Assembly (NCBI GenBank): GCA_030038195.1
Contig: JASHPJ010000087.1
Span: forward strand, 1 to 64,000
DNA: 64,000 nucleotides
Origin: Acidobacteriaceae bacterium
GTDB lineage: Bacteria > Acidobacteriota > Terriglobia > Terriglobales > Acidobacteriaceae
Direction of reading: 5' to 3'
A program made the position numbers and the translations under genes. This document shows positions 1 through 64,000 of this stretch, in pieces (position 1 is the stretch's first letter; each line of letters opens with the position of its first letter). The notes below the pieces were generated by a model, which worked only from the letters and a program-made list of their open reading frames with translations, ran no database searches and was not told where the DNA came from.

Positions 1-110
1 CCCTGGCAGCGCGGGCACTTGAAGCCGTTTGGCCAGCGCTGCCGGCTCAACTGCTCCCCGCATTGCTGCTCGTCGCCAAACCGCACCCGGAACTCCAGCA
101 CCGTCATCAT
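1..110 (-). mobile_element. IS1595-type transposase, N-terminal fragment (cut by window edge)
   Basis: An open frame of 36 codons runs on the minus strand off the window edge from an ATG at 110 (a second ATG follows at 107). It reads MMTVLEFRVRFGDEQQC and then an RWPNGFKCPRCQG segment. This matches the opening of IS1595-family transposases, where a short helical start precedes a zinc ribbon; the first CxxC of that ribbon is visible as C-P-R-C. The DDE catalytic domain would lie outside the window, so intactness cannot be judged. A possible terminal end lies at 191-212, where the minus strand starts GGCTTATAGCATTTTCGGAG, but no partner end is available. It could also be a decayed remnant. Confidence 0.7.
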
Positions 111-385
111 CCCACTACGCTGGATCGTTGATCGCTTCTGCATACCTTCAGAATATCGCTGCCTATTCGCCGGAACAAGATTGATATTCATCCTCCGAAA
201 ATGCTATAAGCCGTCCTGCATGAAGCCGGGAGCCGCCGGAGCCTTCAACAAGCGATCTTTATTTGTCGGGGTAGCTCGACTCGCAATGCAGTCGAGGGAG
301 GATTTGCATTTCTCTGCAGTGCCGCGGCGATTTGACAGGATTGAGCCGCACCGTTGTCTGATCGGCAGTCAGCAGGCTGGTTCGA

Positions 386-1567
386 TCAGCCGTTCGCGCT
401 GCGCAGCTTCTGCAGAAACTCATCCACCTGGTAGATGTCCGCACTCTCCGCCGTGCACTCGGACGGCCGGTTGCGCTTGTCCTTGGAACTCTGCAGCACG
501 AACCTCAGCCCCACGCCGTCGTTGCCCCAGCGCATCACCGTGGCATGCAGCGTAATCGAGCGCTCCACCGTAGGCTCGTGGCGATCGGTCAGCGTCATCC
601 GCACCATCGTGCCCGGATACCAGCGCTCGCTGGTAAACACGTACATCCCCGTCAGGCTGATGTCGCGCACCTCGTGCGCCACCGGCGTGCCGCCGGTAAA
701 GAAATACGCTGAAAGCCCCAGCAGCGACTCCCGCTGCGCCTTGCGCGGATCAGGCGGCTCAACGCCGAGCAGCTTCTGCAGCCACGTCTTCTGCGCCTTT
801 ATGGGTTTTGGCGCCGGCTCGCTCGCCTGCGTCGCAACGAGCCCTGCAGCCGCCGGCTCCGGCGCAACCGCAATCGCAGCCTCAGCCTCAGCCTCCGCCT
901 CCGCTTCAACCTCCACAACCGGAGCAGCTTCCGCCGCCGGCGTTTCAGTTGCCGCTTTCTCCGCCGCGCTCCGCGGACGCGCAAAATCCTCCCACTGCAG
1001 CACGCGCCCGGTTCCGCCACGCGCCGGCTCTTCCTTTGCGAGAGCCGCCGGTTCCACCTTTGTCTCAGCACCGTCGCTGGCCAGTTTCTGCAACCGCCAC
1101 TTCATCTCCTCCGGTGCGCACACAATCAGCTGGTCCCCGGCCTGCGTCTCCGTCGCGCTGATCGTCTCCGACGGCAGCACCAACACCGTCGCTGAGGTCG
1201 CGCACGAAGCCGAAACCCGCGCCAACGGGAACGACTCCACCGCCTCGATCACCTTGCAGTTGCGGTCCAGGTAGATCAGGTCCACAGGAACGCGGACGCT
1301 GGTCGGCGAGATGCCGCGGAATGGAACCAGCCACAACCCAGCGCCTGAGCTTGGCGTCACCATCGACAGCCGCGAGTCCAGGCTCGCCGCGCTGAAGTCC
1401 GCGGCGTCCACCTCGGCGCTCAAAAAGCGGCTGCGCGTTGCGTTATACGCGCAGTGCCTGCCGGGCTCGCCACCTGGCTGCCCTGCTGAAGAATACGGCT
1501 CTTCGGCGGGATACTGGTCGGCATCCCTGCGCACCGTCGAATCGTATGAAAAGCCCCGCTGATTCAT
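386..1567 (-). CDS. DUF192-like / PilZ domain fusion protein
   Basis: A 393-residue protein. The start is the ATG at 1567 because AGGGGA lies about 6 bases upstream; an in-frame ATG 9 codons earlier lacks this. Residues roughly 40-150 resemble a DUF192 (UPF0127) fold: an ATRSRFL start, GLWLVPFRG, PVDLIYLDR, and a closing LPSETISAT...GDQL. Residues 165-275 form a low-complexity linker rich in Ala, Glu and Pro, including EVEAEAEAEAEAA from an imperfect six-base DNA repeat. Residues about 280-361 are a PilZ domain with the D-I-S-L-T-G motif (D/NxSxxG). A strict RxxxR motif is not obvious, so cyclic-di-GMP binding is uncertain. There is no signal peptide or membrane segment, so it is probably a cytoplasmic regulator. 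It stands alone. Confidence 0.72.
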   Translation of the reverse strand: MNQRGFSYDSTVRRDADQYPAEEPYSSAGQPGGEPGRHCAYNATRSRFLSAEVDAADFSAASLDSRLSMVTPSSGAGLWLVPFRGISPTSVRVPVDLIYLDRNCKVIEAVESFPLARVSASCATSATVLVLPSETISATETQAGDQLIVCAPEEMKWRLQKLASDGAETKVEPAALAKEEPARGGTGRVLQWEDFARPRSAAEKAATETPAAEAAPVVEVEAEAEAEAEAAIAVAPEPAAAGLVATQASEPAPKPIKAQKTWLQKLLGVEPPDPRKAQRESLLGLSAYFFTGGTPVAHEVRDISLTGMYVFTSERWYPGTMVRMTLTDRHEPTVERSITLHATVMRWGNDGVGLRFVLQSSKDKRNRPSECTAESADIYQVDEFLQKLRSANG

Positions 1568-2062
1568 CTTGCTTCCCCTGGCCCTTATCGGCAACTCGGG
1601 CCTGCCGTTCTACCAATGTGGGGAAATGTTTCAAATCCGCCAGTGCTGCAAACGCCTCATCTGGCCTTGGTCGAGCTTCTCTTCCGGAAGCTTCTTCTGC
1701 TTATCTTTACAAAAGAATGACTCTTCCACCCGAAGAATGGAATACAACTTGCATACTGCTGTACCCAAAACGGTGTTACTTCAAGTCAGACCAAGGTCGT
1801 AAACCCGTATAAATCCAGTCAATCAGGCTTCTTTTTCCAGCTCCACCCTGGCTCCGAGCGCTCCCGTATCTCCACAAGAGCCTGCAGTCAGCGTGGATCA
1901 CAGCCGGCAGCGGAGCCCGCAGTGGCGGCATCTCGTCCACCAATCCCTCGGCGATCGTCACCCGGCGCAGCGACTCGCTCGCGAATCCTCACCCAGCCAC
2001 AAAGATCGGGTATATGCTGAATCCCATACTTCCCTTCCGTCTTCACAACTGGAGCCAAACCC
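1568..2062. other. Intergenic, no gene seen
   Basis: This gap lies between the divergent PilZ gene and the 188-residue gene. Base composition is more AT-rich near 1690-1800, where promoters for the minus-strand gene could lie. I could not pick a convincing -35/-10 pair, hairpin, repeat or RNA gene. Short open frames here have no ribosome site or recognisable residues. Confidence 0.5.
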
Positions 2063-2629
2063 ATGGCAGAGAGCAGAACGCAAATCGTCATCGCACTCAT
2101 CGGCCTCGTGGGCATTCTCGGCGCTGCAGTCATCTCCCGCTACGGCCTTCCATCCTCCATTACCGGCACAAAGTCTTCCACCAGTGGCGCAAGCAACGGC
2201 ACCGGCGCGAATACCTCCACCGGGTCCAACACGCCCAGGCCGCCCGACAACGATCCTGACTCGGTGCGCATTCTCAGCGTGAACCCTCCACCCGGAACCC
2301 TGCTCAAAATCGGGCAGCGAGCCGACTTCGACGTGTATCTCACCTACCGGCTCCAGTCTCTCGACAACGGAGCCTTGAGCATTCAAATCGTGCAATTCGA
2401 TAATTCCCCTTCCTGCGCAGGTGCCTCGCACATTCCAGCCGCACAGCACGTGTCCATCGCCAGGGGCGAACAGAAAACCCTCGTCAAGGTCTCCTACCCG
2501 GTTGGAGGCGACAAGGAAATCGTCAAATCCGGATCGGTGAGCATCACGGCGACGCTTTGGAAAGACTTCAACACCCACCAGGTCCTGAAACACATGGAGT
2601 TCCACAATTATTGCTGGACGTTCAACTAG
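2063..2629 (+). CDS. Membrane-anchored hypothetical protein
   Basis: An unrecognised 188-residue protein. Residues about 7-28 form one hydrophobic helix (IVIALIGLVGILGAAVI). A Ser/Thr/Gly-rich flexible linker follows to about residue 60, then a domain with alternating beta-strand-like hydrophobic pattern. Two cysteines in that domain (PSCAG and the C-terminal NYCWTF) could form a disulfide if it faces the periplasm. The ATG at 2063 has GGAG about 10 bases upstream. It looks like an N-terminally anchored extracytoplasmic domain. No neighbour suggests a function, and the gene is not clearly in an operon. Confidence 0.55.
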   Translation: MAESRTQIVIALIGLVGILGAAVISRYGLPSSITGTKSSTSGASNGTGANTSTGSNTPRPPDNDPDSVRILSVNPPPGTLLKIGQRADFDVYLTYRLQSLDNGALSIQIVQFDNSPSCAGASHIPAAQHVSIARGEQKTLVKVSYPVGGDKEIVKSGSVSITATLWKDFNTHQVLKHMEFHNYCWTFN

Positions 2630-2661
2630 CTGGCAAGGTGGCCCATCCTGGCCTGCCGATT

Positions 2662-2693
2662 CACTTCTGTAGCCGGGATGCGAGGCAGAAGTG
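2662..2693 (+). terminator. Hairpin after the 188-residue gene
   Basis: An 8-bp perfect inverted repeat, CACTTCTG (2662-2669) and CAGAAGTG (2686-2693), lies 33 bases after the stop of the upstream gene. There is no U-run, so it is at best a weak or factor-dependent end, or a stability hairpin ahead of the DUF885 gene. Confidence 0.3.
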
Positions 2694-2813
2694 CCCCGTC
2701 CAGGCTCTATTGGAGCGGGGTTGAATCTCAATCCTGCGCGCAAGCACCTCTGCACCCTTGCCTCCGTGCTCTACACTCAAACAAACGGCATCTTTCCCCA
2801 AGGACCCACTGCC

Positions 2814-4616
2814 TTGAGACAACTTCGCTCCCTTGCCCTCGCCGCTGCCACGCTGTTCGTTGCTTTCGTTCCCGCGCTCGCCGCGCAGTCCCTCACTGCC
2901 GCACCGGCTGCTCCGGCCTCCGCCGCCGAGCGCAGCAAGGAACTCAACGACCTCTTCCACGACTACTGGGAGGCCTATCTCAAGGCCAACCCTGAAACCG
3001 CCTCGGAGATCAGCGACAACCGCTACAACGACAGGATCTCCGACTACTCGGTGAAGGCCTATAACGACTGGCTGGCGCAGGAGCAGAACTTCCTGCTGCA
3101 GCTTGCGGCTATCAGCCCCGATGGGCTGAGCGACCAGGAGAAGCTCAGCCGCGAGCTGCTGCTGCGCGACTTGACCACCGACGAGGAGGCCTCGGAGTTC
3201 AAGGAGTGGGAGATGCCGGTGAACCAGATGTACGGCATCCAGACCTTGTACCCGCAGCTTGTGGCCGAGCTGAGCTTCAAGACCGTCAAGGACTATGACG
3301 ACTGGATCGCCCGCCTCCACGCCATTCCGCACGCCTTTGATCAGACAATGACCGACATGTCCATCGGCGTGGACGATCACCGCGTGCCGCCCAGGTACCT
3401 GATGGAAAAAGTGCTCGACCAGGTGAACCAGCTTGCTGGCCAGAAGCCGGAAGACTCGCCCTTCGCGCTGCCGCTCAAGAAGTTCCCGGCGTCGATTCCG
3501 GCGGCCGAGCAGGCGCGCATCAAAACCGAGATGCTGGATGCGATCCGCAAGGAAGTGCTGCCGGCCTATGTGCGCTTCGGCCTCTTTCTCAAGGCGACCT
3601 ACATCCCCGCCGGCCGCAGCGATCCGGGCATCTGGGCTCTCTCCGATGGTGACAAGTATTACCAGTTCCTCATCCAGCGCACCACGACGACCAACCTGAC
3701 CGCCGACCAGATTCACAAGATCGGCCTTGAAGAGGTGCAGAAGGACGAGGCGGCGATGCTGGCCATCGCGCAAAAGCTGGGCTTCAAGGACCTGGCCAGC
3801 TTCCGTGCCAGCCTGGCGGCGAATCCCAAGCTGAAGGCAAGCTCGACCGACCAGTTGATGGCCGCCTACAAGGGCTACCTGGAGCCGATGAAAGCCAAGC
3901 TGCCACAACTCTTCGGCCGTCTGCCCAAGGCGCCGTTCGAGATTGTTCCGGTGCCTGACTATATGGCTAAGACCGCTCCGCCGGCCTACTACGAGCCGGG
4001 CACTCCGGACGGCAGCCGGCCCGGACGGCTCAACATCAACCTCTACAACGCGACGGACCGGGATCTCTACGGTGTGGAGTCGATTGCCTATCACGAGGGC
4101 ATTCCCGGCCATCACCTGCAGATCTCCATCGCCCAGGAGCTGACCGGCATTCCCGACTTCCGCAAATACGAGAATTACACCGCGTTCGTAGAGGGATGGG
4201 GCCTGTACGCCGAGCAGCTTGGCAAAGACGTTGGCTTCTACCAGGACCCCTACTCCGACTACGGCCGTCTCCAGGCAGACATCTGGCGCGCCATCCGCCT
4301 CGTGGTCGACACCGGCGTCCACCACGACCACTGGACCCGCCAGCAGATGGTGGACTATTTCCATGCGCACTCGGCGATTGACGAGACGAGCATGCAGGAG
4401 GAGGTGGACCGCTACATTGCGTGGCCAAGCCAGGCGCTGGCCTACAAGGTGGGGCAGTTGAAGATTCTGGAGCTGCGCGCGCGGGCGCAGAAGGCGCTGG
4501 GCGACAAGTTCGACATTCGCGCGTTTCACGACGAGGTGCTGGACTCTGGCGCGCTGCCGCTCGACGTGCTGGAGTCGCGCGTGGATGCGTGGATTGCGCA
4601 GCAGAAGGGGCAGTAA
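2814..4616 (+). CDS. Secreted DUF885 family metallopeptidase
   Basis: A 600-residue protein of the DUF885 family, a group of predicted zinc-dependent peptidases. The start is taken as TTG at 2814: AAGGA sits 9 bases upstream and the product begins directly with a signal peptide (RQLRSLALAAATLFVAFVPALAAQS). The longer frame from 2691 would bury this signal behind 41 unrelated residues. The mature protein is mostly helical. The metal-binding motif H-E-G-I-P-G-H-H falls at residues 427-434, and the downstream helix FVEGWGLYAEQLG carries the family's EGW signature. It is expected in the periplasm or exported. It is monocistronic, with the SGNH hydrolase 237 bases downstream. Confidence 0.88.
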   Translation: MRQLRSLALAAATLFVAFVPALAAQSLTAAPAAPASAAERSKELNDLFHDYWEAYLKANPETASEISDNRYNDRISDYSVKAYNDWLAQEQNFLLQLAAISPDGLSDQEKLSRELLLRDLTTDEEASEFKEWEMPVNQMYGIQTLYPQLVAELSFKTVKDYDDWIARLHAIPHAFDQTMTDMSIGVDDHRVPPRYLMEKVLDQVNQLAGQKPEDSPFALPLKKFPASIPAAEQARIKTEMLDAIRKEVLPAYVRFGLFLKATYIPAGRSDPGIWALSDGDKYYQFLIQRTTTTNLTADQIHKIGLEEVQKDEAAMLAIAQKLGFKDLASFRASLAANPKLKASSTDQLMAAYKGYLEPMKAKLPQLFGRLPKAPFEIVPVPDYMAKTAPPAYYEPGTPDGSRPGRLNINLYNATDRDLYGVESIAYHEGIPGHHLQISIAQELTGIPDFRKYENYTAFVEGWGLYAEQLGKDVGFYQDPYSDYGRLQADIWRAIRLVVDTGVHHDHWTRQQMVDYFHAHSAIDETSMQEEVDRYIAWPSQALAYKVGQLKILELRARAQKALGDKFDIRAFHDEVLDSGALPLDVLESRVDAWIAQQKGQ

Positions 4617-4853
4617 GCAGCAGGCGTTGACTGCGGTAGTTTCCGCTGCGCGCGTCACGCCCAAAACTACTTCTTGCTCCCTGTGCGTGCGGGGAGTACA
4701 ACTGTTTCCATCCCGGCATTCCTCTCGTCCAGTTTCAGGTTCGAGCCCACCGAGCTCTGGTCTGCGCCGGCCCTCCCCGCTGATCAACTTCCGATCAATC
4801 ATTGATCAAGCCGGCGCCACGTCCAATCTGAAGCGGAAGAATGGAGCAAAACC

Positions 4854-5756
4854 ATGCGCAGAACTTTGGGTCGTTTGACGATGGCCGCTCTCGCCGGCCT
4901 CGCAGCCATGGCCGCGCACGCCGCGAGCCCAGCCTTCACGCACCTCTATATCTTTGGGGACAGCTACTGCGACGTCGGCAATATCTACCTGGCAACAGGC
5001 GGCGCAGAGCCGGCAGCTCCTTATTATCAGGGTCGCTTTTCCAACGGTCCCATCTGGCTGGACCACGTGGACGGCTACCTGGGACTTGCTCCGCTGAAGC
5101 CGTCGCTGGCCGGCGGCACTGACTTTGCCTTTGGCGGCGCAGAGGTGACCGCGCCGGTGACCACGGCGGCAGGAATGATTCCGAGCGTTCCGCAACAGGT
5201 GGAGTTGTATCTGGAATCGGCTGGAGGCAAAGCCGACCCGAATGCGCTTTACATTCTGGAGGGCGGAGGCAACGACATCCTGGATGCGGCTTCAGGCTCG
5301 CCGGAACAACTGGGTTTTGAGATCGCAGCCGGCATAGCCGAAAGCGAACTGCTGCTGCGCCGTGCAGGTGCGCGGCACTTCTTGATTCCGGACCTCTTTG
5401 ACGTAGGCCTGCTGCCGGCCGCGGCGGGCAATGCCGCATTTGCGTCGGCTGCGTCAAACGCGGTCAACAAGTCGCTCGACCAACTGCTGGCTCTTGAGAG
5501 CTTGCTCGAAGACGTGCACATTGTGCGGCTGAAGGTCTTCAGCCTGCAGAGCGCAATTACAACCGACCCGACGCACTTCGGGTTCACCAATCTGACCACT
5601 CCGTGCACGGCGATTCCTTCAGCCTCAAATCCGGTGCCGCCCGTGTGCGCCGATCCCGATCACACGTTCTTCTGGGACGTATTTCACCCGACGGAGTTCG
5701 GGCACGCGTTCTTTGCGGTGACGGTGGAGAATACATTCGCGACACTGCCGTGGTGA
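4854..5756 (+). CDS. Secreted SGNH/GDSL-family hydrolase
   Basis: A 300-residue GDSL-type esterase/lipase. A signal peptide (MRRTLGRLTMAALAGLAAMAAHA) is followed at once by block I, FGDSYCDVGN, with nucleophile Ser37. Block III-like residues are seen in GGGNDIL, and block V in WDVFHPTEFGH, giving Asp275 and His278. The arrangement resembles plant and bacterial GDSL lipases and thermolabile hemolysin-type esterases; the substrate is unknown. GGAG lies about 10 bases before the ATG. It appears monocistronic. Confidence 0.88.
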   Translation: MRRTLGRLTMAALAGLAAMAAHAASPAFTHLYIFGDSYCDVGNIYLATGGAEPAAPYYQGRFSNGPIWLDHVDGYLGLAPLKPSLAGGTDFAFGGAEVTAPVTTAAGMIPSVPQQVELYLESAGGKADPNALYILEGGGNDILDAASGSPEQLGFEIAAGIAESELLLRRAGARHFLIPDLFDVGLLPAAAGNAAFASAASNAVNKSLDQLLALESLLEDVHIVRLKVFSLQSAITTDPTHFGFTNLTTPCTAIPSASNPVPPVCADPDHTFFWDVFHPTEFGHAFFAVTVENTFATLPW

Positions 5757-5922
5757 GGCGCGCGGATCGATTCCAGTGCAAACCGATTCCAGGTGCAGAC
5801 CGATAGCCGATCCAAGACCACCGCAGGCAGCCCAGGCCTGACCGCGATGACGCCGGTTGCCTGTTCTGCCTGCGGTATGCTGGAGAGTTGTCAATTCACT
5901 CTCACCCAGGACAAGGAAAAAC

Positions 5923-6777
5923 ATGGCGGAGATAGCCGTTGAGGCCAGTGAAGTGCCGGCACAGTTGCCGGGAGTTCGCGTTGCGGTGCTGGGCGCGGGC
6001 AAGATGGGCGGGATTCTGCTGCAGGCGTTTTTGAAGCAGAACCTGTTTGCCGCAGACCAGATTCACGCGACGGTGGTGCACGAAGAGCGCGCGCTGGCGC
6101 TGAGCGCGCAGTGGGGCGTAGACGTGAGCACGAACAACCTGGAGGCGGTCCGTCAGGCTGACCTGATCCTGGTGGGCGTGAAGCCCTTCCAGGTGCCGGA
6201 GCTGATCAAGGAGATTGCGCCGGCGCTGACGCCGGCCAAGACGATCGTGTCGTTTGCCGCGTCTGTAAAAACACGTGCGATTGAAGAGGCAGCGGGGATG
6301 GACATTGGCGTGATCCGTGCGATGCCGAATACGCCGTCGAAGCTGGGAGCAGGGATTGCCGCGCTGTGCAAGGGGCGGTTCGTCAGCGAAAAGCAGATGG
6401 AGCTCGCCGTACGGATGTTCGAGACCGTAGGCCGCACGGTGATCGTCGACGAGAAGCACATGGACGCGGTGACGGGACTCTCGGGCTCGGGGCCGGCGTA
6501 CATCTACATCATCGTGGAAGCGCTGGCCGAAGCGGGCGTAAAGGTGGGACTGCCGCGCGATATCGCCACGCAACTGGCCGCGCAGACGGCTTTTGGCGCA
6601 TCCAAGATGGTGCTCGATACGGGGTATCACCCGGCGCTGCTCAAAGACGAAGTAACCACACCGGCGGGGTGCACGATTGACGGCATTCTGGAGCTGGAAG
6701 AAGGCGGGCTGCGCGTAACGCTCATCAAGGCGGTGATGCGCGCGACGGAGCGGGCGCGGCAACTGGCGGCGGGGTAA
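5923..6777 (+). CDS. proC: Pyrroline-5-carboxylate reductase
   Basis: A 284-residue enzyme for the last step of proline synthesis, reducing pyrroline-5-carboxylate with NAD(P)H in the cytoplasm. The ATG at 5923 is chosen for AAGGA 6 bases upstream; an earlier in-frame ATG at 5857 has none. A short N-terminal extension precedes the Rossmann motif VLGAGKMGG. Further family signatures are VGVKPFQV, RAMPNTPSKLGAG and, in the helical dimerisation domain, GLSGSGPAYIY and the TTPAGCTIDGI segment. Length and motifs are complete. It is transcribed alone, followed by a repeat-filled gap. Confidence 0.96.
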   Translation: MAEIAVEASEVPAQLPGVRVAVLGAGKMGGILLQAFLKQNLFAADQIHATVVHEERALALSAQWGVDVSTNNLEAVRQADLILVGVKPFQVPELIKEIAPALTPAKTIVSFAASVKTRAIEEAAGMDIGVIRAMPNTPSKLGAGIAALCKGRFVSEKQMELAVRMFETVGRTVIVDEKHMDAVTGLSGSGPAYIYIIVEALAEAGVKVGLPRDIATQLAAQTAFGASKMVLDTGYHPALLKDEVTTPAGCTIDGILELEEGGLRVTLIKAVMRATERARQLAAG

Positions 6778-6797
6778 CGGACGAGGGACATAGAGAT

Positions 6798-7014
6798 TAG
6801 GCTGTATCGACATATAGCCGGTTGACCGATGGGCAAAATTGCTGGGTATTGCAGAGGATTGGTGCAGCACGAGGCGAAGCGCAGGTCCCGCCACGGCGGA
6901 TCTTCGACTTTCGACTCTGTTGGGGGCAAAGAACGCTCCCAACTGCGCTCAAGATGACAGGGCTTGCGTGAATCATCAACAACTGAGCGGCGATCTATAT
7001 GTCGATACAGCCTA
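6798..7014. mobile_element. MITE-like element 1, TA-bounded
   Basis: A perfect 20-bp inverted repeat (6798-6817 against 6995-7014) bounds 217 bp with no coding capacity. The arms carry GGCTGTATCGACATATAG and its complement, each preceded by TA on the outside. A TA at both ends fits target duplication by IS630/Tc1-mariner-type transposases. The inside holds a degenerate copy of the GTCAT...GAGTCGAAG repeat found elsewhere in this window. No transposase for it is in the window. Confidence 0.6.
6881..6960 (-). repeat. Dispersed GTCATCCTGA-type repeat, copy A
   Basis: Read on the minus strand it runs CTGTCATCTTGAGCGCAG, then GAGTCGAAAGTCGAAGATC, then CGCCGTGGCGGG. The same blocks in the same order occur at 51002-51087 and 53376-53457. 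It sits inside MITE-like element 1. Confidence 0.55.
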
Positions 7015-7154
7015 GGGTCTTGTCCCTGAAGTTCATGACATAAATACCGCTGTCATTCTGACCGAGGTTTAGCCGATTTCTCGGCCAAACTGAGTCGAAG
7101 GACCTGTGGTCTAGGATGTCAATTCATGCTACGAGCTTCTGAGACAGGACACTA
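7013..7154. mobile_element. MITE-like element 2, TA-bounded, abutting element 1
   Basis: TAGGGTCTTGTCCCTGAAG (7013-7031) is an imperfect inverted repeat (15 of 19 positions) of CTTCTGAGACAGGACACTA (7136-7154). Both ends are TA, and the left TA is shared with the right end of element 1. The 142-bp body has no gene and contains repeat copy B. This looks like a second small element inserted at the TA left by the first. Confidence 0.45.
7050..7110 (+). repeat. Dispersed GTCATCCTGA-type repeat, copy B
   Basis: It reads CTGTCATTCTGACCGAGG, an internal palindrome (TTTAGCCGA/TCGGCCAAA-like), then GAGTCGAAGGACCTGTGG. This is a plus-orientation, degenerate relative of the repeat in copies A, C and D. 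Confidence 0.45.
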
Positions 7155-7175
7155 GGGACGTAGGGGATTGGCGGC

Positions 7176-8297
7176 GTGAACGCCGCCAGAACAGCCGGCC
7201 TGGAGGCCAGCGCTACGGTATTCCAAGAACGCGGCGATCATCTCTTGCCAATTCAGCGACCAACATGGCTGCCGTCTTACATCCCTGAGCTTGACGGGCT
7301 GCGCGGGATTGCGGTGCTGGCGGTGGTGCTTTATCACTGCCATCCACGACTCGAGGGAACGTGGCTTTATCGTGCGTCTCTGTGGGGATGGGCGGGGGTC
7401 AATCTCTTTTTCGTGCTTTCGGGGTTTCTGATCACCTCGATTCTGCTGGGGTCGCGCGAGAAGCCGCACTACTTTCGCAATTTTTATGGGCGGCGCGTGC
7501 TGCGCATCTGGCCGGCGTATGTGCTGATACTGGTGGCGGTGTACCTTGAGGCGCCGTGGTTCATCGGGCCGACGATTCTGGAAGCGGTGAAGACTGCGCC
7601 GTGGCTGGCATACATCTTTTTTGTGCAGAACCTGTTTCACCTGGCGCTGCCGCCGGCGCTGGGACAGACGTGGTCGCTGGCGATTGAGGAGCAGTACTAC
7701 TTTGTGTGGGCGCCGGTGGTGCGGTTCTTTAAACGACCGTGGATGCTGGGGTGCGCGCTGGGTGCGGCGGTGATTGCGTCGCCGCTGATACGCCACGCGA
7801 ATCTGCGCTGGATGACGCCGACGCATACTCTGATTCATCTGGATGGGATTGCGTGGGGCAGCCTTCTGGCGCTGGGGCTGCACACGCTTGGCTGGAGCCG
7901 GCGCGCGTGGCTGGGCCTGGGACTGAGCGGCATGGCGATCGGATTTCTGGCGACAGCGACGGTGGCGGGCGGCACGGCGTTTCTGGATTCGGCGCTGGCC
8001 GTGGGCTTTGCCGGTGCGGTGCTGGCGGCGATTGCCTCGACTGGCGCACACAATCCGTTGAACGCAATGTTGCGGCGCGGGCCGCTGAAGTTTTATGGGC
8101 GTATCAGCTATGGGCTTTACATGATTCACATTGCAGTGTTCATCTTCTTTGGATGGTTCGATCTAAAGATGGACCCGTATGGCACCACGGGCAACCTGGC
8201 GGTAGTCGTGTTCCGGCTGGCGGTTTCCACGGCGGCGGCAGCAGCGCTGTGGTATGGGTTCGAGTCGCAGATTCTCAAGCTGAAACGATATTTTTGA
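7176..8297 (+). CDS. OafA/YrhL-like membrane acyltransferase
   Basis: A 373-residue acyltransferase-3 family protein that moves acyl groups onto cell-surface carbohydrates across the inner membrane. Signatures are LDGLRGIAVLAVVLYHC near residue 40 (with the conserved His), GVNLFFVLSGFLITSILL, and FYGRRVLRIWPAY (the R-x-x-R-I-x-P motif). About ten membrane helices follow; there is no SGNH domain. The GTG at 7176 has GGGG 9 bases upstream but lies in an 8-bp hairpin (7170-7187). An internal TTG before LPIQRP is an alternative start. The acceptor cannot be told from context. Confidence 0.88.
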   Translation: MNAARTAGLEASATVFQERGDHLLPIQRPTWLPSYIPELDGLRGIAVLAVVLYHCHPRLEGTWLYRASLWGWAGVNLFFVLSGFLITSILLGSREKPHYFRNFYGRRVLRIWPAYVLILVAVYLEAPWFIGPTILEAVKTAPWLAYIFFVQNLFHLALPPALGQTWSLAIEEQYYFVWAPVVRFFKRPWMLGCALGAAVIASPLIRHANLRWMTPTHTLIHLDGIAWGSLLALGLHTLGWSRRAWLGLGLSGMAIGFLATATVAGGTAFLDSALAVGFAGAVLAAIASTGAHNPLNAMLRRGPLKFYGRISYGLYMIHIAVFIFFGWFDLKMDPYGTTGNLAVVVFRLAVSTAAAAALWYGFESQILKLKRYF

Positions 8298-8356
8298 GCG
8301 CCGCGCATTTGCTGCGCCGGCCGGGATGCAATCCGCCCACGGGAGTGCGATGATGG

Positions 8357-10234
8357 ATGCGCATGAAATCCGCAAAGTGCCAACGATCTCGAATGCACGC
8401 TTCCCGCCTGGCCGCCGCAGGCATCGCGGCCGGCATGTTTCTTGTAGCGTCCATAGCCAGCCGGGCAGCCGCGCAGGCAGCCGCAGCCCCAAGCGGCTCC
8501 CCGGCTGCATCCGGAACCGTGCTGCATCTGAGCGGAAAGCTCGTGCTGGTGGACGTGGTGGTGACGGAACACGGCAAGCCGGTAACGGGGCTCGACCGCA
8601 ATCGATTCCACATCTTCGAGGATGGGCGCGAGCAGCAGATCAGCGCATTTGAGGAGCATCGCGCGCCGGCTGCGCCGCCCAATGCATCGGCCTTTAAGGC
8701 TGCGCTGGAGGCGCTGCCGCCGCATACCTACACGAACATCCCGCTGTATCCGAATGAGAGCGCAGTGAACGTGCTGCTGCTGGATGCGCTGAATACGCCC
8801 ATGGCCGACCAGGCCGAGGCGCGGCAGCAGATGATCGATTACCTGGGCGGGATCAGGCCCGGCACGTCACTGGCGATCTTTACGCTCGCCTCGCGGCTGC
8901 AGATGGTAGAGGGGTTCACGACCAATGCGGCGCTGCTGGCCAAGGCCATGAAGGACAAGGCGGCGAGCTCTTCGCACTCCGTCGTGCTGGAAGACCAGAG
9001 CAACTCCACACAGATGCAGATGGAAGAGATGCTGGCCAACATGGAGCAGGACACAACGCCGCCAAGCGCTGAGATCGTGGGCGAACTGGAGCAGTTTGAA
9101 AACGATCTTACAGCGATGCAGACCAATCTGCGCGTGCAGGTGACGCTGGATGCATTGCAGGAGCTGGCGCGCTACCTGAATGGGATTCCGGGGCGCAAGA
9201 ACCTGATCTGGTTTTCAGGATCGTTTCCCATCACCATCGACCCGGAAGACACGGCACGAAGCCCGTTCCGCAATGTTGCGGATTTTGGCGACCAGATTAA
9301 AAAGACGACGGCGCTGCTGACAGCGGCGCGCGTGGCTGTTTACCCCATTGACGCGCGCGGACTGATGGGACAAAGCACCGTCGATGTGCGCTACACGCCG
9401 TCGCCAAACGGCATGAGCGTCAATGCGCAAGGCAAGCTGGTGATGGGGCAGAAGCAACAGAATGTGGCTGCGGACTACACCAAGTTCCTGACGCAGACCG
9501 ATGAAGAGAAAGAGTCGATCGAGACGATCGCCGAGGAGACCGGCGGCAAGGCTTTTGTAAACGCCAACGATCTGAAGGACAGCGTGGCCGATGTAATCGA
9601 GAACGGATCGAGTTATTACTCGATTGCCTACGCGCCCGGAGCAGAGAAGGCCGATGGGGGCTTTCGCCGGATCAGGGTGAGCGTGGACAAGGGTGGGTAC
9701 AAGCTGGCGTATCGCGAGGGTTACTATGCGGATAACCCGGCGAAGAGCAATGCCGGCCAGAACGTGGTTGGACTGGCGATTCTGCATGGCGCTCCTCCGG
9801 CGACAGAGATTGCGCTGAAGGCACGAGTGCTGCCGGCGAGCGACCCGCTGCTCAGGGATGCGAAGCTGCCGGCGGGGCCGGCGGGACGGATGGCCGCGAC
9901 AATGAAGGGACCCACGCAGCGGTACGTAATCGACCTCGGCGTCGATCCACACGATCTTGCTTTCAACGCGACGCCGGATGGAGCCGAGCACGCGCGCATC
10001 GAATTTGTGCTGGTGGATTATGACGCGGGCGGGAACCGCGTAAACTATCTTGACCAGGCGCTGAATGCGAGCTTTACGGCGAAGCAGTATGCAGACGCGA
10101 TGACGCATGGGTTGCATGCGCGGATGCAGCTCGACGTGCCCGAGACGCGCTCGTCGCTGCGCATTGCCGTGGAGGATTTGAATGCCGGGCGCGCGGGGTC
10201 GCTGGAGGTGGGTGTGGATGCAGTGCATCCATGA
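8357..10234 (+). CDS. VWFA-related acidobacterial domain protein 1
   Basis: A 625-residue exported protein of the acidobacterial VWFA-related family, whose function is unknown. A signal-like segment (RLAAAGIAAGMFLVASIASRAAA) follows a basic start. Next comes a short beta domain (LVLVDVVVTEHGKPVTGLDRN), then a von Willebrand A-like domain from about residue 135. Its metal site is degenerate: the first strand reads LLLDALNT instead of DxSxS. PGRKNLIWFSGSF and an AVYPIDARGL strand continue the fold, and YYSIAYAPG...YREGYYA closes the family-typical region. The C-terminal 130 residues are unassigned. ATG codons at 8357, 8363 and 8393 are all possible starts. Confidence 0.82.
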   Translation: MRMKSAKCQRSRMHASRLAAAGIAAGMFLVASIASRAAAQAAAAPSGSPAASGTVLHLSGKLVLVDVVVTEHGKPVTGLDRNRFHIFEDGREQQISAFEEHRAPAAPPNASAFKAALEALPPHTYTNIPLYPNESAVNVLLLDALNTPMADQAEARQQMIDYLGGIRPGTSLAIFTLASRLQMVEGFTTNAALLAKAMKDKAASSSHSVVLEDQSNSTQMQMEEMLANMEQDTTPPSAEIVGELEQFENDLTAMQTNLRVQVTLDALQELARYLNGIPGRKNLIWFSGSFPITIDPEDTARSPFRNVADFGDQIKKTTALLTAARVAVYPIDARGLMGQSTVDVRYTPSPNGMSVNAQGKLVMGQKQQNVAADYTKFLTQTDEEKESIETIAEETGGKAFVNANDLKDSVADVIENGSSYYSIAYAPGAEKADGGFRRIRVSVDKGGYKLAYREGYYADNPAKSNAGQNVVGLAILHGAPPATEIALKARVLPASDPLLRDAKLPAGPAGRMAATMKGPTQRYVIDLGVDPHDLAFNATPDGAEHARIEFVLVDYDAGGNRVNYLDQALNASFTAKQYADAMTHGLHARMQLDVPETRSSLRIAVEDLNAGRAGSLEVGVDAVHP

Positions 10235-10299
10235 TCCTTTGGGGAGCATCTCTGCATCACGATGCGATCCACAATGCCTTTGCAGCTTATAAAAAGCGC

Positions 10300-10367
10300 G
10301 TGAATTGTGCCAGGACGCAATTGCGCCCTCGTGCATTCGCGCGAGACTGAGAACGGGGTGAATTGTG
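10300..10367. promoter_or_regulatory. Direct repeat upstream of xfp
   Basis: The 10-mer GTGAATTGTG occurs at 10300-10309 and again at 10358-10367, in the gap upstream of the phosphoketolase operon. The 58-bp offset is about 5.5 helical turns. It may be a pair of regulator sites; no -35/-10 pair was fixed. The rest of 10235-10473 holds no gene. Confidence 0.3.
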
Positions 10368-10473
10368 ACGGCCCGCACAACGCGATGTGCGTCCTGTGAC
10401 TGGAATCACCATGTCCATGTGGCGCCGCTGCTAGGCTTGAATCAGCACGCAAATTCCCCTTGCGAGGTGATCC

Positions 10474-12888
10474 ATGAGTGAACCTGGTCTCCACGAGACA
10501 ACAGGTCAAAGTCAGCTTCAAAGTCCGCTCAGCGACGAACTGCTCGAAAAGATGGATGCGTACTGGCGCGCAGCGAATTATCTCTCCGTGGGCCAGATCT
10601 ATCTCAAGGACAATCCGCTGCTGGAGCGGCCATTGACGCTGGACGACGTGAAGCCGCGGCTGCTTGGACACTGGGGCACGACGCCGGGACTAAATTTCAT
10701 TTACGTGCATCTGAATCGGCTCATTCGCGAGCGCGGACTGAATATGATGTATGTGATTGGCCCTGGGCACGGCGGACCGGGACTGGTGGCGAACACATAT
10801 CTCGAAGACTCGTACAGCGAGATATATCCGTACATTGAGCAGAACAGCGACGGCATCCGGCGACTGTTCCGGCAATTCAGTTGGCCCTATGGCGTGCCCA
10901 GCCACGTTGCGCCGGAAACGCCGGGATCGATTCACGAGGGCGGCGAACTGGGCTACTCGCTGGTGCATGCGTATGGCGCGGCCTTCGACAATCCCAACCT
11001 GATTGTGGCCTGCGTGGTGGGCGATGGCGAAGCGGAGACGGGACCGCTGGCAACGAGCTGGCACTCGAACAAGTTCCTCAACCCGGCGACGGATGGCGCC
11101 GTGCTGCCGATTCTGCATTTGAACGGATACAAGATTGCGAACCCGACGGTGCTGGCGCGGATTCCGCATGCGGAACTGGAAGAGCTGTTGCGTGGCTATG
11201 GGTATGAGCCGTTCACGCTGGAGGGCGACGATCCAAAGGTGATGCATCAACAGGCTGCGGTAGTGTTCGACGCGATCGTCGATCGGATTGCGGCGATCCA
11301 GCAGGTTGCGCGCGCTGAGGCCAGCAAGGGCGAGACGAGCGAGCGGCCGGCGTGGCCGGTGCTGATCATGCGCACGCCGAAGGGATGGACGGGACCGAAG
11401 TTTGTGGATGGCAAGCCGGTGGAAAATACCTGGCGCGCGCACCAGGTTCCGCTCGATGGAGTCAGGACGAATCCGGAGCACCTGCGGCAGCTTGAAGAGT
11501 GGATGCGCAGCTACAAGCCGGAGGAGCTGTTCGACAGGAAAGGCACGCTGCGCGCCGATCTGGCGGAGATTGCGCCGAAGGGCCGGCTGCGCATGGGGAT
11601 GAATGCGCACGCCAACGGCGGGCTGCTGCTGCAGCCGCTCATCGTGCCGAACTTCCGCGAGTTTGCGGTGAAGATTGAAGGACGTGGGCAGGAAGATGTG
11701 GAGTCGACGCGCGTGCTGGGGCATTTGTTGCACGCGGTGATGCAGGCGAACCTGAGCCAGAAGAACTTTCGCGTCTTCGGACCGGATGAAACGGCATCGA
11801 ACCGTATCGGCGACGTGATTACGGGAACCGGCAAGGCCTGGATGGCGGAGACGAAGCCCGTCGATGTGGACCTGTCGCAAACGGGACGCGTGATGGAGGT
11901 GCTGAGCGAGCACCTCTGCCAGGGATGGCTCGAAGGCTATCTGCTCACGGGCCGGCACGGATTCTTTTCCTGCTACGAGGCGTTCATTCACATCGTGGAC
12001 TCGATGGCGAACCAGCATGCGAAGTGGCTGAAGACCACGCGCAGCATCCCGTGGCGCAAGCCGATTGCATCGCTCAACTATCTGCTCAGCTCGCTGGTGT
12101 GGCGGCAGGATCACAACGGGTTTTCGCACCAGGATCCGGGATTTATGGATCACCTGGCAAACAAGAAAGCCGATGTAGTGCGCATCTATCTGCCGCCGGA
12201 TGCGAATACGCTGCTCTCGGTGGCGGACCACTGCCTGCGCAGCCGCAACTACATCAACCTGATCGTGGCCGGCAAGCAGCCCGCCCCGCAGTGGCTCACC
12301 ATGGACGAAGCGATTGCGCACTGCACGGTGGGACTGGGCGTGTGGCCGTGGGCTTCGAACGACGAGGGCCAACCCGACGTGGTGATGGCCTGCTGCGGCG
12401 ACGTGCCGACGATGGAGACGCTGGCCGCCGTGTGCCTGCTGCGCGAGCGCGCGCCCGATCTGCGCATCCGCGTGGTCAACGTCGTGGACCTGATGGCGCT
12501 GCAGCCGCAGTCGGAGCATCCGCATGGACTGCCGGATGAGGAGTACGACGAGATCTTTCCGCCGGGTGTGCCGACGATCTTTGCATTTCACGGTTATCCC
12601 TGGCTGATTCACCGGCTCACTTACCGACGGAACAACCATGACAGCCTGCACGTGCGCGGCTACAAGGAAGAAGGCACCACGACGACGCCGTTCGACATGT
12701 GCGTGCTCAACAACATCGACCGGTTCCAGCTTACGTTCGACGCGATACGGCGGGTGCAGCGGCTGGCGGCGCAGGTGGACGCAACGGAGCAGTGGTACTC
12801 CGAGGCGATCCAGCGGCACAAGCTGTACGTGGCGGAGCACGGCGAGGATATGCCGGAAATCAGAAACTGGCGCTGGCCCGCGCTGTGA
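10474..12888 (+). CDS. xfp: Phosphoketolase (xylulose-5-P / fructose-6-P)
   Basis: An 804-residue thiamine-diphosphate enzyme that splits xylulose-5-phosphate (and often fructose-6-phosphate) with phosphate, giving acetyl-phosphate plus glyceraldehyde-3-phosphate or erythrose-4-phosphate. Family motifs include [48 protein letters not shown] and the TPP motif from G183-D-G to LNGYK. The length is normal (about 790-820) and all blocks are intact. A strong ribosome site, GAGGTGA, lies 4 bases before the ATG. ackA starts 33 bases downstream, forming an acetyl-phosphate-to-acetate operon. Substrate preference cannot be read from sequence alone. Confidence 0.96.
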
Positions 12889-12921
12889 GCAGTCGAAATT
12901 AAAACCCAGGGGAACGATACG

Positions 12922-14118
12922 ATGGCTTCCTTGCCGGTGCTGGTTTTAAACAGCGGATCTTCGTCCATCAAATTCGCAGTCTACGAGGCAAGCGGCGAAG
13001 AACGACGCAAACTCTTTGAGGGCGCGGTGGACGGTATCGGGACGGACCTGGGGCAGTTCCACATCAAGGATGCGGTGGGAAACACGCTCGTGGATCAGAC
13101 ACCGGCCGTGCCTACGCGCGCGGCGGCGTTTGCGCTGGTAGCCGGCGCACTGAACTCGGGCGAATTCCCTCGCCCGGTGGCGATTGGGCATCGCATGGTC
13201 TCGGGCGGACCGACGATCCAGGACAACCAGCGCATCACGCCGGAGTTGATCGACGAGATGGAGCGGTACACGGCTTTTGCACCGCTGCACACGCCCATCG
13301 CGGTTTACATCATGCGCGAGGCGCTGCGGCTGTTTCCCGGTGTGCCGAACTTCGTGTGTCTTGACACGTATTTTCATCGCACCATGCCGGAGGTGGTGAC
13401 GCACATGCCCATTCCGGAGGAGTACTCCGCGATGGGCGTGCGGCGCTACGGCGCACATGGCATCTCGTACGAGTCGATCGTTTACCAGTTGCAGCCGCAT
13501 GTGCCGGGGAAGCTGATTGTGGCGCACCTGGGCAACGGCGCGTCGATCTCGGCGATTCGCAACGGCGCGTGCCTGGATACATCCATGGGGCTGACGCCGA
13601 CGGGTGGCCTCATCAGCGGCACGCGCACGGGCGATATCGATCCCGGCGTGCTGCTCTTTATTCTGCGCAAGATTGCGGAGACAGCCGAATCGGCCAGCGA
13701 GGCTGCGGACAAGCTGGAGACGGTGGCGAGCAAGAAGGCCGGGCTGCTGGGCGTGAGCGGACTGTCGAACGACATGCGCGATCTGCGCGAGGCGATTGCC
13801 ACTGGCAACGCACGGGCGCGCCTGGCGGTGGACAAATTCACGTGGACGATCGCCAGGTGGATCGGCAGCTTTGTGGCGGAGCTGGGCGGCCTCGACATGC
13901 TGGTCTTCACCGGCGGCATTGGTGAGAATGACATTGATTCGCGAGCGGAGATCTGCGCGGGGTTGGATGCGCTGGGCATCGTGCTCGACGCACAGCGCAA
14001 CAACGTGCGCGGAGCGGCAGTGATCTCAGCCGAGCACTCGCCGGTGACGGTGCGGGTGATTCCGCCAGCTGAGGACCTGATGATTGTGAACCATGTGGTG
14101 CGATTGATGGCGCAGTAG
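12922..14118 (+). CDS. ackA: Acetate kinase
   Basis: A 398-residue cytoplasmic kinase that converts acetyl-phosphate plus ADP to acetate plus ATP. N-terminal LVLNSGSSSIKF is the ASKHA phosphate-1 motif. GHRMVSGG, HLGNGASISAI, MGLTPTGGLISGTRTGDIDPG and VFTGGIGEND are all present. The usual FDTAFH is read here as LDTYFH. AGGGGA sits about 8 bases upstream of the ATG. Directly behind xfp, it recovers ATP from the phosphoketolase product. A terminator follows at 14132-14171. Confidence 0.97.
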   Translation: MASLPVLVLNSGSSSIKFAVYEASGEERRKLFEGAVDGIGTDLGQFHIKDAVGNTLVDQTPAVPTRAAAFALVAGALNSGEFPRPVAIGHRMVSGGPTIQDNQRITPELIDEMERYTAFAPLHTPIAVYIMREALRLFPGVPNFVCLDTYFHRTMPEVVTHMPIPEEYSAMGVRRYGAHGISYESIVYQLQPHVPGKLIVAHLGNGASISAIRNGACLDTSMGLTPTGGLISGTRTGDIDPGVLLFILRKIAETAESASEAADKLETVASKKAGLLGVSGLSNDMRDLREAIATGNARARLAVDKFTWTIARWIGSFVAELGGLDMLVFTGGIGENDIDSRAEICAGLDALGIVLDAQRNNVRGAAVISAEHSPVTVRVIPPAEDLMIVNHVVRLMAQ

Positions 14119-14131
14119 GCCGCTGTCGTAC

Positions 14132-14171
14132 AAAAAGCCTCTTGTTCTACACTGAAGAGTCGGGGCTTTTT
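14132..14171 (+). terminator. Intrinsic terminator of xfp-ackA, abutting the ctaA start
   Basis: AAAAAGCC (14132-14139) pairs with GGCTTTTT (14164-14171), and inner TCTT/AAGA adds to the stem. The run of five T ends one base before the ctaA ATG at 14173. The right arm (GGGGC) is also the only ribosome-site-like sequence for ctaA, so terminator and translation start overlap. Confidence 0.7.
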
Positions 14172-14172
14172 C

Positions 14173-15132
14173 ATGTCTGCTACTGCAGTTACTTCGTCCG
14201 CGAGACGGCTGCCTTCGCCGGCGCTGCGCCGGTTTTCGTGGGGTGTGCTGGCTTACTTTATTGCCGTCATTCTGTGGGGTGCGGTGACGCGCGCGACCGG
14301 CGCTGGCGATGGCTGCGGCAACCACTGGCCGCTCTGCAATGGCACGGTGATGCAGCACTCGCCGAGCGTGGATACGCTGATCGAGTTTACCCATCGCATC
14401 ACCAGCGGGATTTCTTTCTTCTCCGTCGTCGGCTTGACGATCTGGACCTTCAGGGCCACGGTGCGCGGGCATCTGGCGCGCGCGACGGCCGTGGCGTCGG
14501 TTGCGTTTACGCTGGTGGAAGCGATCCTGGGCGCGCTGCTGGTGAAGCTGGGATTGACGGCGCAGAGCCGTTCGCCGCTGCGCGCGCCGTACCTTGCGCT
14601 GCACTTCACGAACACGCTGCTGCTGATTGCGGCGCTGGCGCTCACGGCGCACCTACTGAGCCGGCGCGAAGGCTATCTGCGCCGCACGATAAGGCTGGTG
14701 TCGCCCGCAGGAGCAAGCCTGGGACTGTTGGTGATCCTGGTGGTGGGCGTGACCGGATCGCTGGCGGCGCTGGGCGACACGCTCTTTCCGGCAACGTCGT
14801 TAAGCGAGGCGCTGCAGCAGGATTTTTCTGCGACCAGTGGATGGCTGGTGCGCTGGCGATGGACGCATCCCACGATCGCGTTCCTTGCCAGCGTCTTCCT
14901 CATCTGGATTCTGGTGCGCGCGGTGCAGCACTCGACGCATTGGGACAATCGCGGGCTCTCCGCAATCGTGCTCATACTGCTGGCTGCGCAATATGTGCTG
15001 GGAGTGCTCGACGTGGTGCTGCTGGCTCCGCTGTGGCTGCAGGTTGCGCACCTTCTGGGCGCAGACGCGCTCTGGTCCGCGCTGGTTGTGCTCACAGCCC
15101 GGCTGACGCTCGAACCGTCAGAGTCGAGATAG
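14173..15132 (+). CDS. ctaA: Heme A synthase (COX15/CtaA family)
   Basis: A 319-residue inner-membrane protein with about eight helices in two four-helix halves. It oxidises the heme O methyl group to the formyl of heme A for aa3-type oxidases. WGAVTRATGAGDGCGNHWPLCNG is the family's first loop, with a Cys pair. Candidate heme histidines are in EFTHR and LALHF (first half) and WTHPT and VAHLLG (second half). The length is at the short, bacterial end. No ctaB or oxidase genes lie beside it. Its ATG is set against the end of the upstream terminator. Confidence 0.9.
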   Translation: MSATAVTSSARRLPSPALRRFSWGVLAYFIAVILWGAVTRATGAGDGCGNHWPLCNGTVMQHSPSVDTLIEFTHRITSGISFFSVVGLTIWTFRATVRGHLARATAVASVAFTLVEAILGALLVKLGLTAQSRSPLRAPYLALHFTNTLLLIAALALTAHLLSRREGYLRRTIRLVSPAGASLGLLVILVVGVTGSLAALGDTLFPATSLSEALQQDFSATSGWLVRWRWTHPTIAFLASVFLIWILVRAVQHSTHWDNRGLSAIVLILLAAQYVLGVLDVVLLAPLWLQVAHLLGADALWSALVVLTARLTLEPSESR

Positions 15133-15155
15133 CTGATTCGCAAAACACAGCGCAA

Positions 15156-15188
15156 GCAAAGGGCCCCGCGTGAGGCCTTTTTGCTTTT
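15156..15188. terminator. Bidirectional terminator between ctaA and the isomerase gene
   Basis: GCAAAGGGCC (15156-15165) pairs, with a one-base bulge, with GGCC(TT)TTTGC (from 15174). T-rich sequence follows on the plus strand (TTTTTGCTTTT) and an A/T-rich arm on the minus strand. The two flanking genes converge here. Confidence 0.6.
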
Positions 15189-15204
15189 CACGGCGTGCGC
15201 GACG

Positions 15205-16632
<1,428 letters not shown>

Positions 16633-16675
16633 AATAATGAGCTCCTTGTGCGGTGTAAGCGTGCTTTACCCCGGT

Positions 16676-16891
16676 CTAGTGGTTGCGGCCGGGACGAAAG
16701 CGAAAGTCGTAAAAGAGTCCGAGAGCGAGCAGAAGACCGCCCCACCAGACAGGCGCGTGGAGATTGGCCAGTTCCACGCTGGCGGTGTGGTGCGCGGCAA
16801 ATTCAAAAAGGCCGTAGCCGAAGATGAGCGCCCCGTAGATGGTGAGGAGAACGCCGATGAAAAACCAGATGGAGATGCCGGATGAGTGCAT
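16676..16891 (-). CDS. Small two-helix membrane protein
   Basis: A 71-residue protein with two hydrophobic helices (SIWFFIGVLLTIYGALIFGYGL and WWGGLLLALGLFYDF) joined by a short His/Glu loop, and a basic C-terminal tail. A perfect AAGGAGG precedes its ATG. It is wedged 12 bases after the symporter stop and 43 bases before the isomerase start, so it is co-transcribed. I do not know a named family for it. Its place suggests an accessory or stabilising subunit of the symporter; this is inference only. Confidence 0.78.
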   Translation of the reverse strand: MHSSGISIWFFIGVLLTIYGALIFGYGLFEFAAHHTASVELANLHAPVWWGGLLLALGLFYDFRFRPGRNH

Positions 16892-16903
16892 GCGCGTTCC
16901 TCC

Positions 16904-18697
16904 TTACCAGAAGTAGATGTTGAGAGCGAGAAATACAACGATGGCGATAGCCGTCCAGAACCACTCGTTCTTGTAGAACGGGACGGGCTCTTCCTCGGGC
17001 AGCTTGGTTGCGCCGTAGACCAGGCCGTCCAGCTCAGCGACGGGACGCGGCGCAGTCAAGAGACTGACGATGCAAGTGACGAGGAAGGTGATGATCACCG
17101 ACCAGAGAGCGCGATACATGTTTTCGGCCATGGTCTTTGCGTCGGTCGAAAGAGCGACGTAGCGCAGGGCCGAGGGATCGATCTTGACCCAGGCCCACAG
17201 GCCGATGGAGGCGGTTGTGCCGATCAAAAGGCCCCAGAATCCGCCCGATTTGGTGGCGCGCTTCCAGAACATGCCCACTAGGACCACGCCGAGCAGCGGC
17301 GAGATAAAGAAGCTGAAGAGCTCCTGCACGTAATCCATGATGCCGGCGGCCTGCATGACCATGTACGCAGTGAGAATAGAGACGACGACGCCGAGGATGG
17401 TGGACCAGCGGCCGACCTTGACGTAGTGCTCGTCGGACGCGTTTTTGACGAGCAGCGGCTGGTAGATGTCGTAGGTCCAGACGGCGGAAAAGGCACTGAC
17501 GTTGCCGGCCATTCCACTCATGAAGCCGGCGATGAGAGCGGTGATGCCGAGGCCGAGCAGCCCGGGGCCGAGATAGCGGACCATCATGAGCGGCAGGACT
17601 TCGTTGTAGCTATGCAGGCCGGCTCCGGGATGGGCGGTCACCACATCCTGGCCGACCAGATGGAGCAGGCTGCCGTTGGGGTTGCGCAGGACGACCAGGC
17701 CGAGCAGGCCAGGAAGAATGACGATGAAGGGAATGGCCATCTTGAAGAAAGAGCCGATAACCGGGGCCATGCGCGCGGAACGAAGGTTGTGGGCAGCCAG
17801 AACGCGCTGCACGACGAGGAAGTCGGTGGTCCAGTAGCCGAAGCTGATGGCGAAACCGAGGCCGAAGACGATGCCGGTCCAGTGGATGCCCATGGGATTA
17901 TCGGCGAAATGGCCCATGCTGCGCCACATGTGCGTATAGTCGCCGGGAGCGATGAGGCCGGCGGAGATGTTCTGCGCCAGGCGGGCTTTGAAGCCGTTCC
18001 AGCCGCCGGTTTCAACGAGACCGAGGATGGGAACCAGCAGCGCGCCGCCCCAGATGAGCATAAACTGTAGCACTTCGTTGAAGATTGCCGAGCGCAGGCC
18101 GCCAAGCGCAACGTAAGCCGCGACTGCGAGCGAGGAGACGATGATGGAGAAGTGAAGGTTCCAGCCGAGGACGACCCTCATGACCACGGCCATGGCGAAC
18201 ATGTTCACGCCGCTCATGAGCACGGTCATGAAGGCGAAGGAGATCGCCGAGACGAGGCTGGCGCCCTGGCCGTAGCGCAGCTTGAGGTAGCCGGGAACGG
18301 AGTGGGTTTTGCAGACATAGTAGAACGGCATCATGACCATGCCCAGGAAGAGCATGGCAGGGATGGCGCCGACCCAGTACCAGTGCGCGGCCAGAATGCC
18401 GTACTGGTAAGCCGATCCGGCCCAGCCCATGAGCTCCAGCGAGCCCAGGTTGGCGGAAACAAAGCTGAGGCCGGCGATCCAGGCCGTCATCTCGCGGCCG
18501 GCCATGAAAAACTCTTCGCTGGTGTTGGACTGGCCTTTCAGGTAGAAGCCGATCCAGATGACCATGACGAAGTAGATGGCGATGACCACTACGTCGAGCG
18601 AGTGGAGGCGCGCCAGCGGTTCGGCGCTTTCAAGCAGGAGCGCCGGCAGCGAAGCAAGGGAACCGGCGGCTGGTGAGGCTGGCATCGATCCGAGCAT
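16904..18697 (-). CDS. Solute:sodium symporter (SSS family)
   Basis: A 597-residue inner-membrane transporter of the SSS/SGLT type with about 13-14 helices. Signatures are FMAGREMTAWIAGLSFVSANLGSLELMG, SVPGYLKLRYG, YVALGGLRSAIFNEVLQF and FMSGMAGNVSAFSAVWTYDIYQP, with a late FFISPLLGVVLVGMFWKRAT. These fit sugar (SglT-like) members better than proline or pantothenate carriers. The ATG at 18697 is preferred because AGGGTG lies about 6 bases upstream; a GTG at 18706 and an ATG at 18685 also exist. It is first in an operon with the 71-residue protein and the isomerase-family protein. Operator candidates lie at 18751 and 18878. Confidence 0.88.
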   Translation of the reverse strand: MLGSMPASPAAGSLASLPALLLESAEPLARLHSLDVVVIAIYFVMVIWIGFYLKGQSNTSEEFFMAGREMTAWIAGLSFVSANLGSLELMGWAGSAYQYGILAAHWYWVGAIPAMLFLGMVMMPFYYVCKTHSVPGYLKLRYGQGASLVSAISFAFMTVLMSGVNMFAMAVVMRVVLGWNLHFSIIVSSLAVAAYVALGGLRSAIFNEVLQFMLIWGGALLVPILGLVETGGWNGFKARLAQNISAGLIAPGDYTHMWRSMGHFADNPMGIHWTGIVFGLGFAISFGYWTTDFLVVQRVLAAHNLRSARMAPVIGSFFKMAIPFIVILPGLLGLVVLRNPNGSLLHLVGQDVVTAHPGAGLHSYNEVLPLMMVRYLGPGLLGLGITALIAGFMSGMAGNVSAFSAVWTYDIYQPLLVKNASDEHYVKVGRWSTILGVVVSILTAYMVMQAAGIMDYVQELFSFFISPLLGVVLVGMFWKRATKSGGFWGLLIGTTASIGLWAWVKIDPSALRYVALSTDAKTMAENMYRALWSVIITFLVTCIVSLLTAPRPVAELDGLVYGATKLPEEEPVPFYKNEWFWTAIAIVVFLALNIYFW

Positions 18698-18750
18698 TCG
18701 TATCACCCTGTGAGGCGGGAATCCGTCCGCAAAGTATCAGACATTGCCCT

Positions 18751-18766
18751 AGTAAATTGTTTTACT
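18751..18766. promoter_or_regulatory. Palindromic operator candidate before the symporter operon
   Basis: AGTAAA-TTGT-TTTACT is a perfect 6-bp two-arm palindrome about 55 bases upstream of the symporter ATG, in AT-richer DNA than its surroundings. The position fits a repressor site overlapping the promoter. Confidence 0.4.
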
Positions 18767-18877
18767 CGTGCACCTGTCAAGCGAGAAAAGAGCACCGAGC
18801 AAAGAAAACCCATCTCTCTGGAGGCTACCATGCGCTGCCGGCAGGCCGGGCGGCACAGCAGGCTCTGGAAATGTTGA

Positions 18878-18889
18878 GAAAGCGTTTTC
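18878..18889. promoter_or_regulatory. LacI-type operator candidate
   Basis: GAAAGCGTTTTC matches the general LacI-family operator pattern (central CG with A- and T-rich arms); 5 of 6 positions are symmetric. It lies 181 bases upstream of the symporter ATG and 92 bases past the end of the lyase gene. It could control the symporter operon. No LacI gene is in the window. Confidence 0.4.
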
Positions 18890-18980
18890 CGGGGAAGTGT
18901 AGCATAGGGGGCGGCTGCGAAATACATCCGAAATGCATCCCGAAATGCATTGTTGACCGGGCAGTCGGCAAAGCGCGCGA

Positions 18981-21131
18981 TCAGCCGGTTCCGGCGCGGG
19001 CGATACGGCCGCGAGAGCCGTCGGGAAGCGTCTCCTGGACCGAGATGCCGCGATCCCCAGGGCTGGAGATGAGCAACCGGCGGCCGTTGGTGAAGGTGAC
19101 GGCAGCGGAATGGCCGTCGCGGAGCTGGGTGACGTGGAGAACGGGGTTCTGCTCGCCCGGCTTGAGCGGGATCATGAGCGTGAGCAGGAGCCGCGGGCCT
19201 GCGCCGCTGAGCGTGTGCAGCAGCGTGGTGGCAGGGACGTTCTGCGGGTCCATGTCTTTGCGGACGTTCCAGCCGAGAATCTCGGGAGTTTCCTGCGCGG
19301 AGGCGGAGCGCACTTCGAGATTGTGGCTGAGCAGCGGCACGATAACCATGTTCGGCAAGCCTGCGTCGGTTGTTTCGAGGGCATGCGTTGCGGGATCGAT
19401 GCGCGTGCTGGTCGTTAGAAGCTGCCAGCGGTCCTGATAGGTGTGGGATTGCGCGTCGTTGGGGCGGACGCGGTCGGCGACGATGAAGATATCCGGCTTG
19501 AGGAAGAGCACGTCGCGCTGCTGCGATGCGGGACGGACGCGGTCGGGGCCGTAGCCTTCGTCGTAGATGCCGGAGGCGAAGTCGAAGACGGCGTTCGATT
19601 GCCAGTGGCCGTCGATGGGTCCCTGGCTGATGAGGTCGGGATCGTGCCATGGATCATTGGAAACTGTAGACCGGTTCTGGCCCAGCCCGTCGATGATCAT
19701 GCAGTTTGCGCCGTAGCTCGACGTGGCCCAGGTGCGCCACTTGGATTTCTCGTAACTGCCGCCGCCGGCGTTGAAGACGACGGGGCGGCCGTAAGCCCAT
19801 ACAACGACTTCGAGCTTGGACTGGTGCTGATGGCCCATGCCGAGTGGGCCGAGGCGGAAGCCGATGTAGTTGGCCTGGCGGCTCCAGTCAGAGCGCATGG
19901 CGGCTTCTCCGGCGCGGTTGAGATAGACGGATGTATAAGCAGGCGGATGGCCCTGCGCGCCGTCGGTTGCGACCCACTGGAAGTCTTCGCGGTTGGGAAA
20001 ATTTTCAACGGCGAGCTTGAAGACGTTGGGAAGATATTGCGGAAGGCCGTTGTTGTACTTGGGATTGAAGCGGTCGGGGGCCATGATGTCGAGCTGGTAC
20101 TCATAGCCCTTTTCGAGCGGAGCGGTGTAGCCGGCGGGGAGCTCGGCAAGGCGGCCGGTCCAGCGCGCGATCTGGGGAATCTTGAGGATGTTGCCGAGTG
20201 CGACGTTCTGATACTCGGTGGAGAGCTCATCCTGCGCGCCGTCGGGGAGGAACTGCGTGCGGGCTTCGGCAGCGAGCTTGTCGGCGGCGAAGGCGCGCCA
20301 GTCCGCGGCTTCCTTAAACTCAGGGAAGAGTGCGCCGACGGCGTAGAGGCCACTCATCTCCATGGTGAGGAAGTTGAGGCGCGTATTGTTATGGCGCAGG
20401 TAGCGGCCATGCTCGAGAAATGCGCTGACGAAGACGATGAGATCGGCGTCGCTGAGCGAAGGCGAGTTGCGGAATGCAAAGAAGGCTGCGGGCCACGAGC
20501 CGCCCATGCGGATGCCGGCCTCGATGGTGCGCCAAGTGGAGCCGGGCACGTTGTCGACGTGATCGGCGACGGGACACTGCGCTACCCAGGAGATCATCTC
20601 ATGGCGAAAAGCTTGTGCGTAGCGCTCGTCGTGCGTGTCGCGGTAGGCGCGGCCGAGCGGTCCCCAGATGGCCATGCGGCTCAACTGCCATTGCCATTCG
20701 TTGTCGGGCGCGACGCCTTCCATGTGCTCGGTGGCGTTGTAATACCAGTCGATCTGCCCGTTGGGGAAGGTGTAGAAGTAGGGGGTCTGGCCGCCTTCAA
20801 GCTTGCCTTCCACGGCCCAGTCGGCGAGGGTCTTATCGCGGTCAGTGAGAGGCTCGGTTACGGGATTCCAGTGAACGGAGTCGCGCGTGCGGAAGTAGGC
20901 GGCGAGGGCCTTTTCTGCGCCGGCGGCGTTATTGGCTTTGACTGCGGCGGCGACTTTTGCAAGCTCGGGGTGAGTGAGGTCGAGCGCGTCGAGGACTTCG
21001 GTCTCGCGCTGGCGGATTTGATCTGCGGTGAGGTTTTGTGGTGCACTGGCATTCGAGCCCTGCGCGGAGGAAAGCTGCCCCGCTGACAGCAGGAATCCAA
21101 GAACAATAGACATAAGTACGATTGATCTCAT
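18981..21131 (-). CDS. Heparinase II/III-like polysaccharide lyase, secreted
   Basis: A 716-residue exported protein with signal peptide (IVLMSIVLGFLLSAGQLSSAQ). The N-terminal half is an alpha/alpha toroid typical of heparinase II/III N domains (WYYNATEHMEGVAPDNEWQWQLSRM, DNVPGSTWRTIEAGIRM). The second half is beta-rich, with the GMGHQHQSKLEVVVWAYGRPVVFNAGGGSY segment of the heparinase II/III family, carrying the conserved His, Lys and Gly-rich turn. It probably cleaves a uronic-acid-containing polysaccharide by beta-elimination; the substrate is unknown. GGGGAG precedes the ATG. It points the same way as the symporter operon but is separated by 283 bases with operator-like sites, so it may belong to the same utilisation locus. 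Confidence 0.82.
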   Translation of the reverse strand: MRSIVLMSIVLGFLLSAGQLSSAQGSNASAPQNLTADQIRQRETEVLDALDLTHPELAKVAAAVKANNAAGAEKALAAYFRTRDSVHWNPVTEPLTDRDKTLADWAVEGKLEGGQTPYFYTFPNGQIDWYYNATEHMEGVAPDNEWQWQLSRMAIWGPLGRAYRDTHDERYAQAFRHEMISWVAQCPVADHVDNVPGSTWRTIEAGIRMGGSWPAAFFAFRNSPSLSDADLIVFVSAFLEHGRYLRHNNTRLNFLTMEMSGLYAVGALFPEFKEAADWRAFAADKLAAEARTQFLPDGAQDELSTEYQNVALGNILKIPQIARWTGRLAELPAGYTAPLEKGYEYQLDIMAPDRFNPKYNNGLPQYLPNVFKLAVENFPNREDFQWVATDGAQGHPPAYTSVYLNRAGEAAMRSDWSRQANYIGFRLGPLGMGHQHQSKLEVVVWAYGRPVVFNAGGGSYEKSKWRTWATSSYGANCMIIDGLGQNRSTVSNDPWHDPDLISQGPIDGHWQSNAVFDFASGIYDEGYGPDRVRPASQQRDVLFLKPDIFIVADRVRPNDAQSHTYQDRWQLLTTSTRIDPATHALETTDAGLPNMVIVPLLSHNLEVRSASAQETPEILGWNVRKDMDPQNVPATTLLHTLSGAGPRLLLTLMIPLKPGEQNPVLHVTQLRDGHSAAVTFTNGRRLLISSPGDRGISVQETLPDGSRGRIARAGTG

Positions 21132-21232
21132 CGATCTCCCCAGAAGCGCAACCGAATCATCATAGCAGCGGAATGAACGGCGCAGAGCTCACAGAGTGGG
21201 AAACGGAGTTCCGCCTGAAGGGAGAGATGGAG

Positions 21233-22312
21233 ATGAAAGATTCGACTGTACGCATCAACGACACGCTGGTCTTCATTCAGAACACGAACCTGCTCTCAGT
21301 GCACGAGCGGCAGAGCGCGCATCAGCTTGCAACTGCTTTTATCAACTCCCGTTTCCCCGCACTCCATGCCGGGCAGGTAGCATACGAGAATTTTTCGACC
21401 GGCATGAGCCTTGGATTTCATCTGCGCAGCGATCCGAATAGCTACAGGAACATGAAGCGCGCCGCATATCTGCTGACACATGCCATCCGCGACAAATTTC
21501 CAGGCATCGTGCCCATGATCAATCCCAGCCAAATTGCGGACGCATCTGCGCCCATTGTGTTTCAAGACCTGTTGCGCAAGGCAGCCATGGTGCAGGATGC
21601 TGCAACGGGAAGCGCAACGGCTGCGCAACTGGCGGCGGCAGAACTCTACACGCATCCACTCGAATTTCTGCGCACCAACAAGCTGATCGTCTTTGGCTCG
21701 CCGACGCGCTCTACCACGCAGGGAGATCGCAACGTGTTGCAGTTCTACTTTGGATACGACGGAACGGAGGATCGCTACCGCTTTCACACCGGGCATGCTC
21801 CGGGGGATCATCCGATGATGGTGGATAGCGTGGTGTCGCAGTACTGGACGACGGCGGGAAACTGGGCGGCCCACGTTGGTGCGGGAGGAGATTTTACGCA
21901 GATCAATGCCATCGAGCTGGCATCGCAGATCATGGTTACAACGCAGTTTACCGGATGTGCGTTCTGCATGAAGCGGCACGGCGGATCAGTTTATTGCGCG
22001 CACGTGGTTCCGCAGAGAGATGCGGCGATGAATGCAGCGCCTCTCCTGACGGGCACGCAGGTGGCACAGCGGATCGCAAACCATAACGGAGCACAAGGAG
22101 ATTTTGCCAACGCAGCAGGCGGAGGGCCCTTGAGCATTTATGGCGCAGGATTTGCCCAACACATCATTCCGAACCATGGATATCCGAATGGGCTGGGCGG
22201 AACAGGCACGTCTTACATGACCCTGATCGGCGTGCAGCGCGGCACGAATCACGAAATCTACTCGCAGGTGACACAAAACCGGATACTCATCTCGGCCGAG
22301 CGGATTTTTTGA
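21233..22312 (+). CDS. Hypothetical protein with CNF1-like Cys/His spacing
   Basis: A 359-residue protein that I do not recognise as a named family. The ATG at 21233 is chosen because AAGGGAG lies 8 bases upstream; other in-frame ATGs (21122, 21173, 21227) are weaker. There is no signal peptide. The N-terminal part is helical with several His (SAHQLATAF, RAAYLLTHAIRDKF). The C-terminal half is beta-rich and carries F-T-G-C at Cys242 and His257 inside YCAHVVP. The 15-residue Cys-His gap equals that of the deamidase CNF1 (Cys866/His881) and follows the [L]SGC...H pattern of CNF/BLF1/CheD-fold deamidases. This similarity is tentative. Extra cysteines at 245 and 255 could also bind metal. It converges on ftsK with 39 bases between. 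Confidence 0.55.
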   Translation: MKDSTVRINDTLVFIQNTNLLSVHERQSAHQLATAFINSRFPALHAGQVAYENFSTGMSLGFHLRSDPNSYRNMKRAAYLLTHAIRDKFPGIVPMINPSQIADASAPIVFQDLLRKAAMVQDAATGSATAAQLAAAELYTHPLEFLRTNKLIVFGSPTRSTTQGDRNVLQFYFGYDGTEDRYRFHTGHAPGDHPMMVDSVVSQYWTTAGNWAAHVGAGGDFTQINAIELASQIMVTTQFTGCAFCMKRHGGSVYCAHVVPQRDAAMNAAPLLTGTQVAQRIANHNGAQGDFANAAGGGPLSIYGAGFAQHIIPNHGYPNGLGGTGTSYMTLIGVQRGTNHEIYSQVTQNRILISAERIF

Positions 22313-22351
22313 TCGAGACAACGAATGCTGCGCGGACAGGGATTGCGTGCG

Positions 22352-24928
22352 TTATTCGTCGGCGACGGAGACTTCGTGAAGCCAGCCGGGGGCTTTGAGC
22401 AGTTCGCGCGGGCGTGAGCCGTCAGCGGGGCCGACCAGGCCATCGCGCTCCATGAGGTCGATCAGATGCGCGGCGCGGCCGTAGCCGATGCGCAGGCGGC
22501 GCTGCAGCAGCGATGTAGACGCTTTGCCGAACTCGAAGACCAGGCGCACGGCGTCGTCGAAGAGCGGATCGTTCTCGTCGGAATCGTCGTTGGCGCCTTC
22601 CATGGCCTGGCGCTCATCCTTGGGCGATTCGAGGAAGCCTTCGACATACTCCGCAGTTCCCTGCTCCTTCCAGAATTGAACGACGGCGGCGGTCTCTTTC
22701 TCGCTGACGTAAGGCGCGTGCAGGCGCATGAGGCGGCTGGTGCCGGGCGGCAGGAAGAGCATATCGCCGCGGCCAAGCAGGGCTTCAGCCCCGTTGGTAT
22801 CGATGATGGTGCGCGAGTCGACTTTAGTGGCCAAGCGGAAGCTGATGCGCGTGGGCACGTTGGCCTTGATGAGTCCGGTGATGACGTCGACGCTGGGCCG
22901 CTGCGTGGCGAGGATGAGATGGATGCCGACGGCGCGGGCCATCTGCGCGAGGCGGGTGATGGACTCCTCGACGTTGGCGCGGTCGAGCATCATCAGGTCG
23001 GCGAGCTCGTCGATGATGATAACGATGTACGGCAGCGGCTCTTCCTGCTGGCCTTCGTCGAAGAGCGAAGGCATGACGCCTTCAAAGAGCTTGTTGTACT
23101 GGTCGATGTTGCGCACGCTGCGCGAGGCGAGCAGCTTGAGCCGGCGTTCCATCTCGCGGACGGCGTTGCGCAGTGCGTTGGCTGCCAGTTTTGGCTCCGT
23201 AATGATGGGAGTAAAAAGATGAGGAATCCCCTCGTACATGCCCAGCTCGACGCGCTTGGGATCGACGAGGATGAGCCGCACCTGGCTGGGCGTGGTGCGA
23301 TAGAGCAGGCTCATGATCATCGCGTTGATGGCCACCGATTTGCCCGAGCCGGTGGAACCGGCGATGAGCACGTGCGGCATCGAAGCAAGATCGGCGGTGA
23401 CGATGCGGCCGTTGATGTCCTTGCCCATGGCCAGCGTGAGCCGCGACTTGGCCTTGGCGAAGGTCTCGCTCTCGAGCACGTCGCGCAGGTGGATGGTTTC
23501 GCGCTCGTGGTTGGGCACCTGGATGCCGACGGTGCTCTTGCCGGGCATGCGCTCGATGAGGATGCTTTCGGCGCGCATGGCAAGGCAGAGATCGTCGGCC
23601 AGGCCGGTGACGCGCGAGTACTTCACGCCGGCCTCGGGCTTGAACTCGTAGGTGGTGACCATGGGGCCGGGGTTGATCTGGACGACCTGGCCGCGCACGT
23701 CGAACTCGGCGCATTTTTCCACGAGCACCTTGGCCTCTTCGCGCAGCTCTTCTTCGCGGATGGTCTGCGGGCCTTCGCCGGCGTTGAGCAGCGTACTGGA
23801 CGGCAGCTTGAAGCCGCTCACGTTCTTGGGCACGACCGTAGCCGTGCGAAGGCCGGCATCGGCGCGGTCGTGGATGGCGATTTCGCCGGCGGGCGCAGCC
23901 GGTGCGGGCTCGTCAAAAGCAAACGGGGCAGGCGCGATGGGCCTGGACTGCGGATTAGAGAGACGCGTTTCGGCAAAGCGTGCTTCTGCGGCGCACGGCG
24001 GCGCGGGGTCCATGCGGATGGGCGCAACCTTCGATTGAACCTGCACCGGCTCGGGCGGCGTGGCGGGCTCGCCGGTGCGTTCCCAGATGCTGGATCTTCT
24101 CGCCTGCGGAGTGATGGGAATAGCTTCTTCGGCGCGCTGGGCGTCGAGACGCTGATACGCAGGAACCTCGTCGAGCAGATCGCGTTCGGGAGCGCGGTTG
24201 CGGCGGAAGAGCCTGGCGAAGAATCCGGCGCGCTGCGCACGCTGCGCCTGTCTGGGCGCGATCTCGGCCGAGCCGTCGTACTCTTGCTCATCGAGCGCGG
24301 CGTTGCGCTCGGCGCGTTCTTCGCGCCAGTTCCGCCAGCGCTCGAAGAGCGAGATCGTCCGCAGCCATTTCTGGCCAAGCCACTCCTTGAGTGCGTAGAA
24401 GCTGACGGCGGAGGCGAAGTAGAGGCCGGCGAGTGCAAGCACGGCAGAGACCAGCCAGGCGCCCTGGCTGTTGAGATAACCGACGAGCAGACCGGCCATG
24501 AGGCGGCCGGTTACGCCTTCCATGGGAACGAGATGGAGCCAGCGCCAGTGCCATGGCATGAGGCCGAAGACGGCGGGCAGAAAGGTGAGCGAAAGCAGGA
24601 CGCCGATCCAGCGCAGGACGGGCGAGCCGCCGGGACGCGAGTGCATCCAGGTCCAGCCGATGGCGCCAAGCCAGAAGGGCAGCAGAAAGATGGTGATGCC
24701 GAAGGACTGGAGAAGCAGATCGCTCAGAAACGCGCCGAAGAGCCCGATCCAGTTGCGCGCCGCGTGCGGAAGACCGGGGTCGACAGCCGTATTCAGCGAG
24801 GGATCGGAAGCGTGCCAGGTGGCCAGCGCCAGAAACAGGAGCAGCGAGATCAGCAGCATCAGCAGCCCGAGAAAGACGTTGAGCGGGCGGCTGCGCGTGG
24901 GCGAAAGTACGATGCGAATCGGCTTCAT
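22352..24928 (-). CDS. ftsK: DNA translocase FtsK/SpoIIIE
   Basis: An 858-residue septal DNA pump that moves chromosome ends during division. The ATG at 24928 begins with a basic stretch and then four membrane helices (about residues 15-190). A Pro/Ala-rich linker of about 230 residues follows. The ATPase core shows GSTGSGKS (Walker A, near residue 525), LVDPKRVELGMY, YIVIIIDELADLMM (Walker B) and ATQRPSVDVITGLIKAN. The C-terminal gamma winged helix (FGKASTSLLQRRLRIGYGRAAHLIDLME) should read KOPS-like sites. It is complete, with normal length. It sits alone between the unassigned convergent gene and uppP. Confidence 0.96.
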   Translation of the reverse strand: MKPIRIVLSPTRSRPLNVFLGLLMLLISLLLFLALATWHASDPSLNTAVDPGLPHAARNWIGLFGAFLSDLLLQSFGITIFLLPFWLGAIGWTWMHSRPGGSPVLRWIGVLLSLTFLPAVFGLMPWHWRWLHLVPMEGVTGRLMAGLLVGYLNSQGAWLVSAVLALAGLYFASAVSFYALKEWLGQKWLRTISLFERWRNWREERAERNAALDEQEYDGSAEIAPRQAQRAQRAGFFARLFRRNRAPERDLLDEVPAYQRLDAQRAEEAIPITPQARRSSIWERTGEPATPPEPVQVQSKVAPIRMDPAPPCAAEARFAETRLSNPQSRPIAPAPFAFDEPAPAAPAGEIAIHDRADAGLRTATVVPKNVSGFKLPSSTLLNAGEGPQTIREEELREEAKVLVEKCAEFDVRGQVVQINPGPMVTTYEFKPEAGVKYSRVTGLADDLCLAMRAESILIERMPGKSTVGIQVPNHERETIHLRDVLESETFAKAKSRLTLAMGKDINGRIVTADLASMPHVLIAGSTGSGKSVAINAMIMSLLYRTTPSQVRLILVDPKRVELGMYEGIPHLFTPIITEPKLAANALRNAVREMERRLKLLASRSVRNIDQYNKLFEGVMPSLFDEGQQEEPLPYIVIIIDELADLMMLDRANVEESITRLAQMARAVGIHLILATQRPSVDVITGLIKANVPTRISFRLATKVDSRTIIDTNGAEALLGRGDMLFLPPGTSRLMRLHAPYVSEKETAAVVQFWKEQGTAEYVEGFLESPKDERQAMEGANDDSDENDPLFDDAVRLVFEFGKASTSLLQRRLRIGYGRAAHLIDLMERDGLVGPADGSRPRELLKAPGWLHEVSVADE

Positions 24929-25118
24929 GAGATGGCGCTTCCGCTCCAGATACGAATCAGGACCCGCCGTGGCAGACAACTCCGCGGCCAGCCGCTGGAA
25001 CGGGCAAAAGGTCCCAGAGCAGCTTTTATTATCCGCGGATGGGAGGGCGAATCCGGGCAAAACGGAGCGGGGGGAACCATGATGTCCACCCCCGGCGGGG
25101 TTGCCTGGTGAAGAGGAT

Positions 25119-25988
25119 TCAGGCGCCGATCAACCTTGCGCCGAAGATTAGGATCGCCAGGCCAAGCAGAATGCGGTAGATAGCGAAGATGGCGAAGCCG
25201 TGGCGGCGGACCCAGTAGAGGAACCACTCGACCACGCCAAGGGCCACGATGAACGAGACGGCCGTGCCGAGGATGAGGACCATCCAGCGCTGGGAGTTCA
25301 TGGCGACATGGGCGACTGCGCCGGCGGCGCTGCCGTGGTGAATCTCCTTGAGGAGGTCCCAGCCGGTGGCGGCGATCATGGTGGGGATAGAGAGCAGGAA
25401 GCTAAATTCAAGCGCAGCCGGACGGTCGAGGCCCACCATCTGGCCGGCGGCGATGGTGGTCATGGACCGCGATGCGCCAGGAAAGATGGCGGAGAGGGTC
25501 TGGCAGAGTCCGATCCAGACGGCTTGGCCGAAGGTCATCTGCTCTACGTGGGTTGTATCGGCGTCGCGGCTGTCAGACCATGCGTCGATGGCCCACATGA
25601 CGATGCCGCCGATGAGCAGTGCAAGCGCCATGGCGGTGAGGCTGCCCAGGTTGCGCTCGCTCCACTTGCGCAGAAGCAGCGCAGGGATCGAAGTGCAGAC
25701 AAACGCGATGAGCGTGAGCGAGATGGGATGGTCGAGCCAGCCGTGCCGGCCGTCTTCGCCTTCAGGAAAGGTGCGCAGGAAATCGAGGATGCGGGTGAGA
25801 AAAAGCAGGCACAGCGCAAGAATGGCTCCCACTTGGATGACGACGGTGTACATCTTCCAGTAGGCGTCGTCCAGCGGAATCTTCATCAGCGCTTCCACGA
25901 TGCGCAGATGTGCCGTGGAGCTGACCGGCAGAAACTCAGTCAGACCCTCCACAATTCCCAGCAGAATGGAGAGGAAATACGGACTCAA
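25119..25988 (-). CDS. uppP: Undecaprenyl-diphosphatase
   Basis: A 289-residue polytopic membrane enzyme that recycles undecaprenyl pyrophosphate, the carrier for peptidoglycan and surface glycans; loss or gain alters bacitracin resistance. Motifs EGLTEFLPVSSTAHL and PGASRSMTTIAAGQMVGLDR carry the catalytic Glu and Arg regions. The start is TTG at 25988 with GGAGG 5 bases upstream; no ATG with a good ribosome site lies nearby. It is probably monocistronic. Confidence 0.95.
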   Translation of the reverse strand: MSPYFLSILLGIVEGLTEFLPVSSTAHLRIVEALMKIPLDDAYWKMYTVVIQVGAILALCLLFLTRILDFLRTFPEGEDGRHGWLDHPISLTLIAFVCTSIPALLLRKWSERNLGSLTAMALALLIGGIVMWAIDAWSDSRDADTTHVEQMTFGQAVWIGLCQTLSAIFPGASRSMTTIAAGQMVGLDRPAALEFSFLLSIPTMIAATGWDLLKEIHHGSAAGAVAHVAMNSQRWMVLILGTAVSFIVALGVVEWFLYWVRRHGFAIFAIYRILLGLAILIFGARLIGA

Positions 25989-26077
25989 AAAGCCTCCACA
26001 AAGCGATCAGCAGCGTGTGCGGGAGAATGGGCGATCGACAGACCGATTATGGCCGATCGATGGATTTCTAATCAATT

Positions 26078-27085
26078 TTATTGCTGGTCGATGCCGTAGA
26101 CAGGCACGCCCTGATCCAGCTTGAACACCAGCGTTCCGGCGCGCCGGGTGTAATCCGAATCGGGAAAATGCTGCCTGAGCCGGTCAGCGAGCGCGCGGGC
26201 GTGACCGTGGGCCTCGTCGGCCTTTTTGTCATTGCCGTCGGCCTGGAACATGTTGGTCAGCACGGCGGCGCGGTAGGTGGCGTTGTAAAGCGCCTGGGCG
26301 GTGCGCGGACCGTCAGGATACTCGTCGGCGTATTTCTCGTAAACATCGGCTTCCTTTACCGGGCACTGCTCAGAGCCCTCCCAGTCGCCGCAGAGCTTGT
26401 TGTCGATAAGGTCGAAGGCCGCCAGCGCAGCCCAGCGGGTACGCGGATAGAGCTTGATCACCTTGCGCAGCTCGTCCTCGTCCATCAGGTCGCGCATGTA
26501 AGGGTCTTTTGCATGAGCGGAGGGACGCGAGGCGGCATCGGCTTTCTCAATCTGCCACTCAATGTCTGCCGCACGCCAGGCGGCCTCCGGCGCGAGCGGA
26601 GAATTCGGGAACATCTCGACAATGCGGCGATAGAGCAGCCGCGCGCTCTGTGCGGCGTTGGCCGGACCGCGCGGATCGGAGGCGAGCGACTCCTGGTTTG
26701 CGGCGGCGCCCATGATGATCTGGTCGCCGTTGGGCGTGGACTCCTCGACGACGCCCTTGGCCTCAAGCCAGCCGGAGATGGGCGGAGGAGTTTCGTCGCC
26801 GCCGATCTCGGGCGTGTCTTTGCCGCGCAGCTCTTCCACGTCGGTGTTGGCGTAGACGCGCATCCATGGGCCGCTCTTTTCGGCGATGACCATCTCGCGG
26901 CCAATCTGCACCTTGTCAACGCGCTGGGAACTGGGATCGGGCGTGACGTAGAGCGGCGTGATGCGGAGCACGGTGGCGCGCGGACCGGCCATGGGCTTCT
27001 CAATCGGCTGCGGCTTTTTCTCAGCCGGCAACGGCAGCGCGGCCCACGCCAGGAGCAAGGCAAAAGCGAAGGTGCGGCGATTCAT
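26078..27085 (-). CDS. SH3b/TPR-like exported protein
   Basis: A 335-residue protein from the ATG at 27085 (an ATG 5 codons earlier is possible; neither has a clear ribosome site). A short signal peptide (FAFALLLAWAALPLPA) leads to an SH3-like domain (VLRITPLYVTPDPSSQRVDKVQIGREMVIAEKSGPWMRVYA) with a variant loop. From about residue 145, paired helices such as ARLLYRRIVEMFPNSPLAPEAAW and AQALYNATYRAAVL resemble the TPR solenoid of BamD/YbgF-type envelope proteins. There is no lipobox cysteine, so it is probably periplasmic. The dehydratase-like gene ends 27 bases upstream, so the two may form an operon. Confidence 0.7.
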   Translation of the reverse strand: MNRRTFAFALLLAWAALPLPAEKKPQPIEKPMAGPRATVLRITPLYVTPDPSSQRVDKVQIGREMVIAEKSGPWMRVYANTDVEELRGKDTPEIGGDETPPPISGWLEAKGVVEESTPNGDQIIMGAAANQESLASDPRGPANAAQSARLLYRRIVEMFPNSPLAPEAAWRAADIEWQIEKADAASRPSAHAKDPYMRDLMDEDELRKVIKLYPRTRWAALAAFDLIDNKLCGDWEGSEQCPVKEADVYEKYADEYPDGPRTAQALYNATYRAAVLTNMFQADGNDKKADEAHGHARALADRLRQHFPDSDYTRRAGTLVFKLDQGVPVYGIDQQ

Positions 27086-27112
27086 CACGGAAAGAATCAT
27101 AGTCGAACGACG

Positions 27113-28111
27113 CTACGCAGTGGATTCGGTGAGCACTTCGGCCAGCAGCGCGGGGTCTACGTTGCCGCCGCTCACGATGGCTGCGGCTTTCTTGTATGCC
27201 GGCAGCTCGCGCGCATGGAAAAGCAATGCGGCGGTGGTCACGGCGCCGCTGGGCTCGGGCACCAGGCGCGTGGCGGCCACAATGGCGCGCATCGCGGCGC
27301 GGATTTCGGCTTCCGTGACGGTGACGATGCCATCGACGAAAGTGCGGATATGCGCGAAGTTGTGCTCGCCCACGCTTTGCGTGCGCAGGCCGTCGGCGAT
27401 AGTGCGGCTGGTGAGCTCGGCGGGCCAGGTCACGATGGAGCCGGCGCGGAAGCTTTCGGCGGCATCGCCGGCCAGCTCCGGCTCAACTCCAAAGACCTTG
27501 GTGCGCGGGTCGGCCACCGCGGACTTGACGGCCGCGGCCACACCACTCAGCAGGCCGCCGCCGGAGACGGGCGAAAGCACAAGATCGACGTCAGGGAGTT
27601 CTTCGACGATTTCGAGTCCGCAGGTAGCCTGCCCGGCGATGATCTGTTCGTCGTCATAAGGAGGGATGACGACGTAGCCGCATTCGCGGACCAGCCGCTC
27701 GGCAACGGCCAGGCGCTCGCTGGAGGCAACGCCGACATCGACCACCTCGGCGCCAAGAGCGAGCGTGGCGGCGCGCTTGATGGCCGGCGCGTTGGAGGGC
27801 ATGACGATGACGGCTTTCGCGCCTACCTCGCGCGCGGCATAGGCCACGCCCTGCGCGTGGTTGCCGCTCGAGTAGGTGATGACGCCGCGTGCGATCTGAT
27901 CGGCCGTGAGCTGGAGAATCTTGTTGGATGCGCCACGGATCTTGAATGCGCCGACGGGTTGCAGGCTTTCCGCCTTGAGCCACACCTGGCGGTCTGCTAT
28001 GTCGGGAAACGGGGCGCGCAGCAGCGGAGTGCGGATGGCAATGGAGGCGATGCGCGACGCGGCGGCGCGAATCTGATCGATGGAGACGAGCTGTTCGGTG
28101 GTGGATGGCAC
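27113..28111 (-). CDS. Threonine/serine dehydratase-like PLP enzyme
   Basis: A 332-residue fold-type II PLP enzyme. GAFKIRGA holds the PLP lysine, SSGNHAQGVAYAA the substrate/cofactor loop, and SPVSGGGLLSG the phosphate-binding glycines. It lacks the C-terminal ACT regulatory domain of biosynthetic IlvA, so it is closer to catabolic threonine ammonia-lyase or serine racemase. The reaction is deamination of threonine/serine to 2-oxobutyrate/pyruvate plus ammonia, or racemisation; sequence alone does not separate these. The start is GTG at 28111 with a weak ribosome site. Confidence 0.85.
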   Translation of the reverse strand: MPSTTEQLVSIDQIRAAASRIASIAIRTPLLRAPFPDIADRQVWLKAESLQPVGAFKIRGASNKILQLTADQIARGVITYSSGNHAQGVAYAAREVGAKAVIVMPSNAPAIKRAATLALGAEVVDVGVASSERLAVAERLVRECGYVVIPPYDDEQIIAGQATCGLEIVEELPDVDLVLSPVSGGGLLSGVAAAVKSAVADPRTKVFGVEPELAGDAAESFRAGSIVTWPAELTSRTIADGLRTQSVGEHNFAHIRTFVDGIVTVTEAEIRAAMRAIVAATRLVPEPSGAVTTAALLFHARELPAYKKAAAIVSGGNVDPALLAEVLTESTA

Positions 28112-28206
28112 CTGGCGATTCGCCGCCGGTCCGACAAGGATGCGGCGCTCCCTTGGTACCAGTATCGCCGATGATACGGCCGGCCGCGCAAACCAGTGTA
28201 ACGAAA

Positions 28207-28230
28207 GAGCGGCAGCCGAAGCCGCCGCTC
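28207..28230 (-). terminator. Hairpin after TonB receptor 1
   Basis: GAGCGGC (28207-28213) and GCCGCTC (28224-28230) form a 7-bp stem with a GC-rich inside. In the direction of the receptor gene it is followed by TTTCGTTAC. The position, 16 bases past the stop, fits a terminator with a weak T-run. Confidence 0.5.
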
Positions 28231-28246
28231 CCGATCAGGTTACTGG

Positions 28247-31200
28247 CTAAAAGAACAGCTTGGCCGAGAACTGCAACTGGCGCGCGCCGTAAAGCGAGTT
28301 GGCCGTAGCGCTGGTTGCGTCGAATGCGCTCAGGCCGGCGCCAGAGTAAGGTGAGATGCAGCCTTGCAAAGTGGAATTGGAAGGAGCAGCGCCGCTATTG
28401 GCGCAGGCCACGTTCGCCGTGCTTGTTCCAGCAGCGGCGGTGTACTGCGAGTAGGTGCTGTTCACACTGGCGATGAGGATGTGATTGAGCGCATTGAATG
28501 CCTCGCCCACGATTTCCATCGAGATCTGATCGTGGATGGGGATGTCACGCGTGACGCGCAGATCGAGGTTGTTGTATCCCGGCGCATAGATGCTGTTGCG
28601 GCCGATCTGCGGCGGTCGGCCGGTGGTGGGCAGGCCGGAACCGGAGCTGATAGCACCGCCGTAGATGCCGCCGTCGTCACCGTAGCTGGTGGCGCTGGTG
28701 GAACCGCTGTAGACCGTTCCGCTCATGCTCAGGTAGATGGGCTGCCCGCCCGAAGCGATATCGTCTCCGGAGAAGCGGAAGCCATCGATGAGATTCTTGA
28801 CGTACTTGTTGCCCATCGCAAACTGCGGTTGATAGACGAAGCTCAAGGTCATGCGGTTGCGGATATCGATGTCGGAGGGTCCGTTCTCGCCGCGGATATT
28901 GTTGGGATTGAGTGGAACGTCGCCGCCGTAGAACGTGCCGTTGGCGCCTCCGACCTGACCTGTATCCGTCGCCTTTGCCCAGGTATAGTTGAGCAGTACT
29001 TCAACACCTTTGTCGAAGGGCCGCTTCACGGTAACGCCCATGGCGTTGTACCAGGTATTGGCCACGCTGAAGCCGGTATTGAAAGTTGCGAGGTCGGTGT
29101 TGCGGCGGTCGGCCGGGCGATAGACGGGAACGGTAAGCTGCTTGACTAGGTTGTTGTTCGCATCGAGCACGTTGTAGGTAGCAATGCCGCTCGGCGGAAC
29201 GCCAACCAGGTTGGCATCGACGAAGACCGGCAGCCTCATGCCGCGGGTGCCGACGTAGCCGATGCTCAAAGATGTCTTCAGCGGCATCGCCTGCTCGATG
29301 GAAAGATCGAATTCGTGCGTGAAAGGAGGCACGAAGCCAGGATCGAGACCGTGAAAGCTTTGCGGACCGGCGATGGAAGGACCCGAGACCTGCGGTGCTG
29401 CGCCGCCCGTGGGATAAAGCGCCTTGGAGAGCGACGGACCGGTGACCGGGAACGGCACGTTGGGATATTGCAGGTTGGCCGAGGCGCTGGGCACCGTGGG
29501 ACATTTGGCCTTGGAGACGCCGCCCACGCTGGACTCGCAGCCGGTGTAGTTGTAATTGATCTGGACAACACCGTTTTCGACGCGCATGGCGTAGTAGGTG
29601 CTGCCCTGGTTCAGAGCGGAGAAAAGACCGTAGCCGCCGCGAACGACGGTGCCGGCATACGGGCTCCACGAGAAGCCGAAGCGCGGCTGCACGCGGTCGA
29701 GAACGTTCTTGATGGTCTTGGTGTACTCGGCCGAGAGTGGAAGGTAGTTGTTGTTGATGAGGCCGGGAGCGGGCGTTAACTGAATGTCGTAGCGCACGCC
29801 GCCGGTAAGGGTGATCTTCGGGGTCCACCTGAAGGTGTCTTCGGCAAACCCGTCGTACATGTTCATCCAGAAATCGTCCGTGCCCTGCGTGCCGGGCTTG
29901 GTGTGAACCACATCCACGGTCTGCACGAAGGTGTTGTAGTGGTAGCCGGCATAGGGATCGGTGTCGCCGCTCTGGCCCTGGAATGCGTCCTTGATCCAGT
30001 CCTGGAAGTTCGCCACGGTGGTGGATTCGCCGTAGCTGTAAAGGCCGCCGCCCTGGTAGAGGTTGATCATGACCTCGTGAACGATGTTGGCGTCTCCGCC
30101 GAACTTAAGCGAGTTGCGGCCAAGTTCCTTGGAAAAGACATCCGTGAACTGGATGCGGTGCTCGTCGGGCTCGGCCACGCGCGGCAGAGCGTTGGGCATG
30201 CCGAAGGTAACCACACCCGTGGCAACGCTGGGGCCGGCGGCGTTGGCGCCTGCAGTCTCAAGATCGCGTCCCCACTGCGAGTGGATTTCGTTGACAGCGG
30301 TGTTGGAAATGACCGTGGTGAGACCGCCAACCAGGAAGCGCTCGTGATAGCTCGTCGGGCCGTTGGTTGAAGGCGAGCTGTTGGTAAAGGTGTTCGCGGT
30401 GCTGTAACCGTTGGTGCTGTCGGTGTCAACAAAGTTGAAGTCGACGAAGGCGTCGTTCCTTGCGTTGATGTGGTAGTCGATGCGTGGGAAGAAGAGGTTT
30501 TGCTTGAGGTAGCGCGAGGGCGGCGCAGAACCGGCTGCGATATCCGCCACGCTCTCCAGGAAGTTGATGCCGGCGAGGCACTGCGCATCGGTGATATAGG
30601 CGGTTGTGACGGTCGGATTCGCCGTCAGGTATGCCTGGTAGCTGGTGTTATCTGCAGTGGGACACTGATTGGGAGTGACCAGCGTGGAGTTGGATTTGAC
30701 GGTTGGATCGTACGTTCCGGAGGCGGCGGTCGAGATCTGGTTGGTGTCTGAATAAAGGACGCGGCCCACGCGGTGATAGCCGTCATAGGTGAAGAAGTAG
30801 AACAGCTTGTCCTTGATGAAAGGGCCGCCGATGCTGCCGCCGAACTGCTGCTGCTGGTGAATGGGCTGGGTAAGCAGGAATGGCGTGGCTCCGTTGTGGA
30901 GGGCCTGGTATTTGCTGTAGGGGTCGAGCGCGTTGAGATCGGGATAGCGGAGATAGTAGAAGAGATCGCCGTGCAGATTGTTGGTGCCGCTCTTGGTGAT
31001 GGCGTTCACCTGGCCGCCAGCGGCCTGGCCAAACTCGACGGAGTAGTTGGAGGTTTCAGCCTGGAACTCCTTGATGGAGTCGAGCGAGTAGACGTAGGGA
31101 GCGCCGCTCGAACGTCCACGCGCCTCGGAGAACAGCATCTGATTGTTGTTGGCGCCGTCTACGTAGTTCTGGTTGTAGAGGCCGCTGATGCCGTGAAAAC

Positions 31201-31744
31201 TGATCAGACCGGTACCACCGTCCTGGGTGACGTTCGGAGTGAGTAGAACGAAGTAGCTCCAGTTGCGCGCCGCGACAGGCAGGTTGCGAACAAGCTGATT
31301 GTCGACGACCTGGGAGACCTCGGTTTTTTCGGTGTCGAGAATCTGATTGGTACCGGAGACTTCGACCGTGGTGCTGGCGGAACTGACCTTGAGGGTGAGA
31401 TTGACGGTGAGCACCTGTCCTACCTGAAGGTTGATGCCGGTAGTCTCTACCTTGTTGAAGTTGGGAGCGGTGGCGTCAATCTGGTAGTGGCCAGGAAGAA
31501 GGAATGGCGCGGTGTAGATGCCGGCTTCGTTGGAGCTGAAGACGTGCGCCACACCGGTGTCTGTGTCCGTAACGGTAACCTGCGCGCCCGGGATCACAGC
31601 CTGATTCGCATCGGTAACGGTTCCTGTGATGGTGCCCGCGCCTGACGTTTGCGCCTTTGCGCATACACCGGCGAATACCGCGAGGAGCAATGCCGCAAGA
31701 GCGCACAGGGCGAAGCTCCGCTGAATACACACATTCCTTTCCAT
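28247..31744 (-). CDS. Oar-like TonB-dependent receptor 1
   Basis: A 1165-residue outer-membrane protein. A signal peptide ends near AKA-Q. Residues about 38-120 are a carboxypeptidase-regulatory-like beta-sandwich (GTVTDANQAVIPGAQVTVTD, GIYTAPFLLPGHYQI). A plug-like region follows (VVDNQLVRNLPVAARNW), then a long beta-barrel ending in ...LQFSAKLFF with C-terminal Phe, the outer-membrane assembly signal. This is the large Oar/TonB type expanded in acidobacteria; the ligand, likely a glycan or glycopeptide, is unknown. AAGGAGAG lies 8 bases before the ATG. It appears monocistronic. A tandem 8-mer lies upstream at 31907. Confidence 0.9.
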   Translation of the reverse strand: MERNVCIQRSFALCALAALLLAVFAGVCAKAQTSGAGTITGTVTDANQAVIPGAQVTVTDTDTGVAHVFSSNEAGIYTAPFLLPGHYQIDATAPNFNKVETTGINLQVGQVLTVNLTLKVSSASTTVEVSGTNQILDTEKTEVSQVVDNQLVRNLPVAARNWSYFVLLTPNVTQDGGTGLISFHGISGLYNQNYVDGANNNQMLFSEARGRSSGAPYVYSLDSIKEFQAETSNYSVEFGQAAGGQVNAITKSGTNNLHGDLFYYLRYPDLNALDPYSKYQALHNGATPFLLTQPIHQQQQFGGSIGGPFIKDKLFYFFTYDGYHRVGRVLYSDTNQISTAASGTYDPTVKSNSTLVTPNQCPTADNTSYQAYLTANPTVTTAYITDAQCLAGINFLESVADIAAGSAPPSRYLKQNLFFPRIDYHINARNDAFVDFNFVDTDSTNGYSTANTFTNSSPSTNGPTSYHERFLVGGLTTVISNTAVNEIHSQWGRDLETAGANAAGPSVATGVVTFGMPNALPRVAEPDEHRIQFTDVFSKELGRNSLKFGGDANIVHEVMINLYQGGGLYSYGESTTVANFQDWIKDAFQGQSGDTDPYAGYHYNTFVQTVDVVHTKPGTQGTDDFWMNMYDGFAEDTFRWTPKITLTGGVRYDIQLTPAPGLINNNYLPLSAEYTKTIKNVLDRVQPRFGFSWSPYAGTVVRGGYGLFSALNQGSTYYAMRVENGVVQINYNYTGCESSVGGVSKAKCPTVPSASANLQYPNVPFPVTGPSLSKALYPTGGAAPQVSGPSIAGPQSFHGLDPGFVPPFTHEFDLSIEQAMPLKTSLSIGYVGTRGMRLPVFVDANLVGVPPSGIATYNVLDANNNLVKQLTVPVYRPADRRNTDLATFNTGFSVANTWYNAMGVTVKRPFDKGVEVLLNYTWAKATDTGQVGGANGTFYGGDVPLNPNNIRGENGPSDIDIRNRMTLSFVYQPQFAMGNKYVKNLIDGFRFSGDDIASGGQPIYLSMSGTVYSGSTSATSYGDDGGIYGGAISSGSGLPTTGRPPQIGRNSIYAPGYNNLDLRVTRDIPIHDQISMEIVGEAFNALNHILIASVNSTYSQYTAAAGTSTANVACANSGAAPSNSTLQGCISPYSGAGLSAFDATSATANSLYGARQLQFSAKLFF

Positions 31745-31906
31745 AGTGATGGCTCTCCTTCAAGAGGTTGAAAAAGACAGATAACGGCTGTCAGATAAAC
31801 GTGCTGTGAAGCTCTGCGGTTCGACGTCAAAGCAGCCCGAAAAAGGCACGCCGCGATGGAAGATCGACGCAAGCGAAGGGCGTGAATGGCCCGCACACTT
31901 ATGAGA

Positions 31907-31922
31907 ATTACCTGATTACCTG
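31907..31922. promoter_or_regulatory. Tandem 8-mer upstream of TonB receptor 1
   Basis: ATTACCTG is repeated twice head-to-tail with no spacer, 163-178 bases upstream of the receptor ATG, in the AT-rich part of the 259-base gap. It could be a tandem regulator half-site. No -35/-10 pair was fixed. Confidence 0.3.
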
Positions 31923-32003
31923 TGGAAGTGCGTTCAGTTTTAAGAAAATGTTAGCACACAACCATCGCGCGAAACCGTGAAAATGGCATAAAGAAAGGCC
32001 CGT

Positions 32004-33107
32004 TTACTCGTAAGCCAGCGCATCGATGGGGTCTTTGCGCGCGGCCATCCAGGCCGGGTAGAGCGCGCCGCACAGGGAGCCGACGAACGCGATCAATGCG
32101 CCTTTCGTAACGAGCAACCAGTTCATGTCCAGATACAGCGTGGGAAATCTCTGCGCCAGAAAAGTCTTGACCACAAAGGAAAGCGCCACGCCCACCAGCA
32201 CCCCTCCCACGGCTACGACCGCGGTCTCGCGCAGAACTACGCTCACGATCGCCGCCTGGGACGCGCCCATCGATTTCAGAATGCCGATTTCGCGGGTGCG
32301 TTCCAGAACCGATGTGTACATCGACTGGAAGATCACAAGAAACCCGATAATGACAGCAATGCCGATCACTACGTCGATGGCGGTGTTCAGGGCAGGAATG
32401 CGGTCGGGAGTCATCAGGGAAAGCCATTCGTCCATGGTCATTACCTGGTAGCTTCCCATCCCCGGCCGGGCCAGGATCTCGTCTTCGATCCGCTTGATAT
32501 TTTCAGGCCGGTCGGCCTTCAGATAAAACGCCGACGCCCTTCCCTCCGAACCGATCAGCTCTCCCATGGTGACGATGGAAATCAGCCTGCGCCCACCCTT
32601 GCCGTGAGCATAGATGCCCGCGATGCGAAAAGGATGTTTCAAGACCATGACCGTGTCACCCACGTGATAGCCATGGCCGGAGGCGGCATACACGTCGTCC
32701 ACAATCATGTCGTAAGGGCCGCTCATCGGTCCTCCCGATAAAAAGACGAAGGGGCTCAACTGGCTGTAAGTTTTGTAGTCGATCCCCCAAAGCACTTCGA
32801 GTCCATCGCTCATGGAGAGGCTGGTGATGACAGGAGAAGCGACAACCACGTGCGGCAGCTTGTCCAGTACATCCGCGAGCTTCACGGAAATCGGCGCCCC
32901 GCTCACCCCGTTGAAAAACGTGGCGTTTCCCGGACGTACAATCAGGTCGGCGCCAATTCCGTTATTGAGCTTCTTCTGCCCGGTGAGCTGCCCCAGCATG
33001 ATGGCAATGATGGTCAGCATCATGATCACTTCGATGGCCACCGCAGACACGCTGATGAGCGAGCGCAGCGGACGGTGAAGAAGATTGGCGAAGATAAGTT
33101 TGTTCAT
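32004..33107 (-). CDS. FtsX/MacB-like ABC transporter permease
   Basis: A 367-residue permease with the FtsX/MacB layout: one N-terminal helix (SVSAVAIEVIMMLTIIAIMLG), an extracytoplasmic domain of about 190 residues, then three C-terminal helices (VVIGIAVIIGFLVIFQSMY, VVAVGGVLVGVALSFVV and GALIAFVGSLCGALYPAWMAA). The ERTREIGILKSMGAS loop is the ATPase-coupling segment. Lipoprotein release, lipid/peptide export or mechanotransmission are all possible. No ATPase or periplasmic adaptor gene lies beside it, which is unusual. The ATG at 33107 has only a weak AGG upstream. Confidence 0.8.
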   Translation of the reverse strand: MNKLIFANLLHRPLRSLISVSAVAIEVIMMLTIIAIMLGQLTGQKKLNNGIGADLIVRPGNATFFNGVSGAPISVKLADVLDKLPHVVVASPVITSLSMSDGLEVLWGIDYKTYSQLSPFVFLSGGPMSGPYDMIVDDVYAASGHGYHVGDTVMVLKHPFRIAGIYAHGKGGRRLISIVTMGELIGSEGRASAFYLKADRPENIKRIEDEILARPGMGSYQVMTMDEWLSLMTPDRIPALNTAIDVVIGIAVIIGFLVIFQSMYTSVLERTREIGILKSMGASQAAIVSVVLRETAVVAVGGVLVGVALSFVVKTFLAQRFPTLYLDMNWLLVTKGALIAFVGSLCGALYPAWMAARKDPIDALAYE

Positions 33108-33486
33108 GCCTGGTGCGGCCCGTGCACTCGGGAGCCTTGCTCAAAAATCTCTCCCTTTCAAAGGTAACAGCACGACAAGCCGCAAGGCGATCGCTGAAGA
33201 AGCTTTCGCCGGCAGGCGAAAGGCGGGATGGCACGGGCCAGCAGGGGAAGCGTGCCAGATTGGTGCATTCCACCCAGGCTCATGATAATAAAGGTTCTAC
33301 CGATGAATGATTTTGACGCCGGGCGGGCGCGGGTTTATTGTGATTGTGGAAATCTTTGCGGGTCTGGGACGTTTTTGAGGAAAGAACACGGGGTTCCCCG
33401 GTTCTCTTTTGATTGTGCCGGCTCGGTAGCGGATGGCAACGGTCAAAGGCATTTCCTGGGCGCTCTCGAGCCCGATTTGGTTGGCT
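33108..33486. other. Divergent gap with a hairpin
   Basis: This gap separates the minus-strand permease from the plus-strand RodZ-like gene. It holds a stem at 33383-33405 (AGAAC, a bulged A, CGGGG, TT loop, CCCCG, GTTCT) followed by CTTTT, which resembles an intrinsic terminator on the plus strand with no assigned transcript ending there. A frame from ATG 33303 has cysteines but runs into RodZ-like coding sequence in another frame and has no ribosome site, so I do not call it. Confidence 0.45.
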
Positions 33487-33993
33487 ATGGGCAGTTTTGG
33501 CGAAGACCTGCGCATGGAGCGGATTTCCCGCGGAGTTGCGCTGGAAGACATTACGGCCGTCACCAAAATCAGCCAGCGACACCTGCTCGCGCTGGAGCAG
33601 GAACGATTTCGCCAGCTTCCCGGCGGCATCCTGAACAAAGGTATCGTGCGCGGCTACGCCAGCGCGCTGGGGCTGGACGAGCGGGACTGGACCGACCGTT
33701 TTTTGAAGGCTTATTCCGCATCCGGCCAGACACTCGACGATGAGCAGGGCTGGACCGCATTTGCGGCCAACGTGGGCAAGGCCCGGATTCAGCACCACGA
33801 AGCCGTGGAGCTGCGGGTGCGATGGCTGGGCGCGGCCGTCCTGCTGCTTGCGGTGGTTGTGGCAGGCTTCTTGGCCGTGCGCTACTACGGCGTGCGCTCC
33901 GGCTGGTGGCCCACGCTGCTGCCCGAGCGCCTGCTGACGGCGGTCGTCGATCTGGTGCGCTCTTTCTTTGCCTGGGCTATCGCGCGAATCTGA
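33487..33993 (+). CDS. Short RodZ-like HTH membrane protein
   Basis: A 168-residue protein from ATG 33487 (the frame could start at 33433, but the family starts just before G-x-x-L). Residues 1-70 form a RodZ-type HTH domain: FGEDLRMERISRGVALEDI, ISQRHLLALEQERFRQLPGG and KGIVRGYASALGLDE. This domain contacts MreB in RodZ. A membrane helix at about 112-131 (WLGAAVLLLAVVVAGFLAV) is followed by only some 35 residues. The large periplasmic domain of classical RodZ (about 330 residues) is missing, so this is a minimal form. It sits 190 bases upstream of metK, which has its own leader. Confidence 0.78.
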   Translation: MGSFGEDLRMERISRGVALEDITAVTKISQRHLLALEQERFRQLPGGILNKGIVRGYASALGLDERDWTDRFLKAYSASGQTLDDEQGWTAFAANVGKARIQHHEAVELRVRWLGAAVLLLAVVVAGFLAVRYYGVRSGWWPTLLPERLLTAVVDLVRSFFAWAIARI

Positions 33994-34079
33994 CCCCGCG
34001 CTGCAATCCCCTGCAACCTTTCAGCTCAATGCCGCAATGAGCGCTTGAACCTCTAATCCCTGCTGTTCACTGTCATTCT

Positions 34080-34180
34080 TTGTCGCCAATCAGCCCGCGC
34101 AATTACCATAGACAGGTAAAACCATCCGGCTTGAGCCCGCCGGTTTGCGGGTGTCATGCAGATCCCTTCAACGGGAAGGA
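34080..34180 (+). promoter_or_regulatory. metK promoter and structured leader candidate
   Basis: TTGTCG (34080-34085) and TACCAT (18 bases further) are a plausible sigma-70 pair. Two consecutive hairpins follow: CCCGC (34136-34140) with GCGGG (34147-34151), and TCCC (34163-34166) with GGGA (34173-34176). The second sits directly on the ribosome site AAGGAG (34176-34181). A leader that can mask the metK ribosome site is typical of S-adenosylmethionine control, but the sequence matches no riboswitch class that I can confirm by eye. Confidence 0.35.
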
Positions 34181-34182
34181 GT

Positions 34183-35352
34183 ATGAAGTTGAGCGATCGT
34201 TTCTTGTTTACCTCTGAATGCGTCACAGAAGGCCATCCGGATAAGATGGCTGACCAGGTGTCGGATGCGATTCTGGATGCCTGCCTGGAGCAGGACCCCT
34301 ACAGCCGCGTTGCCGCTGAAACGCTCCTGGCCACCGGACTGGTGGTGATTGCCGGTGAGATTACCACCAAGGCCTACGTGGACTTCCAAAACCTAGTGCG
34401 CGGCGTGATAGCCTCGATCGGCTACGACAATGCGCTGTACGGGTTCGACTCCAACACCTGCGCGGTGATCTCGACCATCAACAAGCAGTCGGGCGACATT
34501 GCACAGGGCGTGGACACGGGCGGCGCCGGTGACCAGGGCATGATGTTCGGCTACGCGACCAACGAAACGCCGGAGCTGATGCCTGCAGCCATCTCGCTGG
34601 CCCACAAGCTCACGCGGCGGCTCACCGAGGTCCGCAAGAACGGCAGGCTGCCCTACCTGCGGCCCGACGGCAAAAGCCAGGTAACGGTGGAGTACGACGA
34701 GAATGGCCAGCCGGCGCGCATTGACGCGGTGGTGATCTCCAGCCAGCACTCGGAGAGCGTGGACAACGATGAGTTGCACGCCGACATTCTCAAGCACGTG
34801 ATCCAGGCGGTGCTGCCGGCCAAGTGGCTTGACGAGCACACCAAGTATCACATCAACCCCACCGGACGGTTCGTGATCGGCGGACCGATGGGCGACACCG
34901 GGCTGACCGGCCGCAAGATCATCGTGGACACCTACGGCGGCGCCGGGCGGCACGGTGGCGGCGCCTTCAGCGGCAAGGACCCGACCAAGGTGGACCGCTC
35001 GGCCGCCTACGTCGCCCGCTACATCGCCAAGAACCTCGTGGCCGCAGGACTGGCCGAGAAGGCCGAAGTGCAGCTTGCCTACGCCATCGGCGTGGCCGAG
35101 CCGGTTTCAGTGCTGGTGGATACGTTTGGCACGGGCAAGCTGAGCCCGGCCAAGCTCACCGACCTGGTGCGCAAGAACTTCTCGCTCACGCCCAAGGGCA
35201 TCATCGAGAGCCTGAACCTGCGCCGGCCAATCTACCAGAAGACGGCGGCTTACGGTCACTTTGGCCGCAACGAGGCCGAGTTCACCTGGGAGGCAACCGA
35301 CAAGGCCGCCAAGCTGGCTGAACAGGCAGGCGTTGCGCTGGCTGCCAGATAG
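34183..35352 (+). CDS. metK: S-adenosylmethionine synthetase
   Basis: A 389-residue cytoplasmic enzyme that makes S-adenosylmethionine from methionine and [29 protein letters not shown] and the [18 protein letters not shown] loop are all present. ATG 34183 leaves only 1 base after AAGGAG; the TTG at 34189 would leave 7 and give a start [10 protein letters not shown] like other MetK proteins, so initiation may be at TTG. ATG is given here as the conservative call. A strong terminator follows. Confidence 0.96.
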
Positions 35353-35375
35353 TCATTCTCTTTGAATAATCCTGT

Positions 35376-35430
35376 GGCCGCCGGCTGCCGGCTCCCTGGG
35401 CGGAGCCGGTAGCGGCGGCCCATCGTTTTA
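35376..35430 (+). terminator. Terminator of metK
   Basis: GGCCGCCGGCTGCCGGCTCC (35376-35395) pairs with GGAGCCGGTAGCGGCGGCC (35402-35420) over about 19 bp with a single bulge and one mismatch. CATCGTTTTA follows. It is 24 bases past the metK stop. Confidence 0.75.
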
Positions 35431-35520
35431 GGACGCGCAGCAATTTTGTGCAAGAAGCGTGACATAGGTCACAGCCATGGGTAGCTTTCCGGCGCATGCT
35501 AGGGCACTAAGGTCGGGGCC

Positions 35521-35721
35521 ATGGATACAGGTGCGATCATTGGAAAGCTTCTTGAGATAGAGCAGGCTCTCGGCGTGGAAGACACCGCCAGCCTTCGCGC
35601 CAGGGTCATCGACGCACAGGAGTGCGTGCTGCGGATGCAGAAACAACTGATCGAGGACCTGCGGGTGCGCTCCGGTCTTTCGATTGTGCGCGAGACCGGG
35701 CAGTTGCCGCGGTCGGCGTAA
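35521..35721 (+). CDS. Small coiled-coil hypothetical protein
   Basis: An open frame of 66 residues with an acidic, heptad-like helix (IIGKLLEIEQALGVEDTASLRARVIDAQECVLRMQKQLIEDL). Purine-rich AAGG lies about 11 bases before the ATG. Amphipathic periodicity supports coding; function is unknown. It lies alone between metK and the carbonic-anhydrase-like gene. Confidence 0.5.
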   Translation: MDTGAIIGKLLEIEQALGVEDTASLRARVIDAQECVLRMQKQLIEDLRVRSGLSIVRETGQLPRSA

Positions 35722-35954
35722 AACCGACGGCGAACCGCGGGTGCCACGAGCCGCGAATCCACCCTTGCAGCTTCGGCTTTTCCTCCTTTCAATCTCCTTT
35801 TCCATCTTCGTGCGTCGATGCATGTATAGCACTTTCAGGAATGTGCCGCTGCGCGCGCATGCGCGAGTCGGGGTTCCCTGCCGCGGCCAGCTACAGCACA
35901 CCGCTTCCTGAAAAGCTATAGAATCTTCCCGGGATGCCGGAGGCATCCGCGACG

Positions 35955-36713
35955 ATGGAGTTAAGGATGCGTCTTTTCGCAACTGTCGCTCTTCTGCTTG
36001 GCTTTTCCGCCGTCTGCGCTGCGCAGAATAATGCTTACTGGAACTACACGGGCCACACGGGACCGCTGGTGTGGGGCAAGCTCGACCCCGCTTATGAAGC
36101 CTGCTCAAAGGGCCACCAGCAGTCGCCGGTGGATATTCGCGGGGCGCATCTGAATACCGCGCTGGCGCCGATCGAGTTCCACTACATTGCCGGGCCGGTG
36201 ACGGTGGAAAACACCGGGCGCGGCATAGTGGCGCACGTGGACCCAGGCAGCACGATTGTGGCCAACGGGGTGCGCTACGAGCTGGTGGACCTCGAGTTTC
36301 ACCATCCCAGCGAGCATGGCGTGAAGGGCAAGCTGACTGACATGGAGGTCGACCTGGTGCACAGGAGCGCCGATGGCAAGGTGGCCATCCTGGCGGTGCG
36401 GATGAGCGAGATTGCCGGCGACCCGAACGCCACGCTGGCTACGCTGTGGGCGCATCTGCCGGCAAAGTCCGGGGCCACCGAGAAGATTCCTGACATGGTG
36501 AATCTCGGCGGCCTGTTGCCGGGCGACCGCGGCTATTGGACGTATACCGGCTCGGCTCTCACGCCACCTTGCGCAGAAGACGTGCAGTGGTTCGTCTTCG
36601 AGCAGGCACTGAGCATCAGCCGCGACCAACTGCGCGTCTTCTCCGATCTCTACAGGATGAATACGCGGCCCTTCCAGGATCTGCACGGACGGCGGATCGA
36701 AGCGAACGAGTAA
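35955..36713 (+). CDS. Alpha-carbonic-anhydrase-like protein lacking two Zn histidines
   Basis: A 252-residue exported protein with signal peptide (LFATVALLLGFSAVCAAQ). The alpha-carbonic-anhydrase frame is clear: WGKLDPAYEACSKGHQQSPVDI, IEFHY, the FHHPSEH strand, WTYTGSALTPPCAEDVQWFVF, and late QLRVF. But the strand that normally reads x-F-H-F-H here reads L-E-F-H-H, so the first Zn ligand His becomes Glu114 and only His116 remains. The ExHLVH motif reads M-E-V-D-L-V-H, so the third ligand His becomes Asp133. Two of three zinc histidines are therefore replaced, and classical CO2 hydration is doubtful. ATG 35955 follows GGAGG by 11 bases; ATG 35967 is an alternative. Confidence 0.85.
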   Translation: MELRMRLFATVALLLGFSAVCAAQNNAYWNYTGHTGPLVWGKLDPAYEACSKGHQQSPVDIRGAHLNTALAPIEFHYIAGPVTVENTGRGIVAHVDPGSTIVANGVRYELVDLEFHHPSEHGVKGKLTDMEVDLVHRSADGKVAILAVRMSEIAGDPNATLATLWAHLPAKSGATEKIPDMVNLGGLLPGDRGYWTYTGSALTPPCAEDVQWFVFEQALSISRDQLRVFSDLYRMNTRPFQDLHGRRIEANE

Positions 36714-36714
36714 T

Positions 36715-36741
36715 CAGAGACCAGGGGTCAGAGATCAGGGA
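36715..36741. repeat. Purine-rich ATCAG repeat, copy 1
   Basis: It reads ATCAGAGACCAGGGGTCAG then AGATCAGGGATTG, a run of imperfect GATCAG/GGTCAG units. It supplies the stop codon of the adjacent minus-strand phosphatase gene. Similar runs lie at 45110-45141 and 45257-45291. Confidence 0.4.
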
Positions 36742-37418
36742 TTGAGCGGGGTGAGGTGGATGACGAGGCCGTCGCTTTGGGGCTCGATGCGCACGTCTGT
36801 CAGATTTGGAACCAGGTAGTGGGCGGCGGCGAGGGACTCGACCGGGTGCGAAAAGGTAGTGGCCACCACGATGCAGCCGGCGGCGTGGCCGGCTTTGGCT
36901 CCGGAAGACGAGTCTTCAAAGACGACACACTGCTCGGGCGGAACGCCGAGGATTGCAGCCCCGGCAAGGAACGGCTCGGGGTTCGGCTTGCCTTGCTTCA
37001 CCTGGTCGGCCGTGACGATGCGGTCCGGCACGGAGACGCCGCCGGCAGCCAGGCGCACGCGGGCCAGCCGCTCGGTGGCGCTGGTAACCACCGTCCAGGA
37101 ACCCTTGGGAAGAACAGCCAGAAGATCGAGGACGCCGGGGAGAACGGTGAGGCCTTCGTTGTCGTCCACTTCGAAGTTTTCGATAACCTTTAGCTCGGCG
37201 TGGCTGTCGAGATCGGGGCGCAGACGGGCGACGGTTTCCACAGCGCGCCGGCCGTGGGCGATGCTGATGGCGTATTCGGGGTCGATGCCGCGCATGTGGG
37301 ACCATTTGGTCCAGCTTCGCTCGACCGAGCCGAGCGAAGAGATGAGGATGCCGTCCATGTCGAAGAGGATACCCTTGCAGCGAATCAGGACCGGGGAAGA
37401 GGCGACGGAAGAGGCCAT
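36735..37418 (-). CDS. HAD-family phosphatase (beta-PGM-like)
   Basis: A 227-residue HAD phosphatase of the beta-phosphoglucomutase/YcjU type. Motif I is FDMDGIL (Asp nucleophile plus DxDG; the residue after G is Ile rather than Val/Thr). Motif II is VVTSAT, motif III is VKQGKPNPEPF with its Lys, and motif IV is VVFEDSSSGAKAG. The helical cap contains SMDG-free HMRGIDPE. It likely dephosphorylates a small sugar phosphate in the cytoplasm; the substrate is unknown. The stop codon lies inside a purine-rich repeat. No clear ribosome site precedes the ATG. Confidence 0.85.
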   Translation of the reverse strand: MASSVASSPVLIRCKGILFDMDGILISSLGSVERSWTKWSHMRGIDPEYAISIAHGRRAVETVARLRPDLDSHAELKVIENFEVDDNEGLTVLPGVLDLLAVLPKGSWTVVTSATERLARVRLAAGGVSVPDRIVTADQVKQGKPNPEPFLAGAAILGVPPEQCVVFEDSSSGAKAGHAAGCIVVATTFSHPVESLAAAHYLVPNLTDVRIEPQSDGLVIHLTPLNP

Positions 37419-37579
37419 GGATCTATTGTATCGGGAGGGTGCTGGCGAGGTGGTCGTGGCGAGGCGGCAGTTTCAAGGTTTGTCAGCAGTCTGAAGTTTA
37501 TCTGGCATCCTTTTTGACACAAACTCATCACTTTGCGATGCTCAATACACCAGCGGCGACCGGCCTCTCGAAGTGAAGA

Positions 37580-37768
37580 ATGACAATCGATGAAAGACTT
37601 GACGCGATAGCGAATCACCTCGAACTGCTCAGCGTCGATCACCGCCAGTTCAGCACAGACGAGATCAAGATGCGCAGCGTGATGGATGACCTCCTCGCCG
37701 GGTTTGGCACGCTCGTGGAGCTGGTTCGCAGTCACGAACAGCTCATTGCACGACTCGAAGGCCGCTAA
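37580..37768 (+). CDS. Small coiled-coil hypothetical protein
   Basis: An open frame of 62 residues, strongly acidic and amphipathic (RLDAIANHLELLSVDHRQF...LLAGFGTLVELVRSHEQLIARLEGR), with a likely long helix. GAAGTGAAGA directly precedes the ATG as a weak ribosome site. Possible short regulators or antitoxin-like proteins look like this, but no partner gene is present. It lies between divergent larger genes. Confidence 0.5.
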   Translation: MTIDERLDAIANHLELLSVDHRQFSTDEIKMRSVMDDLLAGFGTLVELVRSHEQLIARLEGR

Positions 37769-37833
37769 ATAACTACCGTCTAAAAACCGGCAGGTTTGGT
37801 TGCGACTGGAAGTCGCCAGGTTGAGAGCTCCCT

Positions 37834-40455
37834 TTAGCGATTTCCTGCTTTTGATTCATTGCGCTGTAGATTCTCTGTGAAGCTGAAGGTGATTTTGGGT
37901 GGGTTGGCAAAGGTCAGGGCGCCTCGAACGGAGTGGGTATGGCCGGCTTGGCGAACCTGGTTCTGGCCGAAGGTGATGGAGCCGCTGGCAACGGCGGCGT
38001 CGGCGGTCCAGTGGTCGAAGCGGGTGAGCGCGGGCGGGAACGTGGTGCGGGATGCCACAGCCGCGGCGATGGCACCGTGCTGGCAGTCGAGATGGAGCTC
38101 ACCCTTTGCCGAGCTGGCCACATCTGCGGCGGTGTAGCCGGAAAACTCCAGCTTGCCGGAGCCGCTGACTGCGCCGCCGGACCAGCGCAGGCCGATCAAC
38201 TGGCCGAGAGCCGCGGGGCTGAGTTTCTGGAAGCTGCCTTCGAGCTCGTAGGAGGGCTTGTCCTGGTCGGTAGCGGGTTTCTGCAGTGTTCCGGAGAGCT
38301 GGAGCTGGCCGCCGAGCAGGCCGGCATCGAGACCGGTGATCTCCGCGCCGTCGGGGTCGATGCGCACAGTTGCCGAGGGCTGGCGGAGTGTGACCGGACC
38401 GAGCACGAGCGAATCGGCTTTGATGGCGCCCTGCAGCCGGGGCCAGGGCGGCGCTGACGAGGGATGCAGGCGGTCAATCAGGTCCGAAAGCAGCGAACCC
38501 TGCTCGCGCACGCCAAGAATCGCTGTCTGCAGCCTGGCCGCATCCAGATCGCCCAGCGCAAGCTGGAACTGCGGCAGGCATGGCTCCGGGCCGGGGCAGT
38601 CGAGCGGAAGATCGAGGCTGGCTGTTCCTTTCACCGTGCCGTAAGAAAAGACGAACGGATCCCAGTGAAGCCGGCCATCGCCCAGGTGCAGCGTCGCCTG
38701 CACGATCTCCAGATGATTGGCAAGGAAATCCGCACGCCAGTTGGCGTCGTGGAGGGTCATGGTTCCAGAGAGCGTGTCGCCGCTCTGGCGCGCGGCTGCA
38801 GGCGCACCGTTCTCAGCAGGAATCTCCTCTGCCGGGAGCCACGGGCCGGTGACGCTGAGGTCAAGAGTGATCGGGTCTCCGGCAAGACCGTCAAAGCCGG
38901 CCTGGCTTGAAAAACCCGCAGCCTGTGCAAGCTGGCGGGCCCGCGCGAAGCTCACCGGGCCGTGCAGATCGACCTGATAGCCGCTGAGCGCCAGGCGGAA
39001 GCTGACGGCAAGCGGCGCAGCGGCGCCGGCAGGCAGCAACACGGAGCCTGCCAATGCCTGCCCGGCTGCAGCCTCCACAGCCGGCTCCAGAACGACTTTG
39101 GCGGCGCGGACAGGCTGGCTGAGGCCGCCGCCGCTCAGCTCGAAGCCGTCCAGCGTCAGCGAGCCGGTTAGCGGACCCGGCGCGGGCTCAAGACGAGCCC
39201 GCCTGGCTGGAACAGGCCGTTTCTTCTGCGGCGTCGCAGCGGGCTGAGCGGCGGAGTAGACAAGCTTGCCGCTGACGGTGCCCCCGGCTTCGAGATCGGT
39301 CGCAATGCCACTGCGCACGGTGCGCAGCAGGTCAAGACCTGCGCCGGCTGCGATCTGGTCGAGAACGAGCGTGAGGTTTGACGGCCGGATGGTGGCGGAC
39401 TGCCCAGGAGTCAGATTGCCGGTGAGCTGGATGCGGCCGTCGCCCAGCGGAGAGCTGCAGTCGAGATTTTCGAGCGAGCGCAGCGAGTAGTGATAAACGA
39501 AGGCGCAGTTGGCGTCGAAGTCAAGCGGCTCGGCGGGAGCGAACTCGGCGCGATGGACTCCGGTGGCGCGTAGTTGCGTCGTAACGTGTGCTGCGTCGGC
39601 GGTGCCATCCAGGTGCAGGTCGCCGGTGAGATCGCCGCGCCAGCCGGGGTCGGAGCCGATCAGCAGGCGGGAAAGCTGGCCAAGCTGGGCCTCGCGCCAA
39701 TCGAGGTCGATGTGGACGGGCATCTCGCGCAGCTCGGGCGCGCGATGCACGCTGGCTTCCAGGCGCACCTCCCCGGTGTCTTCCAGGTAGAGGCTTACGT
39801 CTGTGCGTGCAGGCTGGCCGCGCAGGCGGATGCGCCATTCGCCGGGATCGGCCTGCCAGAACTCGAAGTCGGTATTGACCAGGGAGAACGGGAGTTTTTC
39901 CGCGCCGTTCTTGATGTTGATGCGCGAGTTGGTGGCTTCGAGATAGGGTAGCGGCAGGACGCCGCGTGCCGGCTCACCGCTGCCAATCGATCCCGCTTTC
40001 GCGGCGGCGGTGCGGAAAAGTGGATCCAGGTTCCAGCGGCCGGGCCCGGCGCGCACCACGTTGAGGCTGGCTTCGTCCACGCTGATGGTATCGATAGCCA
40101 GGCGGCCGCGTAACAGAGAGAGCAGGCGGATGGAGGCAGTGACCGTGTTGGCGTGAAGCACCGGCTCGGCGCCGTAGGCCGGGTCTTCAGCCACATTCAG
40201 GTCAGTGATGACAAAGCCGGGCCGCGGCAACAGGCGCAGTTCGACCGACGACAGCCGCACCGGCCTGCCCAGCGAGGCGGAGATCAGCCGGGTGATGCGG
40301 GCCTTGTATTTGCCGATGCTGAACATCGGCGGAACAAAGATGAAGGCCAGAATGAGCAGGACTGCCGCGGCCAGGGCAATACGAATCCGCCGGCGGCCAG
40401 CTCCGGCACCGCGAGCAGGCGCAGCCGTTTGCCGGCCTTGGGCGTCGTGCATCAT
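37834..40455 (-). CDS. AsmA-family protein
   Basis: An 873-residue envelope protein. One N-terminal membrane helix (IALAAAVLLILAFIFVPPMF) is followed by the AsmA opening (ARITRLISASLGRPVRLSSVELRLLPRPGFVITDLNVAEDP). Next comes a very long beta-rich periplasmic region with repeated beta-groove segments and a C-terminal AsmA region (KGELHLDCQHGAIAAAV, SVRGALTFANPPKITFSF). AsmA proteins are thought to carry or position lipids between the membranes. It lies 5 bases after lepB1, so it is co-transcribed with the signal-peptidase and rnc cluster. Confidence 0.85.
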   Translation of the reverse strand: MMHDAQGRQTAAPARGAGAGRRRIRIALAAAVLLILAFIFVPPMFSIGKYKARITRLISASLGRPVRLSSVELRLLPRPGFVITDLNVAEDPAYGAEPVLHANTVTASIRLLSLLRGRLAIDTISVDEASLNVVRAGPGRWNLDPLFRTAAAKAGSIGSGEPARGVLPLPYLEATNSRINIKNGAEKLPFSLVNTDFEFWQADPGEWRIRLRGQPARTDVSLYLEDTGEVRLEASVHRAPELREMPVHIDLDWREAQLGQLSRLLIGSDPGWRGDLTGDLHLDGTADAAHVTTQLRATGVHRAEFAPAEPLDFDANCAFVYHYSLRSLENLDCSSPLGDGRIQLTGNLTPGQSATIRPSNLTLVLDQIAAGAGLDLLRTVRSGIATDLEAGGTVSGKLVYSAAQPAATPQKKRPVPARRARLEPAPGPLTGSLTLDGFELSGGGLSQPVRAAKVVLEPAVEAAAGQALAGSVLLPAGAAAPLAVSFRLALSGYQVDLHGPVSFARARQLAQAAGFSSQAGFDGLAGDPITLDLSVTGPWLPAEEIPAENGAPAAARQSGDTLSGTMTLHDANWRADFLANHLEIVQATLHLGDGRLHWDPFVFSYGTVKGTASLDLPLDCPGPEPCLPQFQLALGDLDAARLQTAILGVREQGSLLSDLIDRLHPSSAPPWPRLQGAIKADSLVLGPVTLRQPSATVRIDPDGAEITGLDAGLLGGQLQLSGTLQKPATDQDKPSYELEGSFQKLSPAALGQLIGLRWSGGAVSGSGKLEFSGYTAADVASSAKGELHLDCQHGAIAAAVASRTTFPPALTRFDHWTADAAVASGSITFGQNQVRQAGHTHSVRGALTFANPPKITFSFTENLQRNESKAGNR

Positions 40456-40460
40456 GCAGC

Positions 40461-41312
40461 CTACCGTATCAGATGGAACGTGCGGCTCCAGCGCGTGTCC
40501 GTGAAGAAATGCAGGGCCACGTGCACCATCCAGGCTACGCGGTTGCCGACCCCGGTCTCGTCGTACACCGACTCGGGCGTCTTGAACGACCAGTAGTTGA
40601 ACAGCGGGCGCCCTACGACGTTAGCTCTGGGAACGAATCCCCAGAAGCGCGAGTCGAGGCTGTCGTGGCGATTGTCGCCCATCATGAAATACATGCCGGG
40701 GGGGACGACAAGATCGCCATTGACGACGTGGTTGGGAAAGTCGACGGCCCAGCTCTCGGTGGCGCCGCCCGGCTGCGGCCACGGCGGAACGGAGGGAAAC
40801 TCGTCGAGGAACTCGGAATAATTCTGCGGGGTGGTAGGCTGCGCGTGCGGCTGGGCCTGCGCCACTCCGTTGACGATCACGATGCCGTTGCGCAGGTGGA
40901 TATGGTCGCCGGGAACGCCGATGAGGCGCTTGACCAGGAAGAGATACTGCGGCTTGCCGTCGGCGTCGGGCTCAGGCTCCGGGGAGGGCTTGATGAAGAC
41001 CACGATATCGCCGCGGCGCGGCTCGCGGTAGTGGACCAGCGGCATCCACCTGCTGGGGGGCGCGAGCGTGATGCGGTCCACGACGAGGTGATCGCCCACC
41101 AGCAGCGTCTTTTCCATGGAGCCCGAGGGGATGAGGAAGTTCTGCGCGAGGAAGGTGAGGATGAACAGACCGACGACAAGCACTCCGCAGATGCTGGCGA
41201 CTGCTTCAAAAGGAGTCTCTTCCACTTTTTCTCGGGCGGGAGCCGGTTCAGGCTTTGCCTCAGGCGGTTCCTGGACGGCCAGCGATTTTTTCTTGGTCAT
41301 GCTGTCGCTCAT
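40461..41312 (-). CDS. lepB: Signal peptidase I, copy 1
   Basis: A 283-residue inner-membrane serine protease (Ser/Lys dyad) that removes signal peptides. After an acidic tail (residues 1-35), a membrane helix (ICGVLVVGLFILTFLAQNF) precedes IPSGSMEKTLLVGDHLVV (nucleophile Ser). The general base is in LVKRLIGVPGD (Lys), and the box E motif is GDNRHDSLDSRFWGFVP. Compared with copy 2 it has the canonical PSGSM and a longer insertion (SPEPEPDADGK). Its start at 41312 lacks an obvious ribosome site. It is followed 5 bases later by asmA. Confidence 0.95.
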   Translation of the reverse strand: MSDSMTKKKSLAVQEPPEAKPEPAPAREKVEETPFEAVASICGVLVVGLFILTFLAQNFLIPSGSMEKTLLVGDHLVVDRITLAPPSRWMPLVHYREPRRGDIVVFIKPSPEPEPDADGKPQYLFLVKRLIGVPGDHIHLRNGIVIVNGVAQAQPHAQPTTPQNYSEFLDEFPSVPPWPQPGGATESWAVDFPNHVVNGDLVVPPGMYFMMGDNRHDSLDSRFWGFVPRANVVGRPLFNYWSFKTPESVYDETGVGNRVAWMVHVALHFFTDTRWSRTFHLIR

Positions 41313-41439
41313 TGCAGGGTTTTTACTAATTCAATCCAAATTCAAATTCAAAACTCGTTGAAAAGACCCCTCCAAGGAATCTCTGATTAAGTCATTGACT
41401 CATCCTCAGGGGCTAAAACTCCATTCATCTTACGGCACT

Positions 41440-41465
41440 CAGGGCACGGCTGAAGTTGTGTCCTG
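41440..41465. repeat. Palindromic repeat GGGCACGGCTTCAGCC family, copy 1
   Basis: CAGGGCAC (41440-41447) and GTGTCCTG form an imperfect 8-bp stem around GGCTGAAGTT. The adjacent CCTCAGGGGCTAAAACTCC (from 41405) looks like the rest of the same unit. It lies between the two lepB genes. A related copy is at 60801-60834. Confidence 0.45.
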
Positions 41466-41553
41466 GCACTTCGTGTTTGCCTCTGCAGCCTCGTTTTTTG
41501 ACTTAATAATTGCTTTCCGCTCCGCTCTCTCAACTCCCAGGAAGGCTCGCTCT

Positions 41554-42348
41554 TCAGTGCACGACGCGGAAGATGCGCTTCCAGCGCGCAAAGGCTGCGA
41601 GTCTTCCGGAAAGATTGCTATCGTGTCCGAGTCTATCATCCGCAGCTTGTTGCGCGGCCTGCTGCACATCGGTGCCGGAGGGGCGGCGCAGCGAGAAGTA
41701 GATGATCAGCGGCCGGGCGACGATGGCCTGCTGCGGCACAAAGCCCCAGTAGCGCGAATCGTTGCTGTGGTTGCGATTGTCGCCCAGCACGAAATACTCG
41801 CCGGCAGGCACCAGCAGCTCGCCGTTGCGGGTGAGGCTCTGCATCTGGCGCCACCAGTCGGGGTCGACCTGCGGATCCGAATAAGCCCTGGCCGGGAAGT
41901 TGTCGCGGAAGGCATTCGGAGGAGCCGGCTCGAAGGCGGCGTAGGGCTCGTCGAGCGGCAGTTCGTTGACAAAGACCTTGCCGTCTTCGATGCGCAGCCG
42001 GTCGCCGGGAAGGCCGATAACCCGCTTCACGAGCAGCCGCGGGTGGGAATGATGAAAGACGACAATGTCGCCGCGCCCCACCGGGCGATAAGGCATGATC
42101 CAGCGGCCGATGCGCCCGGCCGGCGCGTAAACCTGCTTGTTGAAGAGCAGAAAATCGCCCACCAGCAGGGTGCGCTCCATGCTTTCTGACGGGATAAGCA
42201 GCGGCTGCAGCACAAAGGTGAGCAAAAAGAGCGCGACCACCACCGTGCGCAGCAGCGAGGCCGCAGCCTCGGGCAGCGTGGGCAGGTGAGGATGGAGCCA
42301 TGCAAAGCGGCGCGGCGTCTGGACCGGCATGGCGGCGGAGGTGGTCAT
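41554..42348 (-). CDS. lepB: Signal peptidase I, copy 2
   Basis: A 264-residue paralogue of lepB copy 1. The membrane helix is VVVALFLLTFVLQPLLI. The catalytic box reads IPSESMERTLLVGDFLLF, with Glu replacing the Gly of PSGSM next to the nucleophile Ser. LVKRVIGLPGD gives Lys and GDNRNHSNDSRYWGFVP the C-terminal box. The ATG at 42348 overlaps the rnc stop (ATGA), so translation is coupled. Two signal peptidases may divide substrates; the Glu beside the active Ser might change specificity. Confidence 0.94.
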   Translation of the reverse strand: MTTSAAMPVQTPRRFAWLHPHLPTLPEAAASLLRTVVVALFLLTFVLQPLLIPSESMERTLLVGDFLLFNKQVYAPAGRIGRWIMPYRPVGRGDIVVFHHSHPRLLVKRVIGLPGDRLRIEDGKVFVNELPLDEPYAAFEPAPPNAFRDNFPARAYSDPQVDPDWWRQMQSLTRNGELLVPAGEYFVLGDNRNHSNDSRYWGFVPQQAIVARPLIIYFSLRRPSGTDVQQAAQQAADDRLGHDSNLSGRLAAFARWKRIFRVVH

Positions 42349-43145
42349 TGCCTCGTGTGCTCCTGGCCGTTCGCGCCGGAATCGGCAGCCGTCGCGTCCT
42401 CAGCGGCAGTCAGAAGAACAAGCGCGCGGCGCGCGGCGTCCTGCTCGGCGTGCTTCTTGGTGCTGCCCTGGCCGCAGGCAAGCGGCTTTTCAGGCTCGCC
42501 CGGATCGGTCTTGATGCGAACTTCGACGAGAAAGCGTTTGCGGTGATCGGGGCCGCTCTCGCTCTTGACCTGGTAGACGGGCGTGCCGGCGCGCGTGGCC
42601 TGCAGCCGCTCCTGGAGCGCGGATTTGTAGTTGCCGAGCGCGGCTCCGGAGCGCAACTCTTCCGCCAGTTGCTCGGCGGCCTCACCCATCACGCGGCTGC
42701 GCACAAAAGTGCGCACGGGATCGAGGCCGGCATCGAGAAACAGGGCGCCCATCACTGCTTCCATCGTATTCGAAAGCACGGTGCTCTTGTTGCGCAGGCC
42801 GCTGCGGTCTTCACCGCGGCTCAGACGCAGATACCGGCCCAGGCCGATGGAAACGGCGATATTGGCCATGTGATTCCGGCTGACGAGCTGTGCGCGGACC
42901 CGCGTGAGCTCGCCCTCCTGCCACTCCGGATGCGCGGCAAAAAGCGCCTCGGCCACGACCAGGTTGAGGACGGCGTCGCCCAGAAACTCCAGCCGCTCGT
43001 TGTCGCCAAGATCGGCGCCGTCTACGCCGTTCTCATGGGCAAGCTGGTTGGCCAGCGAACGGTGGGTGAGCGCGTTCACCAGGAGCTGCGGGTTGAGGAA
43101 CCGGTGTCCCAGCACGGCTTCGAGTTCACTGAGAGTTGCTTCCAC
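42345..43145 (-). CDS. rnc: Ribonuclease III
   Basis: A 266-residue double-strand RNA nuclease that matures rRNA and regulates mRNA. HRFLNPQLLVNALTHRS opens the domain, NERLEFLGDAVLNLVV is the signature helix with catalytic acids, and NTMEAVMGALFLDAG holds the second acidic set. The C-terminal dsRNA-binding domain runs from NYKSALQERLQA to STKKHAEQDAARRAL. GTG at 43145 is chosen: GAGG lies 5 bases upstream and the family usually starts near this point. A longer TTG form from 43196 lacks a ribosome site. It overlaps lepB2 by 4 bases. Confidence 0.93.
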   Translation of the reverse strand: MEATLSELEAVLGHRFLNPQLLVNALTHRSLANQLAHENGVDGADLGDNERLEFLGDAVLNLVVAEALFAAHPEWQEGELTRVRAQLVSRNHMANIAVSIGLGRYLRLSRGEDRSGLRNKSTVLSNTMEAVMGALFLDAGLDPVRTFVRSRVMGEAAEQLAEELRSGAALGNYKSALQERLQATRAGTPVYQVKSESGPDHRKRFLVEVRIKTDPGEPEKPLACGQGSTKKHAEQDAARRALVLLTAAEDATAADSGANGQEHTRQ

Positions 43146-43260
43146 GTGCGCCTCGTCCGCGAAAGGATTTACGGCAGATGGAGGAAAAGCCTGCAACCTG
43201 AAGTTCCGTGGTCCCGTTCACGCAGCCTGATGTCCGCTTCTCTCGCTCTCCCAGGGCAGG

Positions 43261-45048
43261 TCATTGCGGGTTCTGGGTTCCTTCCGGCCCTGCCTTGGCC
43301 TGTCCGCCCGCAGGAGGGGCAGGAGGATTGTCGTCGCCGGAGTCGTCGCAGCTTTGGCCCTTGACGGTATACGGGGCCTTCACGCCGCGCTCCGCCGCCA
43401 GGCGCGTGTCCTGCTGGCCGTCGCGCACCGTGAGCGCCTCCTTGTACTCGGCCAGGGCCTTGTCGCGCGCGCACTCGAGATCGAGCATGCGGCCAAGGTA
43501 AATGTGCGACCAGGCGAGCAGACGCTGCTGCTTGCTGGTGGCCAGCGTCTGCTGGAAGTCGTCAACCGCCTGATCGGGATGGCCAGTCATCAGGTCCACA
43601 CGCGCCAGGATGAAGTGAGCGCGCGCGCTGTCTGCCACCGATTGCGGCGTGCTGTTCTGCTGGGCAAGCACCTTCTGCGCCATGGAGCGGGCCTCGGCCA
43701 CATCGCCGATAGAGAGCTTGGCTTCAGCCAGGTCGAGCCCCTCCAGCTTGCGCGGCTGGCTGCGCTGCAATACGTCTTCGTCGGCCTCCTTGTCAAAGAC
43801 CGTCTGGCGGGCGCGGTGCACCTGCTGATCCACGTCCATGCTGTAGACCATCTCGCCAATGGTGTCTTTCAGGCTGGCCGGATCTTTCTCGAACTGGATC
43901 ATCTGCTCATAGAAGTACTGGGTGAGCACGAAGCCCTGGCTCATATCGTGCTGCACGGTGGCCACGCGCACGGCTTCAGCCTTTTCAAGCGAGACCTGCC
44001 GCTCATGCTCGTAGCGCGGCAGCGCGGAACGGTCGGCGGTCGGCGGAATCTTGTAGATGGGCACACCGGTATCCATGGTGCGCGCTTCGATGGCCTTGAT
44101 CAGGCACTCGATGGTCAGCGGCACGGTGTCAGACCGGTAGCGGAAGGCGATGGGAGCGTCGCGAATCTCCTTGAGGATAGGCTGGGTGCGATCAATGGCG
44201 TTGGCGCGGGCCAGCAGCAGCGGATCGATTACGTAGTGCAGATAGGCGTGGCGTACATCGGTCATGCGAATCTTGCCATCTGCCGGCGACACCACCACGA
44301 TGTAATCCGTTCCGTAGATACGCGCATTCACCATGCCCGGCGACAGCATGGGCTCGATGACCACGATGAAACGCCGGCCATCGTAAGTGGACGCGGGCAT
44401 CTTGAGGTAGAGATTGGTGTCCACAATCATCTGCGACAGCGCATCGTGCACCATGGCCGCTTCGTCGTCGTAGGTCAGGTGAACCGTCAGCCAGATGCCG
44501 TGCAGGTCTACGGCTTCGGCAAAGGCCTTGAGAATGGGCACAATCTCCGCCACCTGGGTCGCATCGGGCGGCATCTCCGTCAGATCGGCGGTGACTTCCA
44601 TCTCCGGAGGCGGCGTAAGGTAGAGCGCCAGCGAAACGTACTGCGAGATGTCGCTCTCCGTACCGGTCATGCGGTGCTGTGCAATGTAAAGGCACAGCGC
44701 ATCGCGCCTGGCGCGCGCATCCTCGCTTTTGGCCAGCGCCTGGTTGATTTCATCGCGCACGCGTTTGCGCACCGGGGCGCTCTGCTCCAGGCCCTCGTCG
44801 TATCCGCAGGCGTTGAGCGCCGCCGCCATGATGAAGACCGGCTCAGAGCTGATGAGCGAGATGGTTGGGCCGGCGGGATCGATGAGCGAAGGCGCTTTTT
44901 CCTGCGCATAGAGCTGGCCCGGCGAAGAACTGCTGCTAGAGGAGTTGCTGGAAGACTGGGCGCTTAGCGGAGCCGCAGCCAGCATCGACAGGACGCACAG
45001 AGCCGCTAAGGAAAAGCGCGCCCGAGAGCGGGATGGAAACAACTTCAT
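43261..45048 (-). CDS. Exported TPR-containing hypothetical protein
   Basis: A 595-residue protein with signal peptide (FSLAALCVLSMLAAAPLSAQ) and then a Ser-rich stretch of about 13 residues. The middle part has metallopeptidase-like context (an H in YLHYVI, charged helices) but no HExxH, so I do not call it a peptidase. The last third carries TPR-like helices (ARAHFILARVDLMTGHPDQAVDDFQQTL, KALAEYKEALTV). The C-terminal tail is Pro/Gly-rich. Function is unknown. It is upstream of, and close to, rnc on the same strand. Confidence 0.7.
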   Translation of the reverse strand: MKLFPSRSRARFSLAALCVLSMLAAAPLSAQSSSNSSSSSSSPGQLYAQEKAPSLIDPAGPTISLISSEPVFIMAAALNACGYDEGLEQSAPVRKRVRDEINQALAKSEDARARRDALCLYIAQHRMTGTESDISQYVSLALYLTPPPEMEVTADLTEMPPDATQVAEIVPILKAFAEAVDLHGIWLTVHLTYDDEAAMVHDALSQMIVDTNLYLKMPASTYDGRRFIVVIEPMLSPGMVNARIYGTDYIVVVSPADGKIRMTDVRHAYLHYVIDPLLLARANAIDRTQPILKEIRDAPIAFRYRSDTVPLTIECLIKAIEARTMDTGVPIYKIPPTADRSALPRYEHERQVSLEKAEAVRVATVQHDMSQGFVLTQYFYEQMIQFEKDPASLKDTIGEMVYSMDVDQQVHRARQTVFDKEADEDVLQRSQPRKLEGLDLAEAKLSIGDVAEARSMAQKVLAQQNSTPQSVADSARAHFILARVDLMTGHPDQAVDDFQQTLATSKQQRLLAWSHIYLGRMLDLECARDKALAEYKEALTVRDGQQDTRLAAERGVKAPYTVKGQSCDDSGDDNPPAPPAGGQAKAGPEGTQNPQ

Positions 45049-45109
45049 GCAATGACCCTGTCTGCCAGTCTAGTTAGACGCAACGGCAGGGTCAAACGGG
45101 AGATGCAAG

Positions 45110-45141
45110 GGATCAGAGGTCAGGAAATAGGGAATAGGGAG
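45110..45141. repeat. Purine-rich ATCAG/AATAGGG repeat, copy 2
   Basis: A run of GGGATCAGAGGTCAGGAA and TAGGGAATAGGGAG units lies in the gap after the sigma/anti-sigma genes. It pairs in theme, though not in mirror order, with copy 3 at 45257. Confidence 0.4.
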
Positions 45142-45256
45142 AACTCATCTTTCACTGCCTGGTTGAGAAAGAAGAGACAGGCTCGTTGGCGATGCAGGCT
45201 TCACCAATTGAACAGATTGCCAGCTCAGACGTGAACTGAAACCTGAGCCCTGTCTT

Positions 45257-45291
45257 TTCTGACTCCTGACTCCTGATCCCTATTCCCTGTT
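45257..45291. repeat. Purine-rich ATCAG/AATAGGG repeat, copy 3 (inverted)
   Basis: CTGACTCCTGACTCCTGATC followed by CCTATTCCCTG is the complement of the GGGATCAGGAGTCAGGAG pattern and ends two bases before the anti-sigma stop at 45293. Three related runs occur in the window, two of them touching stop codons. Confidence 0.4.
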
Positions 45292-45292
45292 T

Positions 45293-45976
45293 TCATCCGC
45301 GAACGGCGACGCCGGAGAACGACAGCACGGCAAGGCCGCGGACCGGCTGGCCGAAGAAGCGGGCCGGCTCAAAGACGCTGAACAGCAACAGGTTTTCGAC
45401 GCGCGAGCGAGTCACCGGATCGGTGGGACCGGAGACGATGCGGTAGTCGTACACCTGTCCCTCGTCGTTGATATAGGCCTCGACCACCACCGGAGCGGCG
45501 GCGGCGCTGATGTCGTCGCTGTCGGCTCCGCTCGAGAGGTAGAGCAGCCGCGGCGCGGTGGCCATGCCCAGAGGCTCGTCGGCGCTGGCCTGGGCCGTCT
45601 CAGGCTTGGCGAACATGCTCACCATGAGAATCACCGTGCCCAGCAACAGCACGGCGCTGGCAAAGCCAGCCGCGGCCTGCAGCAGGAATGGACCCACGGT
45701 GTTCTTCCAAACCAGCCCCGCAGCCTCAAGGCGGCTGCGGCCCATGCGCGCGCGTTCCTGGCTCACGGCAACCCGAATCCGGAGCAGCAGATCGGCAGGC
45801 TCGGGCACAGAGCCCAGCGATGTGAGCGAAGCCTGGGTGCGGCGAAGCGACTCCCACTCGCGGGCGCAGGACGCGCAGTCCTTGAGATGAGCGGCGATCT
45901 CCTGCATCTCGTAGCCGTTGAGCCGGCCGTCAAGATACTCGGTAAATCCTGCTTGCACAGCACTGCAGTCGTTCAT
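45293..45976 (-). CDS. Anti-sigma factor with zinc finger and TonB-C-like domain
   Basis: A 227-residue single-pass inner-membrane protein. Residues 4-37 show a zinc-finger anti-sigma motif (H30-x3-C34-x2-C37, with an early Cys4). A membrane helix lies at about 97-123. The periplasmic part (162-222) reads VEAYINDEGQVYDYRIVSGP...SVFEPARFFGQPVRG, the pattern of TonB/energy-transducer C-terminal domains. So the anti-sigma end joins a TonB-like end. ATG 45976 has GAGGAGG upstream and overlaps the sigma stop by 4 bases, so the two are translationally coupled. Confidence 0.8.
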   Translation of the reverse strand: MNDCSAVQAGFTEYLDGRLNGYEMQEIAAHLKDCASCAREWESLRRTQASLTSLGSVPEPADLLLRIRVAVSQERARMGRSRLEAAGLVWKNTVGPFLLQAAAGFASAVLLLGTVILMVSMFAKPETAQASADEPLGMATAPRLLYLSSGADSDDISAAAAPVVVEAYINDEGQVYDYRIVSGPTDPVTRSRVENLLLFSVFEPARFFGQPVRGLAVLSFSGVAVRG

Positions 45977-46647
45977 CGCGCCTCCTCTCCCAAAGGTAGC
46001 CCGCAAGCTGCCGCGGCGGCGGGGTGCGCGCCGCGATCCGGTGAGCCAAGCAGGACTTTCAGACACGCCCTGCCGCGCACCAGGCGGGACTTGACCGTTC
46101 CCAGATTGACGCCCTGCATCTCGGCCACTTCCTCGTAGACGAAGCCTTCAATATCACGCAGGATGAGCGTGGTGCGGTAGGGCTCGGGAACCTGGCCCAG
46201 CGCCCACTCCACGCGTTCACGATTCTCCTGGTGCACGGCCGCCTCGTAGGGCGACTCGGCAGGATCGACCAGCATGTCTTTCAGAAGTACGGGAGTTCCC
46301 GACTCCGGGTCGGTCAGCTCCTGCTCGATGGGAATCTCCTGCTGCTTGTGGCGCATCCACCAGCGGCGCTGGTTAGAGGCCTCGCGCAGGGCGATGCGAT
46401 AGATCCAGGTGCGCAGCGAAGATTCACCATGGAAGCCGCCGAGGCCACGGAAGACCTTGACGAAGACTTCCTGGGTAAGATCGGCCGCGTCACTGCGGTC
46501 GCGCACGGTGCGCGCCAGCAGCGAATAGATGGGTTGATGGTAGCGCGCGATCAGCCACGCAAAAGCTTCCTCAGAACCCGCCCGCAGCTCTTCTATAAGA
46601 GCGGCTTCTTCAGACTGGAGCGTCAGCGCGCTGGCTAGATTGCCCAT
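45973..46647 (-). CDS. ECF sigma factor (RpoE-like)
   Basis: A 224-residue sigma factor. Region 2 is YSLLARTVRDRSDAADLTQEVFVKVFRGL and STLRTW-like SSLRTWIYRIALREASN. Region 4 is YRTTLILRDIEGFVYEEVAEM and VNLGTVKSRLVRGRACL, the HTH that reads -35 elements. Regions 3 and 1.1 are absent, as expected for ECF type. ATG 46647 has AGGCGG about 8 bases upstream; earlier in-frame codons have none. It is cotranscribed with the zinc-finger anti-sigma protein. Confidence 0.94.
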   Translation of the reverse strand: MGNLASALTLQSEEAALIEELRAGSEEAFAWLIARYHQPIYSLLARTVRDRSDAADLTQEVFVKVFRGLGGFHGESSLRTWIYRIALREASNQRRWWMRHKQQEIPIEQELTDPESGTPVLLKDMLVDPAESPYEAAVHQENRERVEWALGQVPEPYRTTLILRDIEGFVYEEVAEMQGVNLGTVKSRLVRGRACLKVLLGSPDRGAHPAAAAACGLPLGEEAR

Positions 46648-46852
46648 GGTGAGGTCCGCCTGCAAGTCAGTGTCCTCCCACCTTATCGCAACGCACCCGC
46701 CTCTTGCACGCCCTCCCATCCCATGCAACGCGACGGTCGGGGCCGATGCAAACCGGCCGGCTGCGGCTAACCCCAGCAATTTCAGGGCGCCGCGGGAAAT
46801 GTACGCCTTACCGGAGCGCGGAAGCAGGTTTTCTCGAAAAACTGCACTCTTC

Positions 46853-46916
46853 CATTCGTGCTCACTACTGCCTTAGACACCGGAACGGCGGAAAGGGTTC
46901 CCGGAAAGCACGAATG
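46853..46916. repeat. Inverted repeat upstream of the sigma factor gene
   Basis: CATTCGTGCT (46853-46862) and AGCACGAATG (46907-46916) are perfect 10-bp arms with 44 bases between. The inner part holds CCGGAACGG and GGTTCCCGG. It lies about 200 bases upstream of the sigma-factor ATG and 67 bases from the oxidoreductase stop. It may be an operator or remnant element. Confidence 0.35.
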
Positions 46917-46983
46917 TGGCGTGGATCTTACGGTAAAGATAATCCAGGCAATTGGAGCCGGCGCCACGCCTGCCGCGGGTATT

Positions 46984-47934
46984 TCACGGAGTGAAGACGA
47001 TGCGGCGGCCTTTTTCGGTGCGGGTCCAGGCGGATTCGACATCGGCGAGCGGGACAGGCTCGACGGCAACGGTGAGCTTGCCTTGGGCGGCCATGGAAAA
47101 GAGCGTGGGGATAGCGGCGAAGATCTCATCAAGCGACGCAGAGCCGAAGCCGCTGCCGAGGATAGTGAGATCGATGCTGCGCAGCGTGGCGGCGGGTAAA
47201 GTGATGGCCGGGCCGGCGCTGGCGCCGACTTCGACCAGCCGCGTGCGATGCGTGGAGCCGGCCTTGAAGCCTTTGGCGAGGGCTTCGAGCAGCAGCTCGG
47301 TGGGACGACCCCAGAGATAGTCGATGATGACGTCGATGCCGGCGGCGGCCTGTGCGGCGAAGGCTTCGCGGACTGCCTCTTCAGGATCGTTGAGCGCGAT
47401 GACGGAGTCGATGTCGGCCGCGGAGATGGCGGCGACGTTACGGCCTGCGGCGATGACGCGCCTGGCGCCAAGCAGGCGCGCGGTCTGGATGGCGAGCTGA
47501 CCGGCGACTCCGGTGGCGCCGAGGATGAGCACGGTTTCACCGGCCGTAACGCCGGCGCGGCTCTTCATGGAGACCCAGGCGGACATGCCGGGGTTGGCGA
47601 TGGCCGCAGCCTGCACGTCGTCGAGGCCGTCGGGTACGGGAATACACTTCGACTTGGGCGCGGCGGCGCGTTCGGCCATGGTTCCCCAGGGCTTGCGGAC
47701 AAAGACGAAGTAGACGTGGCTGCCGTCGGCCAGCGTGCCCACGCCGTCGATGCCAGGGATGGCGGGCAGCTTGCCGCTGCTGGCGTAGTGTGAGCCACTG
47801 GCTAGGCCCTTCACAACCGGGTGCAGGCCGGCGGCACACACCTGGATGAGTTCTTCGCCGTCCTGTGCCACAGGATCAGGAAACGATTGGTATTGGGGCG
47901 GCTCACCCAGAACGTTGACCACGGCTGCCTGCAT
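46984..47934 (-). CDS. Quinone oxidoreductase-like (MDR) protein
   Basis: A 316-residue zinc-free medium-chain dehydrogenase/reductase. N-terminal GroES-like part: VVNVLGEPPQY, LHPVVKGLASG and GIDGVGTLADG. The Rossmann motif is LILGATGVAGQLAIQTARLLGA. C-terminal VEPVPLADVESAW closes the fold. It likely transfers electrons from NADPH to quinones or enones in the cytoplasm; the substrate is unknown. GAGGAGGAAG precedes ATG 47934. It is monocistronic and divergent from the subunit-3 gene. Confidence 0.9.
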   Translation of the reverse strand: MQAAVVNVLGEPPQYQSFPDPVAQDGEELIQVCAAGLHPVVKGLASGSHYASSGKLPAIPGIDGVGTLADGSHVYFVFVRKPWGTMAERAAAPKSKCIPVPDGLDDVQAAAIANPGMSAWVSMKSRAGVTAGETVLILGATGVAGQLAIQTARLLGARRVIAAGRNVAAISAADIDSVIALNDPEEAVREAFAAQAAAGIDVIIDYLWGRPTELLLEALAKGFKAGSTHRTRLVEVGASAGPAITLPAATLRSIDLTILGSGFGSASLDEIFAAIPTLFSMAAQGKLTVAVEPVPLADVESAWTRTEKGRRIVFTP

Positions 47935-48084
47935 GGTTCGACTTCCTCCTCGGGTACGGCGATGTTTCCAGTTTAGATGTCGCAATGGCGACGGGCGATG
48001 CGCGCATTCCGCTGGCCAAGCGCATTGGCAGTAGACGCGGAGAGAGGTCGGCGTGTAGCGTGGATTCGTTCGTCTGGAGTGGTT

Positions 48085-48801
48085 ATGCTGCGACGTGATT
48101 TTGTACGCACTCTTATTTCCTTTTTCGTCGCCGGCAAGGTCGCCCGCGCCCAGCAGCGGCTGAACGACCCTACGCTGCCGCCGCCCGCGCCGGTGCCATG
48201 GACGCTGGGGCTGAATGCGCGGACGCCGGTGCCGGTGACCGCTCTGGCCGATGAGATTGCTGCCGCCGATCTGACCTTCTTTACGCCGCTGCAGATGCGC
48301 ACGCTGACGCGGCTGAGCGACGCGCTGCTGCCTCCGCTGAACGGCAAGCCCGGCGCGGTAGAGGCGCAGACGCCGATGTTTCTCGACTTTCTGATCGGCA
48401 GCTCGGTGGAGGCGCGGCAAAAGGTTTATGCCGGCGGGCTGGACTGGCTGGAAGCGACGGCGCAGGCGAAGTACAAGACCGCGTTTGCGCAACTGGACGA
48501 CGCGCAGGCCGGCGAGCTGCTGAAGCCGTGGCTGCGCACGTGGATGAGCGACCATCCGCCCACCGAGGCGCACGCGGACTTTATCAACATTGCGCATGAC
48601 GACATCCGCAGCGCGACGGTGAACTCGAAGGCCTGGAACGACGTGCCGTCTGTCGGCGCGGAGCCGCACACTGAGGAAGGCATCTACTGGCTGCCGATCG
48701 AGCCCGATGTTTACGGTGAGAATCCGTCCTATGCGCACACGCCGCCGCACGTGCTGGCCATGCCGAAAGCCGGGCAGAAGATGCCGGTGTATCCGCGATA
48801 G
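48085..48801 (+). CDS. Gluconate 2-dehydrogenase subunit 3 family protein
   Basis: A 238-residue small subunit. The start MLRRDFVRTLISFFVAGKVARA has an R-R-D-F-V core and hydrophobic stretch like a Tat signal. The body (TFFTPLQMRTLTRLSDALLPPLNGKPGAVEAQTPMFLDFLIGSS...) matches the helical small subunit that partners FAD-containing GMC dehydrogenases. GGAG lies about 6 bases before the ATG. The GMC gene starts 45 bases downstream. The small subunit probably exports or stabilises the large one. Confidence 0.88.
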   Translation: MLRRDFVRTLISFFVAGKVARAQQRLNDPTLPPPAPVPWTLGLNARTPVPVTALADEIAAADLTFFTPLQMRTLTRLSDALLPPLNGKPGAVEAQTPMFLDFLIGSSVEARQKVYAGGLDWLEATAQAKYKTAFAQLDDAQAGELLKPWLRTWMSDHPPTEAHADFINIAHDDIRSATVNSKAWNDVPSVGAEPHTEEGIYWLPIEPDVYGENPSYAHTPPHVLAMPKAGQKMPVYPR

Positions 48802-48846
48802 GTTCACGTCAACGCAGGGCAACAGAGTCGGGTCAGAAGTCGAATC

Positions 48847-50415
48847 ATGAGAAACGAAGTTTACGATGTGCTGATTATCGGGTCGGGCCACTCGGGTGGC
48901 ATGGCCGCGAAGATACTGACGGAAGCGGGCATCCGCTGCCTGATGCTGAATGCGGGGCCGGTTGCGGACATCAGCCGCGATGCCGAGCGGCTGCCGGCGA
49001 GCGATCTTCCTTATCGCGGATTCAGGCCGCCGGGACGGCTGGAGCATGTGTTCCAGTCGAACGAGTTCAACGCCAACGTATGGGTAGACGAGCAGGAGGT
49101 TCCGTACACATTCGAGCCGGGCCAGCCTTACAACTGGGTGCGGGTGCGGCTGTTCGGCGGACGCTCGCTGTTCTGGTCGCGGCAGTCGTTCCGGTTGAGC
49201 GACTACGAGCTCAAGTGCAAATCGCATGACGGCTTTGGCGAGGACTGGCCGATCGGTTACGCGGATATTGCGCCTTATTACTCGCGCGTGGAGCGGATCT
49301 TTCGCGTGGCCGGCGCGCTGGATGGGCCGCCACAGATGCCGGATGGCGCGTTCATCCTGGACGACGATCCGTGGACTTCGTCGATGCAGCGGTTTATTGA
49401 TGCAGCCAGGCCACGCGGCATTCCGGTGTGCAAGCAGCGGCGTGCCCTGGGCGTGAATGGGCTGGCAAGCTCGGTGAATCTGCTGCTGCCGGATGCGGAG
49501 CGGACGGGCAATCTGACCTCGATTGCAAACGCGGTAGTGCGCGAGATTACGGTGGATAAGAACACCGGGCTGCCGAATGGCTGCAACTTCGTGGACCGGA
49601 TTTCGCGGCGCGAGATGAGCGTGAAGGCGCGCGTGGTAGTGCTGGCCGCCGGCACGCTCGAAAGCACGCGGCTGCTGCTGAACTCAGGGCTGGCGAACTC
49701 CAGCGGCGTGCTGGGGCGCTACCTGACGGACCAGATTTATGGCGCGGGCGTGGTGGCTTCTGTTCCCGAGGCGCGCGGACGCAAGGGCGCAGGCATCATG
49801 GGCGGCGGCGCGCTTGTACCGCGGTTCCGCAACATCGATACGAAGAGCGACAAGTTCCTGCGCGGGTACGCCTTCAACGTATCGAGCATGACGGGCGGCC
49901 TGGGCCCGCGGAATTTTGCGGCCTATGGCGCGGAGCTTGAAAAGAAGCTCGACGAGTATTACGGCAGCGGATTCCAGATGACCATCATGGGTGAGGTGCT
50001 GGGAAGGTACGAGAATCACGTGCGCATCGACAAGGACAAGGTGGACGCGTGGGGGATTCCGGCACTGCACGTGGATACGAAGTACACCGACAACGAGTAC
50101 AACATGGCCCGGGACGCCGTCGATGTGGGCAGCGAGTTGTGTGAGGCTGCGGGGTTCGAGGTGCTGTCGAAGAATCCGGTGCCGAATCCGCCAGGGTACA
50201 GCATTCACGAGATTGGTACGTGCCGCATGGGCGACGACCCGAAGAAGAGCGTGCTGAACAAGTGGAACCGGAGCCACGATCACAAGAATCTCTTCGTGGT
50301 GGATGGAGCCTGCTTCACGAGCGGCGGATGGCAGAATCCGACGATGACGATTCTCGCGCTCTCCATGCGCGCGTCGGAGCATCTGGCGAGCGAAATGAAC
50401 AAGGGGAACCTGTAG
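48847..50415 (+). CDS. GMC-family oxidoreductase, large subunit
   Basis: A 522-residue FAD enzyme. The dinucleotide motif is [16 protein letters not shown] (residues 9-24). [15 protein letters not shown] is the GMC_N signature. [16 protein letters not shown] and the C-terminal [13 protein letters not shown] (catalytic His) with [30 protein letters not shown] close the family. It acts with the small subunit in the periplasm, probably oxidising a sugar or alcohol and feeding the respiratory chain. No cytochrome subunit gene is adjacent. Confidence 0.92.
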
Positions 50416-50430
50416 CAATAGAATGAACCT

Positions 50431-50892
50431 ATGTTTACGCCGAGACCGATCGCATATATTCGCAGCCCGTATACCGAGTCGTCCGCGATCCCGAAGGGGC
50501 TTGGCGCGCAACACGACGCCGAAGGCGTGATCGAGTTTCTGCGCGAGTACGAAGCGGGGCTTGCGGATATCGAGGGATTTTCGCACCTGTTCGTGCTGTG
50601 GCACTTCGATCGCGTCGATGATTTCGACCTCACGGCGCATCCACCCTCAGACGACCGCCCGCATGGAGTGTTCGCCACGCGCTCGCCGCGCCGGCCGAAT
50701 CCGATTGGGCTCACGGTGGTGGAGCTGCGGCGGCGCGATGGGGCTTCGCTCTACGTGCGTGGCGTGGACATGCTGGACGGAACGCCGGTGCTGGATGTGA
50801 AGCCGTATCTGTCGAGCATACCGGCAGAGAAGCTGCGGCGCGGATGGATTGCCGAGGCTGAGGCGCGTAAAGCCCGGGAGCAGAAAAGCTGA
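50431..50892 (+). CDS. trmO: tRNA (adenine-N6)-methyltransferase TrmO-like
   Basis: A 153-residue UPF0066 protein. PIAYIRSPYT opens the fold, and SPRRPNPIGLTVVEL plus DMLDGTPVLDVKPYL are family signatures. Enterobacterial TrmO methylates t6A37 of tRNA using S-adenosylmethionine; a function transfer is assumed. It starts 15 bases after the GMC stop, with only a weak ribosome site. Confidence 0.88.
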   Translation: MFTPRPIAYIRSPYTESSAIPKGLGAQHDAEGVIEFLREYEAGLADIEGFSHLFVLWHFDRVDDFDLTAHPPSDDRPHGVFATRSPRRPNPIGLTVVELRRRDGASLYVRGVDMLDGTPVLDVKPYLSSIPAEKLRRGWIAEAEARKAREQKS

Positions 50893-51001
50893 ATCACTGC
50901 TATACGCTGCGAAATGCAAACCCTTCGACTTCGTCCGCCACAGCGGACTTCGTCCAGGTTAACATTCGCGTTGTTTACTGATTCCTGCATAAGGAATGTT
51001 C

Positions 51002-51087
51002 CTGTCATCCTGAGCGAAGGTCGCCGCGGTCCGCCGCGGCGGAGAGTCGAAGCCAAAGACCCGCCGTGGCGGGGATCTGTGGTTGTC
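51002..51087 (+). repeat. Dispersed GTCATCCTGA-type repeat, copy C
   Basis: It reads CTGTCATCCTGAGCGAAGG, then a GCCGCGG/CCGCGGC palindrome, GAGTCGAAG, and CGCCGTGGCGGGGATCTG. It lies between trmO and queE. It is plus-oriented and the best preserved copy. An imperfect 11-bp inverted repeat (50906-50916 / 51111-51121) flanks this region. Confidence 0.55.
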
Positions 51088-51145
51088 TTTTTTCTTTGCT
51101 GGTAGACATTCATTTTGCAGCTTTCAATAACCGGGATTCGGAAGA

Positions 51146-51784
51146 TTACGGAATGCCGAGCAGCTTGTGGGTCTGCAAACTCATGCGCCACTGCGGATGA
51201 TGCATGCAATATTCGAGCGCGAGGCGGGTGTTGGCTTCGCGCTCGGGGCCGTCCATAGGCTGCAGGAAGAAGTTGCGGAAGGCCAGGTTGGCGAACTTCT
51301 CGGGCTTCACGCCCATCTGCGGATAAACCAGCTTCAACTCGTCGCCGGTGGTCTGCTTGAGCGTGGTTCCGGCCTTGGGGCTGACGCAGATCCAGTCGAG
51401 GCCGGGGGGCGCGGCAACGGTTCCGTTGGTTTCCACGGCGATCTCAAAGTTACGCGCATGCAGCGCTGCAATAAGGGGCGTGTCAAGCTGCAGCAGCGGC
51501 TCGCCGCCGGTGCAGACGACGAACTTCTTTCCGCCGGAGATCGCGGCAGGCCATGTCTGCGCGACGGCATCGGCGAGCGCGACGGCAGAAGCGAACTTGC
51601 CGCCGCCGGGGCCGTCGGTGTCAGCGAAGTCTGTATCACAAAACTTGCAGATTGCCGAAGCGCGGTCCCGCTCGCGGCCGGACCAGAGATTGCATCCGGC
51701 AAAGCGGCAGAAGACAGCGGCGCGACCGGTCTGCGCGCCTTCGCCCTGCAGGGTGTAGAAGATTTCTTTGACTGCGTAGCTCAT
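51146..51784 (-). CDS. queE: 7-carboxy-7-deazaguanine synthase
   Basis: A 212-residue radical-SAM enzyme in preQ0/queuosine synthesis that contracts 6-carboxy-tetrahydropterin. YTLQGEG opens the fold, and the iron-sulfur motif is C-x14-C-x2-C (CNLWSGRER...CKFC) rather than the commoner Cx3Cx2C, as in Burkholderia QueE. CTGGEP carries the SAM contact. ATG 51784 overlaps the queC stop (ATGA). It is the second gene of the queC-queE operon. Confidence 0.94.
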
Positions 51785-52503
51785 CGCTGCCATCCTGCGG
51801 GCGGGTAGCGCAGCGGGTCCTCCGTGCCGTTCTCACGAAAGCCCTTCTGGCGCAGCAGGCAGGAGTCACATTCACCGCATGGCTGGCCGTCCGGAAACGG
51901 ATCGTAGCAACTGCTGGTGAGGCTGTAATCGACACCAAGTTCGAGACCCTTTTGGATGATCTGCGCCTTGGTGAGCGCGATGAGCGGCGTGTGAATCTTG
52001 AGATGCTGGCGGCCTTCGACGCCGGCTTTTGTCGCCAGGTTAGCCATCTCCTCAAAGGACTTAATAAACTCGGGACGGCAGTCGGGATAGCCGGAGTAGT
52101 CGAGTGCGTTGACACCGATGAAGATATCGCTGGACTCAAGCACCTCAGCCCAGGCAAGCGCGAAGGAGAGAAAGATCGTGTTGCGCGCGGGGACGTAGGT
52201 GATGGGGATACCGTGGGCCATCTCGTCGGCGTCACGGCCTTTGGGCACGGCGATGTCGTCGGTGAGCGCGGAGCCGCCGAAGATGCGGAGATCGATTGTA
52301 GCGATGCGGTGCTGCGTTGCGCCGAGCGATGCAGCCACGCGCTTTGCCGCTTCGAGCTCGAAGGCGTGGCGCTGGCCGTAGGAGAACGAGAGCGCGTAAG
52401 GCTCGTAGCCTTCAGCGCGCGCGATGGCGAGGACGGTGGCGGAGTCCAAGCCGCCGCTGAGGAGGACGACTGCTTTTTTCGGGTTGGTCTTTCTTTCGAC
52501 CAT
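51781..52503 (-). CDS. queC: 7-cyano-7-deazaguanine synthase
   Basis: A 240-residue ATP-dependent ligase that makes preQ0 from 7-carboxy-7-deazaguanine and ammonia. The PP-loop is [30 protein letters not shown] and [17 protein letters not shown] are conserved. The zinc set is CYDPF...CGECDSC. It heads the operon with queE. A stem-loop region precedes it (52530-52594), and the start lacks a clear ribosome site. Confidence 0.95.
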
Positions 52504-52529
52504 TGGAGGTTTTCGCCCCGCCCCTACAG

Positions 52530-52594
52530 GGCGGAATGGTTTTCTTATCTACCTTTCCCAGGACGCCGTCCGCAGATGCGGACTCTGTCCTGGG
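52530..52594 (-). promoter_or_regulatory. Palindromic leader before queC
   Basis: An outer stem pairs CCCAGGAC (52557-52564) with GTCCTGGG (52587-52594), and an inner stem pairs GTCCGCA (52568-52574) with TGCGGAC (52577-52583). A second stem (CCGCCC/GGGCGG, near 52518-52534) lies closer to the queC start. No T-run follows, so it is not a plain terminator. It may be a queuosine-linked leader or an intergenic repeat. Confidence 0.4.
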
Positions 52595-52670
52595 CTATTC
52601 TCGAATACTCCCTCCGGGAGTTTTGTGCTGACGATGCACAACAGCAGGCACATGCATGTTACCCCGACAA

Positions 52671-53312
52671 TCATTGCCTGGACGGCAAGTCCTCTCCGCC
52701 TTTACCGATGTCCATCGAGGGTGAAATGGGATTACTCTCGTCAATGTAGGCATCGATGCACCGGTCGAGGATGCCTTTGGCTTCGAGGATGAACTCGACG
52801 GCGTCGCGCGCGGCGCCGTGGCCGCCGCGGTTGGGCGTGACGTAATGCGCTTCGGCCTTCACGCGCTCGCGGGCGTCGGCGACGGCGACGGCCAAGCCGC
52901 ACTGGCGCATCACCGGCAGGTCGATCACGTCGTCGCCGACGTAGGCGATCTCGTCGAGCGTCACGCCTTCTTTTTCCATGATCTCACGCACCGGCTTCAT
53001 CTTGAAGGCCTGGCCGAGATAGACGAATTCGAGCTTGAGGTCGCGGGCACGCATCTGCACCGTCTCAGAGATGCGCTTGGTGATGATGCCGCACTTGAGG
53101 CCGCCGAGACGCGCCAGCGAGATGGCGGTGCCGTCGTGCGCGTTGTAGCCCTTGGCTTCCACCATCTTCGACGTGGTGGCGCCGTTGGCCGATGGGACGG
53201 GCACGGGGATGAGCCAGATGCTGCCGTCGGTGAGAACGCCGTCCACGTCGAAGAGGATGATCCTGATCTTGCGGGCGCGGTCGATAACCGGATCGGGCGC
53301 AGAAAGGGTCAT
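52671..53312 (-). CDS. KdsC-like HAD phosphatase
   Basis: A 213-residue HAD phosphatase of the KdsC (3-deoxy-manno-octulosonate 8-phosphate phosphatase) type. Motif I is ILFDVDGVLTDG; then NAHDGTAISLARLGGLKCGIITKR, KMKPVREIMEKEGV and VAYVGDD-like IAYVGDDVIDLPVM. Compared with E. coli KdsC (188 residues) it has an insertion around SIWLIPVPVPSANGATTSK and a longer C-tail. KDO-8-P is a likely substrate, but kdsA/kdsB are not in the window. ATG 53312 has no clear ribosome site. Confidence 0.85.
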   Translation of the reverse strand: MTLSAPDPVIDRARKIRIILFDVDGVLTDGSIWLIPVPVPSANGATTSKMVEAKGYNAHDGTAISLARLGGLKCGIITKRISETVQMRARDLKLEFVYLGQAFKMKPVREIMEKEGVTLDEIAYVGDDVIDLPVMRQCGLAVAVADARERVKAEAHYVTPNRGGHGAARDAVEFILEAKGILDRCIDAYIDESNPISPSMDIGKGGEDLPSRQ

Positions 53313-53375
53313 GGTTTGATTGTAGCGACTCCGAAAGAACTGATGCTGCCACGATTTCAGCAGAACTCCCATAGA

Positions 53376-53457
53376 ACAACCGCAGATCCCCGCCACGGCG
53401 AGTCTTCGACTTCGACTTTCCGCCGCGGCAGACTGCGTGGGATTCACAGGATGACAG
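53376..53457 (-). repeat. Dispersed GTCATCCTGA-type repeat, copy D
   Basis: On the minus strand it reads CTGTCATCCTGTGAATCC, GCCGCGGCGGAAAGTCGAAG, then CGCCGTGGCGGGGATCTGC. It matches copy C block by block with opposite orientation. It lies between the KdsC-like gene and VWFA protein 2. Confidence 0.55.
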
Positions 53458-53572
53458 AATTGTGGGCACCGGGAAATTCACGAGAGAATGCAGATATGGA
53501 TCGCGATCCCGCGATGAAGCTGCGTCAAGGATGGGGCACGGAATCATCGTGCTTGGGTTGCAGACGAGAAAG

Positions 53573-55723
53573 TCAGTTGGAGCCGGCGCCGGCAGATTGG
53601 GTTGAAGAGACCGTTGTCGGTGGCTGCGCAGGCCGCACCAATACGGCGAAGCGCGGGAAGGCGAAGCTGCCGGCAGCATCGTCCACCACGTTCAACTGGC
53701 AGACGTAGGAGCCGGGCTTGAGGCCGGTGAGCGGCACGTCGAGCTCGAAGGCGACGGCGTCGCGGCCTTCCACGTTCACCTGTCTGGCCTGCACCTGCGG
53801 CGATTGGTAGACGAGTGTCGAACCCTGGATGAGTTCGAGACTGCTGAGCATGTCGATGCCGGGCTTCGCGCCTTTGGGCTCGTTTTCTGCGGCCTTTTCA
53901 CGCTCGGGAGCGTAGACCTCGTAGAGCAGGTACATGTGCTGGTCCTGGCGGAAGACGTGGCTGATGTTGGGCACGTACTCTTCGCCGCCGCGGACGAGCG
54001 GGTCCTGCTTCTTGCTGGGCTGGCGCATGGAGGCAAGCACGACGGAGCTCAGCTTGAGCGGAGCTTTTTTGAGATCGGGCAGCGTGATGTTGGCTTCGAA
54101 TGAGCCCATGCGGCCGGTCTGGTTTTCACGGACGACGAATTTCACGTCGTACTTGCCGGCCGGCAGGTTGAAGCTGGTTGTGTATTGAATGTTCTTCTGG
54201 CGGGCCTGCACCGACTGGTCGAGATTGAGCTTGACGGTCTCGCGCACGCGGCCCACGGGACGCTTCACCTCGTCGATCACCTCGCCAATGATGTCGAGCG
54301 TGGCCTTGTCCTTGTCACCGCCCTTGATGAAAGGAATCTGCGAGCCGGGCACGAGCAACGAGACCGGCACGTAGAAGCGGTTGTCACTGAGCATGAAGTA
54401 CATGGCGTCGAGGTAGACGGGGATGTCGGTGGCCGGCAAATCGCTGGCGAGCTGATCTTCCAGCTCCTGTTCGCGGTCTTCGCGGCCGGAGTGGCGGAAG
54501 TCAGCGGGCGCGTAGTAGCCGGGACGGTATTCGAGCTTGATGCCGGGCCTGTCAATCCTGATGATCAGCTTGCGATATTTGCCGTCGCGCGCGAGGTTGG
54601 TGGAATGGAAACCGATGGCGTAGTAGGCCGAGGTGTCTTTCTGCACCTGCGCGAAAGCAGGCGCAAAATCATTCGAGTCAAAGAAGGCTTTGCCGCCGGT
54701 GTCGGTCGAGAGCGTAGCCATTACTTCCTGGGTGGCGAAGTTCTGGTTCATGTTGTTGAGCAGCGCGCCGCCGTTGTATGCGCCGGAGCCGCGCAGGCTT
54801 CCCGTCGATGCGTCGCCGAGCGGGCCGATAGCCTGCAGGCCGCGCGTGTCCACACTGTAGATGGCGAGGTTGGCGCGCACGGCTGCGTTGATGGCGGCGC
54901 GCAGCGAGGCCTCGTTTTCAATGCCGTCGCGCGAGATGCCGCCGGAGAAGTAAAGCACGGATTTTTTCTCGCTGATCTTTTCGAGCGCCTTGGAGATAGC
55001 GCGCAGCGCGAAGAGCTCGCGATCGGTGTTGATGTCGTTGTATTCGCTCTCGTCCGGTGTGTAGGCGGTGGTGTCTTCCGTCTGGTTGGAGTTGGCATTG
55101 GCGCCCTGCGCAAAACCCTGACCCTCGGTGCCGTTATAGGCGCCCACTTCATTGATGAGCGCGTTCTTGTCGGCGGTGAAGTCCTGGTCGACGCTGAGCG
55201 TGTCGCCGAGGGAGACGAGCGCGACGAGGTCGGCGGGCTGCATCTTGTTGCGCAAAAACTCCTGCGCCGCATCGACACTGCGCTCCAGGTCTTCGAGCTG
55301 CATGGAGGTGAGGTCGAAGAACATCACGATGAGCCGATGGTTGCGCAGGTCCTCCGGCCTGGTGACGACAACAGCTTTGCTGCCGCTTGTCGTGGGACCG
55401 GCTGCCAGACCGCTCACGGTAGCCTCGTTGAGCGGCGTGGCCATGTCCATGCTCTGGAAATCGAAGGTGGCGATCTGCTGCTCTTTGCCGTTCTCGTAGA
55501 TTTTGAAGTCGCTCTGCTTGAGGCCGCGGACCACTTCGCCGGTCTTGGCGTCGCGGGCGACGACATCGGTGAGAACCAGATCGGCGTTGGTCTTGAGCAC
55601 GAAGCCGCTCTGCGGCGTGTTGGTGACCTGCGGCGCGTTCTGCGCAGAGACGGGTTGCATGGCGGGAGACATGAGCGCAAGCGCGGCGAGCGTAGCGGCG
55701 AGTCTTTGTGTAAAGCCTTTCAT
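53573..55723 (-). CDS. VWFA-related acidobacterial domain protein 2
   Basis: A 716-residue exported relative of VWFA protein 1. ATG 55723 (GGGAG 6 bases upstream) begins a signal peptide (RLAATLAALALMSPAMQPVSA). The beta domain (LVLTDVVARDAKTGEVVRGLKQSDFKIYENGKEQ) precedes a VWA-like domain with MFFDLTSMQLEDLE, a partial metal site (Asp-Leu-Thr-Ser). KSVLYFSGGIS and NLAIYSVDTRGLQ continue the fold. A large C-terminal region (YEVYAPEREKA etc.) is unassigned. It lies 111 bases behind TonB receptor 2 on the same strand, so they may be co-transcribed. Confidence 0.82.
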   Translation of the reverse strand: MKGFTQRLAATLAALALMSPAMQPVSAQNAPQVTNTPQSGFVLKTNADLVLTDVVARDAKTGEVVRGLKQSDFKIYENGKEQQIATFDFQSMDMATPLNEATVSGLAAGPTTSGSKAVVVTRPEDLRNHRLIVMFFDLTSMQLEDLERSVDAAQEFLRNKMQPADLVALVSLGDTLSVDQDFTADKNALINEVGAYNGTEGQGFAQGANANSNQTEDTTAYTPDESEYNDINTDRELFALRAISKALEKISEKKSVLYFSGGISRDGIENEASLRAAINAAVRANLAIYSVDTRGLQAIGPLGDASTGSLRGSGAYNGGALLNNMNQNFATQEVMATLSTDTGGKAFFDSNDFAPAFAQVQKDTSAYYAIGFHSTNLARDGKYRKLIIRIDRPGIKLEYRPGYYAPADFRHSGREDREQELEDQLASDLPATDIPVYLDAMYFMLSDNRFYVPVSLLVPGSQIPFIKGGDKDKATLDIIGEVIDEVKRPVGRVRETVKLNLDQSVQARQKNIQYTTSFNLPAGKYDVKFVVRENQTGRMGSFEANITLPDLKKAPLKLSSVVLASMRQPSKKQDPLVRGGEEYVPNISHVFRQDQHMYLLYEVYAPEREKAAENEPKGAKPGIDMLSSLELIQGSTLVYQSPQVQARQVNVEGRDAVAFELDVPLTGLKPGSYVCQLNVVDDAAGSFAFPRFAVLVRPAQPPTTVSSTQSAGAGSN

Positions 55724-55833
55724 CCAAACTCCCGAAGTCGGGGCCGACCCCCTCTTTCTCATCGTGCGGCAACCGTCAAACAGCCCAAGCAGCCCATTTT
55801 AACTTCGCTAACAACGCTAACTCCGCTTCTCCG

Positions 55834-58800
55834 CTAAAACCTGAATCTCGCCGTGAACTGGAAGGAGCGCATCGCGCCCACCGAGGTGACCTGGCCGAAG
55901 TTCTGCGAGTTCACCGTCGTGCCTACGCCCGCGTACTGCACGGTGTTGAAGACGTTGTCGATGGTGGCGCGAACCTCCATGCTGCGCGTATCGCCGAGTT
56001 GCATGGTCTTGGAAAGCGCCATGGTGTTCGATACGGTTCCGGGACCCAGGATCGAGTTGCGCGGCGCGTTGCCGAAGAAGTTGCAGAAGGTCTGCGTGGG
56101 CGTAACGGTGTTGGTTGGCGCTGAGTACGCCGCGGGGTTGAACCACTGGTGAAGCGAACCGCCGCCGGCAGTGACAGAGACACCGGTGAGGTTGGGGCGC
56201 ATGACGCCGCCGGTACCGCAGGCCGTGCTGGACACCGAGGATGTATAGCTGGGGCTGAGCCACGTTCCGGTGGCGAACTTGAACTGGCCGGAGACGGAAA
56301 AGCCTTCGAGGATGTGCGCGCCAGCGCCCGTGGTGATCCAGGCCCTGTCTGCGCCGAAGGGCAGCTCGTAGAGATACGTCCCGCTCACGGTGTGGCGCAC
56401 GTCGAGGCTGGAGTTGCCCAGCTCGCCGAGCACGTTTTGCCAGTCCTGCACGCCCACGCCGCCCACGGAGCCGAGCGCTCCGGCATCGTCAATGGAGTGT
56501 GAGTACTGGTAGTTCGCGCCCAGGGCAATACCCTTGGACAGGCGCTTGTTCACGCGTACCGTCCCGGCATTGAATTTGGAGAACGAGACGGCTTCCTCAT
56601 AAGTGAAGTTGAGCGGAGTGCAGAGCGCGCCGTTGCAGATCGTGGGATCAGTCGAGGGGCTGGTCGGGATGGCGCGTGGCGCGATGAGCGTGTCCAGGTG
56701 ATTACCGCGCGTGCCGTTATAGCCGACGTTGAGCACGATACCCCAGGGCAGTGTCTTCTGGATGTCGAGGTTCCAGGCCATCACGGAGGGCAGTCCGTAG
56801 TGTGGATCGAGCGCGTAGTTGCCGAGCGTGGCGGGCGCGGGGAATCCACTGGCCAGCGTGAAGCAGGTGGCCGGCACAGAGCGCGCGCAGGCTGAGGAAG
56901 CGGCGTTGCCGTTGGCTTCCTGGTTGGTCTGCTCGTTGGTGAAGGGCGGCTGGTGGGCCATGTCATTGGCAAAGGTTGCGTATTCGCCCACGGTGTAGTT
57001 GGTGCCAAAGCCGGCGCGCACCACGGTCTGCTTGATTTTGGGAACACGCCAGGCAAGCGCCACGCGCGGCGAGAAGGCCTTGTGCCAGGGATAGACCAAG
57101 GAAGCGGGAAGGCCCGCGGCTCCGGACTGGACTTCAGTCTGCGTAGTGAATCCTTCGCCGGGATTGGTGGCCACTTCCGCCAGGCGGCCGTACTTTTCGG
57201 TATACGGCGCGAAGAACTCGTAGCGGACGCCGTAGTTGATCGTGAACGAGGGCAGCGCGCGCCAGTCGTCCATGGCGTAAGCGTCGAAGACGTTGTCGCG
57301 CAGGTAGCTTTTGGCCACCGAGGCGTTCAGCGTGGAGGACTGCGGCAGACCCAGGAGCAGATCGGCGATCGACGAGCCGGTGGTCTCGTCCATCGCGGCG
57401 TCTTCCGTAAACAGGCCACTGAAGACGAAGTTTCCGGTGGCGTTGGAGCCGGCAAGGAAGTCGCGGTGGACGCGGCGATAGTCGCCGCCGAAGCGCAGGT
57501 TATGCTTGCCATGAATCCAGCTCAGCACCTCGGAGGCGGAGATAGTCTGCGAGATGGAAAAGCTGGGCTGCTGCTCGCTCAGGCCAGTGTATTCGCTCAA
57601 CTGGATGTTGGGCAGACCGTAGTTGAGTGCGACGGCAACATCACTTGGAAGGGCGATTCCGTAAGTGCTGGCAATGTCGTTCGTCGTGTTGGTGAAGAAG
57701 TTGGTGCTGTGGCTGTTCGAGCGGTTCCAGTTGGTGTTGAAGATGCTGGTGACGCGGTGATAGCCGACGGTGTAGCCGGCCTGGAGCGAGTAGGAGTCCG
57801 ATGCGCTCTTGCCGCCGAGGATGGGGATGTAGTCGACGTTGTCAGAGGCCGAGCGGCTGGTGTTGAAGTTGAAGTTGATGCTCTGGCGCAGGCCCTGGTT
57901 CTGCGAGCGGCGGCCGAAGCCGCCACGCCCGCCGCGAAACTGGCCGGCATTGGCGCCGAAGCTGCGGTTGTAACGGATGCCGGCCTGCGTGGAGTTCGAC
58001 TGGCCGGTGGTGAGCAGGTGGTAGTTGTACCGGAGAGCGCTGGCGCCGGTGAGATTCGGCTCGGGGATAAGCGGCTGGCAGTTGGGCGTGGCGGTTGGGC
58101 AGTTGAGCAGTGCGTAGCCGGGCAGGTTCTGGATGCGCGCCAGCGGAATGACGTTGTTGCTGAACTGCACGAGGGTCGTGGGGTCGTAGATGAGCGGCAG
58201 CCCCGATGCCGAGAAGTCGCCCTGGCGCTCGGCGTCTGTGGGAACGAAGGCGTACTCATCGTAGGGCGTGGATTGGCGCGTGCCGGAGAGCGTGAGGAAG
58301 ACCGTGTCTTTGCCGCTGGGCTTGGTGAGATGCGGAATGTACGGAGCGCTCATGAAGGTGATGCCGAAGCGATTCGATCCGTTCGAGGGCTGTTGTTGCT
58401 GCTGGCCCAGCAGTGCGAAGGGTTGCGCGTTGAAGATAGAGTTGTTGCCGTCCCAGAAGATGGCGCCGTGGGGCTGGCCGGGATTGAAGCCGCGGAAGTT
58501 GCCGCGGCCACCACGGCCGCCGAACCCACCTCCGCCGAATCCACCTCCGCCAAAGCCTCCGCCGCCAAAACCGCCGCCACCGAATCCGCCGCCGAAGAGT
58601 CCACCGCTGCCGGGCATCTGGCCGCCATTCTGCTGGCGATACGCTTCGATCTGGTCGCGCAGGCGATCGACATCCACGCCGGCCAGCGGGCTTACCTGGC
58701 CGGTCTGGCCGGTGATGGCCACGGAATCGCCGCTGAAGTCCGTGTTGCCGGCGATGGAGGGCAGCTCAGTGCCGCTGGCGCCGGCTGCGCCGGTGCCGGT

Positions 58801-59322
58801 CTCCGTGCCCTCGCTCAGCGCGCTGGTCAGGCTCAGGTTCCCTGCCCCGTTGCCCGCCAACTGCTGGACGTACTGCTCAGTCTGCTGCTCCGCGCTCTGC
58901 TCTCCCTGCCCGCCGGCCTGCTGGGCCTGTGCGCGCTCCTGCTCGGCGGCGCGCGAGGCCAGGATGAGCTGGAAGTTCACCGTGCGGTCATGACCGGTGG
59001 CGTTGAGTACGGCCTCCTGCGAGCCGGGCGCAAAGGCGGCAAACTGCGTGCGGATGACGTAGCGGCCATTCTGCGGGATGGTCATGGACCAGGCGCCGGT
59101 GATGTCCGTCGTGGTGGAGTAGCGCTTGCCGGTAAGCGTGTTCTGCGCGGTGACGCTGACGCCGGGCAGCGGGATGTTGCCGCTCTTGACCATGCCATGA
59201 AGCGTGCCGCCGGCGACGGATTCTGCGGCAGTTGCGGATGCGGGACCTTGCGCCATGGCCGCCATGCCATACGCTGCAAGCATCCAAACCACGACTGCGT
59301 ATCGCATGGCTCTGCGCCGCAT
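55834..59322 (-). CDS. Oar-like TonB-dependent receptor 2 with Gly-Phe repeat
   Basis: A 1162-residue outer-membrane receptor. ATG 59322 has AAGGGAG 5 bases upstream. A signal peptide (VVVWMLAAYGMAAMAQG) precedes a carboxypeptidase-regulatory-like domain (GTLHGMVKSGNIPLPGVSVTA). A Gln/Glu-rich stretch and then five FGGGG units with an RGGRGNFRGF tail lie before the plug. The barrel ends ...SFQFTARFRF with C-terminal Phe. The Gly-Phe insert is unusual for this family. Receptor 1 has no such insert. VWFA protein 2 lies downstream. Confidence 0.9.
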   Translation of the reverse strand: MRRRAMRYAVVVWMLAAYGMAAMAQGPASATAAESVAGGTLHGMVKSGNIPLPGVSVTAQNTLTGKRYSTTTDITGAWSMTIPQNGRYVIRTQFAAFAPGSQEAVLNATGHDRTVNFQLILASRAAEQERAQAQQAGGQGEQSAEQQTEQYVQQLAGNGAGNLSLTSALSEGTETGTGAAGASGTELPSIAGNTDFSGDSVAITGQTGQVSPLAGVDVDRLRDQIEAYRQQNGGQMPGSGGLFGGGFGGGGFGGGGFGGGGFGGGGFGGRGGRGNFRGFNPGQPHGAIFWDGNNSIFNAQPFALLGQQQQQPSNGSNRFGITFMSAPYIPHLTKPSGKDTVFLTLSGTRQSTPYDEYAFVPTDAERQGDFSASGLPLIYDPTTLVQFSNNVIPLARIQNLPGYALLNCPTATPNCQPLIPEPNLTGASALRYNYHLLTTGQSNSTQAGIRYNRSFGANAGQFRGGRGGFGRRSQNQGLRQSINFNFNTSRSASDNVDYIPILGGKSASDSYSLQAGYTVGYHRVTSIFNTNWNRSNSHSTNFFTNTTNDIASTYGIALPSDVAVALNYGLPNIQLSEYTGLSEQQPSFSISQTISASEVLSWIHGKHNLRFGGDYRRVHRDFLAGSNATGNFVFSGLFTEDAAMDETTGSSIADLLLGLPQSSTLNASVAKSYLRDNVFDAYAMDDWRALPSFTINYGVRYEFFAPYTEKYGRLAEVATNPGEGFTTQTEVQSGAAGLPASLVYPWHKAFSPRVALAWRVPKIKQTVVRAGFGTNYTVGEYATFANDMAHQPPFTNEQTNQEANGNAASSACARSVPATCFTLASGFPAPATLGNYALDPHYGLPSVMAWNLDIQKTLPWGIVLNVGYNGTRGNHLDTLIAPRAIPTSPSTDPTICNGALCTPLNFTYEEAVSFSKFNAGTVRVNKRLSKGIALGANYQYSHSIDDAGALGSVGGVGVQDWQNVLGELGNSSLDVRHTVSGTYLYELPFGADRAWITTGAGAHILEGFSVSGQFKFATGTWLSPSYTSSVSSTACGTGGVMRPNLTGVSVTAGGGSLHQWFNPAAYSAPTNTVTPTQTFCNFFGNAPRNSILGPGTVSNTMALSKTMQLGDTRSMEVRATIDNVFNTVQYAGVGTTVNSQNFGQVTSVGAMRSFQFTARFRF

Positions 59323-59421
59323 GCACACTCCCTTGAGATGGCCTTCCTGTACTCACACTGACGATTGAGATGCGAGGAAGGTTTACGCGTGAGCAGATGC
59401 AGGGGCATCGTACACTCAGAC

Positions 59422-59970
59422 ATGGACGATGGGAAAGCCGAGTGCACGAGTGCGGATTCCGCGTTGAGGATCGAGGGGTTAGGCGCGGCGGCAGAAGAGG
59501 TGCGCGTGGCTGCGGCGCGGGAGTTGCTGCTCGAGTATGGACGATTCGTGATTGCGCAGCCGGGCGCGGCGCGATTCTGCCTCGGCTCGCTGCAGCGCGA
59601 GGCCGACGGTCTGCCGATGAGCTATGCAGACCAAGGTGGCGGCAGCCTGCTGGCGTGGCTGCGCGGCGAGCCGGTGGGATTCGTGGCGTGGCGCGCGCTT
59701 GCCCCGGGCGCGCACGTGGCAACAGACGCGTGGGAGATGAAGCGGCTTTGGGTGCGGCCTGCGGCGCGCGGACGGCGGCTGGGACGGCGGCTGACCCAGG
59801 CGGTGCTGGATCGCGCCGTGGCGGCTGGCCGGAAAGCGGTCTACCTGGACACGGCGCCGCAAGCAATGGCAAGCGCGTACCGGCTTTACTTGGAGATGGG
59901 ATTCATGCCCTGCAGCCGGTACAACGACAATCCGGTGGAGGGGCTGGCATTTATGGTTAAATTCTTCTAA
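59422..59970 (+). CDS. GNAT-family N-acetyltransferase
   Basis: A 182-residue acetyltransferase from ATG 59422 (start uncertain: no clear ribosome site). WEMKRLWVRPAARGRRLGRRLTQAVLDRA carries the acetyl-CoA R-x-x-G-x-G/A-like motif (RGRRLG). YRLYLEMGFMPCSRY is motif B. The substrate, a small amine or protein N-terminus, is unknown. It is divergent from the receptor gene. Confidence 0.85.
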   Translation: MDDGKAECTSADSALRIEGLGAAAEEVRVAAARELLLEYGRFVIAQPGAARFCLGSLQREADGLPMSYADQGGGSLLAWLRGEPVGFVAWRALAPGAHVATDAWEMKRLWVRPAARGRRLGRRLTQAVLDRAVAAGRKAVYLDTAPQAMASAYRLYLEMGFMPCSRYNDNPVEGLAFMVKFF

Positions 59971-60021
59971 TTTGAGAAAACCTCCCCTCAGGCTTCCAAC
60001 GTCAAAGAAGCGAGGTTAGCC

Positions 60022-60777
60022 ATGAAAAACTTGCGTGTGTTGTCTGTGTGCGCTGCTGCCCTGCTGCTGGGAGTTTTGGCCGCGAGCGTCGGCGCGCAGC
60101 AGGCCGTAACCTTCCCCAGCGGCGACTCGACCGGGCAGGGTCTGCTCTACCTGCCCAAAGGGGCGGGACCGCATCCGGCGCTGATCGTGATCCATGAGTG
60201 GTGGGGACTGAACGACTGGATCAAACAGGAAGCTGCGGGATATGCAGGCAAGGGCTATGTGGCGCTGGCCGTGGACCTGTATCGTGGACAGGTGGCCACC
60301 ACCCCGGAGCTGGCCCACGAGCTTTCGCGCGGATTGCCGCAGGACCAGGGTGTGCGCGACCTGACCTCGGCCCTGACCTGGCTCAAGACGCGCAAGGACG
60401 TGGACCCGAGGCGGATTGGCGCGGTGGGCTGGTGCATGGGCGGAGGGTTCGCGATTCAACTGGCCGTGGCCGCGCCCACGCTGAAAGCCGTCGCGGTGAA
60501 TTACGGCGCGCTGCCTACCGACAAGGATGCGCTGGAGCGGATTCACGCGCAAGTGCTGGGCAACTTTGGCAGGCAGGACCGCGGCATCACGCCGGATTCG
60601 GTGCATGCCTTCGCAGCGGCGATGCAGTCGCTCGGCAAGCCGGTAGACGCGAAGATTTATCCCGACGCGGGGCACGCCTTTGAAAATCCTAATAATACCG
60701 GCGGATATCGGCCGGCCGATGCAGCGGATGCCTTGGCGCGCGTGGACCGGTTCTTTGCGCAGACGCTGCATCCCTGA
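60022..60777 (+). CDS. Exported dienelactone hydrolase family protein
   Basis: A 251-residue alpha/beta hydrolase with signal peptide (VLSVCAAALLLGVLAASVGAQ). The catalytic Cys is in VGWCMGGGF, the Asp in GRQDRG and the His in DAGHAF; HEWWGLNDW is the conserved oxyanion/Glu strand. It hydrolyses dienelactone-like or other small ester bonds in the periplasm. GAGGT precedes the ATG. It is followed by a palindromic repeat, not by a clear operon partner. Confidence 0.9.
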   Translation: MKNLRVLSVCAAALLLGVLAASVGAQQAVTFPSGDSTGQGLLYLPKGAGPHPALIVIHEWWGLNDWIKQEAAGYAGKGYVALAVDLYRGQVATTPELAHELSRGLPQDQGVRDLTSALTWLKTRKDVDPRRIGAVGWCMGGGFAIQLAVAAPTLKAVAVNYGALPTDKDALERIHAQVLGNFGRQDRGITPDSVHAFAAAMQSLGKPVDAKIYPDAGHAFENPNNTGGYRPADAADALARVDRFFAQTLHP

Positions 60778-61176
60778 GAACCCGTTTAAAAACTTGATTT
60801 TTGAAAGGGCACGGTTTCAGCCATGTCCTTTCAAGGCTCTTGCCTTGCTCTGAAGAGTTTTTAGACAGTTCCTGAAAGACGGTGCGGATCTTCTGCTGCT
60901 GCCGTCACCAGCCGCGAGGACCTGACCAGTCCCGGCTTGCGATACGCGGCAATTTTCCTCCCAGGCCGGAACGCGGGCGCAAATGGATGAATTCACAACA
61001 GTCTGTGCTCGCACTCCTTACCAGTTAGCCACATGGGTACCACTTAAGTGACAGGCGCTTGAACAAAGATGCGCTTGCATTGAGCAGCCGCACATGTTAA
61101 CTCTTAAGCCAATACGTTGCTGATAGCTTCCGTGCGGGAATTTCGCTCGCTGGCATCGGACAGGAAACGCGACGCA
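60778..61176. other. Gap between the dienelactone hydrolase and XRE genes
   Basis: The first 90 bases are the palindromic element at 60784-60866. The rest (about 60870-61176) holds no gene that I can support. The AT-richer stretch near 61020-61100 could carry the promoter of the XRE gene, but no -35/-10 pair stood out. Confidence 0.45.
60784..60866. repeat. Nested palindrome, GGGCACGGCTTCAGCC family, copy 2
   Basis: Outer arms GTTTAAAAACT (60784-60794) and AGTTTTTAGAC (60856-60866) match at 10 of 11 positions. Inside, TTGAAAGGGCA (60801-60811) pairs with TGTCCTTTCAA (60824-60834) around CGGTTTCAGCCA. The core GGGCACGG.TTCAGCC is shared with copy 1 at 41440 (read on the other strand). As transcript it would form a long double stem 7 bases past the dienelactone-hydrolase stop. 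Confidence 0.5.
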
Positions 61177-61524
61177 ATGAAGATCGGGACCACGATTCGC
61201 GCATACCGGCTCCAGAAGGGGCTTTCACAGGGAGACATCGAGAAAAAGACGGGCCTGCTGCGCTGTTATCTCTCCCGCGTAGAGAACGGCCACACCGTGC
61301 CCTCGCTCGACACGCTCTCAAAGATCGCGCAGGCGCTGGACCTGCCGATTGCGCAGTTCTTCGCCGATGACTCGCTGGGCCGGCAGTTGAATACGCAGAA
61401 GCTCTCGGACGAGGAACTGAAGTTCCTCACCCAGATTCGCCGCTACTCCTCCAATCTCAACGAAAGCGACCGCAAGCTGCTGCTGGCGATGGTGAAGAAG
61501 TTCGCCACAACGGCTGTGCGGTAG
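61177..61524 (+). CDS. XRE-family HTH regulator
   Basis: A 115-residue DNA-binding protein. The HTH is IGTTIRAYRLQKGLSQGDIEKKTGLLRCYLSRVENGHTVPSLDTLSKIAQAL, a standard XRE fold. The remaining 50 residues are an amphipathic helical tail (LNESDRKLLLAMVKKFA) that could dimerise. ATG 61177 has AGGAAA about 11 bases upstream; a longer form from 61117 is less likely. Targets are unknown; it is convergent with the aldo/keto reductase gene. Confidence 0.9.
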   Translation: MKIGTTIRAYRLQKGLSQGDIEKKTGLLRCYLSRVENGHTVPSLDTLSKIAQALDLPIAQFFADDSLGRQLNTQKLSDEELKFLTQIRRYSSNLNESDRKLLLAMVKKFATTAVR

Positions 61525-61587
61525 CGTGCGCTCCGTGCAGGCTGCATGCGGCGGTTGAACCCTTCTCCCTCTGAATCACGCAAATGC

Positions 61588-62553
61588 CTACACGTCGTTG
61601 CCGAGATGGAAAAAGGGTTCAACGCCCTTGCCTCCGGCAAGAAGCGCTCGTTCCTCGTGCGCCTCGAGTGGCTTGTAGTTCTGCGCCACGTCCATGGCCA
61701 GGCGGAAGTAGCGCTCATCGCCCGGCGGGATGGCCGCGGTGATGGGGTGTCCCAGCGTCCAGCGCAGGCCGAGTGATGCTTCTTCAGGAAATGCCGCCGG
61801 CTGATACCAGCACTTCGGCTCGGGGTGGTTCTGTTTCCGGTCATCGGGCCAGACAGTCTTGGCCATGCTTTTAAGACAAAGAATGCCCATCTGCTTTTCC
61901 TGCGCGCGCTTCAGAATCTGCAGGCCGAAGTTGGCCTGGCTCACGAGCAGCCAGTTGAGCGGAAACAGCACCGTATCGAAGTTGTAGCGGTCCATTGCGG
62001 CGAGCGCGGTCTCCACCGAGTGCACCGAGAAACCGATGTAGCGGATCTTGCCTTCTTTCTTGGCCGCTTCCATGGTTTCGATCGCGCCGCCGGGCCCCAA
62101 TACCTTGTCCAGGTCAGTCATCTTGGTGAGCGCATGGAACTGGTACAGATCGACGTGATCGGTCTGGAGCAGCTTGAGCGACTGCTCGAGCTGGGCACGC
62201 GAGTCGTCTTTCATGCGCCCTTCGGTCTTGCACGCCAGAAAACAGTTCTTCCGGTAGGGAGCCAGCGCCGGGCCGAGCCGCTCCTGGGCGTTGCCGTAGC
62301 TGGGTGCGATGTCGAAGTAGTTGATGCCACGATCCACGGCCTCAGCCACGATGTTGGCGGCCGCATTCGGAGCTTCATTCATCACGACGATGCCGCCGAA
62401 GCCGATGATCGATAAGCGTTCGCCGGTTTTGCCCAGCGCGCGGCGGGCGATGGGCTGCGTGCGCGCAGTGGCCGAAGCAGACGCGCGCAGATTGCCAGTT
62501 GAAGCCACGGCGGCAGTGATGGCGGCTTGTTTGAGGAAATCGCGGCGTTCCAT
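61588..62553 (-). CDS. Tat-exported aldo/keto reductase
   Basis: A 321-residue NADPH-dependent oxidoreductase with a twin-arginine signal (MERRDFLKQAAITAAVASTG; R-R-D-F-L-K). ATG 62553 has CGGAGGG 4 bases upstream; an ATG 6 codons earlier is likely not used. The catalytic set is Asp in NYFDIAPSYG, Tyr in SYG, Lys in ACKTEGR and His in YQFHAL. The product may be a folded cofactor-bound enzyme in the periplasm; the substrate is unknown. Convergent with the XRE gene. Confidence 0.9.
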   Translation of the reverse strand: MERRDFLKQAAITAAVASTGNLRASASATARTQPIARRALGKTGERLSIIGFGGIVVMNEAPNAAANIVAEAVDRGINYFDIAPSYGNAQERLGPALAPYRKNCFLACKTEGRMKDDSRAQLEQSLKLLQTDHVDLYQFHALTKMTDLDKVLGPGGAIETMEAAKKEGKIRYIGFSVHSVETALAAMDRYNFDTVLFPLNWLLVSQANFGLQILKRAQEKQMGILCLKSMAKTVWPDDRKQNHPEPKCWYQPAAFPEEASLGLRWTLGHPITAAIPPGDERYFRLAMDVAQNYKPLEAHEERALLAGGKGVEPFFHLGNDV

Positions 62554-62634
62554 TAAGCCCTCCGGGAGCATGGAATTCAGGCAATTCCATTACGCAGGTA
62601 TTTTTGCACAAGTTGCGAGCCGGAAGCGGGTGAG

Positions 62635-63531
62635 TCAGTTCTGCGACGACAACCTGACCAGGAAAAATCCAAATAGCACCAGCAGCCCGGCCAGCACTGC
62701 AACTGCGACGCGCAGGCGCAGGTGAAATGTGGAGCGCGAGGAGCCGATGCGCGGCACCATGGGCGCAGCGAAGAGCAGCCCGGTGCCAAAGCCGCCCAGG
62801 TGCGCGGAGTTGTCCACGTAGACGCCGGTGAACCCGGCGCCGAAGTTCACTGAGAAGCCGATGACCAGGTTGATCACCGCAAAATAAATGACTGATTTGC
62901 GCAGTCTTTTGAGTTCCTGCGGCGGCACCGGCAGACGTTTTGACTTGAGCAGAATGATGAGCGCTCCGGCAATGCCGAAGACCGCGCCTGACGCCCCGGC
63001 GCCGGCCTGGTAGAAGATGGCGCCGGAGGGATCGTGAATGGGATTCATCCAACTGTAGAAGGTCGAAAGCAGATTACCCGCTGCGCCGGTGAGAATGTAC
63101 ACGGCAAAAAGGCCGGCTGAGCCCATCAGCGGCTCGGCCAGCAGGCCAAGGTTCCACAGGCACCACATGTTGGTGGCCAGGTGAATAATGCCCACGTGGA
63201 CGAACATGGCAGTGACAATGCGCCACCACTCGCCATAGATCAGCACATTGCCCGCATTGTTTGCACCCCAGTGCATGAGCTGGTCGACGTTGGGCATCCA
63301 GGGGCTGATGCCCCGCGAGACCATGGCTAGATAGACGGCGCAGTTGATGCCTACCAGCAGATAGGTGGCCGGCGCAGCGGCCCACAGCGGACGCCGGCGC
63401 GCGGGCGGCGGCGCGTAGACGTGTGGCATCACGTAGCCGCCATGCGGGGGCAGAATCTCCGGCTCGGCCTCAGGGCCGGCGCCCGGCGATTTTTGTCCGT
63501 GGGGTGGAGAGACGGGGGGATAACTTCCCAT
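62635..63531 (-). CDS. Rhomboid-family intramembrane serine protease
   Basis: A 298-residue protein. A Pro-rich N-terminal tail (about 35 residues, PPVSPPHGQK) is followed by a six-or-seven-helix rhomboid core. WWRIVTAMFVHVGIIHLATNMWCLWNLG carries the H-x3-N oxyanion pair. The nucleophile Ser is in GASGAVFG, and the catalytic His in VDNSAHLGGFGTG. It cleaves substrates inside the membrane. ATG 63531 has only weak GAAG upstream. Divergent from purH. Confidence 0.9.
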   Translation of the reverse strand: MGSYPPVSPPHGQKSPGAGPEAEPEILPPHGGYVMPHVYAPPPARRRPLWAAAPATYLLVGINCAVYLAMVSRGISPWMPNVDQLMHWGANNAGNVLIYGEWWRIVTAMFVHVGIIHLATNMWCLWNLGLLAEPLMGSAGLFAVYILTGAAGNLLSTFYSWMNPIHDPSGAIFYQAGAGASGAVFGIAGALIILLKSKRLPVPPQELKRLRKSVIYFAVINLVIGFSVNFGAGFTGVYVDNSAHLGGFGTGLLFAAPMVPRIGSSRSTFHLRLRVAVAVLAGLLVLFGFFLVRLSSQN

Positions 63532-63684
63532 ATCTTCAACTGTAATGCATTTTGCGCCGCGCGGATTGTGCAAGCCGGCGCAGGGCGCAATGGCCATGCG
63601 GCGCGAGGTTGTAGTCTGGTGGTTGGACGCGGGCCACGAACGCCCGACGGCCCATAAGACGAAATTTTCAAGAGGAGCAGGCGG

Positions 63685-64000
63685 GTGGAGCAGGTAAACG
63701 GCGAAAAGAAGATTCGGCGCGCATTGCTGAGCGTGACCGACAAGACCGGACTGGTGGAGTTTGCGCAGGCGCTGGCAGGCCATGGCGTGGAGCTGATCTC
63801 GACGGGCGGAACGGCGCGGGCACTGCGTGACGCGGGACTTTTGGTCAAGGACATCAGCGAGCTGACGGGTTTTCCCGAGATGCTGGACGGGCGGGTAAAA
63901 ACGCTGCATCCGCGCGTGCACGGCGGGCTGCTCTATATCCGCGGCAACCAGGAGCACGAGGCAGCCGTGGCCGCGCACGGAATCGCGCCCATCGACATGG
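63685..64000 (+). CDS. purH: PurH, N-terminal part (cut by window edge)
   Basis: The first 105 codons of the bifunctional AICAR transformylase/IMP cyclohydrolase. It begins at GTG 63685, with AGGAG 8 bases upstream. [19 protein letters not shown] and [17 protein letters not shown] are the start of the MGS-like cyclohydrolase domain, and [18 protein letters not shown] is its active-site signature. The frame runs off the window without a stop. The transformylase domain should lie beyond. Confidence 0.94.

Follow-up and report, generated by a model that had tools for sequence, protein, structure and literature searches.

How a bacterium adjusts its stock of TonB-ExbB-ExbD to what its many receptors require is not known to have been settled. 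The question is raised here by a locus in which the gene of an ECF sigma factor is followed by that of an anti-sigma factor with a TonB-like C-terminus: what could such a domain sense, and which genes would the sigma factor serve? The window, that is, the whole stretch of DNA analyzed, comprises 64,000 nt of an Acidobacteriaceae bacterium, from a family of soil bacteria (GCA_030038195.1, contig JASHPJ010000087.1, positions 1-64,000).

The sigma/anti-sigma pair and its neighbours

The pair and the genes that follow it on the same strand are these:

45973..46647, minus strand: ECF sigma factor gene, 224 aa (Pfam Sigma70_r2 E 1.3e-13, Sigma70_r4_2 E 5.9e-13)
45293..45976, minus strand: anti-sigma factor gene, 227 aa, ATG at 45976, TonB-like C-terminus
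45863..45967, minus strand: zf-HC2 zinc finger of the anti-sigma factor, residues 4-38 (Pfam PF13490 E 7.1e-7, 29.7 bits, cut-off 22.2)
45608..45688, minus strand: membrane helix of the anti-sigma factor, residues 97-123 (hydrophobic stretch in the sequence, hydropathy peak 2.34)
43261..45048, minus strand: gene of a secreted TPR protein, 595 aa (Pfam TPR_12 E 1.4e-8)
42345..43196, minus strand: rnc, ribonuclease III (Pfam and synteny)
41554..42348, minus strand: lepB copy 1, signal peptidase I (Peptidase_S26 E 6.8e-45)
40461..41312, minus strand: lepB copy 2, signal peptidase I (Peptidase_S26 E 2.1e-42)
37834..40455, minus strand: gene of an AsmA-like protein (Pfam AsmA E 2.8e-15), the last of the co-directional run

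The preliminary description had read the two first genes as an ECF sigma factor and a zinc-finger anti-sigma factor starting at 45976, with frames overlapping by 4 bases, ligands H30, C34 and C37 and a helix at 97-123, and this was borne out by the coordinates and the PF13490 match. None of the 42 rows of the anti-sigma alignment departs from C4, H30, C34 or C37, all 42 aligned family members have a zf-HC2 match, and 97-123 is the single strongly hydrophobic segment of the protein. In the Pfam scan of the anti-sigma factor, domains of the FecR or STN type were absent at E up to 10. Among PDB sequences the anti-sigma profile matches RsiW best (5wuq, E 3.9e-5), and the window protein shares with RsiW and other zf-HC2 (class I, ZAS-type) anti-sigma factors the H-x3-C-x2-C motif, a gene placed right after that of an ECF sigma factor and one membrane helix. 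By domain and by adjacency to the sigma gene the protein is an anti-sigma factor of this type, with a predicted role in inhibiting the sigma factor. The sigma gene lies directly upstream of the anti-sigma gene in 55 of 56 loci, the exception (L033) having only 164 bases of upstream sequence.

Downstream of the pair, 38 of the 56 loci examined contain a homologue of the TPR protein and 29 a lepB-like gene, most flanks extending over 4 kb or less. The 595-aa secreted TPR protein encoded between the pair and rnc is a candidate partner of the anti-sigma factor. The two neighbouring lepB genes (40461-42348, minus strand) belong to the gene run of the sigma pair and stand immediately behind rnc, an arrangement that resembles the rpoE-rse / lepA-lepB-rnc neighbourhood of E. 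coli. When the sigma factor was compared with NCBIfam, TIGR02937 (sigma70-ECF) scored above its cut-off, and the PRK11922, RpoE and SigW models were among the best rows, all below their own cut-offs. The RpoE and SigW rows and the neighbours rnc, lepB and AsmA would suit a general RpoE-like envelope-stress sigma factor, for which tonB would be one of several targets and the TonB fold only a sensor of peptides or stress, so that TonB status would not be the signal. We regard this explanation as doubtful; the genome-wide promoter searches described below also bear on it.

A C-terminal domain with the fold of TonB

The region of the anti-sigma factor that lies beyond the membrane helix contains the following domain:

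45296..45493, minus strand: domain with the TonB-CTD fold, residues 162-227, assigned by structure comparison, with an extra strand before it, near residues 144-149

A Pfam scan of the full-length protein returned no row for TonB_C, and when the last 70 residues alone were compared with PF03544 the match (E 0.1, 13.5 bits) stayed below the cut-off of 24.6. When E values up to 10, a lax limit, were allowed, a TonB_C row was obtained for 21 of 42 family members (best E 5.3e-4), the window protein not being among them. A claim of TonB_C would thus fail by Pfam alone, and it is the comparison of folds that carries the case. The AlphaFold model of the full-length protein is weak (mean pLDDT 62) and was used only alongside a model of the 90-residue domain (mean pLDDT 77.5; three strands, one helix, four strands). 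With the full-length model, the first 18 Foldseek rows were C-terminal domains of TonB, FusB, HasB or TolA; with the domain model, the first 14 were those of TonB, FusB or TolA. The best match, 6i97_D, had probability 1.00, TM 0.68 and E 2.4e-3, and E 0.001 was reached by no Foldseek row. Superposition with VIA-align 2 on the same structure reached Z 8.2 (rmsd 3.2, 85 residues); the first 20 rows were all TonB, FusB, TolA or HasB, and the next, unrelated row had Z 3.7. Profile-profile comparison with the TonB C-terminal domains of the same family gave probability 71.6 and E 3.5e-5 over 54 columns. These comparisons show, at the level of predicted models, that the C-terminus of the anti-sigma factor has the TonB-CTD fold. 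The earlier proposal of a TonB-like end, which had been made to depend on a profile match or a TonB arrangement of strands and helix, therefore holds for the fold, in that the predicted domain displays the TonB arrangement, and not for a Pfam match above the cut-off.

The domain is also the best conserved segment of the protein. Among 69 homologues, mean pairwise identity is 0.63 for the TonB-like part (162-227), 0.55 for the helix, 0.45 for the zinc-finger part (1-50) and 0.27 for the linker. In comparison with the RsiW type, the window anti-sigma factor adds this periplasmic domain, and some homologues (L077, L078, L079, L145) have lost the zinc ligands and not the TonB-like domain, L145 giving no Pfam row at all. 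Relatives that match over almost the full length, with identities of 53-82%, come from 41 loci in GTDB genomes, each bearing the title Acidobacteria, Acidobacteriaceae or a near one. The cultured relatives Terracidiphilus gabretensis S55 and Acidicapsa dinghuensis 4GSKX have the gene. An anti-sigma match at 1e-10 is present in 57 of the 60 family genomes sampled, and in 46 of the 48 with a completeness of 90% or more and a contamination of 5% or less, so that the pair with a TonB-like end, as the orthologue mapping suggested earlier was meant to establish, is conserved in the family. In a sample of the phylum, the domain profile matched 29 of 31 genomes of the same family and both genomes of a second family in the class; in other parts of the phylum it also picks out proteins whose tails are of the TonB type. 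Two of the 16 loci matched outside the family are sigma-linked anti-sigma factors (L139 and L145). L139, from another family of the phylum, combines a zf-HC2 domain over the cut-off with a TonB-like end beside an ECF sigma factor and is 38% identical. The other outside-family loci were by eye of the TonB, TPR-TonB or M56-TonB type, with L149 and L150 ambiguous; L150 also matches the sigma factor weakly (27% over a stretch of 92 residues).

Having the fold does not make the domain a working TonB. The TonB of the same genome (contig C122) and the anti-sigma domain have in common the fold and the core G-x-V, S-G-P, F/Y-x-P-A and G-x-P-V motifs; the anti-sigma factor differs in being joined to a zinc finger and in lacking the YP motif, the proline-rich span and the membrane histidine. 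In TonB, the YP motif precedes the sheet of the C-terminal domain; it is invariant in the family's own TonBs, and was found in the last 100 residues of none of the 69 anti-sigma homologues. Residues 124-161, where a proline-rich span was looked for, hold 3 prolines, and the folded part begins about 20 residues past the membrane helix. No histidine is present within the membrane helix of the window protein, whereas that of TonB (SHLS) serves coupling to ExbBD (PMC10907165). With a short linker, no YP and no helix histidine, the domain would hardly be able to reach an outer-membrane receptor as TonB does, and we infer that it stays beside the inner membrane, unable to span the periplasm. The preliminary description had considered direct binding of TonB boxes of outer-membrane receptors, which the TonB-CTD fold itself would favour; the features just listed leave this unsupported, and with no promoter link to Oar either, we consider it very improbable. 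The same description had pointed to the large Oar receptors encoded in the window. On promoter evidence from the window that link was rejected, as the sigma-type promoter pattern tested occurs at neither Oar gene and only once in the window, before the sigma gene.

Promoters of the sigma gene and of the tonB operon

Upstream of the pair, footprint and pattern searches identified one element:

46873..46902, minus strand: ECF-type promoter GGGAAC-N15-GGTGTCTAA, 225 nt before the ATG of the sigma gene

GGGAAC-N15-GGTGTCTAA is common to the regions upstream of the sigma genes in the window and in 37 further loci (among those listed). Of the 38 upstream stretches of 260 nt, 24 contain the strict form, 28 a looser form and 34 GGTGTC; outside the family, the sigma genes of L139 and L145 carry GGGAACTT...GGTGTC. 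Scored as a bipartite motif, 55 of 56 sigma upstream regions reached at least 13, a value also reached by 76 of 1500 random stretches. Autoregulation is usual for ECF sigma factors, and a promoter shared by the sigma genes fits it; the sigma factor would thus transcribe its own gene.

When the genome of the window was searched with GGAAC-N15/16-GGTGTCTA, 4 sites were obtained against 1 in the reversed control: one before the sigma gene, one 36 nt before tonB (C122) and two at other genes (C99 and C18). The promoter cores of the sigma gene and of tonB are identical in this genome. As to the two other sites, one (L160, G000:C99:25007-25034) precedes the gene of a 458-aa secreted protein and one (L159, G000:C18:21952-21979) a short membrane-type frame. 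Two further patterns were discarded: GAACACTT-N12/15-GTGTC, derived from relatives, gave 1 site with no obvious target in the window's genome and 1 in the control, and GGAAC-N17/18-GTCTAA was too loose and not enriched in that genome (6 sites against 7 in the control), which counts against the link; 4 of the 6 have the longer GGTGTCTAA and led to the pattern used above.

In 60 genomes of the family, 47 exact sites were found in 28 genomes, against 12 in the reversed control. They are distributed as 18 at tonB, 12 at sigma genes and 17 elsewhere, i.e. 30 of 47 at sigma or tonB. The assignment of sites, here and for the tonB-type pattern below, used 59 tonB places and 20 of the 57 anti-sigma places. 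A check by eye put the sites classed as other either on different contigs from the unused anti-sigma places or at a large distance from them; one such site, in G333, lies 94 bases from the end of its sequence, and the tonB of that genome is split. The genes behind the sites were identified from a list covering 30 loci of the 47 sites. Since the 17 sites elsewhere are close to the 12 of the control, the excess lies at sigma and tonB. These 17 sites are relevant to the envelope-stress explanation. ExbD-like genes follow two of the sites and genes of secreted TPR proteins some others, as a broader regulon would predict, but the total of 17, near that of the control, gives little sign of a wide regulon with the exact motif.

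The tonB gene was found in 59 of the 60 genomes, in an operon that is tonB-exbB-exbD-exbD by Pfam, and its own type of pattern occurs at 54 sites in 48 genomes against 2 in the control; 47 are at tonB, 2 at sigma genes and 5 elsewhere. All 55 readable tonB upstream regions reached a bipartite motif score of at least 15 out of 16. Of 1500 random stretches, among which loci with true promoters were included, 6 did so. In relatives, secF lies just upstream of the tonB operon (L161/L193, G000 contig C122; L199), which places the Ton motor beside a protein-export gene and may be likened to lepB beside the sigma pair. The sigma-type motif was also seen at L176 and L187, directly ahead of genes that are ExbD-like by their sequence and lie apart from the principal tonB operon.

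Whether the same sigma factor reads both promoters in the whole family is less clear. In 31 of 55 genomes the tonB promoter has GGGAGC; in these the sigma promoter keeps GGAAC, with GGGGTC or GGAGTC as the -10 in 28 of the 30 readable. The sigma and tonB promoters would have been expected to covary, but in this large GGGAGC subclade they do not, and another sigma factor may therefore read tonB there. The flank of the -35 also differs, being AAA at tonB and often CTT at sigma genes, and two genomes have a tonB promoter with no anti-sigma match at 1e-10, G210 (99% complete) and G346 (83% complete). An explanation along these lines is that a different ECF sigma factor with a similar promoter drives tonB, the resemblance being coincidental or ancestral. 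The missing letter-by-letter covariation, G210 and the -35 flank would all agree with it. It is unlikely, in our judgement, because the cores at the two promoters are identical in the window's genome and the gene of this sigma factor is the sole ECF sigma gene found at the 54 tonB-type sites (at 2 of them, the other five being partly identified). The link between the sigma factor and tonB is therefore likely for the window's clade and no more than possible for the GGGAGC clade; in its own clade, the window sigma factor likely reads the tonB promoter, as judged from the motifs.

Possible proteolytic control and relation to known systems

If the sigma factor serves tonB, the question is how it would be released. 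Just past the membrane helix the anti-sigma factor has a candidate site for cleavage:

45587..45595, minus strand: A-Q-A, residues 128-130, putative signal-peptidase-I-type site ([AV]x[AG] pattern)

An [AV]x[AG] after the helix, with an aspartate close behind, is present in 69 of 69 homologues. Because such pairs are also present at other conserved columns of the 69-homologue alignment, a shuffle test was used: all 13 representatives with less than 60% identity have the pattern, while shuffles gave a mean of 3.4 and none of 2000 reached 13. L077, L078, L079 and L145 also keep an [AV]x[AG] or AFA stretch past the helix; in L139 a strict A-x-A is missing there by eye. In a small by-eye control with zf-HC2 proteins of the same genome, L105 has ASA and none is clear in L101, L102, L103 and L106. 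The genome also has four M50 matches over the cut-off, one of them a 474-aa frame. The anti-sigma factor may thus be removed by signal peptidase followed by a site-2 protease. The length of its membrane helix counts against cleavage, since hydrophobic stretches of 27 residues are typical of uncut membrane anchors and long for a cleaved signal peptide. This length also speaks against constitutive cutting at A-x-A, which would reduce the anti-sigma factor to a short stub in the membrane and release the TonB-like domain as a separate soluble periplasmic protein, perhaps a competitor of TonB; an anti-sigma factor of that kind would moreover be expected to be lost, and we find the idea improbable. 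In favour of constitutive cutting, the site is strong by its letters, and there is a precedent in RsiP, where a change of VQS to VQA is described as leading to constitutive degradation (PMC8844934). Regulated cutting is described for RsiV and RsiP, in which signal peptidase cuts at a site past the helix and the site-2 protease RasP then acts on the product (PMC6066255, PMC8844934).

The reading that we favour, tentatively and at somewhat less than even chances, is that the pair exerts feedback control on the supply of the Ton motor, with removal of the anti-sigma factor by signal peptidase and a site-2 protease. The TonB-CTD-fold domain would act as a sensor on the periplasmic side of the inner membrane, close to its surface. 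Docking of free TonB, or of another partner, on the look-alike domain would protect the anti-sigma factor; when the partner is scarce or engaged elsewhere, signal peptidase I, for which lepB genes are present downstream of the pair, would gain access to the A-x-A site, an RseP-type site-2 protease would clear the remainder, and the sigma factor thus freed would make more sigma factor and more TonB, ExbB and ExbD. The promoters that do not covary and G210 speak against this reading, as does a downstream lepB in no more than 29 of 56 loci, many of these having short flanks. The identity of the partner, TonB docking and the direction of the signal are what we infer here; free TonB is thought the likeliest partner because the domain mimics the TonB C-terminal domain and the output is tonB. 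In its full form, a closed loop in which a copy of the TonB C-terminal domain reads free Ton capacity and a shortage leads through the signal peptidase cut and the sigma factor to tonB-exbB-exbD, the model is possible though on the whole rather unlikely; part of it is that the cut would free a TonB-like fragment of about 97 residues, which could act as a brake.

There are precedents for the two main elements of feedback control. That an anti-sigma factor can be guarded by a partner from the Ton system is exemplified by FoxR, reported to be guarded from proteolysis by FoxA (PMC11637429); the FecIRA and FoxIRA surface signalling systems likewise tie an anti-sigma factor to the Ton system, whereas the window pair has neither a FecR/STN domain nor an adjacent TonB-dependent transducer. 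The presence of a TolA/TonB-like C-terminal domain in an ECF circuit has its precedent in PUMA3 (VreA-VreR-VreI) of Pseudomonas aeruginosa, whose sigma factor VreI is described as inducing exbB2 and exbD2 (PMC2729926). According to that description the domain belongs to the separate periplasmic protein VreA, where it is joined to STN, while here it is on the anti-sigma factor, with no STN or FecR (PMC2729926). Bacillus subtilis RsiV and Bacillus thuringiensis RsiP share with the window protein a signal-peptidase-type site just past the helix, known here as a pattern of letters; they differ in the sensor, which in the window protein is TonB-like, its Pfam scan giving no extracellular domain of the RsiV (DUF4179) type. 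The window protein is a class I anti-sigma factor with a TonB-like sensor, probably wired to tonB. In the open-licence papers searched we found no description of an anti-sigma factor fused to a TonB C-terminal domain.

If the loop were true, it would amount to supply-and-demand control of the Ton motor through molecular mimicry of TonB, with a direct sensor of Ton supply whose domain, protease site and promoter are defined. It would also be a second case, after PUMA3, of a TonB/TolA-type C-terminal domain inside ECF signalling. Control of anti-sigma factors by signal peptidase, described for Bacillus and Clostridioides, would likewise extend to a Gram-negative phylum. The TonB fold may serve signalling in yet another way in this phylum, in L147 and L153, which by eye are M56 (BlaR-type) peptidase-like proteins with TonB_C-type tails.
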